Positions 1 to 64,000 of a stretch of DNA of 64,000 nt are shown here, piece after piece (the first letter of the stretch is position 1; the number at the start of each line of letters is the position of its first letter). The translations under genes and the position numbers were made by a program. The stretch covers positions 1-64,000 of the forward strand of contig JAFCCU010000004.1 in the NCBI GenBank assembly GCA_017610005.1, written 5' to 3'. This DNA comes from Candidatus Woesearchaeota archaeon (GTDB taxonomy: Archaea > Nanobdellota > Nanobdellia > Woesearchaeales > B29-G15). Below the pieces are notes generated by a model. The model was not told the origin of the DNA and made no database searches. It was given only the letters and a program-made list of their open reading frames with translations.

Positions 1-69
1 CCAAAGCTCACTAGCGCTTTTGGTCAGCTTCAAAATTTAGTTAAGAATCAGTTATTGATAAAATGCACC

Positions 70-113
70 CCTGGTCACCGCTTCGCTATAGACCAGGAGA
101 AAGCTCAGCTTCT
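70..113. repeat. Two adjacent inverted repeats in the gene-free window start
   Basis: CCTGGTC at 70-76 pairs with GACCAGG at 91-97 around a 14-base loop containing CTTCGCT. It is followed at once by the near-palindrome AGAAAGCTCAGCTTCT (98-113). The rest of 1-286 shows no convincing coding frame. The repeats could be the 3' end region of the radical SAM transcript, which stops at 287 on the minus strand, or a short structured RNA. Function is unknown. Confidence 0.45.
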
Positions 114-286
114 ATTAAAAATAGATGGCCCACACAAAATGTCTAGAATTTTGCCTGATTTATTCCATCGCCTTAGTAGAACATGATACTCCTTCTCCAA
201 ATAGCTTGAGTTCTCTTGTCTTCAGTTAGCCCACAATTCAGCCAATCTATTTGCGGTTTTAATAGTGTCCATTCTTTATGAAGATT

Positions 287-1684
287 TTAATAATCAAACA
301 ACCTGTCCAATGGGAATCTCCTTTGGAGCACAAACCAGGTATAAACAAGGTTTGATAAAGCCTTTACAGGGTGATTGATAAACCTCTTCAACTTAATTGT
401 TGTAGCAATTTGCACCTCTGCCTGGTAATGCCTCAAAACCCCTTGCAACTTCACACTCCTCCACCCTTGCTGGCCATGGCTATAGCGCTGGGAAAGCAAA
501 CCATTATTCCCATGTATTGAAATACCATACTTTCCAGGGGTTTTGCTCATATAACTTCCCACTCTCAAATCAAATATTTCGGTGAAAGCATCATCAATGT
601 GGTTCTTGTTCCTCATCAAAAATTTTAAGGTCTCTTTGAAATCCTCCCTTGTTTCTGTTGGGAAGTTCACAATAAAAAAGCAATGGTTGAAAATCCCTGC
701 CTTCTTTATATTTATTAGGGATTGTTCAGCATCCTCCACCAAATGGGGTTTGTTCATTGATTTTAACACCTTTTGGCTTCCGCTCTCACACCCAATTAAG
801 AGGTATTTGCATCCTGATTTTTTCATATTTTGGGTTGTAGCAGAATCCAAGCCACCCGCATTTGCAAAAGCCCCCCACTGGATTTTGGCTCTTTTCAATT
901 CCTCTATGAAAGACTTGAAAACAAGTATATTATTGTTGATAGCGCAGTCTGAGAGAAAAAACAGATCTGTTTTATGTTTTTTTTTAAGTTGAATAATTTG
1001 CTCCACCTTGAGCTTCACAAAATCTGCAATCATGAGTTTATTAATTTTAAGGAGGGGGGTGTGCTCAACGCAAAAAGCGCAATTCTTATTGCACCCTTCA
1101 AGCAATATAAATGGGAGCACCAGCTTTGGCGTTCCATTGATTTTTGTTTTATACAAATCAATTTGAAGCCCAGAGAAATCCGGAGAAGGGACCAAGCAAT
1201 CATATTCCAATCCAAGATATCTTAAAAAAGACTGTAAATCTGAAAAAACTGAATCAATAAAATCGAATTTCTTCGCAAGGAGATTTCCATCAATGATGGT
1301 GAATAATTTGCCTCCAAAGAAGATGGTTTTTCCTTTCCTTTTTAGGTACCATGCTAAGGCTAAAGAAGGATAGAGTTGAGATTCTGTCATCACAGAAAAA
1401 CCAATGGAATCTTGCGGAATGGGTGAAGGGCCAAGGATGGATAGAGCATATCTCTCAAGTTCAGGCCCATTTTGGTTTTCAATGCATCCCTTTATATACT
1501 TAGAACTCCATTTCCTATAAAGCCCCTTTGATAAATTCTTTGTCTTTATCCAAAGGTCATCCATTTCCGCTTCTTTAAGCTGGGACTTAATCAAAGCAAG
1601 CCCCAAAGGAGGTGTGGACATTGCATCATTTCCTGTACAAGGGGGGAATATCAATCTTATTGATACATCATTTTTTCTTTTCAA
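287..1684 (-). CDS. B12-binding-type radical SAM protein
   Basis: A 465-residue radical SAM enzyme that should reductively cleave S-adenosylmethionine at a [4Fe-4S] cluster. The cluster motif CxxxCxxC is visible as GCNKNCAFC (Cys198, Cys202, Cys205). The N-terminal stretch with PPLGLALIKSQL resembles the cobalamin-binding (Rossmann) domain that precedes the radical SAM barrel in B12-dependent family members, although no DxHxxG motif is obvious. The TTG start is preferred because the next Met (residue 22) would remove the first beta strand. It overlaps the upstream methyltransferase by 17 bases, so the two are probably co-translated. The substrate is unknown; with a methyltransferase and a GT-C enzyme nearby, a cell-envelope lipid or glycan is a reasonable inference. 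Confidence 0.8.
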   Translation of the reverse strand: MKRKNDVSIRLIFPPCTGNDAMSTPPLGLALIKSQLKEAEMDDLWIKTKNLSKGLYRKWSSKYIKGCIENQNGPELERYALSILGPSPIPQDSIGFSVMTESQLYPSLALAWYLKRKGKTIFFGGKLFTIIDGNLLAKKFDFIDSVFSDLQSFLRYLGLEYDCLVPSPDFSGLQIDLYKTKINGTPKLVLPFILLEGCNKNCAFCVEHTPLLKINKLMIADFVKLKVEQIIQLKKKHKTDLFFLSDCAINNNILVFKSFIEELKRAKIQWGAFANAGGLDSATTQNMKKSGCKYLLIGCESGSQKVLKSMNKPHLVEDAEQSLINIKKAGIFNHCFFIVNFPTETREDFKETLKFLMRNKNHIDDAFTEIFDLRVGSYMSKTPGKYGISIHGNNGLLSQRYSHGQQGWRSVKLQGVLRHYQAEVQIATTIKLKRFINHPVKALSNLVYTWFVLQRRFPLDRLFDY

Positions 1685-2432
1685 TTTGAATCATCCACCC
1701 ATTTGCGAATTTTTTTAAGAAGATTGAATTAAACCACTTGAAGCATTTTTCAATTTGCAAGCAATAGTTAAAAGAAGAATAGAAAGGATGTAACCCAAAC
1801 CTAGGCAGTATTTCCATTTTAGCTACCAGAGGTAATACTCCAAATGATTTGATCTCTTTTTTTGAGTAAAACCTGTGGAAAATCATCTGATTATGAAACC
1901 TTAATTTGAATTTATTTATTATGTAATATAGAATATGCTCTGGGTGATACTTATTCTGGAAGCTTGAAATCTGAATTATCCCCCCTGGTTTTACCACGCG
2001 CAATAATTCGTTTAAACACTTTGAATTAAAGTTAATGTGAAGTATTACTCCGCTTGAGAAAACCCCATCAAAAGCGTCATTCACAAAAGGCAATGGTTTG
2101 GTCACATCTGCCAAACAAATATTAATATTGCATGCCCTTGCCTTGAGCTTCCTCAAAGCCACTTTTGAGATATCAATTCCTACAGTAAATACCCCTTTTT
2201 GAGAGAAGGGCACTGCATAGGCTCCGTTTGAACCGCACCCAAATTCCAGTATTCTTAAGGGAAGCTTTTGTCTTTTCAAATTAGTTAATCCAATTCGCGC
2301 TTCTCCTTGTTGCCAACTAGAATCCAGCCATTCTCTTTCAGACATTCGTAGCCCTTGCTTGCCAATTGTGGTATCCCTTTCATCCCTTAAATAGAAATCA
2401 TTCCATTTCTTTGTTTCTGGGAACCTTCTCAT
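1668..2432 (-). CDS. Class I SAM-dependent methyltransferase
   Basis: A 254-residue methyltransferase of the Methyltransf_11/25 type. Motif I is ILEFGCGSNG (about 61-70), followed by the acidic strand end VGIDIS (Asp87), then LADVTKPLPF and the post-motif FDGVFSSGVILHI. The family moves a methyl group from SAM to small molecules, lipids or sugars; the acceptor cannot be told here. It is first in a two-gene unit with the radical SAM protein and directly downstream of a decayed radical SAM/SPASM gene. The C-terminal third is basic and aromatic and may contact a membrane or polymer. Confidence 0.85.
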   Translation of the reverse strand: MRRFPETKKWNDFYLRDERDTTIGKQGLRMSEREWLDSSWQQGEARIGLTNLKRQKLPLRILEFGCGSNGAYAVPFSQKGVFTVGIDISKVALRKLKARACNINICLADVTKPLPFVNDAFDGVFSSGVILHINFNSKCLNELLRVVKPGGIIQISSFQNKYHPEHILYYIINKFKLRFHNQMIFHRFYSKKEIKSFGVLPLVAKMEILPRFGLHPFYSSFNYCLQIEKCFKWFNSIFLKKFANGWMIQIEKKK

Positions 2433-2484
2433 GATTCACAATTTGATACAATTCTTTTTAAGTTTTTGCTTTCTCCCTTAGTGG

Positions 2485-3010
2485 TTAATCAACCCCTCCA
2501 ATGCAGGCGTTTATGTATTTGAATAAGCTCTCTTCACACCTGTTGGCATATCCAGGCCCTTAACCTATTCCCTCTGAACGCCAGATCTCTGCAAAGGAAT
2601 TAGAAAAGATTTTACCAACTGGCGTGTTGCCCCTATAGCAGAGCGTGACATCCCATTCATAATAGATGAATGCAAATAGGCCACATAACACCTTCTCAAT
2701 TGTGTGAGATATAGAATCTCTTTTAAATTGGTCCTTACCTTTTTTTAGCCAATCATATTGCTTCTTCTACATTTTTAAGACTCTTCTTTGACTTAATTTA
2801 AAGCGCAGAGTTATGAGTATGGATTGCGATATTGAAATCCCCTGGTTTTCCAAACATAGCCCCAAACTCAATAAATTTCTTCATTTCTCATAATTCTGTT
2901 CAAACAAAGTTACATTGAACTTGATTATTTTCACCTTTTTCATTACCTTCAATGACTCACGATACTTTGCAAACTCAACCCAAGATAAACAACTGGAAAA
3001 TTTGATTGCT
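2485..3010 (-). pseudogene. Decayed radical SAM/SPASM protein (C-terminal part)
   Basis: Minus-strand translation gives three coherent pieces in shifted frames, separated by stops. The first contains SWVEFAKYRESLKVMKKV and ends near FEQNYEK. The second contains FIEFGAMFGKPGDFNIAIHT. The third contains CGLFAFIYYEWDVTLCY then VGKIFSNSFAEIWRSEG, closely matching the SPASM pattern of a cysteine pair around a wD.v.lC strand followed by lGni...s..eiW. A last piece with NRCEESLFKYINAC lies beyond a further TAA. At least two frameshifts and several stops make it non-functional. The N-terminal radical SAM core is absent, probably removed where the GT-C gene now ends (3042). Confidence 0.7.
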
Positions 3011-3041
3011 TATTGGAGGGTTTAAATAACTTGTTTTCAGA

Positions 3042-4454
3042 TCATGAATCACGGATGCGCAATAGGGTACTGGAACTATCAATCTCCAATACATCCACTG
3101 ACTTCCCTTGTGTTTGGAATAGTTTAGAAAACTCTTTTTGCATATTGGGCTTAGAGGAAACCCTAAATATCAGCCAAACCTCTTCATTCATATCAATGAA
3201 CTCCCTGATTTGTGTTTGGTCCCAAAAATAGGAGTGGAGGGTCTGGGATTCATAAACCTCTTGATAATAGTGATATAAGTAAATATTATAGTACGAAGGA
3301 TAAAATAAGATTATGGCCCCTGGGTCCTGTGCAAGGATTCTTTCCACTGCACCAGTGTAGGGTTTGGATTCTTGGTAAATCCTTCCAACCCCTATCAGCC
3401 CCACTCCAACAAATATTATGAGCAAAAACCAGCCCACACGCTTTAACCTACACAATAAGTTTGACAATACTCCAAGCATAAAAGGGATAAGCACAATGAA
3501 ATAATCTTGATTGGCCAAGGAGAATCCAAAAGGGAGTTGCTGGAAAATGAAACACCCCAAAAAGAACATGGCCACAGGTATCACCAAAACAATCAAGGCA
3601 GTCCAATTCAACAATGCTACTCCAAGGGCAAACAAGATGGGGGCACCCATGCTGAAGGATTTAAAGGAGAAAAACCCCTCCCCTATACTGAGAAGATTCA
3701 CAAGGGTTAGCCTTGGGAGCCAGTTCAAGGCCAGTTTTACAATATAAAATCCCTTAAGTTTAGGGATTATCACCCCAATTATCCAAGGCACAAACCCCAC
3801 TCCAAGCCAAAACATGTGCTTCACAAATCTCCAAACCTGCCTCCAATTCAAGACAAGCAAGATCCCCCCCTGCGATAAAAGCAGTAGCACTCCAATATAA
3901 TGGGAGCTAACCATTGCAAAGGTTGCAACCAGATAGAGTATGCTTAATCCTTTGCGATTCTTCAAGAAAACATTCACAAAATATGTGAAAGAGAACAGTG
4001 CTGAAAAGATGAACAAGGAATACATGCGGGCACTACGTGATATCACAATCAATCCAGGATTAAAAGCAAAGAGAATTGCCCCTATGAAAACTGTCTTCTT
4101 GTTATTGAAAATTGTTTGCAAAAAAACTGAGAACATCAATATGCTTACCACTCCAATTATTGCTGACAATAGCCTTGCCCCCACTTCCCTTGAACCAAAA
4201 TACTGAATCCAAACGGAAGAAAGTATATATGAAAAAGGCAAGGCAGGCATATCCACATATGATACTCCAAAAGGGAGCTCAGCTTTAGACATTGCCAAGT
4301 GGGCAAAATCTTCAGGTGACGCGAGAGTGAGAAAGTTGATTTCATTTAGCTGTAATTCGCAGGCATCGAGATTGAAGACGCGCAGGAAAGTGGCTGTGGA
4401 TAAGAGGATTAAGATTGCCAAAAGGATCCCTATTCTTTTCTGTTTGCCCATCAT
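3042..4454 (-). CDS. Polytopic GT-C (family 39-like) glycosyltransferase
   Basis: A 470-residue membrane protein with about ten hydrophobic segments. The first helix is followed by an extracytoplasmic loop containing ACELQLNEINFLTL, in the place where GT39/ArnT/PMT enzymes keep their acidic catalytic residues, and then LPFSYILSSVWIQYFGSREVGARLLSA, typical of the family. These enzymes use polyprenyl-phosphate sugars on the outer face of the membrane. The C-terminal soluble part (about 360-470) is short. It is the first gene of the minus-strand island, and its promoter probably lies in 4455-4520. Donor and acceptor are not predictable. Confidence 0.75.
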   Translation of the reverse strand: MMGKQKRIGILLAILILLSTATFLRVFNLDACELQLNEINFLTLASPEDFAHLAMSKAELPFGVSYVDMPALPFSYILSSVWIQYFGSREVGARLLSAIIGVVSILMFSVFLQTIFNNKKTVFIGAILFAFNPGLIVISRSARMYSLFIFSALFSFTYFVNVFLKNRKGLSILYLVATFAMVSSHYIGVLLLLSQGGILLVLNWRQVWRFVKHMFWLGVGFVPWIIGVIIPKLKGFYIVKLALNWLPRLTLVNLLSIGEGFFSFKSFSMGAPILFALGVALLNWTALIVLVIPVAMFFLGCFIFQQLPFGFSLANQDYFIVLIPFMLGVLSNLLCRLKRVGWFLLIIFVGVGLIGVGRIYQESKPYTGAVERILAQDPGAIILFYPSYYNIYLYHYYQEVYESQTLHSYFWDQTQIREFIDMNEEVWLIFRVSSKPNMQKEFSKLFQTQGKSVDVLEIDSSSTLLRIRDS

Positions 4455-4632
4455 ATAACATCACAAACTTTTGGATTCCAATGAATCTTGCTAGTAAATA
4501 AATATTGTGATTCAAACTTTAAATAAATTTCTATCTGTGGGTAATTGATCCCCCCTAGGTTTCTGGACCAATTCCTAAATCAAATCCCGGCTGCCGTATA
4601 TTTTAAATAAAACTAAAAGTTTCTGTGTAAAG

Positions 4633-4746
4633 ATGAAAATAGCAATTGCTCAAATTACAACTAATCCTGGATGCATAAAAGAAGTTACTAAAAAATCATT
4701 TGGAACCTGTAGAAGGATTCCTATAAGTCATAAATTTGGAGGGTGA
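4633..4746 (+). CDS. 37-residue ORF resembling a nitrilase N-terminus (probable remnant)
   Basis: This small frame begins MKIAIAQITTNPG, which matches the first beta strand of carbon-nitrogen hydrolases and of the glutaminase domain of NAD synthetase (usual start MKIAIAQxNxxxGD). It then loses the similarity and stops after 37 codons, too short for any nitrilase. An AT-rich promoter-like stretch (tattttaaataaaac) lies about 20 bases upstream, and the stop is 3 bases before the lipoprotein start. It is either a truncated remnant or a leader peptide. Confidence 0.3.
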   Translation: MKIAIAQITTNPGCIKEVTKKSFGTCRRIPISHKFGG

Positions 4747-4749
4747 AAA

Positions 4750-5466
4750 ATGAAAATATTTACAATTCTTATCTTAATAACAGTACTACTAACAGCATGT
4801 AATCCCCAAACAATATTGCAAGAATGTGAACAGGACTCTGATTGTATCCCTCTGCCCACAGAATGCCATACATCAACTTGTATTAGTAAAGAAGGTGTAG
4901 TTGTAAAACCAATGGCATGTACGGAGATATACATGCTAGAGGCCGCATACTCTCCAGAGGATTGCATCTGTATAAAAAATGTTTGCACTAATAAAAATTT
5001 AGGTAGAACAACCTTAGAAAATCCCGTAGAGATAATTATAGAAAGTCCAGAAGAAAAAATAATAATCGGCGGAGATACTGACGACCATGGATGTTTAATT
5101 GGGGCGGGCTACTCTTGGTGCGAAACTAAAGAAAAATGCCTAAGGATATGGGAAGAAGAATGTCCGGGATTAACTCTTAATCCAAGCGAATGTGAAAATA
5201 GTGGAGGAAGGCCAGTTAATTCAATGGAGGGTTGTTTGGTTAATGAAAAAAGTATTGGAGATGTTGTTGGATTTATTTCCCCAAATATTTGTTGTGTAGA
5301 AAATGAATGTTTAGAAGGAGAGTGTGAAACTAAGGAGGATACAAGAGAAGAAGAATATGAAATTTGTAAAGATCAATGTGGAGATGGCAAATGTGATAGA
5401 TTTGTGTGTATGGGAGAAGGATGCCCTTGCAGAGAAGATCACGCAAGTTGCCCTATGGATTGCTAA
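4750..5466 (+). CDS. Cysteine-rich secreted lipoprotein, function unknown
   Basis: A 238-residue exported protein. The N-terminus is a lipoprotein-like signal: hydrophobic ILILITVLL followed by lipobox LTAC (Cys17). The mature part is rich in cysteine, in blocks of the CxxDSDC type near residues 25-45 and a C-terminal block CGDGKCDRFVCMGEGCPC ending in CPMDC. Such Cys clusters are common in archaeal surface proteins and suggest disulphide-stabilised modules; the last one resembles short calcium- or metal-binding knots. It is convergent with the next gene and overlaps it by 4 bases. No enzymatic motif is visible. Confidence 0.65.
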   Translation: MKIFTILILITVLLTACNPQTILQECEQDSDCIPLPTECHTSTCISKEGVVVKPMACTEIYMLEAAYSPEDCICIKNVCTNKNLGRTTLENPVEIIIESPEEKIIIGGDTDDHGCLIGAGYSWCETKEKCLRIWEEECPGLTLNPSECENSGGRPVNSMEGCLVNEKSIGDVVGFISPNICCVENECLEGECETKEDTREEEYEICKDQCGDGKCDRFVCMGEGCPCREDHASCPMDC

Positions 5467-6122
5467 GAATTAAGTTGGCTCACAAGTCGGTTAAGCATTT
5501 GGTAATATCCAGTAAACTTTTCTGGTTTTATCCTAAAGTTTTGCCTGTAAATTAATATCTTTCCTTTCAAGATTTCAACCGAATATTTCTTTTCTTCGTT
5601 AGCCAATTGGTGTCTAAATTCAGTAGATACTGTTTTTTTAATTTTTTCCGGATTATCTCCATAGACTATATATATCTTTGAAAACAAACCTTCTTCAAAT
5701 TCAACTTCCTTGCCGCCAAAGAATTTAGCTGCTGCATGGAAAAACCACCTAGGTTGAATTGTAATTTTTGGAAGGTCCTTTTCAATTGTTGCAAGCGCCA
5801 TGGTTTGTCTATGTATGCTTGAATTTTTTCCTGAAGCGGTTTTATATCTAAATTCAAATATTTGCCATTTAATGCCCCTTTGCCTCCCTTCAATAACACT
5901 GTATAATTTACAAGAGATCCCTTTTCTAAAAAATTTAAAATCTATTTGAAGCTTTTTTAAAAATCCTTCAGGCCCCTCCTCTGAATACATGAGCCCCATG
6001 CTAGCTGCAACGCTTGCTAGCGCCTCTTTTCTCTTTTTATCAAGTATTTTTGTAACTATGAAAATTCCAAGGATAAAAATGATAATGGGGGCAATGATCA
6101 TTACATGATGAAGTTCTACCAT
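5463..6122 (-). CDS. Membrane-anchored protein of unknown function
   Basis: A 219-residue protein with one N-terminal transmembrane helix (about 8-28, IIAPIIIFILGIFIVTKIL) followed by a basic segment and a soluble alpha/beta domain. No catalytic motif stands out. The soluble part has alternating beta-strand patterns such as KILIYRQNFRIKPEKF near the end and is predicted cytoplasmic by the positive-inside rule. It is transcribed alone, upstream of the MATE gene's 3' end on the same strand but after a separate start region. I do not recognise the family. Confidence 0.6.
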   Translation of the reverse strand: MVELHHVMIIAPIIIFILGIFIVTKILDKKRKEALASVAASMGLMYSEEGPEGFLKKLQIDFKFFRKGISCKLYSVIEGRQRGIKWQIFEFRYKTASGKNSSIHRQTMALATIEKDLPKITIQPRWFFHAAAKFFGGKEVEFEEGLFSKIYIVYGDNPEKIKKTVSTEFRHQLANEEKKYSVEILKGKILIYRQNFRIKPEKFTGYYQMLNRLVSQLNS

Positions 6123-6159
6123 AAAGTCTTAACAAAATTTAGAGAATAAATAATTTTCG

Positions 6160-7509
6160 TTAATTCTTGATTACTGCTTTTGCCCAATCTCCTTTTAAAA
6201 TTATGTACAAAATGTATAGGGGAGTTATTATACTTGCAATAATTATTAAAAAATAAAAATTTCTGACATCACTTAAAATTAATTTTGATAAACCATATCC
6301 AAATCCTAAAACAATTCCCCAACGCAATATCTCTGCTACAATAACTGGTTTTAAGTGGCCTGAACCTTGAAGAATTGCAACCCCTACAAAATAAATCCCC
6401 ATTAAAGGATAAGTAAATGCAATCATAGTAAAATACATCACTCCAAATTTAATTACAGCCAAATCAGGCACAAAAATTGTAATGAAAAATTTTGGGAAAA
6501 TAAAAAGTATTAATCCAATGAAAAAAACTGAAATAGTCCCGATAAGAATTGAAACTTTAGCAATTTTTTGGGCTCTTGCAATTTTGCCTGCTCCCAAATT
6601 TTGGCCGATCATTGTTATTGCTGCAGTCCCAATTGAAATCAAAGGTAAAAAGATGAATCCTTCGACTTTAAATATAATCCCCCATGCGGCCACAGCCATT
6701 GCCCCATAACCAGAAACAATACCCATAATAAAAGTCATACCTAATGACCTTATACCTGAGGCAATACTTGCAGGAAGTCCTACTGCTACAATTTTAGAAA
6801 ATATATGATAATCAAATTTAAAGAACCTCAAATTCAATCTCAATTTTGATTTCTTACTAAGTAAGAAATAACAAATATACACAACTTGAAACGTTCTTGC
6901 CAATACTGTTGCAATTGCCGCCCCAGTAATCCCCATTGCAGGAAATGGACCAATCCCAAAAATTAACAATGGGTCAAGAATAATATTAATTACTGCAGAA
7001 ATCCCCATTGAAATCATGGGAGTTTTCATGTCACCAGCGCCCCTCAAAATGGCTCCACTGATAAACCCAATAAACACAACACCAAAAGCACCAAAAACCC
7101 AAGAAGAATACTTTGAGGTTATTGCTAAAAGATTTGGGGTTGCACCCATCGCAATAAAAATTGATTTTTGAAAAATTAAAATTGGAACTGTAAAAACAAT
7201 TGATAAAATGATTGATAAAAGAAGTGAATGTTCAGCAATATTGGCTGCTTTTTTCTTATTTCTTGCCCCAACATGCTGAGCAACTAGTGCTGTTGCTCCG
7301 ATGCCAAGTCCTTGAGCAATTGCAAAAATAATAAACAAAATAGGGGTAACATAAGCTAACGCTGCAACATATTCTGCCCCTAACCTTGCAACAAAGATTG
7401 TGTCAACAAAATGATAAGACATATGAATTACAAATGCAATAAAAACAGGCAAACTTAATTTTATTAATGCCTTGTAGATATTTCCATCTACTATGTAATT
7501 ATTATCCAT
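6160..7509 (-). CDS. MATE-family multidrug/cation efflux transporter
   Basis: A 449-residue, twelve-helix protein of the multi-antimicrobial extrusion family, which exports organic cations and metabolites using Na+ or H+ gradients. The N-terminal half opens with LIKLSLPVFIAFVIHMSYHFVDTIFVARLG, the family signature. The repeat in the second half contains VGLPASIASGIRSLGMTF and IGQNLGAGKIARAQK, matching the paired AQHVGARNKKKA of the first half. Length is normal for the family and the gene looks intact. It sits alone between a membrane protein gene and a divergent glycosidase gene. The substrate is unknown. Confidence 0.92.
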   Translation of the reverse strand: MDNNYIVDGNIYKALIKLSLPVFIAFVIHMSYHFVDTIFVARLGAEYVAALAYVTPILFIIFAIAQGLGIGATALVAQHVGARNKKKAANIAEHSLLLSIILSIVFTVPILIFQKSIFIAMGATPNLLAITSKYSSWVFGAFGVVFIGFISGAILRGAGDMKTPMISMGISAVINIILDPLLIFGIGPFPAMGITGAAIATVLARTFQVVYICYFLLSKKSKLRLNLRFFKFDYHIFSKIVAVGLPASIASGIRSLGMTFIMGIVSGYGAMAVAAWGIIFKVEGFIFLPLISIGTAAITMIGQNLGAGKIARAQKIAKVSILIGTISVFFIGLILFIFPKFFITIFVPDLAVIKFGVMYFTMIAFTYPLMGIYFVGVAILQGSGHLKPVIVAEILRWGIVLGFGYGLSKLILSDVRNFYFLIIIASIITPLYILYIILKGDWAKAVIKN

Positions 7510-7588
7510 TTATAAGTGGGACTTGGAACCCCTTTTAAAGCTTTCTCACCAAAAGCATTAAAAGGCATAAACTTATTGCAAACACGTA

Positions 7589-8692
7589 ATGGATGTTATT
7601 AAAAAAGCCACTGAGATTGCTAAAAAAGACCTAAGAAAAAACTATATTAAAGAGGGAATTTTAGCAAGTCAAGGCACATGGCAGCAAATATGGGCTAGAG
7701 ATTCCTGCTTTGCAAGCTTAGGTGCATTAAAACTTAAAGACACTCAAGTTGTTAGAAATAATTTAACAACTCTACTAAATCTACAAAAGAAAAATGGATT
7801 AATCCCGTTTAGAGTCGGAGCAGGCAACCCATTAAAGTTATTAATCAAGCAAGGGCTTTTTAAAAAACCAAAAAAAACATCAGTCTTTAAGGGAAAAGCC
7901 CAATACAGGTTTGAAAAACCTCCTTGGTTTCCAAACCCTATTGACAGTAATTCTCTTTTAATTATCTCAGCATATCACTACGCTAAAATCTCAAAAGATG
8001 AAGTATTTTTAAAAGAAAATTTTGAAAAATTAAAACTGGCCCTGAGCTGGTTAAATAAAAAAACAAAAGATGGAATGCTATGGCAAGGCCATGTAAGTGA
8101 CTGGGCAGATTGTATCATGCGCCGCGGTCATGTTCTTTACTCAAATGTACTTTATTATGCTGCCTTAATGGCAATGGATAATTACTCTCAAAAAGCACAA
8201 GCTCTAAAGAAAAAAATAAATCAAAACTTTTGGACTGGAGAGTTTTTTTATGATGCAATACCTAATAAAACCACAAAACGTTTTTCAACTGATGGAAACT
8301 TACTTGCAATAATATTTGGGTTAGCAACGCAGGCGCAAGGTGAAAAGATTATTGAGTATATTGAAAAAAACAATGTATGCAAGGTGCCATGTATATGCAA
8401 TTATCCCCCATACAAAAACTCATTTGCCGATTGGTCTGTTAATCTTTTTGGATTTGCCGATTACCAAACAAAAACTCCATGGTTGTGGCTAGGTTGCTTA
8501 TATGTTGCCGCAAAAAAAATACTTAAATTAAACTATGAAAAAGAGTTAATTACTCTCTCAGAACTAATTGTTAAAAATAAAACAGTACATGAAACATTAA
8601 ATGCAAAAGGTTCCCCTTATAAAAGTGGGGTCTACTCCTCAGAACCAAAATTTGCGTGGGCAGCAGGATTATATTTATTTGCAATCAAATGA
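7589..8692 (+). CDS. Six-hairpin glycosidase, amylo-alpha-1,6-glucosidase/GH63-like
   Basis: A 367-residue protein with the alpha/alpha-toroid fold features of glycogen-debranching and GH63/GH100-type enzymes. WQQIWARDSCFAS (about 31-43) is the classical substrate-binding 'WxRD' segment; HVSDWADCIMRRGHVLYSNVLYYAAL carries the expected acidic catalytic position; FSTDGNLLAIIFGLA and the terminal FAWAAGLYLFAIK are also family-like. There is no signal peptide, so it is cytosolic, perhaps acting on storage glucan or trimmed oligosaccharides. It is shorter than bacterial debranching enzymes because only the catalytic toroid is present. The stop overlaps the next start as ATGA, so the pair is translationally coupled. 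Confidence 0.75.
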   Translation: MDVIKKATEIAKKDLRKNYIKEGILASQGTWQQIWARDSCFASLGALKLKDTQVVRNNLTTLLNLQKKNGLIPFRVGAGNPLKLLIKQGLFKKPKKTSVFKGKAQYRFEKPPWFPNPIDSNSLLIISAYHYAKISKDEVFLKENFEKLKLALSWLNKKTKDGMLWQGHVSDWADCIMRRGHVLYSNVLYYAALMAMDNYSQKAQALKKKINQNFWTGEFFYDAIPNKTTKRFSTDGNLLAIIFGLATQAQGEKIIEYIEKNNVCKVPCICNYPPYKNSFADWSVNLFGFADYQTKTPWLWLGCLYVAAKKILKLNYEKELITLSELIVKNKTVHETLNAKGSPYKSGVYSSEPKFAWAAGLYLFAIK

Positions 8693-9171
8693 AGTCGTTA
8701 ATTGTAATCGATGTACAAGGATATTTTGTTAATGAAAATACTAAATCCCTCCCCAAAAAAATAAAACAACACCTTGAAAATTCAAATTATGACTATATTA
8801 TTTTTACCAGATTTATTAATGATAAAAGCACAATTTTTTGGAAGAAACGAAATTGGAGAGGATGTTCTGATGGGAAAGATATAGAAATTGTTCCAGAGTT
8901 AACTCCATACGCTAAAAATCTTTTTACAAAACATACTTTTTCAATATTTACAAGTAAAAAATTAGTTGAATTTATTAAAAAGAATAAGATTAATTCATTT
9001 GATCTTTGTGGTATTGACCTTAACGCATGTGTACTTCTTGCTGCATTTGAATTGTTTGATAAAGGATATGATGTGAAGGTGCTAACAGAATTAACAGGGA
9101 GCCATAATGGTGAAGAGTTAGAACTAGCAGCAAAAAAAATAATTAAAAATAATTTTGAAAAATATTACTAA
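8689..9171 (+). CDS. Isochorismatase-like cysteine hydrolase
   Basis: A 160-residue member of the isochorismatase/nicotinamidase superfamily. The ORF track begins at 8656, but ATG 8689 is the sensible start: it overlaps the upstream stop (ATGA) and puts LIVIDVQGYF (catalytic Asp) at the N-terminus where the family has it. The catalytic cysteine lies in CGIDLNACVLLAAFEL, preceded by the cis-peptide region. The Lys of the triad is probably in the NLFTKHTFS segment. Family members hydrolyse amides or vinyl ethers; the substrate is not evident, and nicotinamide salvage is one possibility. Confidence 0.8.
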   Translation: MKSLIVIDVQGYFVNENTKSLPKKIKQHLENSNYDYIIFTRFINDKSTIFWKKRNWRGCSDGKDIEIVPELTPYAKNLFTKHTFSIFTSKKLVEFIKKNKINSFDLCGIDLNACVLLAAFELFDKGYDVKVLTELTGSHNGEELELAAKKIIKNNFEKYY

Positions 9172-9728
9172 TCAAAAGAGCAATCAAGCTCCATTCCTTC
9201 TTTTTCTGAACAGATAATCATATCACGATAGATTCTATAACCATCAATATTTGGATTATCAATCTTTTCCTTACAACAAACTGATTCTGCAACATTTTCA
9301 ACAAGATCCGAATAATCATCTTTTAACTTTTCAATATCCTTTTGAGCTTTTTCTAATTTGGAATTTAAAATTCCCAATTCTAAATCATAATCTTTGATTA
9401 ACTTATTTGTTTCAAGTTCTGTTAATTCTAGACTTTTATTAAGATTGGCAACATTCATATTAGATTTTTGCAGCTCACTTTGTTTGGATTCTAATTCCGT
9501 TGAGAGAGTATTAACCTCCTGATCTAAAATCTGGATTTCAGTACTAAGCCCAGACACTTCTTTGCCATACTCTTCAATAGAATACTCTCCTTCTGAAATT
9601 CTCTGATATGTTGAATAGCCGGTGATCATATTTTTACCATTTGCAACAATAAAAATAAAAAAGATAATAAATACTACCCAGGCACCAATGATAATGTTCT
9701 TTTTGTTAAGTTTAATTTTCCGAGCCAT
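9168..9728 (-). CDS. Membrane-anchored coiled-coil protein
   Basis: A 186-residue protein with a basic N-terminus, one transmembrane helix (about 12-30, IIIGAWVVFIIFFIFIVAN) and then a long coiled coil (about 45-145) of heptads rich in Leu, Glu, Lys and Ser. The C-terminus has a pair of adjacent Cys (SVCCKEK) and another Cys near the end. This is a common DPANN architecture of unknown role, possibly envelope spacing or a scaffold. It converges with the cysteine hydrolase, overlapping by 4 bases, and diverges from herA. Confidence 0.6.
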   Translation of the reverse strand: MARKIKLNKKNIIIGAWVVFIIFFIFIVANGKNMITGYSTYQRISEGEYSIEEYGKEVSGLSTEIQILDQEVNTLSTELESKQSELQKSNMNVANLNKSLELTELETNKLIKDYDLELGILNSKLEKAQKDIEKLKDDYSDLVENVAESVCCKEKIDNPNIDGYRIYRDMIICSEKEGMELDCSFD

Positions 9729-9859
9729 TGAACTGCTATGCTTTAAAAATATTTAAAAGTTTCTCTAATCTAGTGTAATAAATATAATGTGTTCTTCTTC
9801 AATCGAAACAAATATTTTACCCAAAATGTTTTAAAGTTCCAAATTAAACAAAAGATAGG

Positions 9860-11356
9860 ATGGGGGTCATTGGAAAAGTAATTTCTGGAGGGTTTGGAAA
9901 AGTCATTGTTAGACAAAAAGCTTCTGAGGTAATTGAACTCGGAGAGCTATTAGTTTCAGAAACCCCTTCTAAAAAATTAATCCTCCAAGTTTATGATTTA
10001 CTCTATGGATCTCAACTAAGCCAACAAAATTTAGAACTTGTATCGGGATTGAAATTAGAAGAAAATTCAGACTTAGAACTAATGGATTTTTCAATGCGAA
10101 ATTATCCACTAGCATTGCTAAAGGGAGTGCTTGAAATTCAAGTAATACCTAAAATGCCAAAAACTTTACCCATATTTTTTTCAGATGTTAGAAGGCTTGA
10201 AGAGAAAGATATTCCTTTTTTCTCATCACCAAAAAATCCTGTGTTCTTGGGAAACCTTCGTTCTGGAACAAAAACACTTAATATTGAAGTCTGCCTCCCG
10301 GGTGATAAGGCATTGACTCACCATATTCTAATCTCTGCACAAACTGGAAAAGGAAAATCAAATCTTGCAAAAGTATTACTTTACAAGGCAACAAAAGATG
10401 CTAATGCAGGTTTTTTAGTCCTTGACCCTCATGATGAATATTTTGGAAGGCACGAAGATGGATTAAAAAACTTAAAAAAAACAATGTATTTTTCCCCTAG
10501 CAATCCTCCTCCTGGATCTAGGCAGTTAATTTTATCTCTTAACACAATTAAGCCATCTCATCTTGAAGGGGCGATGTATTTATCTGATCCCCAATGGCAA
10601 GCAATTGCAGCTTATAGCAGAGCATACAAAGAAGACTGGGTGGAATCATTAATCCTAGAAAAAGAACTAAAAGTCTTATTTAATGAAGCAACAATAAATG
10701 TTGTAAAAAGAAAATTAATGCAACTTTTAGATATAAGGATTATAGAAGGTAAACTCGTTACAAAAGGGATATTTTCAACAAGTGGAGGGAATTCAACAGT
10801 AAGAGATATTGTAAATGAAATAGAAAACGCAAAAACAGTAATTATTGATACCTCTTCTTTTTCAAAAAATTTAGAAGTTCTAATTGGATCAATTATTAGC
10901 TCTGAAATTTTTAAGAAATATAAAAGGTACAAACAAAGCGGCCAACTAAAAGATAAACCGGCAATAAGTATTGTCATTGAAGAAGCTCCAAGGGTTTTAG
11001 GAAAAGATGTGCTTGAAAAAGGAAGCAACATTTTCTCAACAATTGCTCGGGAAGGTAGAAAGTTTAAAATTGGTCTCATTGCAATAACCCAACTTCCAAG
11101 TTTAATTCCAAGAGATATCTTAGCTAACATGAATACTAAAATAATCTTAGGAACTGAAATGGCAAATGAAAGGGCTGCATTAATTGCTTCAGCTGCACAA
11201 GATTTAACTAGCGATGATAGAACTATTGCCTCGCTTGACACTGGTGAGGCAATTGTAACTAGCTCATTTTTAAAAATGGCTGTTCCGATAAAAATCCCTC
11301 TTTTTAAACCAGTTGAAGAGTCAAACCAAAAAATTAATTATCCGGGGTTAAAATGA
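9860..11356 (+). CDS. herA: HerA-like hexameric DNA translocase ATPase
   Basis: A 498-residue HerA/FtsK-superfamily ATPase. HerA normally works with NurA nuclease and Mre11-Rad50 to resect DNA ends for recombination. An N-terminal beta-barrel (HAS-barrel-like) begins [10 protein letters not shown]. The Walker A region is [13 protein letters not shown] (about 157-168), with Ala in place of the first Gly. [11 protein letters not shown] (about 187-196) matches the HerA DxHxEY motif, and IVIEEAPR is the Walker B, followed by [20 protein letters not shown] (sensor/arginine-finger region). It overlaps mre11 by ATGA, as in classical herA-mre11 operons. No rad50 or nurA follows. Confidence 0.85.
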
Positions 11357-12543
11357 AATTTGCACATATTGCTGATTGTCACCTTGGGGGCTGGAGAGAA
11401 CCAAAATTACAACAATTAAATCTCTCTGCATTTATGGCTGCAATAAACAATTGTTTAACTGAAAAAGTTGAATTTTTATTAATCAGTGGAGACCTTTTTA
11501 ATACCTCTCTCCCCCCAATAGATATTCTAAAAGAGGTAGTTACTGGATTAAAAAAAATAAAAGACAATAAAATTAGAGTTTATGCAATCGCCGGATCTCA
11601 TGATTATTCTCCTTCTGGAAAAACTATGTTAGATGTATTAGAAAATGCAGGCTTACTTATAAATGTTGCAAAAGCAGTGCCAGTGGAAAATAAACTCCAA
11701 TTGGAATTTACAAAAGATGAAAAAACAGGGATTTTATTTGCAGGTCTCCCTGGAAGAAAAGGAATGCTTGATAAAAGTTATTATGCTGCATTAGACAGAG
11801 AATCCTTAAAAGTGAAGGGAACTAAAATTTTTTTATTCCACACAGCAATTTCTGAGTATAAACCAAAAGAATATGAAAATATGGAATCAATGGCCTCCTC
11901 ATTTTTGCCAGAGGGATTTGATTATTATGCAGGAGGACATGTTCATGAACCCTTGATTGTAAAACAATCAGGCTGGCTGGTTATGCCTGGCCCATTATTC
12001 CCCAATAACTTTGCTGAACTAGAAAAATTAGTTCATGGTTCAATGGTTATTTGCGAAATCTTAGAATCTAAATTCGTGCCTAAATTAATAAAAATCCCAT
12101 TAGTAGATATATATAAAATTAATATGGACTGTAATGAAAAATCAAGCGAACATGTAACAGGAGAATTATTGGCTGCATTAGACGAAACTGAAGGAAAAAT
12201 AGTGTTAATCAGATTGCATGGAACTCTCGCATCTGGAAAAGTAACAGATATTGATTTTCCAAGTATTTACAAAAAAGCACAAAACTCATTTTTTATTATG
12301 AGAAACACCTCAAAATTACATTCAAAAGATTTTGAAGAGATAAAAGTGAAAATAGGAAGTGTTGATGAAGTTGAAAAAAGAATCATTGAAGAACATGATT
12401 CAAAAACTCATCTTTTTGAAAATGAGAAAGATATTGTAAGAAAACTCCTTATGATATTATCAAAAGAAAAAGCAGAAGGAGAAACAAAAAGTGCGTATGA
12501 AGACAGAATTCTAGAAGAGTTTACTAATTCAATAACTTTTTAA
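11353..12543 (+). CDS. mre11: Mre11-like DNA double-strand-break nuclease
   Basis: A 396-residue calcineurin-type phosphoesterase of the Mre11/SbcD family, a Mn2+-dependent exo/endonuclease at DNA ends. Phosphoesterase motifs appear in order: ADCHLG (I), SGDLFNTS (II), AGSHDYS (III, with Ser where most have Asn of GNHD), LFHTAI (IV) and GGHVHEP (V). The C-terminal part (about 240-396) would hold the capping and Rad50-binding regions. It is translationally coupled to herA. The expected partner gene rad50 is missing next door; RNase Z follows after 25 bases instead. Confidence 0.88.
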
Positions 12544-12568
12544 ATCAATTAAGGTTTAAAATGATTTA

Positions 12569-13459
12569 ATGAAATTAATTTTTTTGGGAACTAGTTCAAT
12601 GGTACCCACAAAAGAAAGAAACCACACTTCCCAAATCTTGCTTTATGATGACGAAGGAATACTAGTTGATTGTGGTGAAGGCACTCAGCGCCAGCTAAGG
12701 TTTGCACGGATTAAACCAAGCAAAATAACTAAAATATTAATTACCCACTGGCATGGAGACCATGTATTTGGACTCCCAGGATTAATGCAAACACTTGGTT
12801 CAGAAGAATATTCTGGAACCCTAAAAATCTACGGGCCAAAAGGTTCTAAGAAAAATTTTGAAAATATCATGAAGGCATTTTTAATTGAAACAAAAATCGA
12901 TTTTGAAGTCCATGAAGTTAATGAAGGAATATTTTTTGAATCTCCTGATTTTGCATTAAGTGCAATGCCTATGTATCATGGAGTTCCTTGCGTAGGATAT
13001 AGATTTCAAGAAAAAGACACAAGAAAAATTAATATGGCAAAAGCCAAAAAATTAGGAATCCCCGAAGGACCACTACTTGGGAAGATCCAAAAAGGAAAAG
13101 AAATTATTTTTGAGGGTAAAACAATTAATCCAGAGGAGATTAGTAAGATAAAGAAAGGAAAATCAGTATGTTTTATTTTTGACACAAAACTTACAAAAAA
13201 TTCAATTGCTCTTGCAGACAACTGCGATTTACTTGTTTGTGAATCGACTTTTGCAACCCAGCATGAAGAAAAAGCAGGCAAATATAAACACTTAACTGCA
13301 AAACAAGCTGCATTAATCGCAAACAATGCTAATGCTAAGAAATTGGTTTTAACTCACTTTTCTCAAAGGTATAAAAACACTCAAGAAATTGAGGAAGAAG
13401 CAAGTGAATTATTTGATAATGTTATAACTGCACAAGATTTGATGGTTCTAACTCTTTAA
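12569..13459 (+). CDS. rnz: Ribonuclease Z (tRNA 3'-end processing)
   Basis: A 296-residue metallo-beta-lactamase nuclease that cuts pre-tRNA just after the discriminator base. It starts with the RNase Z signature FLGTSSMVPTKERNHTS. The zinc motif HWHGDH (about 62-67) and the following GLPGLMQT are diagnostic. Later metal ligands lie in AMPMYHGVPCVGYR, FIFDTKLT and LTHFSQRY. Length is typical of the short (bacterial/archaeal) form. It may share the herA-mre11 transcript (25-base gap). It converges with the histone gene, overlapping by 12 bases. Confidence 0.95.
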   Translation: MKLIFLGTSSMVPTKERNHTSQILLYDDEGILVDCGEGTQRQLRFARIKPSKITKILITHWHGDHVFGLPGLMQTLGSEEYSGTLKIYGPKGSKKNFENIMKAFLIETKIDFEVHEVNEGIFFESPDFALSAMPMYHGVPCVGYRFQEKDTRKINMAKAKKLGIPEGPLLGKIQKGKEIIFEGKTINPEEISKIKKGKSVCFIFDTKLTKNSIALADNCDLLVCESTFATQHEEKAGKYKHLTAKQAALIANNANAKKLVLTHFSQRYKNTQEIEEEASELFDNVITAQDLMVLTL

Positions 13460-13666
13460 ATCAAGAATTGCTAATTTTATATCTGAAGCCATCAATGTTT
13501 TTCTACCTGCATGGTTCATATAAATTACTGCCCTTTCCGCAATCTTCTCTGTATACTCTTCTAATTTATCCTTAAGAATCTTTTTAGCCCCAATCGAGGC
13601 CCTGATATTCTCCAGTTTATGGATTAAAATCCCCATAGAATGTTCAGGTATGCCCCTTTTAACCAT
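13448..13666 (-). CDS. Archaeal histone
   Basis: A 72-residue histone-fold protein, taking ATG 13666 rather than the 102-residue frame of the ORF track. The extra 30 residues do not fit the family, whose members are 65-70 residues long. The segment AERAVIYMNHAGRKTLMASD followed by IKLAI is the conserved alpha2-loop-alpha3 of HMf-type histones. The N-terminal helix region (IPEHSMGILIHKL) is more divergent. It should dimerise and wrap DNA. It diverges from hjc, with about 65 AT-rich bases between the starts holding both promoters. Confidence 0.85.
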   Translation of the reverse strand: MVKRGIPEHSMGILIHKLENIRASIGAKKILKDKLEEYTEKIAERAVIYMNHAGRKTLMASDIKLAILDLKS

Positions 13667-13730
13667 TTGAATTATATACCCTACAAATATAAAAAGCTTT
13701 TTATTCTCTGAAAAGTTTTTATTAAATATA

Positions 13731-14135
13731 ATGAGTCTAAAATCCAAAGGAATCAATGCTGAACGTGAACTTGTTCATGCATTTTGGGCACTTGGTTGGC
13801 CTTGCATTAGGGTGGCAGGATCAGGAAGCTCAAGATACCCTTCTCCAGATGTCTTGGCAGGCAACTCTGACAGGATGGTTGCAATAGAATGCAAGGTAAC
13901 AAAAGAAAAGAAAAAATATTTTCCAAAAAAAGAAATCGAAGATTTGTTAAAATTTAGTGAGCTTTTTGGTGCAGAACCATGGGTTGCAATAAAATTCCAA
14001 GGAGTAGGTTGGTTTTTTTTAAGTCTTGATGATTTAGAAGTTACTCCAAGTTCATTTGTAGCATCTTTAGACCTTGCTAAAAGAAAGGGTCTCTTAACTG
14101 AGGAATTAGTTGGGATCTTCAAAGGCAATGTTTAA
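13731..14135 (+). CDS. hjc: Holliday junction resolvase Hjc
   Basis: A 134-residue archaeal resolvase of the PD-(D/E)xK nuclease fold that cuts four-way junctions symmetrically. Family features: KGINAERELVHAFWALGW at the N-terminus with catalytic Glu, VAGSGSSRYPSPDVLAG with the metal-binding Asp, VAIECKVTKEKKKYF with the E-x-K pair, and AEPWVAIKFQGVGWFFL. Length is normal. TFE follows 25 bases downstream, suggesting co-transcription. Confidence 0.95.
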   Translation: MSLKSKGINAERELVHAFWALGWPCIRVAGSGSSRYPSPDVLAGNSDRMVAIECKVTKEKKKYFPKKEIEDLLKFSELFGAEPWVAIKFQGVGWFFLSLDDLEVTPSSFVASLDLAKRKGLLTEELVGIFKGNV

Positions 14136-14160
14136 ATTATAGCCCATATTCTTTATATAA

Positions 14161-14673
14161 ATGGTGAAAGTTAAAAAGAAGGTGCTTGAACGAGTTACTG
14201 TTTCAAAAATAGGGGCTGATGTTTTGGGGGTTGTAACATTATTAAAACAACAAGGAGAGCTTTCTGAATTTTTTTTAGCAAAAAAATTAAATGATGATAT
14301 TAACGCAATTCGAAATAAAATTTACAGATTACAACACCTAAGTTTAGTTTCTTACACAAAGAAAAAAGATGAAATAAAAGGATGGTATATTTACTATTGG
14401 AGTATAATCCCTGAGGCATTTAATCAGCTTTACAAAACAATGCTTAAAGAAGAAATGAGCAATATTAAAGAAGATATAAAATTCAAAGAAGAAAACAGTA
14501 GATATGGATGTATCCAAAAATGTAGAATAATTAGTATGGAAGACGCTTTACAAGCCCAGTTTGCTTGCCCCCATTGCGGGGAGCTCTTAAAATTAATAGA
14601 TTACACAAAAGATATTGAAAAACTAAAAAAGAAGATGAAACAAGTTAAAAAATCCATGGATTTGTGTCCTTAA
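14161..14673 (+). CDS. tfe: Transcription factor E (TFE-alpha)
   Basis: A 170-residue TFE with an N-terminal winged helix (about 15-90) and a C-terminal zinc ribbon. TFE stabilises promoter opening with TBP, TFB and RNA polymerase. The wing segment is GWYIYYWSI. The zinc ribbon is atypical: the first cysteine pair is YGCIQKC (CxxxC, residues 117 and 121) rather than CxxC, while the second is normal, ACPHCG (136, 139). Zinc may still bind with altered geometry. The last 29 bases overlap the convergent R15P isomerase-like gene. Confidence 0.88.
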   Translation: MVKVKKKVLERVTVSKIGADVLGVVTLLKQQGELSEFFLAKKLNDDINAIRNKIYRLQHLSLVSYTKKKDEIKGWYIYYWSIIPEAFNQLYKTMLKEEMSNIKEDIKFKEENSRYGCIQKCRIISMEDALQAQFACPHCGELLKLIDYTKDIEKLKKKMKQVKKSMDLCP

Positions 14674-15472
14674 CTAAATCTAAAAATCCTTCAACAGTTG
14701 TTATCCCAAATTCGGAAATAATCCCAGTAATTAATTGTGGCCTTATTTTTTCAAATACTACATTGCTCACTTTAACATTTTTAGGGGGCCTTGCCCAAAC
14801 TTCCCTGGTAAATCTACTTTCTAAGGATTCATCAAATCCAAATCTTGTTCTTCCATCAAATTTCCAAGAAAGTGTACACACATAAACTGGAATTTCATAA
14901 CTATTTGCAATTTCTGCAAACATCTCAGATCCAATTTTATTTACAATAAATCCATCTGAGGTTATAGCATCACATCCAATAAGCATAATATCTGCACCTT
15001 TAATTGCAAGTCTTGCTGCTGAATCGACATAGTGAGTCACTTTAATCCCTGCTTTTGCTAATTCCTTAGCAGTTATTCTTCCTTGGAAAAATGGCCTCGT
15101 TTCAGTATTATGAACTTTAATTTTTTTATTTTTTGCAGTTTTTATTATATCCATCACAGTTGATGAATGGCAATGAGAGAAAATTGTGCTTCCAACATTA
15201 ATTCTTCTAGAACCATATTTAGCAATCTTCTGTTTACTATCCTTAAAATAATTTTGAATATCTTTTAAAGAAGAATCCTTTAATGAAAAAAATTTTAAAG
15301 AATTTCTAAGGCAAGGTTCAGTTGGCCTTGCCTCGCTTAATAATTTAATTGCTACCTTCCTTTCTTTATCAGTTTTACAATTATTAAGAGATGCTACAGC
15401 AGAAAGGGCAATTTTTGAGGCACCCTGAATCTTGAGTGCCTTAATTGCTTTTGCAGTGGATTTATAATCCAT
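14645..15472 (-). CDS. eIF2B-alpha-like sugar isomerase, probably ribose-1,5-bisphosphate isomerase
   Basis: A 275-residue member of the eIF2B-alpha/beta/delta and MTR1P isomerase superfamily. In archaea the closest catalytic members convert ribose-1,5-bisphosphate to ribulose-1,5-bisphosphate in the AMP-degradation pathway that feeds form III Rubisco. Key segments: IFSHCHSSTVM (about 96-106, with catalytic Cys), HNTETRPFFQGR, and IGCDAITSDGFIVNKIGSE carrying the catalytic Asp. Substrate specificity (R15P versus aIF2B-like) is inferred from the GCDAIxxDGxxxNKIG pattern. It abuts the upstream small coiled-coil gene with no gap, so the two form one unit. Confidence 0.75.
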   Translation of the reverse strand: MDYKSTAKAIKALKIQGASKIALSAVASLNNCKTDKERKVAIKLLSEARPTEPCLRNSLKFFSLKDSSLKDIQNYFKDSKQKIAKYGSRRINVGSTIFSHCHSSTVMDIIKTAKNKKIKVHNTETRPFFQGRITAKELAKAGIKVTHYVDSAARLAIKGADIMLIGCDAITSDGFIVNKIGSEMFAEIANSYEIPVYVCTLSWKFDGRTRFGFDESLESRFTREVWARPPKNVKVSNVVFEKIRPQLITGIISEFGITTVEGFLDLVKDTNPWIF

Positions 15473-15712
15473 TTACCTTCTTTTTTTTAATGCTGCTGTA
15501 ATTTTTTTCTCTTGTTCTTCGATCTTTTTCTCTTCTTTTTCGATTTTAAATTCTTCTTTTAATACAGATCGAGTAATTTTGAGTAAATTCTCATCCATTC
15601 TAGCAACACGAGATTCCATGATCACCAAAACTCTCAAGGAATAAACAATCGCCGCCAAGGTACCAATAATTATTGAAAGAATAACCACATCAAGATTTCC
15701 AGCATTTACCAT
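15473..15712 (-). CDS. Small membrane protein with coiled-coil tail
   Basis: A 79-residue protein with one transmembrane helix near the N-terminus (about 8-30, VVILSIIIGTLAAIVYSLRVLV), then a highly charged helix with repeated Glu-Lys ending KKRR. Its stop codon directly abuts the start of the isomerase-like gene. No function is recognised; a membrane scaffold or assembly factor is possible. Confidence 0.55.
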   Translation of the reverse strand: MVNAGNLDVVILSIIIGTLAAIVYSLRVLVIMESRVARMDENLLKITRSVLKEEFKIEKEEKKIEEQEKKITAALKKRR

Positions 15713-15803
15713 TTTTACACCTCTTTATAATTGACTACAAAAGAGGTTTCTGATATAAATAACTTTCCCTTTAAAGATCCGTTTAATCGATCTGTGTATA
15801 CTT

Positions 15804-15968
15804 GGAAAACAAGTTTTCCGGTACCACATGGAGTGGTTTCGCTCCGCTCAAGCGCCTTAATTTGGTCCAATCCGAAGGATTGTGACCGCACGTTTGCCCC
15901 TCAGTTCTCAAAAATCAAAGATTTTTGGAACCCTAGAAATCCTAAGATTTCTCATGGCTTTTCAAAGC
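15804..15968. repeat. Run of six consecutive short stem-loops
   Basis: Six hairpins follow one another in 165 bases: GGAAAAC/GTTTTCC (15804-15819); GAGTGG/CCGCTC (15831-15849, one G-T pair); GGTC-CAATCC-gaa-GGATTG-t-GACC (15864-15887); GTTC-t-CAAAAATC-aaa-GATTTTTG-GAAC (15904-15931); AGAAATC-ctaa-GATTTCT (15935-15952); GCTTT-tc-AAAGC (15957-15968). Several have 2- to 4-base loops. The 86-codon frame across this stretch (15731-15991) looks like an artefact. This is either a structured RNA or a DNA element that works as cruciforms. It lies just upstream of the AbrB/surface operon. Confidence 0.6.
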
Positions 15969-16012
15969 TGAGGATGGAAAGTTTTAAATAGCAGTATACA
16001 AAAAGTTATACC

Positions 16013-16122
16013 ATTAGTACTAATTTAGACATTAATTATGGCTAGATTAGCGCTAATAAATGGATAAAATAGGCCTATAAAAGTCTTAATAAGGACTTAA
16101 ATAGTGATAAATTAGTACTAAC
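16013..16122 (+). promoter_or_regulatory. Triple palindromic operator upstream of the AbrB-like mini-genes
   Basis: Three 12-base palindromes share the half-site ATTAG: ATTAGTACTAAT (16013-16024), ATTAGCGCTAAT (16046-16057) and ATTAGTACTAAC (16111-16122), the last touching the ATG at 16123. The first two are 33 bases apart, about three helical turns. Between them and the gene lie an imperfect dyad AAGTCTTAATAAGGACTT (16081-16098) and AT-rich promoter-like sequence. Dimeric AbrB-fold regulators often repress their own promoters, so the downstream products are the obvious candidate ligands. Confidence 0.65.
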
Positions 16123-16269
16123 ATGGTAAAGGTTGTCGTCAATAACGGTCAATATAAGATTACTATTCCTAAAGAGCTTGCTCTCGCAAAAGACTGGGGC
16201 CCAGGAACCATAATTCGATTTATTGAGGCACCTAATGGTGATATAATTCTAAGGGAGCTAAAGAAATGA
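16123..16269 (+). CDS. AbrB/SpoVT-like mini DNA-binding protein, copy 1
   Basis: A 48-residue protein below the ORF-track cut-off. It reads MVKVVVNNGQYKITIPKEL..., then a GTIIRFIEAPNGDIILREL strand pattern. This is the swapped-hairpin AbrB/MazE-type fold (beta-strand, then xTIPKEL, then a loop, then a G-x-x-I-x-F strand pair). Such proteins dimerise and bind palindromic DNA. It is followed 19 bases later by a near-identical paralogue. It probably binds the three palindromes directly upstream; that is inference. Confidence 0.75.
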   Translation: MVKVVVNNGQYKITIPKELALAKDWGPGTIIRFIEAPNGDIILRELKK

Positions 16270-16288
16270 TAGTTAGAGGAGGGTTAGA

Positions 16289-16447
16289 ATGGTGAAAGTT
16301 GTTGTAAACAACGGCCAATATAAGCTAACCATTCCTAAAGAATTAGCAGAAGCTAAAGGTTGGACCTCTGGAACGGTTATTAGATTTGTTGAAACCTCTG
16401 ATGGAGACATCATCCTAAGAGAATTAAAAAAGGAGGTGGGCAAATGA
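16289..16447 (+). CDS. AbrB/SpoVT-like mini DNA-binding protein, copy 2
   Basis: A 52-residue paralogue of the preceding gene: MVKVVVNNGQYKLTIPKEL, then GTVIRFVETSDGDIILREL and a short KKEVGK tail. The two differ at roughly a quarter of positions, mostly in the helix after IPKEL, so they may form heterodimers or have diverged in DNA contacts. A strong Shine-Dalgarno (AGGAGGTGG) is embedded in its last codons, and its stop overlaps the next start as ATGA, coupling it to the surface protein. Confidence 0.75.
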   Translation: MVKVVVNNGQYKLTIPKELAEAKGWTSGTVIRFVETSDGDIILRELKKEVGK

Positions 16448-18309
16448 AAGCTTCTAAGCTAACAATGCTCGCAATACTCCTATTCTTAACTATTGGATTT
16501 GCATCTGCCGCCACATTAAAACCTAGTACTAAGTATATTAACATCCAAACAGAATTTGAAGAACTATCAGTTACTCTTGAAAAAACTTCATATGTTGATC
16601 TTATTGCGCATTGTCCTGATTTTGCAAATAGTAGTTGTCCTGCCTGGGAGATTTATAACACAACAATAACTCAGAATAGCTCTCATGTAACTTTTAATGT
16701 ATGGGAAAGGGGGGCTTTTATTGGTATCTCATTACCAAGAATAAATGTAACAAGAAATTTAACTCAAATTAAAGCAATGCTTGAAAATTTAAGAAACATT
16801 ACAATCACTTCATTAGATGAAACGTCTCAAGGATTACTCTTAGAATTTACCCTTCCAATTACTGGAATGCAAAAAATTATGCAAGTAAGTGATGCAGTTA
16901 TCTTAATTGAAGGGTTAAAAAATGAGAGTAATCTAAAGAATGCTCAACGAGTACAGTTGCACAATATTACATATAATTCAGAAATCATTGAGATGAGAAC
17001 TGATGTTGTAGCATTAGAAGTTGAAAACTTTTCTAATGCACAGATAAAAGTTCCTAAGGAAGGGGTTGTAAACACAATAATGAAATGTTCTGACTGGGAC
17101 TTTAATTTGAGTAATTGCGTATCTTGGACTCCAACAACAATTTCATTTACTCAAGATGATGATTTTGTATATTTTAATGTAACAAGTTTTAGTGCCTACG
17201 GGGGAGTTGAACTAACTGTTTTAACAATACAAAGTTATCCTCAAGTAGGAGATATTTGGACTACAAAAGTTATAACAAAAGGAACTGCAAACCTATCAAT
17301 TGTTGGTGTAGAAGGAACAATCTTTGGTGAAGACTTAGTATTTGACAGTTTAAGATGCGAAGATACAACAATAGATGTTATAGAAATTGATAATGGAATC
17401 ATGGTTGAAAATTATACTTGTGATGGAACTACTTACCATAATGTTCAGGTTATTACAAGTGGAAAACACTCGCAACGGATTACCTTTGGAGATATCGTTG
17501 GTTTCTCAAGAAACCTTGCAAATGAAATGCCAGAAATTATTACTGTAGAAGGTAAGTTAACCAACAGCACTGATCAAAACCAAAATGGCACCTTTAACAT
17601 TACATTTAGATTGTATGATGTTGCGACAGACGGAATACCATTATGGATTGAAACTCACGAAGAAGTTCATGTTGAAGACGGAATCTTCTCTCAACGCCTT
17701 GGAAATGAAACTGCGTTAACACTGGATTGGAATACTCAATATTACTTAGAATTAATGATGGAAGGCGATCAAAATATGACTCCAAGGATAAATCTTTCAA
17801 GTACTCCTTATGCAAATTCAGCAGATAGAGCATTTAACTTAAGTTGTACTGATTGTATTGATGAAACTCAGATTGATACTGCAGATGAATTTGTAATTGA
17901 AGGTATCTTGAATATGACTAGTGCAGATATTAGTATGCACAGTAACAGAGTCATTAATTTATCAGATCCTGTCGCGCCACAGGATGCAGCAACAATGGCG
18001 TATGTTGACGCGCAATCAATGGGAGGGTCTGAAAGTGCTGGGTGGAGTAATTCATCTGGGTATGTTTATTTGACAACTTATACTGATGAGGTTAATTTGA
18101 CTTCGCTTTATGTAAACAATTCAAACTCAAGAGTAGGTATTGGCACATATAATCCACAAGCAGAACTTCATGTTGTGGGAAATTTAAATGTGACTAAAAA
18201 TATTACCAGTAGTAGTTATAGAATTGAAGACGCAACAGATTCAATTGTTATCAGTGCAACTGGAAGTAAACCAATTGTGTTAACAACAGATAGAGGTACT
18301 TGGACTTAG
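16444..18309 (+). CDS. Secreted surface/fibre protein with tail-fibre-like C-terminus
   Basis: A 621-residue exported protein with a Sec signal (LTMLAILLFLTIGFASA). The large middle part is beta-rich with many NxS/T sequons. The C-terminal third resembles tail-fibre and trimeric adhesin stalks: INLSDPVAPQDAATMAYVDA, then the repeat unit GWSNSSGYVYLTTYTDEVNL and RVGIGTYNPQAELHVVG. The VGIGTxxPxxxLHV pattern is common in proteins that end in an intramolecular chaperone domain, but none is present here; the protein stops at TTDRGTWT. It is coupled to the AbrB pair upstream and the paralogue downstream. Likely a cell-surface adhesin or appendage subunit. Confidence 0.7.
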   Translation: MKASKLTMLAILLFLTIGFASAATLKPSTKYINIQTEFEELSVTLEKTSYVDLIAHCPDFANSSCPAWEIYNTTITQNSSHVTFNVWERGAFIGISLPRINVTRNLTQIKAMLENLRNITITSLDETSQGLLLEFTLPITGMQKIMQVSDAVILIEGLKNESNLKNAQRVQLHNITYNSEIIEMRTDVVALEVENFSNAQIKVPKEGVVNTIMKCSDWDFNLSNCVSWTPTTISFTQDDDFVYFNVTSFSAYGGVELTVLTIQSYPQVGDIWTTKVITKGTANLSIVGVEGTIFGEDLVFDSLRCEDTTIDVIEIDNGIMVENYTCDGTTYHNVQVITSGKHSQRITFGDIVGFSRNLANEMPEIITVEGKLTNSTDQNQNGTFNITFRLYDVATDGIPLWIETHEEVHVEDGIFSQRLGNETALTLDWNTQYYLELMMEGDQNMTPRINLSSTPYANSADRAFNLSCTDCIDETQIDTADEFVIEGILNMTSADISMHSNRVINLSDPVAPQDAATMAYVDAQSMGGSESAGWSNSSGYVYLTTYTDEVNLTSLYVNNSNSRVGIGTYNPQAELHVVGNLNVTKNITSSSYRIEDATDSIVISATGSKPIVLTTDRGTWT

Positions 18310-18938
18310 GAGGTGAAAGAGATGATATGCAATAAAAAATTTACAGTGGTTTTATTTATCCTATTATCTCTCCTAGCGATAGCCCCATTTGCTTATTCTG
18401 CAACAAGTATACGCCTAAATCCTAGTACGGAATACATCGATATCTTTGGCTACTTGAATATGACAAGTTTTCGGGTTGTTAACATGTCTGATCCAATTGA
18501 TGACCAAGATGCTGCAACAAAAGCTTATGTTGATGCAACATCTGGAGGATCAGAAGGCGCTGGGTGGAGTAATTCATCTGGGTATGTTTATTTGACAACT
18601 TATACAGATGAGGTTAATTTGACTTCGCTTTATGTGAATAACACAAATAATAGAGTGGGGATTATGACAAAAAATCCAACCCAAGCACTCCATGTAGTGG
18701 GGAGTGCCAACTTCACTGGCTCGCTTGAATTATCAACTGGGGCAAATGTTAACGAGTTTTCAGTGGATGACACTCTTGGAGGGGATAGTGATATTGCTGT
18801 GCCAACAGAACAAGCTGTTAAAGCTTATGTTGACGGGAAAATAGCAGGAGGATCAGAAGGCGCTGGGTGGAGTAATTCATCTGGGTATGTTTATTTGACA
18901 ACTTATACAGATGAGGTTAATTTGACTTCGTTGTATGT
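18037..18938 (+). repeat. Three dispersed copies of a 77-base coding repeat
   Basis: A 77-base unit starting gctgggtggagtaattcatc is almost identical at 18037-18113, 18559-18635 and 18862-18938. The first copy is in the upstream fibre gene and the other two in the downstream one. Copies 2 and 3 extend further left (ggaggatcagaaggc). Differences are only a few third-position or single-base changes, so the copies are recent duplications or are kept alike by gene conversion. Each encodes AGWSNSSGYVYLTTYTDEVN plus a few residues. Confidence 0.9.
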
Positions 18939-19218
18939 AAATAATACAAACGGGAACGTAGGGATCGGGACCAAAAATCCCTTATCAAAATTACAGGTTA
19001 TTGGAGATACTAACCTAAATAACACCCTCTACATAGATGCTGTTAATGACCGGGTGAGTATTGGTTTATCCACAGTCGCCTACACATTTGCAATAAGTAA
19101 CGGCACATCAAACATAACCTTTGACCTTGATGCTGCAACACCAACAATTAACACTAGTTCAACAGAAGATTTAATCATCACTGCAGGTACTGGAAACGTG
19201 ATAATTCAGATAGGGTGA
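18322..19218 (+). CDS. Secreted fibre protein, shorter paralogue
   Basis: A 298-residue exported protein. ATG 18322 is chosen over GTG 18313 because a Shine-Dalgarno (TTAGGAGGTG) sits at the correct distance before it. The signal peptide is followed by RLNPSTEYIDI, echoing KPSTKYINIQ of the upstream protein. It then goes straight to the fibre region: VNMSDPIDDQDAATKAYVDA, two copies of the SNSSGYVYLTTYTDEVNL unit, and VGIGTKNPLSKLQVIG. It looks like the upstream protein without the beta-rich middle. The spacing EFSVDDTLGGDSDIAVPTEQ before the second repeat is typical of phage-type fibres. Two hairpins follow the stop. Confidence 0.7.
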   Translation: MICNKKFTVVLFILLSLLAIAPFAYSATSIRLNPSTEYIDIFGYLNMTSFRVVNMSDPIDDQDAATKAYVDATSGGSEGAGWSNSSGYVYLTTYTDEVNLTSLYVNNTNNRVGIMTKNPTQALHVVGSANFTGSLELSTGANVNEFSVDDTLGGDSDIAVPTEQAVKAYVDGKIAGGSEGAGWSNSSGYVYLTTYTDEVNLTSLYVNNTNGNVGIGTKNPLSKLQVIGDTNLNNTLYIDAVNDRVSIGLSTVAYTFAISNGTSNITFDLDAATPTINTSSTEDLIITAGTGNVIIQIG

Positions 19219-19272
19219 CTCAAACAAAGTTTGAGGAATTGAAAATGCCCTAATACTCTCTTAAGGCATTTT
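19219..19272 (+). terminator. Two hairpins after the fibre operon, probable terminator
   Basis: CTCAAAC-aaa-GTTTGAG (19219-19235) starts immediately after the stop codon. It is followed by AAAATGCC...GGCATTTT and then a T-rich run (tattttttctt, then a run of ten T near 19300). Archaeal termination depends mainly on T-runs, so this is a plausible end of the 16123-19218 transcript. Confidence 0.5.
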
Positions 19273-19287
19273 AAATAAGTATTTTTT

Positions 19288-19467
19288 CTTATTTTATAAG
19301 TTTTTTTTTGATTAATATTCTCATTTTATAAGAAGAATTAAGTGTTCCATAGGAAATGGGGGGGTGTTTTCTTACAATATACTCAAAAGTTCCCATTTTA
19401 TGAGAAAATTTATATACTAGTTTTTTGAATATTCATAATAAGAAAAAATAAAATCTTAATTTATAAG
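19288..19467. promoter_or_regulatory. Four related dyads upstream of the HTH-LamG operon
   Basis: CTTATTTTATAAG (19288-19300), CTCATTTTATAAG (19320-19332), CCCATTTTATGAG (19392-19404) and CTTAATTTATAAG (19455-19467) share the pattern ATTTTATAAG, and two are inverted repeats around a 3-base centre. The first two are 32 bases apart. They lie in the 268-base gap before a GTG-started HTH gene, with an origin-box-like site between the second and third. They may be operators for the duplicated-HTH protein just downstream. Confidence 0.5.
19344..19366 (+). promoter_or_regulatory. Isolated origin-recognition-box-like site (ORB5)
   Basis: GTTCCATAGGAAATGGGGGG matches the dyad-plus-G-run layout of archaeal origin recognition boxes and closely resembles the sites upstream of orc1 in this window (CTTTCCACAGGAAATCGAGGGG and others). 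It lies about 11 kb from the probable origin, in the promoter region of the LamG operon. Confidence 0.5.
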
Positions 19468-19486
19468 AAAAAGTCTTACATAGACA

Positions 19487-19942
19487 GTGAATAACCCAAA
19501 TCTAAAAGAGGATGTTGAAACAATTAAACTCCTCTTAGAAAAGCATAATTTAACTGTTGGGGCACTAGATCTAATATTAAATGAAACCTCAATTAACATC
19601 CCCTTATCAATTTTCAAAAAAAAAGCTGGTCCTTTAAGTGTGATTTGCCATTATCTAAAAGACTATAAAAATTTAAAATTAGTAGACATTGCCAAACTTC
19701 TAAACCGAGATCAAAGAACAATTTGGGCGTCTTATAACAAAAGTAGCATAATTAAGTTAAATATTAATTCAAAAATATTTGTTGATGTAAAAATATTTTC
19801 TAATCGCAATAACAGCATAATGGAAAATTTAACATTTTATTTAGTAAATGTTCACAAATTAAGATTAATTGAAATTTCCAAATTAATTAACAGAAGCAAT
19901 AAAACCATTTGGTGTTTTTATAATAGGGCAAAATATGTTTAA
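19487..19942 (+). CDS. Duplicated helix-turn-helix regulator
   Basis: A 151-residue protein from a GTG start, built of two repeats (about 42-86 and 103-147). Each ends in the same motif, LVDIAKLLNRDQRTIWASYNK in the first and LIEISKLINRSNKTIWCFYN in the second. The pattern 'IA.LLNRD..TIW' followed by a Tyr-Asn resembles DnaA-domain-IV or sigma-like HTH recognition helices. One chain could therefore contact two tandem half-sites. Its last 8 bases overlap the LamG gene, so it is co-expressed with it and probably regulates it. The four dyads upstream are natural candidate targets. Confidence 0.65.
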   Translation: MNNPNLKEDVETIKLLLEKHNLTVGALDLILNETSINIPLSIFKKKAGPLSVICHYLKDYKNLKLVDIAKLLNRDQRTIWASYNKSSIIKLNINSKIFVDVKIFSNRNNSIMENLTFYLVNVHKLRLIEISKLINRSNKTIWCFYNRAKYV

Positions 19943-22900
19943 AAAGATATTTGTTTGGATAATTGCAGCTTTAATAATTTTACAAATATCAGTATATGCA
20001 ATTGAATGTGAAATCATTTTGACACTATATGATCCAGAAGATACCCCTGTGGATACTATTTCTTGTTTTTATGAAAGCACAGATGAAGACAAAGAAATAT
20101 CGTGTTCAATGCCTTTTGATAAATGTTTTATGACTGGGCTTTATACCCTTAACACAGATGACACCAGTGACCCGCTATGTACTGGAATTGACGAAACAGA
20201 TGATTTTGCAATATGTGATGTAACCCCCCCCAATATGGTTGGAACTTCACCTGCGCAATTTTCTGTTGCAGTTGAAACAGATGGAGATGGTTCTGTTAAT
20301 GCCTCTTGGAATGTGTATGAAGATGACATGCTCCTGTATTATGCATTTGAAGATAACGATGCAACAGATTGGACTAATGAGTCAAGAGATGGGATTATCA
20401 CTGGAATTGATGAATATTTTGATGGGTATAGGGCTACAGGGCAAGCAGCTTACTTTGATGGAACTGATGATTATATCAATATATCTGATGACCTTGGAGA
20501 TCCAAGCGGAGCAACAATTTCCCTTTGGTTAAATGCTACAAATTGGAATTCTAGAGCATATATTCTAGATGCAAGAAAAGGTGGGAATTGGAATTTTACA
20601 CTAGATGATAACTCCGGTTCTTGCGCAGGTACTGATGGAAATCTATGTTTTGACGGACGGGCGGAAATTGTAAAAACACAATTGAACTGGACCAATAGCA
20701 CATGGATTCATGTAGTTGTAACCTGGGACTCCACCTCAACGATTATGTATGTAGATGGAATAAATCTTACAACAGGCACAGGAGAAGACCCAGATTTCGG
20801 ACCTAGCATAATAATTGGTACAAAATATGACTTAATATCATCAATTGATTGGACTGGATCAATGGATGAAATAATGATTTTTAATAAAACATTAACTAAG
20901 TCTGAGGTAATCAATCTATATCTCTCGGGATTAGTTACCCATAGCCTTCATGTGGCCCCAGATGCTATTGGAAGTGAAGGACCTTACGCCTCGGCGATTG
21001 GTTATATTGAAAAATTTAAAACTAATAATACTTGGGCAGATAATTTTACTGCGACTGGAGAAACAGCAGATGTGTTGTGGAGTGTTTCAGGTGAAGCTGG
21101 TGTTGCAACCGTTTCAACACCAACAGACTACTCTTGCAAACAGCAAAAATATCTTAATATGGAAGGCCATGATGTTTTAATTAAGTATGATGTCAAATTT
21201 GCAGGGGATGCTAAAACTGGAGGAATAAACTACTCTGGAGTTTTTGTAGCTATTAATCCAAATTCTTCTGGGTGGCATGATGATGACTCTGATGTAAACT
21301 TCTCAGGCATTAATAATTCAGGGGAATGGTTTACTGTAAAATTATATATTTTTGGTAATAGATCTGGAAAAGTGACTAGTGCGTTAGATGTAGATCGTAA
21401 AAGTATATTCTTTGAAGAATTGATTAATGTAAGCAGTTTTGCAAATTCCAAAATAGGAATTGTCAGCCCAAAAGATGCTGGAACAATGACCATTGATAAT
21501 TTTGAAGTAATATACCTTGAAGATGGAATATCTTCAATAGATACAAATTCAACTGATATTGATGGCCCCGTTTCACCTACCCTCAAGCCAGTTGGCGCAA
21601 TTGATTTTGGATCAATAGGAATGAGCTGGGATCCTGCAACTGATTCTGGAACTTCATACTATTATTATCTTGTAGGCATTGATAGTTCTGGTAATCCCTC
21701 TAATCTCCTCCAAAATGTGGATTTTGAATCTGCGCTTTTCTCCCCTTGGGAAGGAGATGGTTTAACTCCTGCAGCTACATCTACAGACAACCATTATGGC
21801 AATTATTCTTTAAGTGTCACTACCTCTGGAGTAGGAGAAGGAGTGTATCAATCTGTAGAAGAATTTACATATTACAAGGGAAATAATCTCTACTTTGAAT
21901 GTTTTGTTAGAACTGTATCTGGAACTGGAGACATTCAAATTGGGGCAGATACATTTACTAACCATAATTCTAGTATTGAAGTATCAACTACTTGGCAAAA
22001 AATATCTCATGCAGGAACTGTTGATTCAGGCGCAGGATCACTTAATGCGTATATAAAATCAAATGAAAGTGCAGGAATTTCTTTTTACATTGACAGTTGC
22101 AGTCTCCAGTTTTATGATGTAGCAGATGTTGCCGTAGGCATTAAAGACTATAGATTAAATAGAACTTCAGGAGGTACTCCTGGTACAGTTTATGGGTGGG
22201 GGACAAGCACTAATACTCAAGATACAGGTCTTAATTGTTTTACTCAATATGGGTACACGCTTGAAACTAGAGATGATAAAGGAACGCCAGATGAATCAGG
22301 TTCATCTAACGAAGAATTGGATTATGCGATTACCACAGACGAATGTGAATATTTCAATATAGGGGAGGGATATTGTTTAGATCATAAAACAGAAGATGAC
22401 GATGACGGAGAAGATGATGTTTGTTACACTCGATTAAATGAACCTTGTGTTGAAAAAATCTGCGAAATGCCTGGAAATTCTTCAGGAAATTACTGTTGGT
22501 TTGATGATAATTTAAATGGGCTTGTGGATAGAAGTGATGATTGTCAAAATGTAGCATATAATGATGGATGCAATGTAACATCTTTTAATCATCCCTCTTG
22601 TGATGTAGGAGACTTTGATGATATGACTATTGGAAGCCCGAATGCAGATTGTTGGGCAGGAACCAACTGTTACTACAATGATTCTTATTCTTGCTCAAAT
22701 AATACTGGCTGGTCTTATCAAACAGATTCCACTGATTGCACTGCACCAGATACCACCTGCTGTGTAACTGAAGCAACCAGAACAGAAGGAGATGGTTGCT
22801 CTGACACAGGAGAAACAGGAACAGCTTATGACAGAGACACAACTGAAACAAGATGCGAAGCAACCGATACTGGTTGTACTGAATGGACTTGGACCAATGT

Positions 22901-25900
22901 TTCAGATGCATGCTGTGGGGATGATGAAGGAAGTGATACTTTCTTTGATGTGGGTTATGAAGCAGGCTCATGCGAAGGAGGAGCATGGTCGGATAATCAC
23001 TGCACAGATAGCGCAACAAGTGCAGGTGAAACAAGTGAGGATTATGGTGGGCCTTGGTGTAATGACCGACCTGAATTGAACACTCTTCTTCTAAATGCTA
23101 GTAGTGAGAATAATTACACTGTAGATAACATAACAGTTTATTATACGGTCCGAGAAAATGACACTGATACTTTTTTTCCTATTGTTGATTGGAGAATAGA
23201 TGGAAAAAGCATAGCTGTTTTAAACATGCCATTTGAACGAGACAATCAAAGTGATGGAACAATAAAAGACTTTTCCTCATTTGAAAATAATGGGACTGGA
23301 GTAAATGGGGTTGGTTGGACCCAGTATGGATTTATTGGGGGGGCTATGAATTTTGATGGAATTAATGATTATATCAATGCCACAAACCACAGCTCGTTTA
23401 ATAATACTGATAGTTTAGGGATTATACTTTGGGCAAAACCCACAACTCTCCAATCTTGTGTACTTGTTGCAAAAGAAGGCGCCTACATGTTAAACATAAG
23501 TGCATCAGCACTTAGGGGAGTGATTCATGATGGATCAAAATATCAAAACCTTTCTTATGCAATCTCTTCAAATGAGTGGTATCTTATTGGCCTGTCTTAT
23601 AATCAAAATCAATTAAAACTATATATTAATGGAAGTGAAGCAGCGTCAAAAGCAGTGACTGGCACAATAACTGCTAATCCAAACGAAGTAATCTTAGGCT
23701 CATTAGGGGGTTCCACTCTATTTTTCCCAGGACTTCTTGATGAGGTGCGAATATTCAATAGAAGTCTTACGCCAGAACAAATAACTGCAATCTACAATCA
23801 AGAAAAAAACAGCTATTCAAAGCTTGTATTGGACATGCACTTTGGACAGAATGCCAGCTTTGATTCAGACTTAGATGTAAGAGACTATTCTCAGTATGGC
23901 AACAATGGAACTCTTGGCAGCGGTACCCAAGCGTGGGCACCAATATGGAATGATACAGGCCAGATTGGCGGGAGTTATTATTTTGATGGACTTGTTCATT
24001 ATATTAATATAAGCGACTCTCATAGTTTAGATCCTTCAGCAGTAGTTTCAATCGCAACATGGGTAAAAGATCCTCCTGTAGGTTATGTTGAACCAAAATC
24101 AGGACCCGAGATTATTTCTGCAAGTGTGAACCCTACAAAAGTAAGACCAGGAGATCAAATGGAGATTAAGGCTGAGATTACAGATAAACATGGAATTGAA
24201 AATGTGACTGCTGCCATGGAACATGATAAGGGGAATGATGAACTTCTGCTCACACTAGTAGAAGGCACCCAATTTGATGGCTCCTGGCAAGCCACATGGA
24301 TTGTGCATGATACAGTTGAAAAGGCATACACCACTAAACTCACTGGAGTTAATGTGCTCGGTGAGACTTCATCTGAGAACATCAAATGGTATGATCCCAT
24401 TGGATACGTAAACACGTATGAATTCTCAGATACAACAAACAACAAGGCCTATTACAAAAATGGAACTGCTACAACTCCTTTTGATTATGATGCTGAAGTA
24501 AATGCAGGAAATTACACTGCAATGGAAACAAGTGATAATTCAAGAAGTATTGTGGCTAAGGCTACCCAGGATGGGGGGTATGATACCCAAGTTTACACCT
24601 TCACAATCACTGAGACAATTGCAGATATTTCCAATTTGACCGTGGAATGGGAGGGGTATGGTGAAGACACTGCTTCGTATTATACCAACATTAGCTTCTG
24701 GAACTGGTCAGGAAGTAGTTGGAAAGAAGTGGATAACAATGATTTCACAGCAAGCACAGATGCAATTCTAACTGGGGCCATTACCTCTAGCGTGAGTGAT
24801 TTCATCAACTCAAGTAACAAGATGGTGGCTGTGAGGGTTACTTCAAAAAACGCTCTAGAATCAAGCTCATGCGAGGATGTCTGTCAGGCTGTTTGTTCTT
24901 GTGATTGGACTCCCACTAATTGTTGGACTGGCGGGCCAGCACCAATGTCATGTATGGCCGATGGAGGATCTGAATGTGCTCCAAATTTATGTATTTGCAA
25001 TTGCGCAATGTTTTGTCCCTTCATCTACTCCTGGAACGGCACAGAGTATGAGTATGACACCCAGATAATCTACAATATTAGCTCTAAAAGTCAAGAGACC
25101 CTTCAATACCGCAATCTCACAAAGGCTAGTGCTAACGGGGACGAACTCTGGTTCCAAGTAAGGGAGGAGGAACCTGAAACCTCATACATTGATGAGCTTT
25201 TCATTGAAGTAGAGGATTCAAACGGAGAGGAGGTGGTTGTTACGAAACTCTATCCCTCATTTGCTTCACGAGACCTTTATGAACTCCTAGTGGAGGATGA
25301 GAATTACTTGGTAACTAATTTTGGGGATGTGGTTGATTTACGATTTAGTGGTGTACCTCAACTTCCCCAAGGCTGGGACAGGAAGATAAGAGTAGGGGCA
25401 AGGGGGTACTATGAATTCTACGGAGAGCAAGAAAAACCGTCAATACATGACACAGGCACTCACAACTCACTCAACACAGATTACGTTGAATTGCGAGTTA
25501 ACGCTGACAGATACATTATCACCAACCTTCCGGCTGGTTTGGATCTCCAGATTATAGGAAACTCTACATATAATCTTTCAAGTATTCCAGCAAGCGGAAC
25601 AGCTAATGTGCTTATTAACAAAAGTGGTATTGCCATTGCTAACTTCTCAATGGATTTTACACAAGATATGGACTTTTCAGGAATCACTGCTGACGCCAAT
25701 TCAACCCATTCAGTGATTCACATTGATACTAGCACTCACACATACGTCAATCCCAGCTTCACCCTAAGAATTCCAGTTGTAGATGGCTCCAACATAACCT
25801 ATATCTGTCCGAATGCTCAAACGATTACTGATGTGAATAAGATATGTTCAGGGAAATATTGGGTGACTGGCTTAACTAATATTAGTGGGTATTATCACGT

Positions 25901-27713
25901 GAAGGTCACTGGCTCAGGCGGAGCAGAAGGGGATGGTTCACAAAATAAAACCATTGTAGACAAAGGGGGTGCTTATGGGCTTATGTTAAATGGTACAGGA
26001 GATGTGCTTATAGGTAGAATCAACGACAAAACTGTTTCCTATGCTGTTGCAAACCCTCTAGCCTGGCATTACCATGTGATGACTTATGATGGTGCAAACA
26101 TTAAACTTTATATTGATGGAACACTTGTTAACACTACAGCTTACTCTTCGGCAATCACTGTTAACACAAATGAAACATTAATAGGAGATTATTTCTCTGG
26201 ATTAATAGATGAAGTGAAAATTTTCAACGCCACCCTTTCGCAACAGGAGATAACTAATATGTACAATGAAGGACTTGATTTAAGAAGCTCGGTTCTTGTT
26301 GCCAATGAAACAGTAGAAGGAGATAATTTCACAGCAATGATTTGGGGGAGTGATAACATTCTCCTATCAGCTAATTACACATCAAATTGGATTGAAATAC
26401 AAAATTCACCACCAACACTAATAGGAATTTCAGTTGGAACTGATCCTATTGCAGGGGGGCAAACTCAAACAGTTACTGCAACAACCCCAAGAGATAATGA
26501 CCAAGAGAACCTGTATATGTATTGTTGTAATGATACTGATGATTCCTGCACCCCAAGTTCATCAGTAAATGTATGTGTGGAAAGTGATTATGCTTATCCT
26601 TATTCGGGAATGGAGTGTACATGGGCAACCCCTTATGTTGATGAAAATCCATTTTATGTCAGATGTGTAACAAATGATGGGACTACTTCTTCGGCAATTA
26701 TCAGTGATTCTTTTGTGGTTGATTCAACAGCTCCAACTGTTGACGTTTTAGACCCCCCAAATAATTATGTAAGGGGTACGCAAGAGATTAATGCAAGTGT
26801 ATCTGATGCAGGAGTTGGTTTAAAAGATAACTCCTGTAAATGGTCGTTTGAAGAATCAGGAGTTTCTTGGACTGCTGGAAGTGATGATTTTGCACAAGAA
26901 GATGCTAGCGGAAAGTGCTATTATGACCTCGACACATCAGGATATGATGACGGGACGCTCTACATAATCAATTGGACAGTTAACGACACTATAAACAATA
27001 AAGGAAATGATTCTGATGCAGAATCTGCTTATGTTTGCAATGAACTTGATGTAGCTAACTGTGGTCAAGCCTGCGAAGATCAAACAAGCCCTGATCATTT
27101 TTATAATGGGGGAGGATTCCACACTTTTGATTTTGAAGCAGGAACAACTGCAAATTGTTGCGAAGATGATGTTGCAGAAACTTTTGTGAATTATACAATT
27201 GGTGCAAGTTGGTATATTTCATGTTGTGATAATGCAGGGGACTGTGTTGACGAAACAAGTACTTGTAGGGATGGCATCGAAGGGACTGGAAGCGGAAACT
27301 GTAATGATGGATTTGACAATGACTGTGATTCTTTAATAGATTTTTTAGATGATGAATGTTGTCCAACTGTTTCAGGATCACTCTTTGTTGTGCAAAATGC
27401 AACTAGAAAAAATTGCACCATGGTTGATGAAGACGGAGACATGTCAATTTTAGGAGATCTAACAACAAGTTGTGGAGATTCTCCGGGTGCAAATGATTTT
27501 ATTGTGAGGACAAATGCAGGTTCAGTTGTCTTTTTTGTAGATAGCGATAATTGCAATGCCTGTCTTGCAGGCACAGTTAATCAGGATGAAGCAAGCATCT
27601 CTGCAGGTACAAATGAATTTTTAGTAATGAACAGCGCAGGAGATTATGTAATGAAAATTGATAATTCTGGAGATTTATACTTAACAGGATTCTTGGGGGC
27701 TACTTGTGATTAA
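19935..27713 (+). CDS. Giant LamG-domain surface protein
   Basis: A 2592-residue exported protein with a signal peptide (IFVWIIAALIILQISVYA). LamG/concanavalin-like domains lie near 133-333 (LLYYAFEDND...SMDEIMIFNKTLTKSEV) and 1095-1290 (VLNMPFERDN...LLDEVRIFNRSLTPEQI). A third is split: its N-half is near 1296-1381 and its C-half near 1999-2115 (NKTIVDKGGAYGL...LIDEVKIFNATLSQQEI), separated by about 620 residues. Between the first two domains is a carbohydrate-module-like stretch (about 590-730), then a Cys-rich block (about 790-1060). The inserted part contains CPFIYSWNGTEYEYD. Sequons (NxS/T) are very abundant, so it is probably heavily N-glycosylated. There is no C-terminal anchor. Likely role: adhesion to host cells or polysaccharide. 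Confidence 0.8.
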   Translation: MFKKIFVWIIAALIILQISVYAIECEIILTLYDPEDTPVDTISCFYESTDEDKEISCSMPFDKCFMTGLYTLNTDDTSDPLCTGIDETDDFAICDVTPPNMVGTSPAQFSVAVETDGDGSVNASWNVYEDDMLLYYAFEDNDATDWTNESRDGIITGIDEYFDGYRATGQAAYFDGTDDYINISDDLGDPSGATISLWLNATNWNSRAYILDARKGGNWNFTLDDNSGSCAGTDGNLCFDGRAEIVKTQLNWTNSTWIHVVVTWDSTSTIMYVDGINLTTGTGEDPDFGPSIIIGTKYDLISSIDWTGSMDEIMIFNKTLTKSEVINLYLSGLVTHSLHVAPDAIGSEGPYASAIGYIEKFKTNNTWADNFTATGETADVLWSVSGEAGVATVSTPTDYSCKQQKYLNMEGHDVLIKYDVKFAGDAKTGGINYSGVFVAINPNSSGWHDDDSDVNFSGINNSGEWFTVKLYIFGNRSGKVTSALDVDRKSIFFEELINVSSFANSKIGIVSPKDAGTMTIDNFEVIYLEDGISSIDTNSTDIDGPVSPTLKPVGAIDFGSIGMSWDPATDSGTSYYYYLVGIDSSGNPSNLLQNVDFESALFSPWEGDGLTPAATSTDNHYGNYSLSVTTSGVGEGVYQSVEEFTYYKGNNLYFECFVRTVSGTGDIQIGADTFTNHNSSIEVSTTWQKISHAGTVDSGAGSLNAYIKSNESAGISFYIDSCSLQFYDVADVAVGIKDYRLNRTSGGTPGTVYGWGTSTNTQDTGLNCFTQYGYTLETRDDKGTPDESGSSNEELDYAITTDECEYFNIGEGYCLDHKTEDDDDGEDDVCYTRLNEPCVEKICEMPGNSSGNYCWFDDNLNGLVDRSDDCQNVAYNDGCNVTSFNHPSCDVGDFDDMTIGSPNADCWAGTNCYYNDSYSCSNNTGWSYQTDSTDCTAPDTTCCVTEATRTEGDGCSDTGETGTAYDRDTTETRCEATDTGCTEWTWTNVSDACCGDDEGSDTFFDVGYEAGSCEGGAWSDNHCTDSATSAGETSEDYGGPWCNDRPELNTLLLNASSENNYTVDNITVYYTVRENDTDTFFPIVDWRIDGKSIAVLNMPFERDNQSDGTIKDFSSFENNGTGVNGVGWTQYGFIGGAMNFDGINDYINATNHSSFNNTDSLGIILWAKPTTLQSCVLVAKEGAYMLNISASALRGVIHDGSKYQNLSYAISSNEWYLIGLSYNQNQLKLYINGSEAASKAVTGTITANPNEVILGSLGGSTLFFPGLLDEVRIFNRSLTPEQITAIYNQEKNSYSKLVLDMHFGQNASFDSDLDVRDYSQYGNNGTLGSGTQAWAPIWNDTGQIGGSYYFDGLVHYINISDSHSLDPSAVVSIATWVKDPPVGYVEPKSGPEIISASVNPTKVRPGDQMEIKAEITDKHGIENVTAAMEHDKGNDELLLTLVEGTQFDGSWQATWIVHDTVEKAYTTKLTGVNVLGETSSENIKWYDPIGYVNTYEFSDTTNNKAYYKNGTATTPFDYDAEVNAGNYTAMETSDNSRSIVAKATQDGGYDTQVYTFTITETIADISNLTVEWEGYGEDTASYYTNISFWNWSGSSWKEVDNNDFTASTDAILTGAITSSVSDFINSSNKMVAVRVTSKNALESSSCEDVCQAVCSCDWTPTNCWTGGPAPMSCMADGGSECAPNLCICNCAMFCPFIYSWNGTEYEYDTQIIYNISSKSQETLQYRNLTKASANGDELWFQVREEEPETSYIDELFIEVEDSNGEEVVVTKLYPSFASRDLYELLVEDENYLVTNFGDVVDLRFSGVPQLPQGWDRKIRVGARGYYEFYGEQEKPSIHDTGTHNSLNTDYVELRVNADRYIITNLPAGLDLQIIGNSTYNLSSIPASGTANVLINKSGIAIANFSMDFTQDMDFSGITADANSTHSVIHIDTSTHTYVNPSFTLRIPVVDGSNITYICPNAQTITDVNKICSGKYWVTGLTNISGYYHVKVTGSGGAEGDGSQNKTIVDKGGAYGLMLNGTGDVLIGRINDKTVSYAVANPLAWHYHVMTYDGANIKLYIDGTLVNTTAYSSAITVNTNETLIGDYFSGLIDEVKIFNATLSQQEITNMYNEGLDLRSSVLVANETVEGDNFTAMIWGSDNILLSANYTSNWIEIQNSPPTLIGISVGTDPIAGGQTQTVTATTPRDNDQENLYMYCCNDTDDSCTPSSSVNVCVESDYAYPYSGMECTWATPYVDENPFYVRCVTNDGTTSSAIISDSFVVDSTAPTVDVLDPPNNYVRGTQEINASVSDAGVGLKDNSCKWSFEESGVSWTAGSDDFAQEDASGKCYYDLDTSGYDDGTLYIINWTVNDTINNKGNDSDAESAYVCNELDVANCGQACEDQTSPDHFYNGGGFHTFDFEAGTTANCCEDDVAETFVNYTIGASWYISCCDNAGDCVDETSTCRDGIEGTGSGNCNDGFDNDCDSLIDFLDDECCPTVSGSLFVVQNATRKNCTMVDEDGDMSILGDLTTSCGDSPGANDFIVRTNAGSVVFFVDSDNCNACLAGTVNQDEASISAGTNEFLVMNSAGDYVMKIDNSGDLYLTGFLGATCD

Positions 27714-27734
27714 TAGCCTAAAAAGAAAGTAAAT

Positions 27735-28889
27735 CTAACGGACCTCTATTACATCTCCAATTCTTGTAACTGCCCTAATCTCCGGCCCTGCAAGAACATT
27801 TACTCTTGCTTCTATTTTATCTAAAATTCCAGAATAATCACCTGTGCTTCCACCATTCATTTGAGAAACAAGAGTTGGAAGATAAAATTCATTAAAATAA
27901 TGGGAAGCAGAGATTGCTTCTTCTGCTAGCAACCACAACCTTTGTGTCTCATTATAATCTGGATGGTCTTCTCCTTGAGACTCTAACTGAAATTTAAATC
28001 CTGCAGATTTATCTGTAAAACCCTTTGCTAACGAAGAATAAGTTGACTCGTTAAATTCCAAAATTGAACCGAGATCTATGTGCCTCTCTAATCCATTAAG
28101 CTGTTGATCTAGGCTAATGAGTCTCATCGCCCTCCATGTAGTAAAATGATCCAATTGACCGGGTATTGACCAAAGATTACATTCAAGGCATCTGGGAGCA
28201 TATGCATTTAAATCGCCTACTTCTAACACGTCTCCTTCATAGTTCTCAATTGTTTGAGTAGTTTTATCAAATAATTTTGCAGTTCTGACCGCCTCTCTGC
28301 CACACAAGGTATCCTCTGGGAATTGTGCAACACATTGAGAACCATTATTAACGATACTTGTAGAAAGTTTAGAAATCAACAAAGTATCATAAAAACCATC
28401 CCTTAAAACAAAAGGGGCCTCTTTACCATTAAAGTCAAGACCAGTAACTAATGTCTTCCAACCTTGAAGATAAGCAATTATTAAAAATTCGTAAACAGAT
28501 GATCCAAAGAAATGAAGTTCATCAAACCCCAAGAATTTTTCAACTTGGTCATTTGGTTTCCCATATTTATCAAAATGAGAAGTTAATTGCTTTTTCATTA
28601 AAAGTTCAGCATTATAAGCACTGGTAACAGAATGAGTTATTGCTGCTACTGCTGGCGAGGAAATTCTCCTATTCTCTCCATCCGAATTTGCCTGGTGAAA
28701 ACTAAGTTCTCTTCCAGAATCATACCTTCCCACATCTAAAGAATGATTAATAATTAGATATAAGTATTGAGAGGGTGCTTGCTCAATCAAAGGGAGTTTA
28801 GTATTGGCCCTTGCTTCCTGACGAGAGGTTTTTCCCCCTGCCATAGGCGTTAATTCAACAGAAATACTGCCTACATTGCTCTTATTCAT
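27735..28889 (-). CDS. Divergent thymidine-kinase-1-like protein
   Basis: A 384-residue protein, about twice normal TK1 length. VELTPMAGGKTSRQ (about 11-24) corresponds to the TK1 P-loop (GPMFSGKTT), with the first Gly replaced by Thr. SLDVGRYDSGRELSFHQANS resembles the TK1 segment with D.RY followed by the SH element. FDELHFFGSSVYEF matches DEAQFF with the catalytic Glu, and GWKTLVTGLDFNGKEAPF matches the following strand (VIVAGLDxDFxGEPF). RCLECNLW lines up with the zinc Cys pair. The C-terminal 130 residues are additional and helical. It may be a nucleoside kinase with altered specificity or a repurposed regulator. It is alone with a TrmB gene upstream. Confidence 0.55.
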   Translation of the reverse strand: MNKSNVGSISVELTPMAGGKTSRQEARANTKLPLIEQAPSQYLYLIINHSLDVGRYDSGRELSFHQANSDGENRRISSPAVAAITHSVTSAYNAELLMKKQLTSHFDKYGKPNDQVEKFLGFDELHFFGSSVYEFLIIAYLQGWKTLVTGLDFNGKEAPFVLRDGFYDTLLISKLSTSIVNNGSQCVAQFPEDTLCGREAVRTAKLFDKTTQTIENYEGDVLEVGDLNAYAPRCLECNLWSIPGQLDHFTTWRAMRLISLDQQLNGLERHIDLGSILEFNESTYSSLAKGFTDKSAGFKFQLESQGEDHPDYNETQRLWLLAEEAISASHYFNEFYLPTLVSQMNGGSTGDYSGILDKIEARVNVLAGPEIRAVTRIGDVIEVR

Positions 28890-28971
28890 CTCAGGTATTA
28901 AAGAATCAAAGAACCATTAATAAAGACTTATATAATAGAAAATAGTTAAAAGAAAATAAGGTTTAAAAAGT

Positions 28972-29781
28972 TTATTTGATCTGATCAGGAGTCTTTAATT
29001 TATCCCAAGTTGCATCAAACATGATAGACATACTAGATGCAAAGAAAGGGGAATTAACCCATATTCCAAGATCATAACTAGGATTAACTTCGCGATCATG
29101 AGTAACCATAAACACTAATTGTTTTCCATCTACAACTAAAAATCTTGATTGTGCATCTGTGTGCCTCACTCTTGCATATTTTTGAATCTCAGATATTGAC
29201 TTTTTCATCTTAGAATCAAGAGGTGCTGCAATTCTAATATCCACATTACGGTCATTTGCTGATTTAAATTCCTTAAACAATTTTTCAAACTTTCTAACAA
29301 TACCTGTTGATGTTGTCATAACATAAATAGATTTTTCAGCACTTTTCATGATTGTAGACAGTTGACTATAAATGTTTTTTCTTCCCCTCAGGAGTCCGGA
29401 AAGATCTTCTGGATCTACTTTATCGATTCCATGCTTATGTAAAAGATTAAGTTCTTCCATTAATTCAGTTTTTCTAATAGATTCAAGTTTTTCTGCAGCA
29501 GTTTCTGCTTTATTAATCATTCCCTTCTTAACTCTTTCAACAACTTCTTCAGGAGGTACAGCAATATATCTTAAGGGTTTACCAATCTTAGAAATAATAA
29601 ATCCTTTTTTCTCAAGGCTTTCAAGCACATCATAACACCGAGATCTTGGAACTGAAGCAATTTCAGAAAGTTCTCCTGCGGTTGCAACCCCTCGAGAAAG
29701 TAATGCAGCCCAAAGTTTAGATTCGTAGCTGTTTAATCCGAATAGTGATAGTTTGTCTATGAAAAACTTATTGACGATCAT
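28972..29781 (-). CDS. TrmB-family transcriptional regulator
   Basis: A 269-residue archaeal regulator. The N-terminal winged helix (about 10-80) contains FGLNSYESKLWAALLSRG, ASVPRSRCYDVLESLEKKG and PLRYIAVPPEEVVE, all TrmB/DUF118-like. A coiled coil links to a C-terminal phospholipase-D-like effector domain (about 125-265) with SIYVMTTSTGIVRKFEKLF. Classical TrmB proteins sense sugars through this domain; some DPANN paralogues do not. The stop codon lies about 80 bases from the TK-like start. Its promoter lies at the edge of the probable origin. Confidence 0.85.
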   Translation of the reverse strand: MIVNKFFIDKLSLFGLNSYESKLWAALLSRGVATAGELSEIASVPRSRCYDVLESLEKKGFIISKIGKPLRYIAVPPEEVVERVKKGMINKAETAAEKLESIRKTELMEELNLLHKHGIDKVDPEDLSGLLRGRKNIYSQLSTIMKSAEKSIYVMTTSTGIVRKFEKLFKEFKSANDRNVDIRIAAPLDSKMKKSISEIQKYARVRHTDAQSRFLVVDGKQLVFMVTHDREVNPSYDLGIWVNSPFFASSMSIMFDATWDKLKTPDQIK

Positions 29782-29876
29782 ATTGTGGCCCTCCTTGATG
29801 ATTAGCTATCTTTGAGTAGTAATTATCTATCCTTTTTAAAGGTATCGTTTTTTGTCATCAATAGGTAGTCCATAAA

Positions 29877-30342
29877 CTCCCTACCCATTATTTCCATTAG
29901 AACCAGTGATTCCGCGTATAAATTATGTATAAATATAGTCAGAAGATTGAAGTTGGAAGTGAGGCGTATTGAGCATTTGTCAATCTGCAATATTTTACAT
30001 TCTAAATTTGAATGATTTTATCCAAAAAACATATTTTAAATTTATACTGTAAACTTTTTACTTCTGACTTTAGACTTCTGACTTCTGACTTTAGACTTTA
30101 GACTTTAGACTTCTGACTTCAAACTTCTGACTTCAAACTTCTGACTTCAAACTTCATTTCTCTCTTACTCCTTCATTTCCTATGGAGATACTCTTTATCT
30201 TTCTTTATTATTATTTACTATATTGAAAATAATTATTATTATATATTACTTTCCACAGGAAATCGAGGGGTAGGTGTTTAGCAGAATTTTATATATATTT
30301 ACTATGCTATAAATCTTTAAATACCCTTACTTCCTTTGGAAC
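29877..30342. other. Probable chromosomal replication origin (oriC)
   Basis: Upstream of orc1 lie four sites resembling archaeal origin recognition boxes: 29877-29903 (minus, GTTCTAATGGAAATAATGGG), 30167-30187 (minus, CTCCATAGGAAATGAAGGAG), 30249-30276 (plus, CTTTCCACAGGAAATCGAGG plus GG) and 30321-30342 (minus, GTTCCAAAGGAAGTAAGGG). The middle pair is in inverted orientation around a 61-base stretch (30188-30248) with only 6 G or C, a natural unwinding element. This is the classical euryarchaeal layout: inverted boxes flanking an AT-rich element next to cdc6/orc1. The neighbouring polB and polC genes, as in Pyrococcus, support the call. Confidence 0.75.
30051..30154 (-). repeat. Heptamer array beside the origin
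   Basis: About fourteen tandem heptamers. Read on the minus strand they are mixtures of AAGTTTG, AAGTCAG and AAGTCTA. The array ends 13 bases before the first of the inverted origin boxes. The same heptamer family recurs at 36519, 38922, 39173, 57641 and 61890 in this window. A weaker trace lies at 29938-29965. Confidence 0.9.
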
Positions 30343-30347
30343 TTTTT

Positions 30348-31559
30348 ATGGTCAAAGATCAATTAGGCGAATTTTTTGAAGATTTTCTAAAAAAAGAGTC
30401 AATTTTTACAAATAAGAATTTTTTAGGTACTTCTTATACTCCAGATACCATTCTTCATAGGGAAGATCAAATCAAGTTAATTGCAGATATTCTTGCACCT
30501 CTATTAAAAATGGAGAAGCCTTCAAATCTATTTGTGTATGGAAAGACTGGGACTGGTAAAACTGTTTCTGTGAAATACACTACTGACCAAATTGAGAAAG
30601 TTGCAGCAAAACATAACAAACCAATCAAGGTATGTTATCTAAATTGCAAATTAAAGAAGATCGCAGATACTGAATATAGGTTGATTGCCCATATTGCTAG
30701 GATGTTTGGAAAAGCAATCCCCCCTACTGGCCTCCCTACTGATGAGGTGTATAATATATTTTACAAAGCAGTTGATTCAGAAAAACAATTAGTTGTTTTG
30801 GTATTAGATGAGATTGATCAGTTAATTAAAAAAGCAGGAGATGAGATATTATATAATCTTACAAGAATTAATGAACAACTATCTCTCTCACAAGTTTGTG
30901 TCATTGGCATTTCAAATGATCTGATGTTTATTGATAACATTGATCCAAGAGTCAAATCTAGTTTATCTGAAGAAGATTTAGTATTTCCTCCTTACAATGC
31001 AATTCAAATACAGGAGATTTTACATGAACGTGCTAAACTTTCATTTCGGCCTGGTTCCATTGGTGCAGGCGTAATTGAAAAGACAGCAGCATTTGCAGCA
31101 AGGGAACATGGAGACGCAAGAAGGGCATTAGACTTATTAAGGGTCGCAGGAGAACTAGCAGATCGGGAAGATTCTTCTAAGGTGGAGATTAAGCATTTGG
31201 ATGATGCAGAAGGAAAAATTGAGAGAGATCGGGTAATTGATATTGTATCTACCTATCCTAAACAATTTCAAGTAGTATTATATGCAATAATGGTTTTACG
31301 TAAGACTCAAAAAGGGGCGTTATTTACTGGAGAGATTTATGAAATTTACAAGGACTTTTGTAAAAATGTAGGGGTCTCTCCATTGACTCAAAGAAGAGTA
31401 TCAGATATTTTGGGGGAGCTTGATATGCTGGGGTTAATTAACGCCAAAGTAATTTCCAAGGGGAGGTATGGTAGGACAAGGGAGATTTCGCTTGCCATAC
31501 CACAAAATACAATTCCCAAGGTTGAGGAAATTCTGGTTACAACCCTCCATATCCGCTAA
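30348..31559 (+). CDS. cdc6: Orc1/Cdc6 replication initiator
   Basis: A 403-residue AAA+ initiator that binds origin boxes and loads MCM. ATG 30348 is preferred to the TTG at 30336 of the ORF track. Walker A is VYGKTGTGKT; Walker B is VVLVLDEIDQLI; sensor regions lie around VIGISNDLMF and DPRVKSSLSEE; and EHGDARRALDLLRVAGE is the sensor 2/lid motif. A winged-helix domain follows (about 300-403, with LTQRRVSDILGELDMLGLI). An origin-box-like site sits between the TATA-like sequence (about 30315) and the start codon, suggesting self-repression. It is 9 bases from polB. Confidence 0.96.
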   Translation: MVKDQLGEFFEDFLKKESIFTNKNFLGTSYTPDTILHREDQIKLIADILAPLLKMEKPSNLFVYGKTGTGKTVSVKYTTDQIEKVAAKHNKPIKVCYLNCKLKKIADTEYRLIAHIARMFGKAIPPTGLPTDEVYNIFYKAVDSEKQLVVLVLDEIDQLIKKAGDEILYNLTRINEQLSLSQVCVIGISNDLMFIDNIDPRVKSSLSEEDLVFPPYNAIQIQEILHERAKLSFRPGSIGAGVIEKTAAFAAREHGDARRALDLLRVAGELADREDSSKVEIKHLDDAEGKIERDRVIDIVSTYPKQFQVVLYAIMVLRKTQKGALFTGEIYEIYKDFCKNVGVSPLTQRRVSDILGELDMLGLINAKVISKGRYGRTREISLAIPQNTIPKVEEILVTTLHIR

Positions 31560-31568
31560 TTTTGCAGA

Positions 31569-33008
31569 ATGGACTCGGGTGTTCTTAATTGGTTTATGGA
31601 TAAAGGGCTTTTAATTAGTCCTGAAACTGCTGATTTATTAGATGATTCTATTATTTCTCAATTAAGAGAACAAGTGTTAAATTCTCCAGAGACAATTCCA
31701 CTTGTTATTGATGAAAATTTTATTAATTCATTAAAACCAAGAGCTGCCGGGTTTAATGTTGAAATTGTAAAGTCTTTCCAAGAACCATCTGAAAAAAGGG
31801 ATATGAGGGATTTTGTAGGCCATTATAATGCAAGGTACAATACATTGAGGCAAATGCTTTCAGATAGGCCAGGACTTCAAAATATAGTTTCAATTGGTCG
31901 TTTGAAGAATAAAACAGATAGGGAAAACATTTCAGTTATTGGAATGATAAGAGATATTGGATATACAAAGAATAATAATATCATAATCCAATTAGAGGAT
32001 CCTACTGGCACAGTTCCTTTGATTATCACTAAAAATAACAAAGAAGTTTTTGATCTTGCAACAACTCTTACTTTAGATGAAGTAATAGGAGTTAGTGGGA
32101 TGTCTGGAAAAAATGTATTATTCTGTTCTGATATAATTTGGCCAGATATTCCTATGTTTGAATTAAGAAAATCTCCATTAGATGAATCTGCAATAGTCCT
32201 TTCAGACCTTCATGTTGGTTCAAATATGTATCTTGGAAAAGAATTTGATAGATTTCTATCTTGGATTAGGGGAGATGTGGGGAGCGATAAACAAAAAGAA
32301 ACAGCAAAAAAAGTAAAGTATATATTTATTATAGGGGATTTAGTAGATGGCGTGGGGATTTATCCTGGGCAATATGAAGAATTAACAATTAAAGATATTT
32401 ATAAGCAATACGAAGAGTGTGCAAGATTGATTTCAAAAATTCCGAAGGATAAAGTGATAATAATCTGTCCAGGGAATCACGACGCATTAAGGCTTGCAGA
32501 GCCTCAACCCCCCTTAAGTAAGAAATTGGCAAAACCCCTTTATGAAATCCCTAATGTGATAATGGTTAGCAATCCTGCGATTGTAAATATTGGTAAGACA
32601 AAAGAATTTTCAGGGTTTAATGTGCTAATGTATCATGGGTATAGTTTTGATTATTACGTTGCAAATATTGAGTCAATTAGAAATGCAGGAGGATATAACC
32701 GGCCAGACTTAATCATGAAATACCTTCTCAAAAGAAGACACTTGGCACCTACAAATGGTTCAACACTATATGTCCCTCAAAAGGGTTCAGATCCATTAGT
32801 AATTAATACAATCCCTGATTTTTTTTTTACTGGCCATATCCACAAATCCGTAATTACCAATTTTAAAAATATAACACTTGTTTGCGGATCTTGTTGGCAA
32901 GGAAAAACTTCATTTCAAGAAAAAGTAGGCCATGAACCAGAGCCGTGTAGGGTGCCATTAATTAATTTACGAACAAGGAAAATGAGGGTTTTGAAATTTG
33001 GTGGTTAG
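31569..33008 (+). CDS. polB: DNA polymerase D small subunit (DP1, 3'-5' exonuclease)
   Basis: A 479-residue proofreading subunit of the archaeal replicative polymerase PolD. An N-terminal helical part is followed by an OB-fold (about 115-200, SVIGMIRDIGYTKNNNIIIQ). Then comes a calcineurin-like nuclease domain with all motifs intact: LSDLHVGSNM, IGDLVDGVG, CPGNHDALR, YHGYSFDYY and FTGHIHKS. It lies between cdc6 and polC; its stop TAG directly touches the polC ATG. Length is normal. Confidence 0.95.
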   Translation: MDSGVLNWFMDKGLLISPETADLLDDSIISQLREQVLNSPETIPLVIDENFINSLKPRAAGFNVEIVKSFQEPSEKRDMRDFVGHYNARYNTLRQMLSDRPGLQNIVSIGRLKNKTDRENISVIGMIRDIGYTKNNNIIIQLEDPTGTVPLIITKNNKEVFDLATTLTLDEVIGVSGMSGKNVLFCSDIIWPDIPMFELRKSPLDESAIVLSDLHVGSNMYLGKEFDRFLSWIRGDVGSDKQKETAKKVKYIFIIGDLVDGVGIYPGQYEELTIKDIYKQYEECARLISKIPKDKVIIICPGNHDALRLAEPQPPLSKKLAKPLYEIPNVIMVSNPAIVNIGKTKEFSGFNVLMYHGYSFDYYVANIESIRNAGGYNRPDLIMKYLLKRRHLAPTNGSTLYVPQKGSDPLVINTIPDFFFTGHIHKSVITNFKNITLVCGSCWQGKTSFQEKVGHEPEPCRVPLINLRTRKMRVLKFGG

Positions 33009-36000
33009 ATGAAAGGAGTAATACTTGATAGTTATTTTGCGGATATTGAAAAGAAACTTAAAGAAGTTTATGAAGTTGCAAATGCTGCTCGGGCAAAAGG
33101 TCTTGATCCTAAACCTAAGGTTGAAATCCCTGCCGCAAGATCCATGGCAGAACGTGTAGAGGGTTTAATATCTGCCATTGCCCCTCAAATTGTTGGCCAG
33201 GGTATGCCTCAAAGAATTGAAGAACTTGAAAAAAAGTATGGTTCGCTTGATTGGAGAATCTCCTTAATTATTGCAGAGGAAATTGCAAAAGAAAAATTTT
33301 GTAAATTTGAGAGTAAAAAAGAAGCAATGGAGATTGGGATTAGGGTAGGATTTGCTTATCATACTCTTGGAACTGTTGCAAGCCCTCTTGAAGGATTTAT
33401 TGGTCTGGATATAAGAAAAAGAAAAGATGGAAAAGAGTATTTTGCACTTCTTTATGCTGGGCCAATTAGATCTGCAGGAGGAACTGGCGCGTCTGTTTCA
33501 GTGCTAATCTCTGATTATATCAGAAGGGTTTTTGGTTATGATGTTTATGACCCTCAACCTGTTGAAATCAAACGAGCAGTAACAGAAGTTGTAGATTACC
33601 ATGAGCGTGTTACAAATTTGCAGTATTACCCAAGTAAACAAGAAATTGCATTCATGGCTGAAAAATTACCAGTTCAAATTGATGGTCCTGAAACTTCAAA
33701 AGTTCAAGTGTCCAATCATCGAGATGTGGAGCGAATTGAGAGTAATTTTATTAGGGGAGGATTCTGCCTTGTTATGGCAGAATGTTTGTGCCAAAAGGCT
33801 CCAAAGGTATTTAAAAATATTAGTAAATGGGGTAAAGAGTTTTCTTTAGATCAATGGAACTTTCTTGAGCAATTTATCAAAATCCAAAAAAAAGCCAAGG
33901 CAGCATCTAAAGGAGAATCAACAAAAGAACAAAGAATCACTCCAGACTTTACATATATTAAAGATATAGTTGCAGGCCGTCCTGTTTTAAGTCACCCTAT
34001 GGAAAATGGGGGGTTTAGATTAAGATATGGGAGGGGGAGATTATCTGGCTATTCTTGTGTTTCAATTAATCCATCTATGATGGTTACATTAAATGGGATG
34101 CTTGGCATTGGAACTCAACTTAAAATGGAGAGACCAGGAAAAGGCGCAACTGTTACTCCTTGCAGTGTTATTGATGGGCCAATTGTAAGGCTTAAAGATG
34201 GCACAGTTGTTAAAGTAAATACTGTTGAATATGCAAAAACTATAAGAAGTAAAATTGAAGAAATTTTATATTTGGGAGATATACTTATTTCTTATGGGGA
34301 TTTTTTTAATAGGGCCCACCCCTTGGTTCCAGCAGGATATTGTGAAGAATGGTGGGTGCTTGAATTTGAAAAATCAATTGTGGATATGTTTGGAGCCCTT
34401 GATTTAGAGAAGGTTGCAGAATACACAGGAATTGATGTTGAAATAATAAAAGACATCTTAAAAAATCCGTTTGAAGAAATATCTTCTCCTTTAGCATTTT
34501 CTTTAAGTTCAAGTTTTGGAATTCCTCTTCACCCCCTTTATACTTATTTTTGGGAAACATTGTCTCTTGATGAATTTAAACAATTAATAAACTGGTTGAA
34601 AGGGGCGAGGGTTATTGCTGAGCAAGGCAATCCTAAAAAACTAATATTGAATAATGTAGAAAAGGAAAAAAGATTCTTAGAATTAATTGGTCTTCCTCAT
34701 CAAGTTGTCAATAAAGAATTTGTGGTGATTGGTTCTCAAGATTCTCAAACGCTTGCTAAATTAGGGATTAAAAATGAAGTACCTCCCGATGCAAAAGATC
34801 CCTTAGATGCTCTTTTTAAAATGTCTGGAATTAAATTAAGACCCAAAGGGGGTATGTTTATTGGTGCGAGAATGGGGCGACCAGAAAAAGGAAAAATCAG
34901 AAAAATGAAAGGCTCTCCACATGGATTGTTTCCTGTAGGTGAAGAGGGTGGCAGAATGAGGTCCCTTCAAGGAGCACTTCAAATGCAAAAAGTCACTAGC
35001 GACTTTCCAATTTATCATTGCAATAAGTGTAAAAAAGAAACAATATATCCTAAATGCGAAGTTTGTGGAAGTAAAACTGAGAAGTGGGTTTATTGTAGAA
35101 AATGTGCAAAAGCATTACCTAAATGTGATCTTCATAAAGACTTTTGCAGTTCTTATAAAGAAATTGAATTGGATATTAGGGCCCATCTCTCTTCGGTTTT
35201 AAAATCATTAAAGATGAGAACTTTTCCTGATTTGATTAAGGGTGTTCGAGGAACTTCAAATCGTGGCCATGTCCCAGAACATTTGGCAAAGGGTGTGTTA
35301 AGGGCTAAAAATAACATCCAAGTAAATAAAGATGGTACAGTCAGATTTGACATGACGCAATTACCAATAACTCACTTTAAGCCTAAAGAAATAGGGACCC
35401 CTATTGATGTACTTATTAAATTAGGATATGAAACCGATATGGGTGGAAATAAATTAACAAATGAAAACCAAATTTTAGAATTAAAACCCCAGGATATTAT
35501 ATTGCCTAATTGTGTGGGGGCACCTGAAGAGGGGGCCAATAAAATCTTTGTTAGAGTTGCCCAATTTATTGATGAGCTTTTAGTTAAACACTATCATCTT
35601 AAACCATATTACAATGTTAAAACTAGTTCAGATTTAATCGGTGTATTAACTGTTGTTTTAGCGCCTCATACTTCTGCAGGGATAGTATCTCGGATAATTG
35701 GGTTTTCAGATACCCAATGCTTATTTGCTCATCCAATGCTTCATGCAGCAACTAGGAGAGATTGTGATGGTGATGAGGCATGCGCAATGCTTCTCTTAGA
35801 TACTCTAATTAACTTTTCAAGAGACTATCTGCCAGCCCATAGGGGGGCCACGCAAGATGCACCATTAGTAATTACCTCTATGATTAAACCCTCTGAAATT
35901 GATGATATGGTCCTTGATATGGATATTGCCCCAAGATATACCTTAGAATTTTATGAAGCAGCTCTTGAATACAAGACACCTTATGAAATCAAAGTTGATC

Positions 36001-36509
36001 AGGTTGTTAATTATATTAAAACAGATACACCTTGTTCGGGCTTTTCATTCACTCACGATACAGAAAATATGAATGCAGGCGTACTAGTTTCAACATATAA
36101 AACTCTACCTACGATGGCTGAAAAGTTACTAAATCAAATGCAACTAGCAAAATCAATTAGGGCGGTTGATACAACTGATGTTGCAAGACTAGTTATTGAG
36201 AAGCATTTTATTAGGGATATTAAGGGGAACCTAAGAAAATTCTCAATGCAACAATTTAGATGTGTAGATTGCAATAAAAAATTTAGGCGTCCCCCCTTGG
36301 TTGGTAATTGTGATGATTGCGGTGGAACTTTAATTTTTACAATTTCAAAAGGTAGCATAGTTAAATACCTTGAACCAGCATTAGAACTTGCAAGGAAGTT
36401 TGAAGTAGCGCCTTATCTGATGCAATCTCTTGAATTAACAAAAGCTAGAATTGAAGAGTATTTTGGAAAAGAAAAAGAAAAACAATCAGGATTGGCAGAG
36501 TTTGTTTAG
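33009..36509 (+). CDS. polC: DNA polymerase D large subunit (DP2, catalytic)
   Basis: A 1166-residue catalytic subunit with the two-barrel RNA-polymerase-like active site. The metal-binding motif RRDCDGDEACAMLLLD is intact, and the upstream GPIRSAGGTGAS and GARMGRPEKGKIRKM segments are typical. A zinc ribbon lies at about 675-715 (HCNKCKKET...CEVCG...CRKCA), and another near the C-terminus carries FRCVDCNKKFRRPPLVGNC. No intein is present, although DP2 is a common intein host. The C-terminus ends KQSGLAEFV without an obvious PIP box. The operon cdc6-polB-polC next to the origin matches the Pyrococcus arrangement. Confidence 0.96.
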   Translation: MKGVILDSYFADIEKKLKEVYEVANAARAKGLDPKPKVEIPAARSMAERVEGLISAIAPQIVGQGMPQRIEELEKKYGSLDWRISLIIAEEIAKEKFCKFESKKEAMEIGIRVGFAYHTLGTVASPLEGFIGLDIRKRKDGKEYFALLYAGPIRSAGGTGASVSVLISDYIRRVFGYDVYDPQPVEIKRAVTEVVDYHERVTNLQYYPSKQEIAFMAEKLPVQIDGPETSKVQVSNHRDVERIESNFIRGGFCLVMAECLCQKAPKVFKNISKWGKEFSLDQWNFLEQFIKIQKKAKAASKGESTKEQRITPDFTYIKDIVAGRPVLSHPMENGGFRLRYGRGRLSGYSCVSINPSMMVTLNGMLGIGTQLKMERPGKGATVTPCSVIDGPIVRLKDGTVVKVNTVEYAKTIRSKIEEILYLGDILISYGDFFNRAHPLVPAGYCEEWWVLEFEKSIVDMFGALDLEKVAEYTGIDVEIIKDILKNPFEEISSPLAFSLSSSFGIPLHPLYTYFWETLSLDEFKQLINWLKGARVIAEQGNPKKLILNNVEKEKRFLELIGLPHQVVNKEFVVIGSQDSQTLAKLGIKNEVPPDAKDPLDALFKMSGIKLRPKGGMFIGARMGRPEKGKIRKMKGSPHGLFPVGEEGGRMRSLQGALQMQKVTSDFPIYHCNKCKKETIYPKCEVCGSKTEKWVYCRKCAKALPKCDLHKDFCSSYKEIELDIRAHLSSVLKSLKMRTFPDLIKGVRGTSNRGHVPEHLAKGVLRAKNNIQVNKDGTVRFDMTQLPITHFKPKEIGTPIDVLIKLGYETDMGGNKLTNENQILELKPQDIILPNCVGAPEEGANKIFVRVAQFIDELLVKHYHLKPYYNVKTSSDLIGVLTVVLAPHTSAGIVSRIIGFSDTQCLFAHPMLHAATRRDCDGDEACAMLLLDTLINFSRDYLPAHRGATQDAPLVITSMIKPSEIDDMVLDMDIAPRYTLEFYEAALEYKTPYEIKVDQVVNYIKTDTPCSGFSFTHDTENMNAGVLVSTYKTLPTMAEKLLNQMQLAKSIRAVDTTDVARLVIEKHFIRDIKGNLRKFSMQQFRCVDCNKKFRRPPLVGNCDDCGGTLIFTISKGSIVKYLEPALELARKFEVAPYLMQSLELTKARIEEYFGKEKEKQSGLAEFV

Positions 36510-36518
36510 GACCTAAAT

Positions 36519-36574
36519 AGTCTGAAGTCTGAAGTCTGAAGTCTGAAGTCTAAAGTCTAAAGTCAGAAGTCAAA
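36519..36574 (+). repeat. Heptamer array after polC
   Basis: Eight tandem heptamers: AGTCTGA four times, AGTCTAA twice, then AGTCAGA and AGTCAAA. They begin 9 bases after the polC stop, in the convergent gap before the DUF424 gene. Same family as the array beside the origin, in the opposite orientation. Confidence 0.95.
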
Positions 36575-36666
36575 AATTATATACCTTATAACTGTTTAAA
36601 GTATGAAACCTAAGGGCTAAAAAACACAGCTAAAACCCCTTATGGAGTAATTAATTTTAATAACTC

Positions 36667-36963
36667 TTATCTTAGAACCACACATTGGGTGTGAGAGATA
36701 TTATCTATTGTGATAATGTCTTCATCTTCAACCAAACCTAATTCCTTAGCAAGGGAGATTATTTCTTTTCCTGCTAAATTTAACATATCACACGCTGGAA
36801 GAAGGTCATTAAATTCTTCTTTAGACATCTCTTTGCCGTTATAGAATTCGCTGTTTAAATCAAGTTGTTTTCTGCCTTCTGTAAAACATTTGCCTAATAA
36901 ATCTGAATCAATAACTGCCAGAACTTTTCTATCTTGCTTTTCGTGAAGTTTTGCAATAAACAT
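36667..36963 (-). CDS. DUF424-family protein
   Basis: A 98-residue archaeal protein of the DUF424 family, taking ATG 36963, which lies one base after the aIF2-beta stop. The longer ORF-track start would overlap that gene. Recognisable features are FIAKLHEKQDRKVLAVIDSDLLGK, FYNGKEMSKEEFNDLL, and the ending ISHTQCVVLR. The family lies in translation operons throughout archaea and is thought to be translation-linked, but its role is unproven. It is last gene of the TFB-to-DUF424 run. Confidence 0.8.
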   Translation of the reverse strand: MFIAKLHEKQDRKVLAVIDSDLLGKCFTEGRKQLDLNSEFYNGKEMSKEEFNDLLPACDMLNLAGKEIISLAKELGLVEDEDIITIDNISHTQCVVLR

Positions 36964-36964
36964 T

Positions 36965-37363
36965 TTATTTGAGTCTTGTTTCAGCACCACAAGCCGCGCA
37001 TTTTAATTTTACAATGTTGCCTTTTTCTATCAATTTTGTATCTGGCTTGCCACATTCGGGGCACAATACATATAAGTTGGCGTAGTCACGGATTTTTTCA
37101 TTAACAATTGAAGCTGCAACTTTTCTACCCAAGATTAATCCTTTTGGTTTAATCTCTCCAGGTGTTGCCAATTCTTTTTGAATAAATTTTAGTAAATGAG
37201 TTGGTCTTCTCCCAAGTGTATCTGCAATTTGCCTGAAATTTGCAATAATTGTTCTGTTACCTTGAACATGCCCTATCACTTTAGGGATTTCAAATCTGCT
37301 CCGTTTAACAACTGATTCTGGCATATTTTTCATGCCTACTTTAAGCATCTTTTCATAATCCAT
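36965..37363 (-). CDS. eif2b: Translation initiation factor aIF2 beta subunit
   Basis: A 132-residue beta subunit of the heterotrimer that brings initiator tRNA to the ribosome. It has the central alpha/beta fold (RFEIPKVIGHVQGNRTIIAN and THLLKFIQKELATPG) and a C-terminal C4 zinc ribbon (LCPECGKPDT...LKCAACG). Length matches the short archaeal form. It is followed one base later by DUF424, and separated by 38 bases from htpX upstream. Confidence 0.95.
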   Translation of the reverse strand: MDYEKMLKVGMKNMPESVVKRSRFEIPKVIGHVQGNRTIIANFRQIADTLGRRPTHLLKFIQKELATPGEIKPKGLILGRKVAASIVNEKIRDYANLYVLCPECGKPDTKLIEKGNIVKLKCAACGAETRLK

Positions 37364-37401
37364 TCAAGAAAGAAATAACCGGGGGTTTAAAAAGCCTGCG
37401 C

Positions 37402-38307
37402 TTACATCCTCTTTAATCGTGCAATCCTTTCTTCAATTGGAGGATGCGTAGAAAACATTCCAGTTAAAAATCCTTTTTTCTTTCTAAATGGGGTACTGAT
37501 AAATAGGTGGGCTGTTGCCCGGTTAGCATGATCCACAAGGGGATCTGGATCGCTTCTAATCTTAGCTAAGGCACTTGCTAGGCCAGGAGGATAACGAGTT
37601 ATCATCGCGGCGCTCGCGTCAGCTAAGTATTCCCTTTTTCTTGATACAGCTAATTTGATTAATTGAGCAAATATTGGAGCTAGAATTGCAACAACTAAAG
37701 CAATCACCATCATGATTGCACCCGATCCACCATCATTTCTACTTCTTCGCCTTCCTCCACCCCATAAAAAAGAATGGAGCATAAAGTCAGATAGAAGAAC
37801 AATAATTCCCACCATCACAGCTGCAAGCATCATCATTCTGATATCATAGTTTTTGATGTGACTCATTTCATGAGCAATTACTCCTTCAAGTTCTTCCCGA
37901 CTCAACTTATCAAGAAGCCCAGTTGTCACCGTAATTGAAGCATGCTCTGGATCACGACCAGTTGCAAAAGCGTTTAATGCAGTATCCTTAATAACATAGC
38001 ATTTAGGTGGTTTTTTTAACCCTGCTGCCACAGTTAGCCCCTCAACTGCATGAAATAAGTGAGGAAACTCTTTTTTTGTTACCTCTTTTGCGCCAGTCAT
38101 CGACAGAATCATTTTATCTCCCCGGTTCCAGACAACAAGGGTGTAAACTATCCCTATTATAACTGCTATAGCTGTTCCAATGTATATGTCTCCGATATAT
38201 AATCCAAATGCCACACCAACTATTGCAATTAAGATAAAAAACATGAACATAATAAGCCACGAACGTAGCTTATTTGCCCTAATCTCCTCAAACATGGATC
38301 TTGCCAT
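37402..38307 (-). CDS. htpX: HtpX-type membrane zinc metalloprotease (M48)
   Basis: A 301-residue integral membrane protease. Two N-terminal transmembrane helices (about 15-60) precede the zinc motif VIAHEMSHIKNYD (HExxH), then two more helices around 160-180 and 195-220. The third ligand Glu lies in KREYLADASAA. The C-terminus has FSTHPPIEERIARLKRM, as in the family. It degrades misfolded membrane proteins. Its start abuts the lemA stop, a widespread pairing. Confidence 0.93.
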   Translation of the reverse strand: MARSMFEEIRANKLRSWLIMFMFFILIAIVGVAFGLYIGDIYIGTAIAVIIGIVYTLVVWNRGDKMILSMTGAKEVTKKEFPHLFHAVEGLTVAAGLKKPPKCYVIKDTALNAFATGRDPEHASITVTTGLLDKLSREELEGVIAHEMSHIKNYDIRMMMLAAVMVGIIVLLSDFMLHSFLWGGGRRRSRNDGGSGAIMMVIALVVAILAPIFAQLIKLAVSRKREYLADASAAMITRYPPGLASALAKIRSDPDPLVDHANRATAHLFISTPFRKKKGFLTGMFSTHPPIEERIARLKRM

Positions 38308-38856
38308 TTAAAATTTGACCTGAACAGGTTCTCTTTGAGCTTTTGGAGTTTCAAACATCTCTGTTTCCTTAAACCCTAAGATTCCGGCAAAAACATTATT
38401 TGGAAAAATCATTATTCTGTTATTAAAAGTCATCACCATATCATTGTAATGCTGTCTTGAATAACTAATTTTATTCTCAGTTCCAGTTAATTCCTCTTGA
38501 AGCTGCATAAAATTTTCATTAGCTTTTAATTGTGGGTAATTCTCAGCAACAGCAAATAATGATTTTAATGTTTGAGTTAATTGATTACTAGCTTGCGCTT
38601 TATCTGGGATACTTTTAGCGTCCATCACAGCACTTCTTGCTTTTGTAACATTCTCAAATAACTCTTTTTCATGCTTGGCATATCCTTTAACTGTTTCAAT
38701 TAAATTTGGTATTAAGTCAAATCTTCTTTTAAGTTGCACATCAATTTGTGCCCAAGAATTTTTCACTTCATTTTTTAATCGTATTAATCCATTAAATAAT
38801 CCAGCGAGCCATAAAAGACCAATCACAACAACTGCCAATAATATCCAAAGCCACAT
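38308..38856 (-). CDS. lemA: LemA family protein
   Basis: A 182-residue protein. ATG 38856 is chosen over the GTG at 38865 because GGGTGGT lies about six bases before it. One transmembrane helix ([21 protein letters not shown]) is followed by the conserved [40 protein letters not shown] and [14 protein letters not shown]. LemA proteins form a helical coiled bundle on the extracytoplasmic face and occur with HtpX proteases, but the biochemical role is unsettled. It is co-transcribed with htpX. Confidence 0.9.
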
Positions 38857-38921
38857 GTTTACCACCCTATTATTTTTATAATTTTAAAATTCTTCAAGTT
38901 TAAAAAAGTTGGGGTCAAAAC

Positions 38922-38963
38922 AGTCTGGAGTCCGCAGTCTGCAGAGATATATGGCTCCAGACT
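38922..38963. repeat. Inverted repeat made of heptamer-family sequence
   Basis: AGTCTGGAG (38922-38930) is followed by CTCCAGACT (38955-38963), a perfect 9-base inverted pair, with further heptamer-like words (AGTCCGC, AGTCTGC) between. It lies in the gap between lemA and the OB-fold gene and could fold in the transcript. Here the heptamer family appears as a stem-loop rather than a tandem array. Confidence 0.8.
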
Positions 38964-38979
38964 CCTAACTCTAGACTAC

Positions 38980-39633
38980 TTAGAGTACCTTAACCCTACT
39001 TGGTGCCACTTTAAAAATCTCCCCATCTTTAATTAAACTATCAATAACACCATCAATATCTTCAATATCTGCCTTTTTTGCAACTGCAATAATATCGGCC
39101 CCCTCTCCCAAGTCAAGTTCTTTAATTAATTCAAAAACCAATTGCTTAGGGCTCACTTCTTCTTCAGATTTCTTACTTCCAACTTCCAACTTCTCTGGGT
39201 TTTGAGGTCTGAGGTCTGAGGTCTGAGATTTTTTTGTTTTATTACCTTTAGAACCAATTTCTAGATTATGAAGCTCTAAGAAGTTTTTATCAGGCAGTAC
39301 CTTAACAATTTCTGGAATAACATATCTTGCAGTATTATACTCTCTTACTCTCCCAATAATTCTTACCATTGAGCCAATTTCTGGATCAAATATCTGGGCA
39401 TCAAACGCCCTGATAGGGATTGCACCAGATCCATCATCCAGTAAGAATTCATTATAGCCCTGTCCTGGATTTTTAGAAACAACAATTCCTGTGAGATTCA
39501 CACGAGCAACATTTATTTCTCTTCCATGGATATAAAATGTAGCTGCTTGATCTGGCACTTCAGTTATTGCTGCATCTAGTAACTCTTTAATCTTTACAAG
39601 ATATGCAGTAAGCCTTGGTTTAAACTCAGTCAT
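38980..39633 (-). CDS. RPA32-like OB-fold single-strand DNA-binding protein
   Basis: A 217-residue protein. The OB-fold (about 35-125) contains ARVNLTGIVVSKN, FLLDDGSGAIPIRAFD and GSMVRIIGRVREYNTARYV, matching RPA2/RPA32 and Stn1-type domains. A low-complexity linker (about 130-155) is encoded by heptamer-family repeats, and a C-terminal winged helix (about 160-217, FELIKELDLGEGADIIAVAK) resembles the RPA32 C-terminus. It overlaps mcm by 4 bases (ATGA), so the two are translated together at the fork. It is a likely partner of a larger RPA subunit encoded elsewhere. Confidence 0.8.
   Translation of the reverse strand: MTEFKPRLTAYLVKIKELLDAAITEVPDQAATFYIHGREINVARVNLTGIVVSKNPGQGYNEFLLDDGSGAIPIRAFDAQIFDPEIGSMVRIIGRVREYNTARYVIPEIVKVLPDKNFLELHNLEIGSKGNKTKKSQTSDLRPQNPEKLEVGSKKSEEEVSPKQLVFELIKELDLGEGADIIAVAKKADIEDIDGVIDSLIKDGEIFKVAPSRVKVL
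39173..39230. repeat. In-frame heptamer repeats within the OB-fold gene
   Basis: ACTTCCA twice and AGGTCTG three times occur inside the reading frame, encoding the linker between OB-fold and winged helix (KKSQTSDLRPQNPEKLEV). The repeats are in the same degenerate family as the intergenic arrays and seem to have expanded within a tolerant linker. Confidence 0.85.
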
Positions 39634-41651
39634 AGTCTGGAAATAAAGCCTGATTTTGGCTCAAAAATGTCTCCAGACCGCCTTAATTGCTCTAGTATTT
39701 CTTCTACTTCATCACCCTTTACCCCTTTTTCTTTGCAGGCGGCAACGACATCTTCAATTGGTATTGTTTTACCTAGTTTGTCTTCAAGTTCAATAATAAT
39801 ATCTTTGACATTATGAATTCTTCCCCTATGTGACGCGCTCACTCCAGTTGTTATCCTATCAATATCAATTTCTCCTGTTTCTGGATCCATCCCTACCTTC
39901 ACAAGGCAGTATTGAAGTAATTGAATTGCTTGCAAGGCATCTTGCTTTTCAACGGTTTTACTTAACCGTAGTTTAGCAGAAGCTTCACTCATCCTTACTA
40001 ATGCCTCGAGCTGTCTGGGGGATATAGGGATACTTCGCGCCACGCTTCCTTCTGTAATCCCTTTTTTCCTCATTTTCACATAAAAACTCTTAATTGAATT
40101 TATTGCATCGTCAGTTAATTGAGGGTTCACCTTCTGTTTTGCGTATGCAATATATTTTCTAAAAAATTTGTCATCAATTTCAGGAGTTGTTATTATTGGA
40201 TCTTTGTGTAATGATAAAATATGGGTAGCTAATTTTTCATCTCTTACTTCATCAGGAATATCTTTTATGGGAAATATTAAATCAAAACGATTGATTAATG
40301 CAGGAGGCAGATCAATTTGTTTACCTATCATTTCATAAGGATCAAATCTTCCAAATTTAGGGTTTGCTGCAGCAAGCACAGTTGTTCGTGAAAGAAGAGT
40401 TGCCTGAACATTTGCTTTAGAAATACTAATTGTTTGCTGTTCTAGTGCTTCATGCATTGCACTTCTGTCATCGTGACTCATCTTATCAAGCTCATCAATA
40501 CAGCATATGCCATCATTTGCTAGCACTAATGCTCCCGCTTCAAGAGACCAGCCCCCTAAAAATTCATCTTTAACAACTGATGCTGTTAGTCCAGCACCAC
40601 TAACTCCCTTTCCAGACACATACCGCCCTTTTGGGGCAATTACTCCTACTCGTTTTAAAAGTTGAGATTTACCTGCACCAGGATCTCCTACAAGCAGTAC
40701 ATGGATATCTCCCCTAGTTACAACTCCATCGCTCCTCTCTTTTCTCATTCCTCCTACAAGTTGGAGTAATAATGCATGTTTCACAGTATCATGCCCGTAG
40801 ATAGATGGAGCCATGGCACCTAAAAAAACATTTAAAAGGTCTGGTCTTTTGGATAATTCTAAAATTTCTGTTTCTTCCCCCTCTGTTATTTCAAGTTGGA
40901 GAAATGATTCTTCAAAAGATTCAATTGAGTTGCCTTCCAACACTAAATCAAATTTAGTTGATTTAGCCCCTGTTCGCAATACCTTCTGGATTTCTTTGAC
41001 CCATCCCACAATCCTTACTTTTGCTCCAGGATTAGTCTGCCTCTCTGAAGTAGGACTTACAAGATCTTCTTTTAAAAAAACATTTAATCGTTTTGGCTGT
41101 TCTCCTCCTTCAAGACTTTCCGGCACTTCTTCAATTACAAGCCCTTGTGCATCAACAAGTTCACGGTCAAGTTCCCTGAATTTCCCACGTCTTCCACAAG
41201 AACAACTTGTTGGTTCTTTAAATTGAGATGTGGGCTGCAAAACAGTAATCACAGTGTTACATGCAGGGCATTCAAATCTTGCGCTTGTAACTCTTGGCCT
41301 TACATCGGATTTTTGCCTTACAAGTCCATCAATAACAAGCATCTTGTTTAATTCAGTACTTCTAATATCTCTAATGAGCACATTTTGAGAATCAGGCAAG
41401 TCATAAAATCGTAAATAGAATTTTGTGATATCCTCTGGTAAATTAAATTTAGCAACTGCCATCTCGCCTGCTTTTAATACATCTTCTGGATTTTCTAAAA
41501 GCTCTTCTGCAAGCTCTGAATCAAAAGTTAAAAGAAGAGAGAAACTAAGGGAGAAATGACTCTCCCCCTTTCTAATTGCATCCATTAAATCCTCATAGAG
41601 GTTTGTCTGCAAAAACTCAAAAAAATGATTTATCTGATCTTCAGGTTCCAT
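39630..41651 (-). CDS. mcm: MCM replicative helicase
   Basis: A 673-residue MCM. The N-terminal domain carries the zinc-binding region (FECPACNTVITVL...SCSCGRRG) and double-hexamer contacts. The AAA+ core begins with SIYGHDTVKHALLLQL. Walker A is GDPGAGKSQ, Walker B is GICCIDELDKM, sensor 1 is AAANPKFG, and the arginine finger is in PALINRFDLIF. The C-terminal winged helix ends RRSGDIFEPKSGFISRL. No intein. The start lies 5 bases after the TBP stop, with AAAGGGG before the ATG. Genes for TBP, MCM and an RPA-like factor are therefore in one transcript. Confidence 0.96.
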   Translation of the reverse strand: MEPEDQINHFFEFLQTNLYEDLMDAIRKGESHFSLSFSLLLTFDSELAEELLENPEDVLKAGEMAVAKFNLPEDITKFYLRFYDLPDSQNVLIRDIRSTELNKMLVIDGLVRQKSDVRPRVTSARFECPACNTVITVLQPTSQFKEPTSCSCGRRGKFRELDRELVDAQGLVIEEVPESLEGGEQPKRLNVFLKEDLVSPTSERQTNPGAKVRIVGWVKEIQKVLRTGAKSTKFDLVLEGNSIESFEESFLQLEITEGEETEILELSKRPDLLNVFLGAMAPSIYGHDTVKHALLLQLVGGMRKERSDGVVTRGDIHVLLVGDPGAGKSQLLKRVGVIAPKGRYVSGKGVSGAGLTASVVKDEFLGGWSLEAGALVLANDGICCIDELDKMSHDDRSAMHEALEQQTISISKANVQATLLSRTTVLAAANPKFGRFDPYEMIGKQIDLPPALINRFDLIFPIKDIPDEVRDEKLATHILSLHKDPIITTPEIDDKFFRKYIAYAKQKVNPQLTDDAINSIKSFYVKMRKKGITEGSVARSIPISPRQLEALVRMSEASAKLRLSKTVEKQDALQAIQLLQYCLVKVGMDPETGEIDIDRITTGVSASHRGRIHNVKDIIIELEDKLGKTIPIEDVVAACKEKGVKGDEVEEILEQLRRSGDIFEPKSGFISRL

Positions 41652-41656
41652 CCCCT

Positions 41657-42250
41657 TTAGGACACATTCTTTAGATTTTCAATAAGCATGTCAACTGCTT
41701 TGTCAACTGCTTCTCTTGTTTTGGTTCCAGTGCATACAATCTTACCATTAGTGAATAATAGAAAGGTTGCATTGGTTCCTTTTAATTTGTATACAAGCCC
41801 AGGAAACTGCTCTGGTTCATACTCTGTGTTTCTTAATTTTATTGCCAAAGTATTTAGATTTAGATGCATTCCAATGCTTCCGCTTGCAACAATATTTTGA
41901 ACAGTAATCACTGGTTTAATCTCGATTATAATATTGATTTTCTTTAGATTTTCAATAATTTGCTGGATTGATGCTTCGACCATCTCAATAGATCTGGCAC
42001 CAGTACACACAATCTTTCCAGAATTAAAAATTAAAGCAGAGGTTTTTGGCTCTCTAATTCTTAATACAAGCCCAGGAAACTGCTCTGGATTATATTCAGT
42101 ATTGGGCAGACTAGCAGCCATTTTTTCAAGTGGAATTTTTTTTTCAAGTGAAGAACTTACCACAATATTTACTATCTCTATCTCCTTTTTAGTTGATGCT
42201 TTTTTCTCTATATCCTTCTTAGCTGATGCTTTTTTCTCTTCCTTTGCCAT
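41657..42250 (-). CDS. tbp: TATA-binding protein (TBP)
   Basis: A 197-residue TBP with the two direct repeats of the saddle: IVVSSSLEKKIPLEKMAASL...NTEYNPEQFPGLVLRIREP and IVASGSIGMHLNLNTLAIKL...NTEYEPEQFPGLVYKLKGT. Each is followed by ALIFNSGKIVCTGARS or FLLFTNGKIVCTGTKT. A charged N-terminal tail of repeated KKASAKKDIEKK/TKKEIE (about 1-25) precedes the fold, unusual among archaeal TBPs, which normally start near the first strand. Its own promoter (minus TTTATAAAC near 42270) is likely. MCM follows after 6 bases. Confidence 0.97.
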   Translation of the reverse strand: MAKEEKKASAKKDIEKKASTKKEIEIVNIVVSSSLEKKIPLEKMAASLPNTEYNPEQFPGLVLRIREPKTSALIFNSGKIVCTGARSIEMVEASIQQIIENLKKINIIIEIKPVITVQNIVASGSIGMHLNLNTLAIKLRNTEYEPEQFPGLVYKLKGTNATFLLFTNGKIVCTGTKTREAVDKAVDMLIENLKNVS

Positions 42251-42340
42251 AGTGTTTCCCCCTTAAATAGTTTATAAAGGGGAATAGGTGGGCCTTTATA
42301 AATGATTTGGTAAGGAAAAATAGAGTTTATGGAGGGTATG

Positions 42341-42362
42341 CCTCCTTGATTTCCTGTGGAAC
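42341..42362 (-). promoter_or_regulatory. Isolated origin-recognition-box-like site (ORB6)
   Basis: On the minus strand this reads GTTCCACAGGAAATCAAGGA plus GG, nearly the same core as the box at 30249. It lies just after the TFB stop and upstream of the TBP promoter region, 12 kb from the probable origin. It may bind Orc1 and influence tbp-mcm transcription. Confidence 0.5.
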
Positions 42363-43313
42363 TTAAGACGAGGAAGTGGCCTTAAGAAGTTCTTCTTCTA
42401 AAAGTTTTTTTACCTTTCTGATCTCTTCTCCAAGTTCTAATGCACGTACAAGCTCTTTGTAGCGATTTCTAATAGTCACTTCAGTAACACCTGAAATCTC
42501 TGAAATCTTACTTTGAGTCTTTCTTTCTGCATTAAGTAATGAGGAAACATAAATTGATGCTGCAGCAACTCCTTTTGGAGATTTTCCACTTGTAAGACCC
42601 ACTTTTTGGGCTCTTTCAATCAATTTTACTGCTTTAGTTTGGGTTGCAGGAGAAATTTTTAGCTCAGATGAAAATCTTGCAATGTAAGTTATTGGGCTAA
42701 CTGGTAAAACTTTAATGTTAAGCTGTCTTGCAACAAATCTTGAGTTTTTTGCAACCTCTTTTTTCTCAAGGCCAGTAACCTCTGAGATCTCTTCAAGTGT
42801 TCTTGGAGAATCATTTCTTTTACATGTAATATACATGGTTCCCGCAACAACTTGTTCCATACTTCTTCCACGAACTAGGCCTTTTTGAACTGCCATTGTA
42901 TAAATCCTTGAGGCTTCTTCTTCTACACTGTCTGGTAAGTTTAAGTTAGAACTAATCCTTTTAATTTCAGTTAAGGCCATTCTTAGGTTTCTTTCAATTG
43001 CTGTTGAAACCCTTCTTTGCCATTGCTGAAGTCTGTAAAACTTTTGTCTTTCTTTTCCTTTTAAGGCAGAGATATCTGCGTTACTTCCAACTTGTGTACC
43101 TAGACCTTTATCTGCCTGTGTATAGGTCATTGGAGCTCCGCCTCTCCTGCCACTTTGTCCGTTAGAGTCAAAATCACGCCATTCTTGACCAAAATCAATC
43201 ATCTTGTCTTCTAGAACAAGTCCACATTCTTTACAAATTACTTCTCCTTTCTCTTGATTAACATAAAGATTAGTATTTCCACACTCTGGACATTTTTTCA
43301 TGTGAGTCTTCAT
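42363..43313 (-). CDS. tfb: Transcription initiation factor B (TFB)
   Basis: A 316-residue TFB taking ATG 43313, which has a strong Shine-Dalgarno (AGGAGGTG) before it; the ORF track uses GTG 43322. Features: the N-terminal zinc ribbon (CPECGNTNLY...ICKECG), the B-finger/linker (GQEWRDFDS and GAPMTYTQADKGLGT), then two cyclin repeats. The second contains KGVAAASIYVSSLL and a DNA-recognition HTH (SEISGVTEVTIRNRYKEL). It binds the BRE and TBP to fix transcription direction. Confidence 0.97.
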   Translation of the reverse strand: MKTHMKKCPECGNTNLYVNQEKGEVICKECGLVLEDKMIDFGQEWRDFDSNGQSGRRGGAPMTYTQADKGLGTQVGSNADISALKGKERQKFYRLQQWQRRVSTAIERNLRMALTEIKRISSNLNLPDSVEEEASRIYTMAVQKGLVRGRSMEQVVAGTMYITCKRNDSPRTLEEISEVTGLEKKEVAKNSRFVARQLNIKVLPVSPITYIARFSSELKISPATQTKAVKLIERAQKVGLTSGKSPKGVAAASIYVSSLLNAERKTQSKISEISGVTEVTIRNRYKELVRALELGEEIRKVKKLLEEELLKATSSS

Positions 43314-43424
43314 GATATCCACCTCCTAGGGGATTTTTTCAGCATAATTTTACTTAAATTTTCACTACATCAACCGATATCTTTATAAATGTAGATTTCT
43401 TATCATTTATAAGCCTTTTGGTGC

Positions 43425-43440
43425 CCTCTCCTCGGAGAGG
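43425..43440. repeat. Perfect short inverted repeat upstream of TFB
   Basis: CCTCTCC-tc-GGAGAGG is a perfect 7-base inverted repeat in the divergent region between tfb and the membrane protein gene at 43581. Nearby on the tfb side is TATA-like sequence (ctttataaatg at 43381), so it may be an operator or structured leader. Confidence 0.5.
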
Positions 43441-43580
43441 AAAATATTGATATTAAAACGGATTTATTTGATCTTTAGTAATATAATAACGAAATGAGGG
43501 GCTTACAACCGGTAATTCTACTGGGAGAATCTTTTGTTAGTCAAAATATTTAAATAGCTTTTAATGTTGTAACAAAATAG

Positions 43581-44921
43581 ATGAAAAAGTGGGTGCTTTA
43601 TGGGGGAATAGTTTTAGTTGTAATAATCTTATTTTTTATCTTTAAAGGCCCTGCAGTGCCTGATGTTTCTTCAAAAATTTCTGATGTTAATAAATTCTGC
43701 AAGTTTAATTCAACTGAGATGCCAATTGTTATGTTTTTACCAAGAGATCAAAGATATAGGGTTGTAGGAGATAATTTTTGTTTTTATACTTTAACTTATA
43801 AGGGCACAAAACAACAAAAAGCTTTAATCTCAATTGAGAAAGGGTTAATTTTTTCAAATGAATTAGAAATCAGAGAGCAAGGAGCAATTTACCTTCAAGA
43901 GGGTTTTTACATTCATTTGATTTCAACATTGCCTAGTGGCATACGTATTGCAATCACTCGCGATGGAAAGTATAATGTCTCTGATTATTATGATTACTTG
44001 CAAAAATGTTTTCAAAATCCTGAATGTAAACTCTTATGTGAAGATTTAAACGGAGTGTATATCGGTGAAGGGGCAACATGCCCCAGAGCAAGTTTCCCTC
44101 TTTCAGATACTGATTTAGTTAACTTTTTTGTTGAAGATAAAAAAGAATGTTGTTTAAATTATATGGAAAAACCCATTTTATTTCTTTCAAAATCTAGTTA
44201 TTATAGACCAGAATATCTTAAGGCGTATTATTTTGGTACTAGTTATAAAGAATCTTGCACTTTTTCTTTGGAAACCCCTTCTGGGAGATTTAAGGGAGTA
44301 AGAGATAAATCTTGTTATTCTTTTCGTAGAGTCTCATCTTTTAAATTATTAGAAAATATCGGGGAGGAGTATGGTTCATGGAATGCCCAGTTAGAAGTGG
44401 AAGGTGAAGTGCTTAAAACACCCTTTATTTATGAAAAGGTGCCTCTTCAAACAGTGAGGTTTAACATTGACCGAAATGGCACGATAAATGTTGATTTTAA
44501 TGGTTTAAATTATGAAATTGGGCATGAATCCGGATGTGGAGAGGAAGTTAACTTACAAATAAAAGTTAATGGTTTTGTTAGCAACCTTCATGCATTTCAA
44601 GGAGGCAGTTATCCTATAGGCGATGGGGTCAATTTGATTGTTTATTCTGCAGATTGTAAACAAAGTAAGTTAATTATCATGATGATGAAAGATGCTAGTC
44701 CGGTTTGTCCAAATAACTATTGTGAATTAGAAGAAACTCCTTACTCTTGCCCTTGGGATTGCAAAAATGCTACTTATCATGATAATGAAATAAAATCATC
44801 AGATACTGTTTGTTCAAGTGGTTGTTACTATAATTCTCATTGTTTGGCTCAAGAAAGCGTAATAAATATCTTAGGAGTTACTTATGAGTGCTTAAATAAA
44901 GAACTAAGGATGGTGGAATAA
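43581..44921 (+). CDS. Membrane-anchored cysteine-rich protein, function unknown
   Basis: A 446-residue protein with an N-terminal anchor (about 5-25, LYGGIVLVVIILFFIFK) and a large extracytoplasmic part. Cysteines are spread throughout, including a C-terminal group CPNNYCELEETPYSCPWDC followed by CSSGCYYNSHC, which probably forms disulphides. No enzyme motif is seen. Its last base overlaps the start of MBF1, so the operon 43581-46035 joins a surface protein, a transcription cofactor and a glycosyltransferase. Confidence 0.6.
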   Translation: MKKWVLYGGIVLVVIILFFIFKGPAVPDVSSKISDVNKFCKFNSTEMPIVMFLPRDQRYRVVGDNFCFYTLTYKGTKQQKALISIEKGLIFSNELEIREQGAIYLQEGFYIHLISTLPSGIRIAITRDGKYNVSDYYDYLQKCFQNPECKLLCEDLNGVYIGEGATCPRASFPLSDTDLVNFFVEDKKECCLNYMEKPILFLSKSSYYRPEYLKAYYFGTSYKESCTFSLETPSGRFKGVRDKSCYSFRRVSSFKLLENIGEEYGSWNAQLEVEGEVLKTPFIYEKVPLQTVRFNIDRNGTINVDFNGLNYEIGHESGCGEEVNLQIKVNGFVSNLHAFQGGSYPIGDGVNLIVYSADCKQSKLIIMMMKDASPVCPNNYCELEETPYSCPWDCKNATYHDNEIKSSDTVCSSGCYYNSHCLAQESVINILGVTYECLNKELRMVE

Positions 44922-45370
44922 TGCAATGTGATATGTGTGGGATTGAGGCGCCTCTTGTGAGGGCAAAAATTGAAGGCACGATGTTAAATGTTTGTAAGAG
45001 ATGTGGCTCTTTTGGCGAGATTATTAAAACACAAGGGGTTACTAAAAAAGGATTTTTTAGAAGAGAAAAGGCTTCAGCGCCAATTGAGTCTATTGTTGAA
45101 AATTATTCAACAATTATTAAAAACAAAAGAGAATCAAAAAAATTAAAACAAGAAGATTTTGCAAGTCAGATTAATGAAAAAGAATCAATAATCCACAAAA
45201 TAGAAACAGGCCATTTTACTCCCTCTATTGATCTTGCACGAAAAATTGAGAGATTTTTAGGTATTACTTTAATTGAGGAATTACGCGAGGAAGAAGCGAG
45301 GGTGGTTGTTGCAAAGGAGACTAAAAGTAAGGGATTTACCTTAGGGGATATGATTAAATTTAAAAAATGA
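44921..45370 (+). CDS. mbf1: Multiprotein bridging factor 1-like regulator (aMBF1)
   Basis: A 149-residue archaeal MBF1. An N-terminal zinc ribbon (CDMCGIEAPL...NVCKRCGSFG) is followed by a Cro-type HTH (about 63-120) with ENYSTIIKNKRESKKLKQED and INEKESIIHKIETGHFTPS, the family signature. Archaeal MBF1 binds ribosomes and affects transcription or translation. It is linked by overlaps to both neighbours. Confidence 0.9.
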   Translation: MQCDMCGIEAPLVRAKIEGTMLNVCKRCGSFGEIIKTQGVTKKGFFRREKASAPIESIVENYSTIIKNKRESKKLKQEDFASQINEKESIIHKIETGHFTPSIDLARKIERFLGITLIEELREEEARVVVAKETKSKGFTLGDMIKFKK

Positions 45371-46035
45371 GTTTAACAATTATTATTCCCACATTTAACG
45401 AAGGTGAAAATCTTTTAAAATTAATCCCTGCCTTACTAAATTTATATCCTCTTGCTAAGATTATTATTGCTGATGATGGTAGCACTGATGACACTAAAAA
45501 TGTTTCTCTTTCATTTAAAGGAGTCACTTTTCTTGATAGGTCTTCTCGGAAAATAAAGGGGCTAACTGCCTCTGTAATTGAAGCAGCAAGTATAACTAAA
45601 ACAGAAAATTTTGTTGTAATTGATGCTGATTTTCAACACCCTCCAGAAAAAATTAAAGAGGTAGAACAAAAATTATCTACTTTTCAGATAGTTGCGTGCA
45701 GGAGGAAAAGCACAAAGGGATGGCCTTTATCTAGAAAGTTAATCTCTCTTGGAGGAGAACTTTTTGCAAAAAGTAGATTATTTATTAGTCGAGCACCTAT
45801 TTTAAAAGACCCAATGTCTGGTTTTTTCGGAGTTAAAACTCGCTTTTTTAATGATATTGTAAAAGAGAATTATTTTGTGGGAGAAGGCTTTAAGGTTTTA
45901 TTCGATTTTGTAAAAAGACTTCCAAAAAACACAGAGATAGGTGAGGTTTTATTCGATTTTGGCCTCAGAGAAAAAGGTGAAAGTAAAATTTCAAAAAAAC
46001 ATTTTTATTTACTCATCAAATCTGTTTTTTCTTAA
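45367..46035 (+). CDS. GT2 glycosyltransferase, dolichol-phosphate mannosyltransferase-like
   Basis: A 222-residue soluble GT-A enzyme. LTIIIPTFNEGENLLKLIPAL, IADDGSTDDTKNV, VIDADFQHPPEKI (D-x-D-type metal site) and KDPMSGFFGVKT are typical of DPM1-like enzymes that charge polyprenyl phosphate with a sugar. It has no C-terminal membrane helices, so it is the short form. It could supply the lipid-linked donor used by the GT-C enzymes at 48003-52167. ATGA overlap with mbf1. Confidence 0.88.
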   Translation: MSLTIIIPTFNEGENLLKLIPALLNLYPLAKIIIADDGSTDDTKNVSLSFKGVTFLDRSSRKIKGLTASVIEAASITKTENFVVIDADFQHPPEKIKEVEQKLSTFQIVACRRKSTKGWPLSRKLISLGGELFAKSRLFISRAPILKDPMSGFFGVKTRFFNDIVKENYFVGEGFKVLFDFVKRLPKNTEIGEVLFDFGLREKGESKISKKHFYLLIKSVFS

Positions 46036-46107
46036 TTCATAGGAATAATCTCTTCCTTCGATTAAGAATAAAATTTATAAACGAGGTAAAAACCAAAGAG
46101 TTTTATA

Positions 46108-47343
46108 ATGAATATTAGTTATAACATTTTAGTTTACAGTGTATGGTTTATGTCCACCTACTTTTTAGTTTTCTTATTGCTAATTTTATTTCTCAAGAGA
46201 AAGGAATTATTTAAAGAAAAAGCAATGCCAAAAGTAATTCCTCTTGTTTCAATAATTGTTCCAGCATATAATGAAGAAGAGTCAATTGCAGAGACCATTG
46301 ATTCACTCAAAAAAGTGAATTATGAAAAATTAGAAATTGTTGTTGTTAATGATGGATCTAAGGATAATACTTCTAGTATTGTAAAAAAAGCAATAGCTAA
46401 AGACCCAAGATTTACTTTTTTGGATAATAAGAATAACAAAGGGAAGGCTGCGTGTTTAAATCAAGGGATAAAGGTAGCAAAGGGAGAATTTATTGGGTGT
46501 ATGGATGCGGATTCTGTTATTGAAAAAGATATTTTGATTAAAACAGTTCCTTATTTTCAAGATAAAAAAATGGGGGCTGTAACAGTTTCAGTTGAAGCTT
46601 ATAAACCCAAGAGATTTTTGGATAAGATTATTGATCTTGAGTTTACATTAGGATTATCCTTATTTTTGAAAGCATTTTCTTTCTTAAATAGTGTATTTGT
46701 AACTCCTGGCCCATTTTCAATTTATAGAAAAAAAGTATTACTTGAAATAAAAGGGTTTGATAAGGATAATATCACTGAAGATTTTGAAATTGCATTTAAG
46801 ATCCATAGGGCGGGCCACAAAATTGGAAATTGTATGGCAGCAAAGGTTTTTACTTTGGTGCCCCCTTCTTTTAAACAGCTATATGTGCAAAGAAGACGCT
46901 GGTATACGGGTTCTGTTCAAACTATCATTAAACATAGGGATATGATGTTAAAACCAAAATATGGGGCTTTTGGGTTCTGGATTCCATTTAATTATTCCTT
47001 AATCTTTACAGGTCTTGGATTATTTGTGTACGCATTTTATTTAGGATTTTCAAAATTACTTGAGAATATTAATAGTTTAAGATATACTAATTTTAATATT
47101 TGGGAGAGACTAATGCAATGGTCACCAGACATCTTAACATTTGCAAGGGTTAATATGATGGCAACAACAATCTTTGTAGCATCCATAATCTTGATGTTTG
47201 CTGGGCTTAAATTTGCAAGGAAAAAATATTCAGAAAAGAAATTAGGAATGTTAGGTTATCCTTTTATTTTTATACTTTACCAAATCTTTTGGATAGGCTC
47301 AATTTTCGCGCTTTTGAAGGGAGGGAAAGTCAAATGGAGATGA
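46108..47343 (+). CDS. Membrane GT2 glycosyltransferase, cellulose/chitin synthase-like
   Basis: A 411-residue processive-type glycosyltransferase. One N-terminal helix (about 8-30) precedes the GT-A domain: VSIIVPAYNEEESIAETIDS, VVVNDGSKDNT, GCMDADSVIEKD (DxD), ITEDFEIAFKIHRAGHK (TED) and QLYVQRRRWYTGSVQT (Q/RxxRW). Three to four C-terminal helices (about 292-405) would form the transport pore. Such enzymes make extracellular polysaccharide from nucleotide sugars. It is co-transcribed with the following thioredoxin-like gene. Confidence 0.9.
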   Translation: MNISYNILVYSVWFMSTYFLVFLLLILFLKRKELFKEKAMPKVIPLVSIIVPAYNEEESIAETIDSLKKVNYEKLEIVVVNDGSKDNTSSIVKKAIAKDPRFTFLDNKNNKGKAACLNQGIKVAKGEFIGCMDADSVIEKDILIKTVPYFQDKKMGAVTVSVEAYKPKRFLDKIIDLEFTLGLSLFLKAFSFLNSVFVTPGPFSIYRKKVLLEIKGFDKDNITEDFEIAFKIHRAGHKIGNCMAAKVFTLVPPSFKQLYVQRRRWYTGSVQTIIKHRDMMLKPKYGAFGFWIPFNYSLIFTGLGLFVYAFYLGFSKLLENINSLRYTNFNIWERLMQWSPDILTFARVNMMATTIFVASIILMFAGLKFARKKYSEKKLGMLGYPFIFILYQIFWIGSIFALLKGGKVKWR

Positions 47344-48017
47344 ATAAAGGAGTTTTTGTGCTTGCTTTTTTTATTACATTATTCTTACTAATATTAATGC
47401 TTCTTATCGGATCTGTAATGAATAATAAACGGTATACTTATATTAACACTCAATTTGAAGAAATTTATAATAATTTTAATGAAATGCAAACTTTCTTTTT
47501 GATGGCGGAAACCTTTGGAGATGAGATGGCGTGCATTGCTTTTGAAAAAAGATTATCAGATATGGATAAATCTATTTGGACACTTGGTTTAAAGATTGAT
47601 CAATATAGAATTGCAACTGAAGAGTTTTTGAAAGATGAATATTACTTAAAGCAAAAAACAATCTTTAATGAGAATCAACTCTTTTATTTAACGTTGCTAA
47701 AAAGATTAAATGAAAGGTGCGAATACGAGCAAGGAGAAATTTTGTTTTTTTATAAGAACTCAGCGGATTGTAAGAGATGTGATGATCAATCTTATGTGTT
47801 AACAAGTATTAATAATAAGTATGACGAACAGCTTGCAATATTCTCTTTTGATATGGACTTGAATATATCCACCGTAAGTTTACTCGCTGAATACTACAAT
47901 GTTACTGAATTTCCTTGTTTGGTAATTCAGGATAAGAAATTTTGTGGCATGAAGTCTGAGGAACATATTTTGGCCCAGGTTTGTGATTTAAATAAAAGAA
48001 TATCATTTTGTAGTTGA
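47334..48017 (+). CDS. Membrane-anchored thioredoxin-like protein
   Basis: A 227-residue protein, with ATG 47334 chosen because it follows GGGAGGG by eight bases and overlaps the upstream stop region; the ORF track's 47289 start would read through the GT2 gene. One transmembrane helix (about 8-28) precedes a helical region and then a C-terminal thioredoxin fold: ILFFYKNSADCKRCDDQSYV with a CxxC (CKRC) redox site, and TEFPCLVIQDKKFCGM with the cis-Pro loop. It could form or rearrange disulphides in the many Cys-rich surface proteins of this organism. It converges with the next gene, overlapping by 15 bases. Confidence 0.7.
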   Translation: MEMNKGVFVLAFFITLFLLILMLLIGSVMNNKRYTYINTQFEEIYNNFNEMQTFFLMAETFGDEMACIAFEKRLSDMDKSIWTLGLKIDQYRIATEEFLKDEYYLKQKTIFNENQLFYLTLLKRLNERCEYEQGEILFFYKNSADCKRCDDQSYVLTSINNKYDEQLAIFSFDMDLNISTVSLLAEYYNVTEFPCLVIQDKKFCGMKSEEHILAQVCDLNKRISFCS

Positions 48018-49385
48018 GTAGATCTCAACAGGACCATCATAAAATGTTTTGTTAAATATTAACTTATTTTCTTTAATTAATCTAAATAATTCTATTCTAT
48101 CCTGCTCACATTTTAGATTATCACAGGGGTAAGAAGTTTGTCTAAATACAATGAATTCTACATTTGGTAGTAAGTTATGCATAGTATTCAACCCTTGCTC
48201 AACTGTATCATAAAAATATTCAAATTTTTTATCAGCATAAGCAACTGGTACTGGATCAGAAGTTAATATCACCCCATTTACTTCTTTGTCTGTGAAGTAT
48301 TTATGGTATTCTTCAACAATTGGCATTTTAGGGGCGGTTCTCCATTCTACATATTTTAGATCTAATTGCAACGAAGGAATTAAGAGAAAAATAATCAACA
48401 GAATAAATATTCCTTTTGTTAATTTACTTTTCATAATTTTATAGGTTTTAACAATCCCATAAGCAATTAATATACAGATTATTGGAAGAAATGAAATTGC
48501 AAATCTAAGTTGTTTATTAATAATAATTGAAAAATATAATAGATAAATCCCAAGAGTTAACAAAAGCAAACGATTCTTTTTCTTAAATGCAAAGTATAAC
48601 CCAATTATAAAAAAAGGTACTAACCAGTTTTGTTTAAAAAGCTCAATAATGTAAAATCCATGTTGATAAATTATTGATCCCTGGGCTGCTTCAAATGGAT
48701 TGTTTGCGTGTCTTGAAGCCATTTTAAGTGGGAAGAATATTGCGCCGTAAGTAAACCAATTAAAAATAAAGTAAGGAATGGATGCAATTAGGAATCCTAG
48801 TAAAATTTTCAAACCGTTGTAAATTTGGATTAATCTTTTTTTTATTAAAAAATCAATCCATTTATCAATCCCTAAGACTACAAGGAACAATCCTTGGGGA
48901 AATCTTGTTAAGAATGAAAAACCTGAAAAAAAACCAGCAAAGGTGTGTTTTTTAAAAGTGTATAAGTAAAATGAAAGCATAACAAACATTGTTGAAATTG
49001 TTCCAACAAAAAGCTTGCTGGAGTATTCAAAAAATATAGGAAATGAGCCAAGAAGAAGTGAAGAAATAATTCCAACATTTCTTGAAAAAAGTTTTTCCCC
49101 AATTAAGTATGTTAAAAAGATCAAAATTGTACAAACTACAATCTGGAATAGTTCTCCAAAAAAAATAATTGGTAGTTTTAATAACCAAAATGTGCCTAGG
49201 ATGGCTGGAAAAACAATTGGGCGAAAAGGCTCCCAGATTCCGACGGCTCCTCCGCTTGCAAGATACTTCCCCATGCCAATATAAACTGCTTCATCCCATA
49301 ACACTTGGTGAAAAAACATTAGTTGGGATAGTTTTACAACTAAAAAGGCAAGTATTATTATCCAGATTAACTTTTTATTTCCCAT
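48003..49385 (-). CDS. Polytopic GT-C glycosyltransferase (GT39/ArnT-like)
   Basis: A 460-residue membrane protein with about ten helices. The first loop carries HQVLWDEAVYIGMGKYLASG, the WDE-type acidic motif of PMT/ArnT enzymes. A short soluble C-terminal part contains ILTSDPVPVAYADKKFEYFY. It is the third member of a run of three overlapping membrane protein genes (overlap of 19 bases with the one upstream). Likely transfers sugar from a polyprenyl-phosphate donor to surface glycans or glycoproteins. Confidence 0.8.
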   Translation of the reverse strand: MGNKKLIWIIILAFLVVKLSQLMFFHQVLWDEAVYIGMGKYLASGGAVGIWEPFRPIVFPAILGTFWLLKLPIIFFGELFQIVVCTILIFLTYLIGEKLFSRNVGIISSLLLGSFPIFFEYSSKLFVGTISTMFVMLSFYLYTFKKHTFAGFFSGFSFLTRFPQGLFLVVLGIDKWIDFLIKKRLIQIYNGLKILLGFLIASIPYFIFNWFTYGAIFFPLKMASRHANNPFEAAQGSIIYQHGFYIIELFKQNWLVPFFIIGLYFAFKKKNRLLLLTLGIYLLYFSIIINKQLRFAISFLPIICILIAYGIVKTYKIMKSKLTKGIFILLIIFLLIPSLQLDLKYVEWRTAPKMPIVEEYHKYFTDKEVNGVILTSDPVPVAYADKKFEYFYDTVEQGLNTMHNLLPNVEFIVFRQTSYPCDNLKCEQDRIELFRLIKENKLIFNKTFYDGPVEIYSTTK

Positions 49386-50722
49386 ATCTGCGTGCCCTCA
49401 AAATCAGACAGTAAATTAAAGCTTTCATTATTTCTTAATAGGAATAATAATCCCTTTCCTTCTTCAAAATATTCTTCTTTTAGTTTTTTTGGAAGAAATA
49501 AATGTGTTACATTTAAATTATTTAATTGAGGAATTGTCCTTTTAAGGTTTTGAGAGGTATAAATAATTTGGCTGGCATTTGAAAATTTTTCATAATCCAC
49601 TGTGTTTTTGCCTGCGATTGTATGAACATATTGATCATACTCTTTGCCTGAAAATATTACATTTGCGTCAATCGATTTTAAGGCGGTTAATGAATTAAAT
49701 TCAGAAGCATCTGGGGCCATAGAGGCTGCATTGGAAACTGCAACAAGAGTAGACAGTATAATTGTAAAAAAAGCAAAAGTGTAGGTAGTATATTTTAACG
49801 GAGGCATACTCCATTTTATTTTAAACAACCTATAAAGCATGTTACCTGAAAATCCACAAAAGAGTATTAATATTGGTCCAGGAGAATCAAAAATTGCAAT
49901 TTGCAGGCAGCTTAAGATGATTAAGAGGTATATAGTCATTATGCCTTTCCTCTTAGCCCAAGAAGTTAGTAATCCGATTAATCCAAGAATTGCAGCTGCA
50001 ATACTCAAATAACCTCCCCCTAGTTCAAAAATTACTTGTTTGATAAATTCCACAAATGGAATTGGTGAAAAGATAATGGAGTATTTAAAAAAGTAAAAGG
50101 AGATTGCACTAGTAATTAACACCAAGATCACAGAAATCGCCCTGATCCTTACTGCTATTGAATATCCAACTACAACTAAAATAATTGATATTGCCCACCA
50201 AATCCCCATTGAAGCCACCCCCATGAGCAATAATAAACCAAGAACGTTTTCAAAGAGATTTCCTTGTGCAACCCAGAAAAATAAACCCCAAACAAATATA
50301 ACCAAGGGGATTGTTGATAGCGTAGGTGTTGCAAAATTAAATATAAACCCTGGGGATAAGGCAAGAATCGCAGCGGAAATAAAGGCCATTTTATCTGGTG
50401 TGCCAAGCCTTATTAAAAACCCCCAAAATCCAGTTAAAAGTAAAAGCCCCAATGTAATTTGGATTATTTCAATAAACCCACTTTGTTTCATTAATCTAAA
50501 TAAAAATAGGGAGGAATCGGCATTTATAACTTGATTTGTTATGGGGTCAGTAAAAGTGACTTTTGTGCTTAATTCTGCTAACCTTATCCCTTTGTAACTT
50601 TCTGGTCCAAAAATCATTGGCGCATTATTTGAAAGCCTTATCATTGTAACTGTTCCAAGAATTAATATCCCTAATAAAACAATAAATGCAAGATTCCTAG
50701 CTAGATGCTTATTAAATTGCAT
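49367..50722 (-). CDS. Polytopic membrane protein, probable GT-C or oligosaccharyltransferase-like
   Basis: A 451-residue protein with about twelve hydrophobic segments and a C-terminal soluble domain of roughly 100 residues. The first loop reads MIFGPESYKGIRLAELSTKV, which could hold the catalytic acidic residue, but no WWDYG motif is visible, so it is not a standard AglB. A GT-C assignment rests on topology and neighbours. The soluble part (FSGKEYDQYVHTIAGKNTVDY) resembles the tails of the flanking proteins. Middle gene of the trio. Confidence 0.55.
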   Translation of the reverse strand: MQFNKHLARNLAFIVLLGILILGTVTMIRLSNNAPMIFGPESYKGIRLAELSTKVTFTDPITNQVINADSSLFLFRLMKQSGFIEIIQITLGLLLLTGFWGFLIRLGTPDKMAFISAAILALSPGFIFNFATPTLSTIPLVIFVWGLFFWVAQGNLFENVLGLLLLMGVASMGIWWAISIILVVVGYSIAVRIRAISVILVLITSAISFYFFKYSIIFSPIPFVEFIKQVIFELGGGYLSIAAAILGLIGLLTSWAKRKGIMTIYLLIILSCLQIAIFDSPGPILILFCGFSGNMLYRLFKIKWSMPPLKYTTYTFAFFTIILSTLVAVSNAASMAPDASEFNSLTALKSIDANVIFSGKEYDQYVHTIAGKNTVDYEKFSNASQIIYTSQNLKRTIPQLNNLNVTHLFLPKKLKEEYFEEGKGLLFLLRNNESFNLLSDFEGTQIWEIKS

Positions 50723-52167
50723 TTTACCTCATAGATTTTTGTTCCATTATTATATATCTCTTCAAAACAACTTCCGTCTGATAAATAGTTAATCTTTGTG
50801 ATATTGTAGTCTTTTAATATGTGATCATTGATAAAAATGTATAAGACTCCATATTCATCAAAAATATTAATTGCCGAAGTTTCGTAAGAAGTAGTGTACG
50901 CACTTTTTATGTCTTTGATTATTTTTTCATGACTTGGTGAGTTAAGTAAATTGGTATCAGCTACATTTTTAGTTTTAGCAAAATAGGTTATCATGTGCCC
51001 GTATTCAATTGGCGCGATAGTTGCCCCATAAGAATTGTTAAGAGTTCCTAAAAATTCAAGAGCCATAATATCTTGATTTTCAATTTCAAGTTTTGTTAAA
51101 CTGCTATATAAACCAAAAAGAAATACTGGGATCATTATAATTATTATAAAACTTAATACAAATGGGACTTTTGCAAATTTAAGCTTTTTAAGATAATCAA
51201 AGATCACAACAAGCGAATTAACCGAGGTAATTGAAAGTACAATTCCTAAGTAACTTAACATTTCAGTAGTTTTTATTGCTCCAAAAAGCCCCATTAAAAT
51301 GACTCCAATTCCTAAAGAGATCATTAAACTAATGCCCTCTCTTCCTTTCTCCTTTTTAACAGAGAAATACATCCCCATTACACCAAGTAATAATATTATT
51401 ATATTTACTCCCCCCATCACAGGAATCCAAGCAAGACTTGTTGTATGGACCGCCGATCCAAAAATTATCCCAGAAATTCCACTTTCTAATCCCAATTTTA
51501 TAAATGCTAAGTGATTGATGAAGAGGATTAGAAATGTTGCAAACAATAAATACTCAAAACTTCTTTGTTTTATCTTTTGCCCTTGAAGCTTTAAAAAACC
51601 AGCATAAACCCAGAAAATCCCTAGCAAAATTAAGGAAAATGGAGAAACTAAGGTGAGTAATATTGTGCAAACAATAAGACCAGTAAATGCTTTTTTAGTT
51701 TTCTCTAATCTCATTAAATATAGAACAGTAAGAAATGTTAATGCGATAACAACCGAATTGTTATTAATTGAGTTTATTGTCAACTTAAAAAACGCAGGGG
51801 CAAATCCTGCAAAATATCCAGAAATAACAGCTAGTTTCCATTGCTTAGTAAACTCCATTGCAATAAAAAACCCAATAATAGAGATTATTGCTCCGGCAAT
51901 TGCAGGAAATACCTTAAATGCAAAAAAACTTCCAAACATTCTAACTGCGCCCATTAGATAATAATGGCCTGGCAAAACAGGAGCATATTTCCCCCCGTAA
52001 GATAAGGGATCCATAGTAATTGGCGTCCCCCTTCCCCTAATACTCTCAACTTGTCTTAAAACATAGTAACTTTCATCATCTGTGAAATTCTCTGTTAATA
52101 AAAATAAACGTGTGCTAAAAACTAATAAAAAGAGTGTTACAAGGGTAAAAACTTTAATTGCCCTCAT
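50701..52167 (-). CDS. Polytopic GT-C glycosyltransferase
   Basis: A 488-residue membrane protein with about ten to twelve helices. The first external loop contains ENFTDDESYYVLRQVESIRGRG, a clear DDE-type acidic motif as in GT39 and related GT-C families, and KYAPVLPGHYYLMGAVRMFG follows as in oligosaccharyl- and mannosyltransferases. A C-terminal soluble segment carries a GTLNNSYGATIAPIEYGHMI-type region. First gene of the overlapping trio 52167-48003. The promoter region is shared divergently with the small secreted protein at 52240. Confidence 0.75.
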   Translation of the reverse strand: MRAIKVFTLVTLFLLVFSTRLFLLTENFTDDESYYVLRQVESIRGRGTPITMDPLSYGGKYAPVLPGHYYLMGAVRMFGSFFAFKVFPAIAGAIISIIGFFIAMEFTKQWKLAVISGYFAGFAPAFFKLTINSINNNSVVIALTFLTVLYLMRLEKTKKAFTGLIVCTILLTLVSPFSLILLGIFWVYAGFLKLQGQKIKQRSFEYLLFATFLILFINHLAFIKLGLESGISGIIFGSAVHTTSLAWIPVMGGVNIIILLLGVMGMYFSVKKEKGREGISLMISLGIGVILMGLFGAIKTTEMLSYLGIVLSITSVNSLVVIFDYLKKLKFAKVPFVLSFIIIIMIPVFLFGLYSSLTKLEIENQDIMALEFLGTLNNSYGATIAPIEYGHMITYFAKTKNVADTNLLNSPSHEKIIKDIKSAYTTSYETSAINIFDEYGVLYIFINDHILKDYNITKINYLSDGSCFEEIYNNGTKIYEVKCNLISI

Positions 52168-52239
52168 AAATTAGCAACATTCTCCTTGATTTATAAAATG
52201 TATGGAAATATTTTTAAAGGAATAGATGAGTAAGTAAGT

Positions 52240-52824
52240 ATGAAAAGTACTTTAATTTTTATTATTTGTTTTATTTTATTAGCAAGTCCAGCATTTGCAG
52301 TAAAATCTTGGTCATTTATATTGGTCCCAGATTGCGATTTGTGTGTTGAAGGGATGGGAGTTAATACTTCTTTGATTGTTGATAATAAAGGAGATGAACC
52401 CTTAATTATATCAAGGTTAAGTTTAGTTGATTCAACAGGAATTAAGTTCTTTACAAGTCCAATGCAAGAGGAAATAGTGGCCGGAGATTCCCTTACAATT
52501 AACTTTATTTTAGGGCTACCTCCAGCAACCCGAGGATCAACATTATTTTATAAGCCCTGTTTAGAACTTCTTGATTCTGAAATGTGTGCAGATGATTATA
52601 CCACCATGTTTATTGAACCAATTAGTAGACTTGATTGTGTTTTAGATGAACATTGTGAGTTTGATTCTAGGTGCGAAAATTATAAGTGTGTGAAGTTTAG
52701 TTGTGATGGGATTGCAAAAAACCATGGGTGTCAAACATTCACTTTTGAAAGAATAATTCAATTATTAATATTGGTTTTACTTGGGATTTTATTTTTTATT
52801 ACTCTTAAAAGAAGTTATTTGTAG
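52240..52824 (+). CDS. Secreted protein with C-terminal membrane anchor
   Basis: A 194-residue protein with a signal peptide (LIFIICFILLASPAFA), an immunoglobulin-like beta domain (about 25-125, NTSLIVDNKGDEPLIISRLS) and a Cys-rich stretch (CVLDEHCEFDSRCENYKC). A C-terminal transmembrane helix (about 170-188) ends KRSYL. The CxxDxxC block resembles that of the lipoprotein at 4750. It diverges from the glycosyltransferase trio and could be one of its acceptors (there is an NTS sequon). Its 3' end overlaps the THUMP gene by 36 bases. Confidence 0.6.
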   Translation: MKSTLIFIICFILLASPAFAVKSWSFILVPDCDLCVEGMGVNTSLIVDNKGDEPLIISRLSLVDSTGIKFFTSPMQEEIVAGDSLTINFILGLPPATRGSTLFYKPCLELLDSEMCADDYTTMFIEPISRLDCVLDEHCEFDSRCENYKCVKFSCDGIAKNHGCQTFTFERIIQLLILVLLGILFFITLKRSYL

Positions 52825-53889
52825 GGCTAGTTTTCCTTGCATAAATTCTAATGTGCTTATTTTTTCTAATAAATCAGATTCAAATCCATTCTTCGATAAA
52901 ACAATAAGTTCAGTTTTTTCAGGAAGTTTTTTCGCAATTTCTAAAAATAACGTTTTTGAGCTTAGCCCATCAGTATTAACTTTAAAATTTAATGCAACAA
53001 TCACCCTATTAAAAGATTTGTCTATAGTTTCTTCCCATGAAGTATCAAGAATTGTTACAGGTGCGCAAGCCAAAAGTGCATTTTGTCTGGCCCCCTTTAC
53101 AATCACTCGATTAAGTCCCACACCAATCTTACTTTTGTCCTCTAAACTATCCGGTTTAAGGGAATTTGGATCTCTGATAATATCAACATTGCCTTTTGCC
53201 ATTGCTGCTTCAATTAAAGGCAACCCATCTGAAGTTAGAATAAATAGATCCTTAGTTTCTTTAAAAGAGCAACCTAAAGCAAATGAGGTTACGGGACTTA
53301 ATGAGTTTCTGGTTGCAAAAACTTTGTATGCTCGATGATTAAGTTTAATTTGAGCATGATCGATTCCAATTAGGTATTGATCCTTTTTTAACACTCTGAT
53401 CAATAGGTCTGGTGAATCAAACTTTACCTTAAGGGGGTAATTCTCTAAAATTGCCGCTCCAATGTCTTTTTCTAAATCACTGTTGCTGGGAGTACATCTT
53501 ACAACAAAGCTTTTTACTTTTGGAAGAGAAATTATTTTCGCTAATTTAATTACATCTTCCCCCTCATTTAGTACTTCAAGAATAAATAAAGCAGAATGAA
53601 CTGATTTTATCAAATCTTTATTTGTTAGGAATACCTCCCTGCTTGCAGTGGATGGGTGAACATGAGCTACATAAAAATGGGGATTACTAACATTAAAAAT
53701 ACCCCGCAGCTTGTTGCGGTTGGGATTTTTATTTCCTTCTACAAAAAATCCAAACTCATTTTCTATGGGATTTAAACCAAGAGATATTAGTTCAAGTTTG
53801 CAGACTTCTTCAAGTCCCTTACTTGTTACTATTAGAAATTTATTCAAGCTCTTCAATCCGGCAGGCTGCAGCAACACTCCCTCCAGCAT
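52789..53889 (-). CDS. THUMP-domain protein with degenerate Trm14-like methyltransferase fold
   Basis: A protein of up to 366 residues. [20 protein letters not shown] begins a THUMP tRNA-binding domain, and [25 protein letters not shown] matches the lead-in to the Trm14/TrmN methyltransferase domain. However, the SAM-binding motif usually read as DPFCGSGTIxIEA appears as [19 protein letters not shown], and no DPPY motif follows. Methylation is therefore unlikely, and RNA binding may remain. The start is uncertain: ATG 53889 overlaps gyrA by 50 bases, while TTG 53847 begins just inside the gyrA stop and fits the family better. Located directly after gyrA. Confidence 0.7.
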
Positions 53890-56800
53890 TTAGTCTCATT
53901 AAAGTCACTCCTTGGGTATTTCTCCCAATTGAAGAGATATTGCCAGCCTCCATTCTGATCATAATACCATCAGTTGAAACAAGTACAATTTCATCGTTGC
54001 CACTCACACTCTTTATAGTTACAACTTTACCATTTCTTTCAGTAGTTTTTATGTTAATAACTCCTTGGCCCCCTCTGTGAATGGTTGAATATTCTGAAAA
54101 AGGTGTTCTTTTTCCAAATCCATGTTCAGTTACAGTTAGCAGAGTTCTTGAGTCATCGGCAATAACCGCGCCCATTACATAATCATCTTTTTTTAGTTTA
54201 ATTGCTCTAACTCCTGCAGCGCCTCTTCCCATTGGCCTTGCTTCTGATTCTTTAAAGCGTACAGCTTTTCCTTGGGCTGTTGCTGCAATAAGCTCTTGTT
54301 TACCATCAGTTAGAATAACGGCCACAACTTCGTCATCATCAACCAAGTTAATTGCAATAATCCCCCCTTTTCGTGGCCTGGAGTATGCATTTAATGGGGT
54401 CTTTTTTACCTTGCCATTTCTCATAAAGAAATTCAAGAAAAGTCCATCTTCAAAGTCTCTAATTGGGATGACTGTATTTATTTTTTCTTTATCATCAATT
54501 TGAAGTAAGTTTTGAATATATGTTCCCTTTGCAATTCTTGAGCCTTCTGGTATTTTCCAAACCTTTTTCCAATAAACCTGGCCGCAATTTGAAAAACAAA
54601 GAAGATACGAATGGGTTGATGCCACAAATACATTTTCCATAAAATCATCATCATGGAGTTTTCCTGCAGTAATACCCTTGCCTCCCCTTCCTTGGCTCTT
54701 GTACTCTTCTAATGAAACTCTTTTAATGTAACCCTTGTGACTCATTGTAACAACTACATTTCTCTCTTCAATTAAATCTTCAATATCAATCTCACTGCTT
54801 CCAAAGTCTCCTTCAATAATCTTAGTTCTTCTGTTGTCTCCATACTTGTCCATAATAAGTTCAAGTTCCTCTGTAATCACTTCTAGTTGTTTTTCTCGTG
54901 AAGCAAGAAGCATTTCTAATTCACCAATTCTTTTACTTAATTCTTCAAATTCTTTTGCTAGTGCATTTCTTTCTAAGGCAGTTAGTTTTGATAACTTCAT
55001 GTCCAGAATTGCTTTAGTTTGTAATGTTGAAAGAGAATAAACTTTTTGTAACTCTTCTGCGGCATGGGCAGGAGAATCAGAGCCTTTAATCAGTTTAATA
55101 ACTGCATCAATATCTTTAGTTGCAATAATCAACCCTTCTAAGATATGCTGTCTTGCTTTTGATTTTTTTAATTCAAATTCACTTCTTCTTCTAATAATTT
55201 CAAGCCGATGTTTAACGTAAATTTCAAACATTTCACTAAGATTTACAATTTTTGGTTTATTCTCTTCAATTCCAAGCAGGATCATTCCAAAGGTATTTTG
55301 CAAGCGAGTATGTTTAAAAAGTTGATTTAATACAACATTTGGATCAGAGCCTCGTTTAAGCATTACAACAATTCTCATACCCTCCCTATCTGATTCGTCA
55401 TTGAGTCCAGATATCTGCTTAATCCTTCCGACTTTAACACATTTAGAAATATCCTCAATTAAAAGAGTTTTATTAACCATGTAGGGAATTTCATTAATTA
55501 TTATTGCCTTAGGATTGTTATGTTTGTCAACTTCAACTTCAGTAACGCCCCTCACAATCATCTTTCCTCTTCCAGAATGGTAAGCAAGTTTAATTCCAGC
55601 GTCTCCAAAAATCTCTCCACCTGTGGGTAGATCTGGCCCAGGAAGAGTTTGCATCATTTCTTCTACAGTTAATTCAGGATTTTCAATATACCTAATAATA
55701 GTTTTACAAACTTCAGTTAGATTATGAGGTGGAAGATTAGTTGCCATTCCAACCGCAATCCCTGAACTGCCATTAATCAACAAATTTGGAATTTTACTTG
55801 GAAGCACAAGTGGTTCTTCTAAAGATTCATCGAAATTAGGAGAAAAGTCAACTGTATCTTCTTTAATATCTTGGAGCATCTCCTGCGCGATTTTTGTTAA
55901 TTTTACTTCTGTATTATGGTTGACAAAACCGTTTGCAATAAAAGAGTGGCATTTGCTTTGCACTTTTATTGAAAAAACATCTTCTTTTGTTAGGGTCTTA
56001 ACTTCATTAATTTGATCAAAAAAGAAATTGTTATTCAGGAGTGATTCAATTAGATTTTTATCATGTTTATCCAATTGGCTTTTGAATTTGGAGAAATTGT
56101 TGGCTAGCGAATTGTACCTATCAATATTAATTCTCTTTGAAACGCTATATTTCGATCTTATGTAGTCGCTTAAAAATGGGATAAAGTCAGTTTTGCTTAA
56201 CCTCGTGGAGTTAAGTGATTTTATTTTCCCCAAAATTTTATTTTTTCGATCTGAAAAAAATCCAATCTCTTTTGAAAATTTCAAAATGTTTTGATGTGCA
56301 GACAAGTAAAGCCGTTGGCAAAGACTTCTTTTATCAGTATATGGGTTGCGGGAAATAACCCCAAAATTTAGTAGCACTATTTTCAATTGTTGGATTAATT
56401 TATCGCTCTTTGAATCGTATGTTAATTGTATGCTTTTTCCACCATGGCGTTTGTCAACAATTAATTGAACACTTCCATCTCCCTCGAAAAGGCTTACCAA
56501 AAAAGATTTTATGTGGCCTTTTTTAGAGCGTAAGACAGAGAAAGGAATCTCTTTTTTATCAGATTTTTTTAAGGTGAGTCCGATATTTCCCAGGAACATA
56601 ACTACTTTTTGTTCGTAAATACTTAACTCCTTACAGTTTCCTTTAATATCTCTTTCATAAATTTGGATCCCTGGGAAAAGCCGTTCTATTATATTTTTAA
56701 CCTCTCCATAGAATTGCATGTCTTTATTATTGAAAAGAATTTGTTTATTGTGATAACTCCCTTCACTTGTTAGGGCACCTAAAAGAAAAGCTAAGTCTTT

Positions 56801-57559
56801 GTCCATAACATCTGGAAGTTTTATATCATTTTTGAAACCAGTGGAGGGATAAAATTCTTTTAATTTAATAGCTTTTGTTGAGAATAAATTGTACTGCCTA
56901 TTTAATATAACTACATCATTCTCCTGAACTTCTTCTAGGGTTCTCCATTTTAATTTAGGCTGGAAGTTTTCTCCAATAACCCAAGTTAGAATTGGATGGT
57001 TTAAAGAACCAGCAATAGAATACCCAGTAGAAGTTACAATTTTCTTAATTTTATGTTTTCCTGAATTAAAAAATTTTGATGCATTATTTATTTTTCCATC
57101 AAAAGATTTGATTTTAAGATTAATCTTTTCTTCTTTTCCCTTGGAGATTGTTGATATTGGGACAATCCCTTTGTTTGTTAAAATTAAAGTGTCTCCCGTA
57201 ACACAATACCTCATTGCCGCTGCGCGGTCTCCATCAATACTTCCAAAGTTTCCTTGCCCTTTAATCAGTGGGTATCTTAAAGAAAAATTCTGAGCCATTC
57301 TAACAAGGGCATCATAAACTGATTGATCTCCGTGGGGGTGATACTTACCTAGAACCTCTCCCACAATTCTTGCAGATTTTTTAAATGATTTATCAGCAGT
57401 AAGTCCCATATCTGCCATTGCAAATAGTATTCTTCGATGAACTGGTTTAAGCCCATCTCTAATTGCAGGTAATGCCCTTCCAACAATAACTGACATTGAA
57501 TAGTCCAAGTAGGACTCTTTCATTTCATCTTCGATCAGGCGTACTTTTTCATCAGTCAT
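53840..57559 (-). CDS. gyrA: DNA gyrase subunit A with an intein
   Basis: A 1239-residue precursor; removal of the 431-residue intein leaves 808 residues. The breakage-reunion domain starts [20 protein letters not shown], and the catalytic tyrosine is Tyr118 in RAAAMRY, directly before the intein. After it the protein resumes with [13 protein letters not shown]. The C-terminal pinwheel has six repeats of beta-propeller type; the GyrA box appears as QGRGGKGI. Gyrase introduces negative supercoils together with GyrB, whose gene is not in this window. Gyrase in archaea comes from bacteria by old transfer. It sits downstream of scpB in a chromosome-maintenance cluster. Confidence 0.95.
55913..57205 (-). 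mobile_element. GyrA intein with LAGLIDADG homing endonuclease
   Basis: 431 residues (119-549 of the precursor). Splicing block A is [13 protein letters not shown] beginning with Cys1. Block B is GSLNHPIL. Block F ends [10 protein letters not shown], with the His-Asn at the splice point and Thr as the +1 nucleophile. Two LAGLIDADG-type motifs keep their acidic residues: [13 protein letters not shown] (about 256-268) and [11 protein letters not shown] (about 353-363). The element therefore looks full-length and possibly able to home. It sits between the catalytic Tyr and Thr, the same site as the mycobacterial GyrA intein. Confidence 0.93.
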
Positions 57560-57603
57560 TTTTTAGAATTTTCCTCTTAAAATAAATAAAAATTCTCCCT
57601 TTA

Positions 57604-58317
57604 TTAATCTTTTGGCAAGTCCCCTTCGCCGTCGGAAATCTCCGGCGAGTCTGGAGTCTGCAGTTCGGAGTCTGCAGTAACTTGTTTAGACTCCTCTGGG
57701 TTTTGAGCTATGGGCCCTGAGCTTTGATCGCTAGAACCTTCCTCTTCAGACTTTAGACTTTGAACTTCAGACTGTTCAACATGTTCTGTTAGTTTAGAAT
57801 CTTCTTCATTAACATCAACAAGCTCTGGAAGTTCACTTTCTAATTTTTTTCTAAGTCTTTTGATATCATCTACATCAAAGTATTCTCCAAATTTTTGAGT
57901 TAATCTTATCTTATAAGATCTACCATACCTCTCACGTGAAATAAATTCAGAGTCAACAAGTTCACTAATATGATCATATGCTTTATTATTTCTAATTTTG
58001 ATTATGTCAGACTGTAAAATTGGGGCTTTCCATGCAATTACTGCAAGAGTTTCTAGCACAGCTTTGGCAAGCTCAGTTTCAGCAACAATTGATCTTACAA
58101 GGGGCATATGCTCTTCTCTAACAGTGAGTTTCCATAAATCTCCCTCATTAAATAAAATTAAAGAAGACTCTTTTTGTTTAATCTCTTCACGTAATTCTTC
58201 TAAGGCGCGTTTCACCTTACCTTTTGTGGAGTTTATTTTTTCTGCAAGTTCAACTATCTCCATCTTTCTTCCTGAAGAAAAAAGCATTGCTTCTAGTTGC
58301 CTTGTTAATTGACTCAT
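57604..58317 (-). CDS. scpB: Segregation and condensation protein B
   Basis: A 237-residue ScpB, the winged-helix dimer that binds the kleisin of an SMC condensin. The core (about 1-165) shows RQLEAMLFSSGRKMEIVELA, VLETLAVIAWKAPILQSDII, and ISRERYGRSYKIRLTQKFGEYF as in the family. The C-terminal 70 residues are a charged, Ser/Gln-rich tail partly encoded by heptamer-family repeats. Its first 4 bases overlap the end of the upstream 185-residue gene, so the two are coupled. It is upstream of gyrA by about 45 bases. ScpA and SMC genes are not here. Confidence 0.85.
   Translation of the reverse strand: MSQLTRQLEAMLFSSGRKMEIVELAEKINSTKGKVKRALEELREEIKQKESSLILFNEGDLWKLTVREEHMPLVRSIVAETELAKAVLETLAVIAWKAPILQSDIIKIRNNKAYDHISELVDSEFISRERYGRSYKIRLTQKFGEYFDVDDIKRLRKKLESELPELVDVNEEDSKLTEHVEQSEVQSLKSEEEGSSDQSSGPIAQNPEESKQVTADSELQTPDSPEISDGEGDLPKD
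57641..57776. repeat. Heptamer-family repeats in the scpB tail
   Basis: AGTCTGGAGTCTGCAG, CGGAGTCTGCAGTAAC, and TCAGACTTTAGACTTTGAA are embedded in the reading frame of scpB, coding for part of its disordered tail. They include words identical to those at 30051 and 61890. The two orientations of the heptamer both occur here. Confidence 0.8.
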
Positions 58318-58871
58318 TTTAATTCGTATTTGTTTTTCTTTTTAATAAGTAAACCCTTGTCTTCATAAAATACTAAGATGCTATCAAGATTTGGTTGATG
58401 AATTCCAGTTAATTTTGTTATTTCTTCTGAAGTTTTAGGCCCATCAGATAATGCCATTGCCAAAGAATTTTTCAAAAGCATCTTATTTGCGTCTTCAACT
58501 AGTTTATGTCTCATTCTCACATCTTTTACTACTTGATCCATTTTATGTAAATTCATCAATAGATCATTTATTGTATCGACAAGCTCTTCTCTTCTAAGCT
58601 CAATCCTAGCTGGTTTTTCAATTTCGAAATTAGATGGTAGATACTTAAAACAGAAATGAATTAAACTTGTATAATCTTTAAACTCACAAATAACTTCAGA
58701 GAATGTTGAAAAGATCTTATCACTTTTAACCGCTTCTTCTGTTTCTTTTGAAACAAGTTTAAACTCTTCATCTTTCTCCATTTCTTCAAGTAACAAGCCC
58801 ATTGTTTTTTCAATAAATTCCTTAGGAGATCCTGCGATTTCAACAATTGCCTTTGCTGTAAATTCTACCAT
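58314..58871 (-). CDS. Unrecognised protein with C-terminal winged helix, coupled to scpB
   Basis: A 185-residue protein. The first half is mixed alpha/beta with VEFTAKAIVEIAGSPKEFIEKT, which looks like a small ferredoxin-like or ACT-like start. A helical segment (about 90-135, LVDTINDLLMNLHKMDQVVK) follows. The C-terminus is winged-helix-like with LSDGPKTSEEITKLTGIHQP, NLDSILVFYEDKGLLI and the terminal KKKNKYELK. It is translated together with scpB (ATGA-type overlap), so it probably acts with condensin or in chromosome segregation. It is not recognisably ScpA. Confidence 0.6.
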   Translation of the reverse strand: MVEFTAKAIVEIAGSPKEFIEKTMGLLLEEMEKDEEFKLVSKETEEAVKSDKIFSTFSEVICEFKDYTSLIHFCFKYLPSNFEIEKPARIELRREELVDTINDLLMNLHKMDQVVKDVRMRHKLVEDANKMLLKNSLAMALSDGPKTSEEITKLTGIHQPNLDSILVFYEDKGLLIKKKNKYELK

Positions 58872-59017
58872 TGAATTAGCCAGTAGTGGAGGATTTAAAT
58901 AACTTTCGAGTTTGGATTATGTTGCGCTAATGGGACTTTTAGCACAAAATCGGTATCTTGGTGCGTTGCGGGGCATAAATGTAAATGTTTTTATATTTAA
59001 CAGATATAGTAAGGGAT

Positions 59018-59203
59018 ATGGCAAAATCAAAAAAACCCTTAATCCCTAAAAACATTAAGATAGTAATAGGGGTGATCTGTACAATTTTAGGATTGGCAGG
59101 AGCAGTTCCCTCTTTTCTTACTTCACAATATGGAGTAGCAACAGGCGGGTCAATCCTCGTTGTAATTGGAGTTATCTTTTTTGCATTAGGTTTTGAGGAC
59201 TAA
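59018..59203 (+). CDS. Small two-helix membrane protein
   Basis: A 61-residue protein starting at ATG 59018, the in-frame Met after a basic start (MAKSKKPLIPKN); the ORF track extends 11 residues further over the promoter-like TATATTTAAC. Two hydrophobic segments (about 13-31 and 41-58) with GVATGGSILVVIGVIFFALG suggest a hairpin in the membrane. Followed after 3 bases by an interrupted small membrane-protein frame. Function unknown. Confidence 0.5.
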   Translation: MAKSKKPLIPKNIKIVIGVICTILGLAGAVPSFLTSQYGVATGGSILVVIGVIFFALGFED

Positions 59204-59206
59204 GAA

Positions 59207-59491
59207 ATGCCTAAAAAAGTTTTGTCAGAGCAAATTAAAAAGAGCTTATTAGATATTTAGTACACCAAATATTTACAATATTTTAACACTTGTATCATTT
59301 TATTTTTTACTTATTTTATAGCCCTTATTCTTGGCTTTATGACTAAACAAATTAGTTTTAATTCTCAAAATGAAAAAATGATTGTCATTGTAGTCTCATT
59401 TGCCATTTTAAGCATTTTACTTGTGCTTATGAAGCACTTCTTAATGAATATGAAAGCGGTATTTAATGAAATTAAAAAAATAAATATTTAG
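59207..59491 (+). pseudogene. Two-helix membrane protein interrupted by an in-frame amber codon
   Basis: ATG 59207 opens MPKKVLSEQIKKSLLDI and meets TAG at 59258-59260. The same frame then continues without another stop for 76 codons, YTKYLQYFNTCIILFFTYFI and onward, with two clear membrane helices, and ends KAVFNEIKKINI-TAG at 59491. An internal ATG at 59339 would give a 50-residue product. This is either a recent nonsense mutation, amber readthrough, or two small genes. It is 3 bases downstream of the preceding small membrane protein. Confidence 0.5.
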
Positions 59492-59635
59492 AAAGACTCA
59501 TTTTATTCAAGTTTCCAATAATAACATTTAAGTCCATCATTTATACCACCAATAAGGACAAAGCATCTTCCAGTATTTAAAGCGAATTGTAATAAACAGG
59601 GGAAGAATCACCCTCAACTCACCACAACCCGAGTT

Positions 59636-60019
59636 TTATCTTTTAATTAACATTCCAACCAAGATGAAAAGGTATACAAAAGGGATTAAGTTTCTCCCTA
59701 AGTTTCTCCCTTTAATTGTTGTAGATACATAGTTTATTGGAGTTCTTTTTCTTGGTGCAATTACGACAACCTCTTTTTCATAACTGTCTGTTTTAATTAA
59801 AAATTTTCCAAGGAAATTTGGTTTAAAGTACCGTTTAGTTGATTTTTCTATATTTGTTTTAGGTTTAATCATCTCACTTCCTCTTTCAATCCAAAACGTT
59901 ACATTACTAGGTTTAAACCAGTATTCTGTACCCTCCCCTAATTCTAATATTTGATTATCTACAAAAATCTGCCCATTAACCATCGGGGTTATAATTAAAA
60001 ATAGGATGAACCACTTCAT
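59636..60019 (-). CDS. Small secreted protein with C-terminal anchor
   Basis: A 127-residue protein with a signal peptide (KWFILFLIITPMVNGQ), a compact beta-rich domain (about 20-90), and a C-terminal transmembrane helix (about 110-125, NLIPFVYLFILVGMLIKR). The domain contains FWIERGSEMIKPKTNIEKST and resembles small immunoglobulin-like surface modules. No family recognised. It is monocistronic. Confidence 0.55.
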   Translation of the reverse strand: MKWFILFLIITPMVNGQIFVDNQILELGEGTEYWFKPSNVTFWIERGSEMIKPKTNIEKSTKRYFKPNFLGKFLIKTDSYEKEVVVIAPRKRTPINYVSTTIKGRNLGRNLIPFVYLFILVGMLIKR

Positions 60020-60074
60020 CTTATATTGCAGATAAGACTGTATTATATAGTTTCAGAAGAAATTTTCGGAAATT

Positions 60075-60195
60075 TTACAAAGGGCTAAAGGAAGCCTGCT
60101 CACTAAGAATTAAATCTTAGATGCCCAGGAGCAACGACAGAACTTGTAAAGACTGCCCTTAGCACCCCTGCAAAATAAACTCACCCTTTTTAGAA
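60075..60195. ncRNA. Candidate structured RNA
   Basis: A G+C-rich island stands out in an AT-rich gap. On the plus strand GGGCTAAAGG near 60083 can pair with CCTTAGCACCC near 60157. An internal stem TGCTC (60100) pairs with GAGCA (60131), enclosing CTAAGA-attaaa-TCTTAG (60106-60123), with ATGCCCAG forming an asymmetric bulge. A TATA-like stretch (tattatatag at 60041) lies about 30 bases upstream and TTTTT follows at 60186. TTTTATATAAG on the minus strand near 60220 would also suit a minus-strand promoter, so strand is undecided. It does not match tRNA, SRP or RNase P features that I could recognise. Confidence 0.45.
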
Positions 60196-60268
60196 TAAAT
60201 CAATAATATCTGTTTCTTATATAAAACATTTTATCATTGAAAATATAATTAGGAACATGTATATTCTA

Positions 60269-60748
60269 TTACATGTCCTCATATTCAGTCATTTTCTCAG
60301 AGAGAATTTCTAATTTGATTCCAGCCTCATTGAAGATTTTTTCTGAATCCTTATCTGCATGATACCTTTTTTTGGCAACAACTCGTTTAATACCGCAATT
60401 AATTATCATTTTAGCACAAGAAAAACAAGGCATCATTAAAGTATAAATTGTACCCCCATCTAAACTTATTCCTAATTTAGCAGCCTGGCAAATTGCCGAT
60501 TGTTCAGAATGAATAGTTCTAACACAATGAGTTGTTATTTCTCCATTTTCATGAACTGTTTTTTTTAAAAGGTGGCCTACTTCATCGCAATGGGGCAATC
60601 CCACTGGGGATCCGACATATCCTGTAGTTAGGATTTGCTTATTCTTAACAATAATTGACGCGGTTTTTCCTCTATCACATGTTGCTCTTTTTGCTACAAT
60701 CTCACAAAGCTCTAAAAAATACTCATCCCATGTTGGTCTATTAGTCAT
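60269..60748 (-). CDS. dCMP deaminase
   Basis: A 159-residue zinc deaminase converting dCMP to dUMP for dTMP synthesis. Zinc ligands: His and catalytic Glu in VRTIHSEQSAICQAAK, and the Cys pair in LMMPCFSCAKMII. The N-terminal RPTWDEYFLELCEIVAKRA is the family signature, and GCPVGLPHCDEVGHLLK-like text (here GSPVGLPHCDEVGHLLKKTV) carries the additional zinc or allosteric region of the larger dCMP deaminases. It starts 1 base after the kinase-like gene; together they may act in pyrimidine nucleotide supply. Confidence 0.92.
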   Translation of the reverse strand: MTNRPTWDEYFLELCEIVAKRATCDRGKTASIIVKNKQILTTGYVGSPVGLPHCDEVGHLLKKTVHENGEITTHCVRTIHSEQSAICQAAKLGISLDGGTIYTLMMPCFSCAKMIINCGIKRVVAKKRYHADKDSEKIFNEAGIKLEILSEKMTEYEDM

Positions 60749-60749
60749 T

Positions 60750-61334
60750 CTAATCCTCGCGTTTTTTTATCCAATTTAATAATTCTTCAGTTTGAGCAAT
60801 AACATTTTCTTTGTTCCCTTGATTAATTATGAAATATTCGGCTAGTGCAATACTTGGCCCCTGATTAACATTTGTTAATTGTGTTAAATCTCTGTTTTTT
60901 GCTTCTTCTAATGTATGATTTCTAAATCTCATTTTTGGATCAACAGCTACAGCTCTACTATTTAATCTGTTGTATCTAAAATCTTGACCAGATACAACCG
61001 CTATTAAAACTAACTGTTTCCCAAATTTTTCTTTTAAGTAGAGGTATTCTTCAAAACTCATTAAATCATCCCCCACTAAATTGCCATTTTCAAGAGCAGC
61101 ATTAAACTTTGGCATGTTTAAAATTGCATAGGCTGCCATCCCCTGTTTTTCTCTTATTTCTTCTCTTATTATTCTCTCTTTTTCTTGGTTAACACTTCCA
61201 AATCGTTCTTTGGCAAGATCCAATGTGATTTGGCCGAATCTTACAAATCCAAATCCTTTTTCTTCTTTTAGATAATCACATACTGTACTTTTGCCTGCTC
61301 CAGTTAATCCGGCTACTGCAATAAATAGATTCAT
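60750..61334 (-). CDS. P-loop nucleotide/CoA kinase-like protein (UPF0200 type)
   Basis: A 194-residue P-loop NMP-kinase-fold protein. Walker A is VAGLTGAGKSTVCDYL (about 7-22). FVRFGQITLDLAKERFG and the lid region with YNRLNSRAVAVDPKMRFRNH match the archaeal UPF0200/dephospho-CoA-kinase-like group. In this genome the gene directly precedes dCMP deaminase on the same strand, suggesting a deoxynucleotide kinase role, but a CoA or other substrate is equally possible. Confidence 0.75.
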   Translation of the reverse strand: MNLFIAVAGLTGAGKSTVCDYLKEEKGFGFVRFGQITLDLAKERFGSVNQEKERIIREEIREKQGMAAYAILNMPKFNAALENGNLVGDDLMSFEEYLYLKEKFGKQLVLIAVVSGQDFRYNRLNSRAVAVDPKMRFRNHTLEEAKNRDLTQLTNVNQGPSIALAEYFIINQGNKENVIAQTEELLNWIKKRED

Positions 61335-61514
61335 AATAGTATAGTTTTTATAGGGGGCTTTTTAATTATTATTAAACACAAATCTATATTTTAATAAACA
61401 CTATTCTTTGTTTACTCAAAAATGATTAAATTAATTAACAACTTTCAAGTGCTACAAAAGCTTTTAATAAGAACTTATGTATTCTGACTCGGTAGGGAAA
61501 AAAGAGGTGTCTCG

Positions 61515-62194
<680 letters not shown>

Positions 62195-62198
<4 letters not shown>

Positions 62199-62425
62199 AT
62201 ATTATGACAGATGATACTGTATTTGTCAAGATAGATGAATACGAAAAAATACTCGCTAAGATATCAACATTGAATGACCATATTAAAAAGGCCAAAGGCC
62301 AACTTAAGCTGATTCAAGAATTAAAAGTTGAAGAGGATAAAAACCTTGTAGAATGGGAAGGAGAGCTTGCAAATATGGAAGAGAAAATTGGATTTGTAAC
62401 AAATACAATGTCTCAGAGAGAATAA
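62195..62425 (+). CDS. Small coiled-coil protein
   Basis: A 76-residue almost entirely helical protein with heptad-like spacing (DEYEKILAKISTLNDHIKKAK and LKLIQELKVEEDKNLVEWEG). It overlaps the previous gene by 4 bases and ends one base before the next ATG, so the three are tightly coupled. No known family is recognised; a heterotypic coiled-coil complex with its neighbours is likely. Confidence 0.6.
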
Positions 62426-62426
62426 A

Positions 62427-62765
62427 ATGAGCAGATACATAAAAATCATTGATCCAAATGAAACAAGAAAAGCATTGTTAATTGGAAAGATTAATTCTTT
62501 AAAGGCATTAAAAAGATGCCAGATGAGTATTGCTGACCTTGAGAAAGTAAAGGCAGATCTTGGTGCATTAAATGAGCAATTGAGCGTTATTCCCTCAAGC
62601 GCAAGAAGCATCAAAAGCAAATTGCCTAAAATTGAGATTACTAAAGCTGATAAGGCAAGAATTTCTCAACTAAAAACTCCAGTGAATGTACCTGTTAGAA
62701 AAACTAATTTAGCTGCAGTAGAAGACCAAATTGCAGCTTTAGAAGCTGAGATTGGAGAGTTGTAA
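62427..62765 (+). CDS. Small helical protein with coiled-coil segments
   Basis: A 112-residue protein. The first half contains KALLIGKINSLKALKRCQMS and a coiled segment (LEKVKADLGALNEQLSVIPS); the second is a basic linker (LPKIEITKADKARISQLKTP) and a short terminal coiled coil (VEDQIAALEAEIGEL). It continues the coiled-coil operon. Function unknown. Confidence 0.6.
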   Translation: MSRYIKIIDPNETRKALLIGKINSLKALKRCQMSIADLEKVKADLGALNEQLSVIPSSARSIKSKLPKIEITKADKARISQLKTPVNVPVRKTNLAAVEDQIAALEAEIGEL

Positions 62766-62916
62766 ACTTCTTTTTAACATATATTTTCTTTTAATTTATT
62801 AGCTAAAGTGGCGAATTTTCATAACACATTCTTTAAGTACAAACAGTATAGAAAGATCCATGATTTAGTTTAGAAATGGCTGGGACTATGCACCAATTAT
62901 TGGGCCTGTTAGAAGG

Positions 62917-63561
62917 GTGGGGCAATCAGTCCAGTTGTACAGAAAGAAACAAAATCTCCACAATGCTAGATTAACAAAAGCTTTTATTAATTATGAAATA
63001 TTTCAAAAAGCTATGGATGAAATAGGATTTTTAGGAGTCAAAGAAGAAAGAGAAGTAGAAAACACCGAAGGTTTCATAAAAATTGAACAGCTTAAAATAA
63101 GAGATCTACGTGCCATGATGAGTAAAGAAATAAAAGAATTGGCCCATTTAGAATTTGACCTTCTTCAGATTAATAAACAGCTTAGGCATGTACATGAATT
63201 AATGGAGTATCGGAGGCGACTTTTGGAAAAATTAAAGTTGAATCATAAGATTTATTTGCCCAGTGGTGCACTAAATGCAAATAATGAGTTTTTACATGCA
63301 ATTAAGGATGTGGACCACAACATCAGAATTATTATAAGCCATATTTCAATTGAAACTGATAAATGGCTTATAACTAGGGTCCATAAATTATATGCAAAAG
63401 AGGAAGAAGATAGAGGGAGAATTGAAGAAATTAGTAAAGAAGCCGAAATAATCAAGGGAGATATAATGAAGATCAACCGCGAATTGTATGATAGCCAGGC
63501 CCTTCTTTCTGAAGTTGAATCAGGGGTAAAGAAGCCAGAACGACGAAGGATGGGTTTTTAA
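62917..63561 (+). CDS. Long coiled-coil protein
   Basis: A 214-residue, charged, mainly helical protein from a GTG start, with long coiled-coil regions (about 20-105 and 140-205). In the same frame upstream the codons continue to read sensibly (FRNGWDYAPIIGPVRR) back to TAG at 62866, with ATG 62860 just before it. The true start may therefore be upstream, or an amber codon interrupts it. The 151-base gap from the preceding gene contains no other gene. Probably part of the same complex as the three coiled-coil proteins before it. Confidence 0.6.
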   Translation: MGQSVQLYRKKQNLHNARLTKAFINYEIFQKAMDEIGFLGVKEEREVENTEGFIKIEQLKIRDLRAMMSKEIKELAHLEFDLLQINKQLRHVHELMEYRRRLLEKLKLNHKIYLPSGALNANNEFLHAIKDVDHNIRIIISHISIETDKWLITRVHKLYAKEEEDRGRIEEISKEAEIIKGDIMKINRELYDSQALLSEVESGVKKPERRRMGF

Positions 63562-63564
63562 CAA

Positions 63565-64000
63565 TTAAGGAATGAGTGTTACTCCCCCGAAAAAGTTGAG
63601 CACAACATAAAGCACAAAGATTCCGATAAGTATAATTGCTTCTTTTCTTGATATTGTCCCTTTGATTAAAAATGGGATTAGCATTATATGCAAAAGTACC
63701 ATGAATGGGATGTTGAAAGCTAGTAATTGTTTAGAGATAATAATCGGAGTGAACAATGCAATAATCCCTAATGCTACAAAGAAGTTAATTACATTTGAGG
63801 TGATGAGATTTGAGAAAATTACTTCATCTTTATTTTGGAAAAGTAAGGATAGGGCCACTGCGAATTCGGGAAAAGAGGTCCCCACTACAACTATTGTTGA
63901 GCCAATAATCACCGGGGAAATCCCATAAAGATTAGAGATGTAAATGAGAGAGGAGATGCAGGTGCTTGCACAATAACACACAACAATCCCTGCTAATAAA
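63565..64000 (-). CDS. Ca2+/cation antiporter (CaCA family), truncated by the window end
   Basis: The C-terminal 145 or so residues of a sodium/calcium exchanger-type membrane protein. The reading frame runs off the window: the ORF track's GTG at 63981 is internal, because in-frame LLAGIVV precedes it. ISPVIIGSTIVVVGTSFPEF is the alpha-2 repeat, with the acidic ion-binding residue in GTSFPE, followed by NLITSNVINFFVALGI. Four to five helices remain. It converges with the coiled-coil gene (3-base gap). Confidence 0.85.
   Translation of the reverse strand, partial: LLAGIVVCYCASTCISSLIYISNLYGISPVIIGSTIVVVGTSFPEFAVALSLLFQNKDEVIFSNLITSNVINFFVALGIIALFTPIIISKQLLAFNIPFMVLLHIMLIPFLIKGTISRKEAIILIGIFVLYVVLNFFGGVTLIP

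Follow-up and report, generated by a model that had tools for sequence, protein, structure and literature searches.

The closest described counterparts of the locus reported here are the oriC1 of Sulfolobus/Saccharolobus and the oriC of Pyrococcus/Thermococcus. At oriC1, the elements ORB3-DUE-ORB2 lie beside the Orc1-1 initiator gene in a region of 130 bp (PMC12141716). In Pyrococcus and Thermococcus, oriC is found directly upstream of cdc6, with the ORB, mini-ORBs and promoters interleaved (PMC4010727, PMC5663688). The common ORB motif of DoriC is TCCA[CG]T[TG]GAAA[TC][GA]AAGGGGT (Ori-Finder 2, PMC4164010). Other roles are known as well: in Saccharolobus, Orc1-2 is a non-initiator Orc that regulates transcription (PMC9738581), and an Orc1-titrating ORB cluster is known in Haloarcula (PMC3936714). 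Our literature search, subscription papers excepted, retrieved no described origin in the present lineage or in DPANN and no ORB at an mcm promoter.

The window analysed here, 64,000 nucleotides, covers bases 1-64000 of a 68,144-bp contig in a draft genome of 1.575 Mb (62 contigs). Among named sequences, its Orc1 has its nearest relatives in Candidatus Woesearchaeota metagenome bins (77% identity). Positions 30164-30274 are very probably the core of a Woesearchaeote replication origin of the oriC1 type (Table 1). The joint reading, in which such an origin is bound by Orc1 and Orc1 also regulates at tbp-mcm, is highly probable; from the sequence, conservation and placement of the boxes and from the skew, all observed, we infer binding, melting, the start of replication and the sign of regulation. 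The origin is of a known type, its box centre being slightly altered, and the recurrent ORBs at tbp-mcm are the new part.

Table 1. Features of the origin and of the distal ORB loci, in window coordinates
Feature	Position	Strand	Details
Distal ORB, top site of the window, intergenic	19343..19368	+	34.7 bits; genome-wide E 1.8e-5
151-aa gene downstream of the 19343 ORB	19487..19942	+	two helix-turn-helix-like repeats by eye
ORB 1, outer, weak	29879..29904	-	GGTTCTAATGGAAATAATGGGTAGGG / TTCTAATGGAAATAATGGG, 18.0 bits
Heptamer repeat array, 14 copies	30060..30156	.	ACTTCTG/ACTTTAG/ACTTCAA; dispersed genomic repeat
ORB 2, left arm of inner inverted pair	30164..30189	-	ATCTCCATAGGAAATGAAGGAGTAAG, 28.6 bits
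AT-rich segment between inner boxes, putative unwinding element	30188..30250	.	63 bp, 7 G/C
ORB 3, right arm of inner pair, best origin box	30249..30274	+	CTTTCCACAGGAAATCGAGGGGTAGG, 31.2 bits
TATA-like element of orc1	30287..30301	+	TTTTATATATATTTA; TATATATAT conserved in G001/G002
ORB 4, weak, over expected orc1 transcription start	30318..30343	-	AGTTCCAAAGGAAGTAAGGGTATTTA, 17.3 bits
orc1, Orc1/Cdc6 initiator, Orc1-1 type	30348..31559	+	Pfam Cdc6_C, Cdc6_lid, AAA
polB/DP1, small PolD subunit	31569..33008	+	Pfam
polC/DP2, large PolD subunit	33009..36509	+	Pfam
OB-fold/RPA-like gene after mcm	38980..39633	-	ORF; named by sequence reading only
mcm, replicative helicase	39630..41651	-	NCBIfam MCM, E 5.7e-217
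tbp, TATA-binding protein	41657..42250	-	NCBIfam
Distal ORB in tbp-mcm promoter	42338..42363	-	24.8 bits; TATA 61 bp downstream of box start

All four boxes that the earlier note had placed within 466 bases exist, although only ORB 2 and ORB 3 are strong. They share the dyad-plus-G-run form and lie near the published consensus, one centre base differing. They were scored with a 26-position matrix made from 31 ORB-like sites that precede orc1 in other genera, the window's own genus being left out; the consensus of these sites is TTTCCATAGGAAATnAAGGGGTG, and TCCA..GGAA...GGG is invariant in 28 that were aligned. By this matrix the six top sites of the window, at 17.3-34.7 bits, start at 19343, 30249, 30164, 42338, 29879 and 30318, and thus include all four boxes. 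In Markov sequences of the window, sites of at least 17 bits arise at 0.135 per 64 kb, or at 0.00033 per 566 bp when the local intergenic composition is used, and no site of at least 24 bits arose in 200 trials. Since four boxes occur in 466 bp where 0.00033 sites are expected per 566 bp, chance is excluded. The proposal that the boxes are chance or low-complexity matches in A/T-rich intergenic DNA could appeal to the low scores of boxes 1 and 4, but conservation in sister species and across families also opposes it, and it is scarcely credible. It is refuted for boxes 2 and 3, while box 1 may have arisen in this way.

Genome-wide enrichment had been set beforehand as a test of the origin, and the boxes passed it, being denser here than in the rest of the genome. 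Searching all 1.575 Mb with a profile made from the site sequences alone gave 8 matches at E<=10: five in the window (three at the origin, two distal), a tandem pair on contig C8, and a single weak one. The match of ORB 3 has an E-value of 1.4e-4 for the whole genome. A count over 60 genomes yielded 146 profile matches: orc1 accounts for 53 and tbp/mcm for 37, 19 belong to one additional gene family, and the remaining 37, mostly weak or at contig ends, lie in other places. The expression suggested by the earlier reader, TTCCAnAGGAAAT, was dropped as a search tool on its own: with one mismatch allowed it found 30 genome sites against 19 for its reversed control and is therefore too loose alone, while its exact matches number four in the genome, three of them inside the window. 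Several ORB matches lie a few dozen to a few hundred bases from contig ends (G052, G059, G057, G021, G054, G018, G039), as if assemblies break close to ORBs.

As at oriC1 of Sulfolobus/Saccharolobus, two ORBs are inverted around an A/T-rich segment next to an Orc1-1-type gene. The dyads of ORB 2 and ORB 3 face the segment, which is 89% A/T, and their G-runs point outwards. The description of 61 bases with 6 G or C holds for 30188-30248, the full gap being two bases longer. Unlike in Sulfolobus, where the whole region spans 130 bp, the core gap is 63 bp and PolD genes follow orc1. The position immediately upstream of cdc6/orc1, with PolD genes next, resembles that of oriC in Pyrococcus/Thermococcus; TK1902-1903, which come after cdc6, are the PolD subunits. 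The box centre there is TCCAGTGGAAA, whereas here it is TCCAyAGGAAA, and the G-run here is full. Compared with the DoriC motif, the Woesearchaeal ORB is equal in length, spacing and G-run, but its sixth core base is mostly A in this lineage (TCCATAGGAAAT), with some families of the order keeping TCCAGTGGAAAC.

The initiator gene adjoining the boxes appears to be their cognate. Its product scores above the cutoff for the NCBIfam ORC1-type equivalog, and the PDB structure closest to it belongs to S. solfataricus Cdc6-1 (2qby_A, E 4.9e-110). The protein is complete, and its winged helix retains the RRVS and GRYGxTREI of the S. solfataricus and A. pernix structures; such residues contact the ORB (PMC9738581). 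The order of initiator and then both PolD subunits was correctly recognised from the start, orc1, DP1 and DP2 being contiguous and all on the plus strand. A second Orc1/Cdc6-like protein of 275 aa, about 25% identical to Orc1, is found at G000:C33:351-1175. It is apparently without the C-terminal winged helix and, with two stops in the match region, is possibly truncated.

The inner pair is found at -186 and -99 (box start to orc1) in all three species of the genus (the window, G001 and G002), and the segment between the boxes is AT-rich at the matching place in the G001/G002 alignment. No counterpart of ORB 1 was found in these two relatives; a minus-strand box occurs about -340 to -460 from orc1 in many other families. 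Order-wide, most orc1 genes with enough upstream DNA have a plus-strand box near -75 to -170, in a survey where some of the counted sites had also trained the matrix, and a minus-strand box often lies farther upstream. ORB 4 does sit between the TATA-like element and the orc1 ATG, as the earlier note had observed. Its position is kept in G001 and G002 with a degenerate box (9.7 bits in G001). With a weak box whose position is kept in the genus only, autorepression of orc1 through ORB 4 is plausible, and we regard the chances for and against it as about even.

Nucleotide disparity adds a separate line of evidence. In 2-kb steps across the window the raw GC skew is irregular with no clean switch, and we therefore used the skew at third codon positions (GC3). 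It is -0.127 to the left and +0.038 to the right of 30200, and its cumulative minimum over the window lies at the gene just before orc1. The predicted switch near 30200 was thus borne out in GC3, but not in raw GC, and the cumulative GC3 curve has a second, nearly equal minimum at about 43 kb. In G011, a relative assembled in one contig, 21 sampled stretches show GC3 skew passing from negative to positive at orc1 (764 kb) and back again between 130 and 195 kb, near the antipode, half a genome from orc1 being 113 kb; a rank test gave p 3e-4, with replichores assigned from the assumed antipode. The disparity is thus extreme at the locus in one window and one sampled relative.

These data bear on a different reading of the boxes, namely that they are operators for autoregulation of orc1-polD while replication begins elsewhere. 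In its favour, many families have the plus box beside the promoter, either -76 to -81 or -99 relative to the orc1 ATG, and similar boxes clearly occur at a non-origin promoter, that of tbp-mcm. Against it stand the inversion of the two boxes about a segment very rich in A/T, which known origins share, the GC3 skew that turns at orc1 in both the window and G011, and a gene neighbourhood that is the same as at known oriC1 loci. We therefore consider the operator reading improbable. Box density, skew and the conserved inner pair support the origin reading that had been proposed.

According to the origin reading, Orc1 from the adjoining gene would bind ORB 2 and ORB 3, distort the DNA, open the A/T-rich gap and recruit MCM there, as at Sulfolobus oriC1 (PMC12141716). 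Forks would then leave the 63-bp segment in both directions. Orc1 on ORB 4, over the orc1 start, would probably lower the expression of its own operon, orc1-DP1-DP2.

The heptamer array to the left of ORB 2 was considered as an origin iteron or unwinding element and rejected, the repeat being dispersed through the genome and a search of the G001 origin having found no array. Its 12-mer GACTTCTGACTT has 110 genomic occurrences, the reversed control one. The array is probably not part of the origin. Heptamer tandem repeats also occur in the window at 36519-36571, 39203-39227 and 61890-61921.

One of the two distal ORBs in the window lies 12 kb from the origin, between tfb and tbp and upstream of tbp, mcm and a third gene. 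This third gene has no NCBIfam match, and its homologues come after mcm in relatives. In other genomes, profile matches on the strand opposite to orc1 are found at a distance of 11-17 kb from it, always upstream of tbp-mcm. The matrix, for which orc1 sites alone had served as training set, was run at a threshold of 15 bits on 500-bp stretches preceding tbp (or mcm) in relatives. Of 58 mcm-linked tbp (or mcm) promoters across the order, 40 had a box exceeding this score and 18 had none, against 0 of 58 with the reversed matrix, so that ORBs occur at these promoters above chance across species. The tbp genes unlinked to mcm carried no box (0/6). In G007 tbp is located elsewhere, and two boxes are found at mcm. 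G056 was dropped as a further case of separation, since both genes lie at contig ends and so give no evidence of it. In a wider sample assessed by coordinates, 17 more genomes of the order have an ORB at tbp-mcm among the matches listed; other orders of the class have no match just upstream of mcm among the matches listed, which extend to E 0.0028. In several genomes (G020, G021, G027, G044, G053 and others) mcm matches in two parts within one long frame (1055-1888 aa), probably because of inteins; G020 has two adjacent frames.

Orientation and spacing to the promoter are constrained at tbp-mcm. The boxes point at the gene in 38 of 40 cases, and tandem boxes are 81-86 bp apart, about eight helical turns, in 15 of 16 pairs. 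With TATA elements picked by a simple rule, the TATA starts 61 bp after the box in seven genomes including the source genome, and other distance clusters exist. Because ORBs recur upstream of mcm-linked tbp (or mcm), Orc1 probably also regulates the helicase genes; that the tbp-mcm ORB functions in transcription seems to us more likely than not. Orc1 would probably bind the single or tandem ORBs upstream of the operon and regulate its transcription, so that helicase supply is coupled to the initiator level. In this proposal an initiator-family protein acts at promoters, like Saccharolobus Orc1-2 and the autoregulator DnaA of bacteria. Orc1-2, however, is a dedicated paralogue that is no initiator and has a motif of its own, whereas here the initiator's own origin box recurs at tbp-mcm.

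The ORBs at tbp-mcm, at 19343 and on C8 might instead serve as secondary origins, dormant origins or Orc1-titration sites comparable to Haloarcula hispanica oriC2D, with no transcriptional role. Both kinds of site have been described in haloarchaea (PMC3936714, PMC4595724), and the tbp-mcm box is just 12 kb from the origin. Against this stand the single orientation, the helical phasing and the fixed TATA distance at tbp-mcm, the presence of boxes at mcm-linked promoters and not at unlinked tbp genes, and the lack of an inverted pair. Dormant origins or titration sites are thus rather unlikely, and the orientation and phasing favour a promoter role.

The other distal ORB, at 19343, has a run of seven G. 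Downstream, the 151-aa gene has its TATA 66 bp from the box start; compared with families, this gene gave no more than weak HTH_38/HTH_23 matches. It precedes a gene for a 2592-aa LamG-domain surface protein. This ORB and the C8 tandem pair, both outside the origin, are only partly explained. Boxes, frequently in pairs, also flank a small gene in 12 genomes; its product has a long helix (coiled coil) and a winged helix. The gene is single-copy, and the loci where single or paired ORBs flank it include G000:C8:3505-3557, G002:C13, G005:C8, G023:C28, G026:C52, G030:C39, G052:C22 and G057:C95. The protein matches no Pfam or NCBIfam family at cutoff, and its structural model (mean pLDDT 85, pTM 0.46) weakly resembles winged-helix regulators. 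The family was collected from genes beside boxes, which biases the proportion of members carrying them; the loci of two members found independently (G029, G041) have no box above 14 bits. We lean slightly towards an order-wide Orc1 regulon, in which orc1-polD, tbp-mcm-rpa and the coiled-coil and winged-helix gene carry origin boxes, the tandem boxes being eight helical turns apart.

The analysis provides a testable core origin and a lineage consensus for the Woesearchaeal lineage. The form of consensus suggested in the earlier note was right; as an origin finder it falls short, since it also finds the conserved tbp-mcm sites, and a scan by consensus alone would yield false origins. That it marks a promoter class as well is a warning for origin scans. 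If Orc1 does govern tbp-mcm, the supply of initiator, helicase and basal transcription would be coupled in one circuit in these reduced archaea. With the supply of initiator, helicase and TATA-binding protein linked in this way, archaea would have a parallel to the double life of DnaA, and how archaea limit initiation would become a testable question. In one relative, an ORB also lies upstream of ftsZ (G029:C11:11135).
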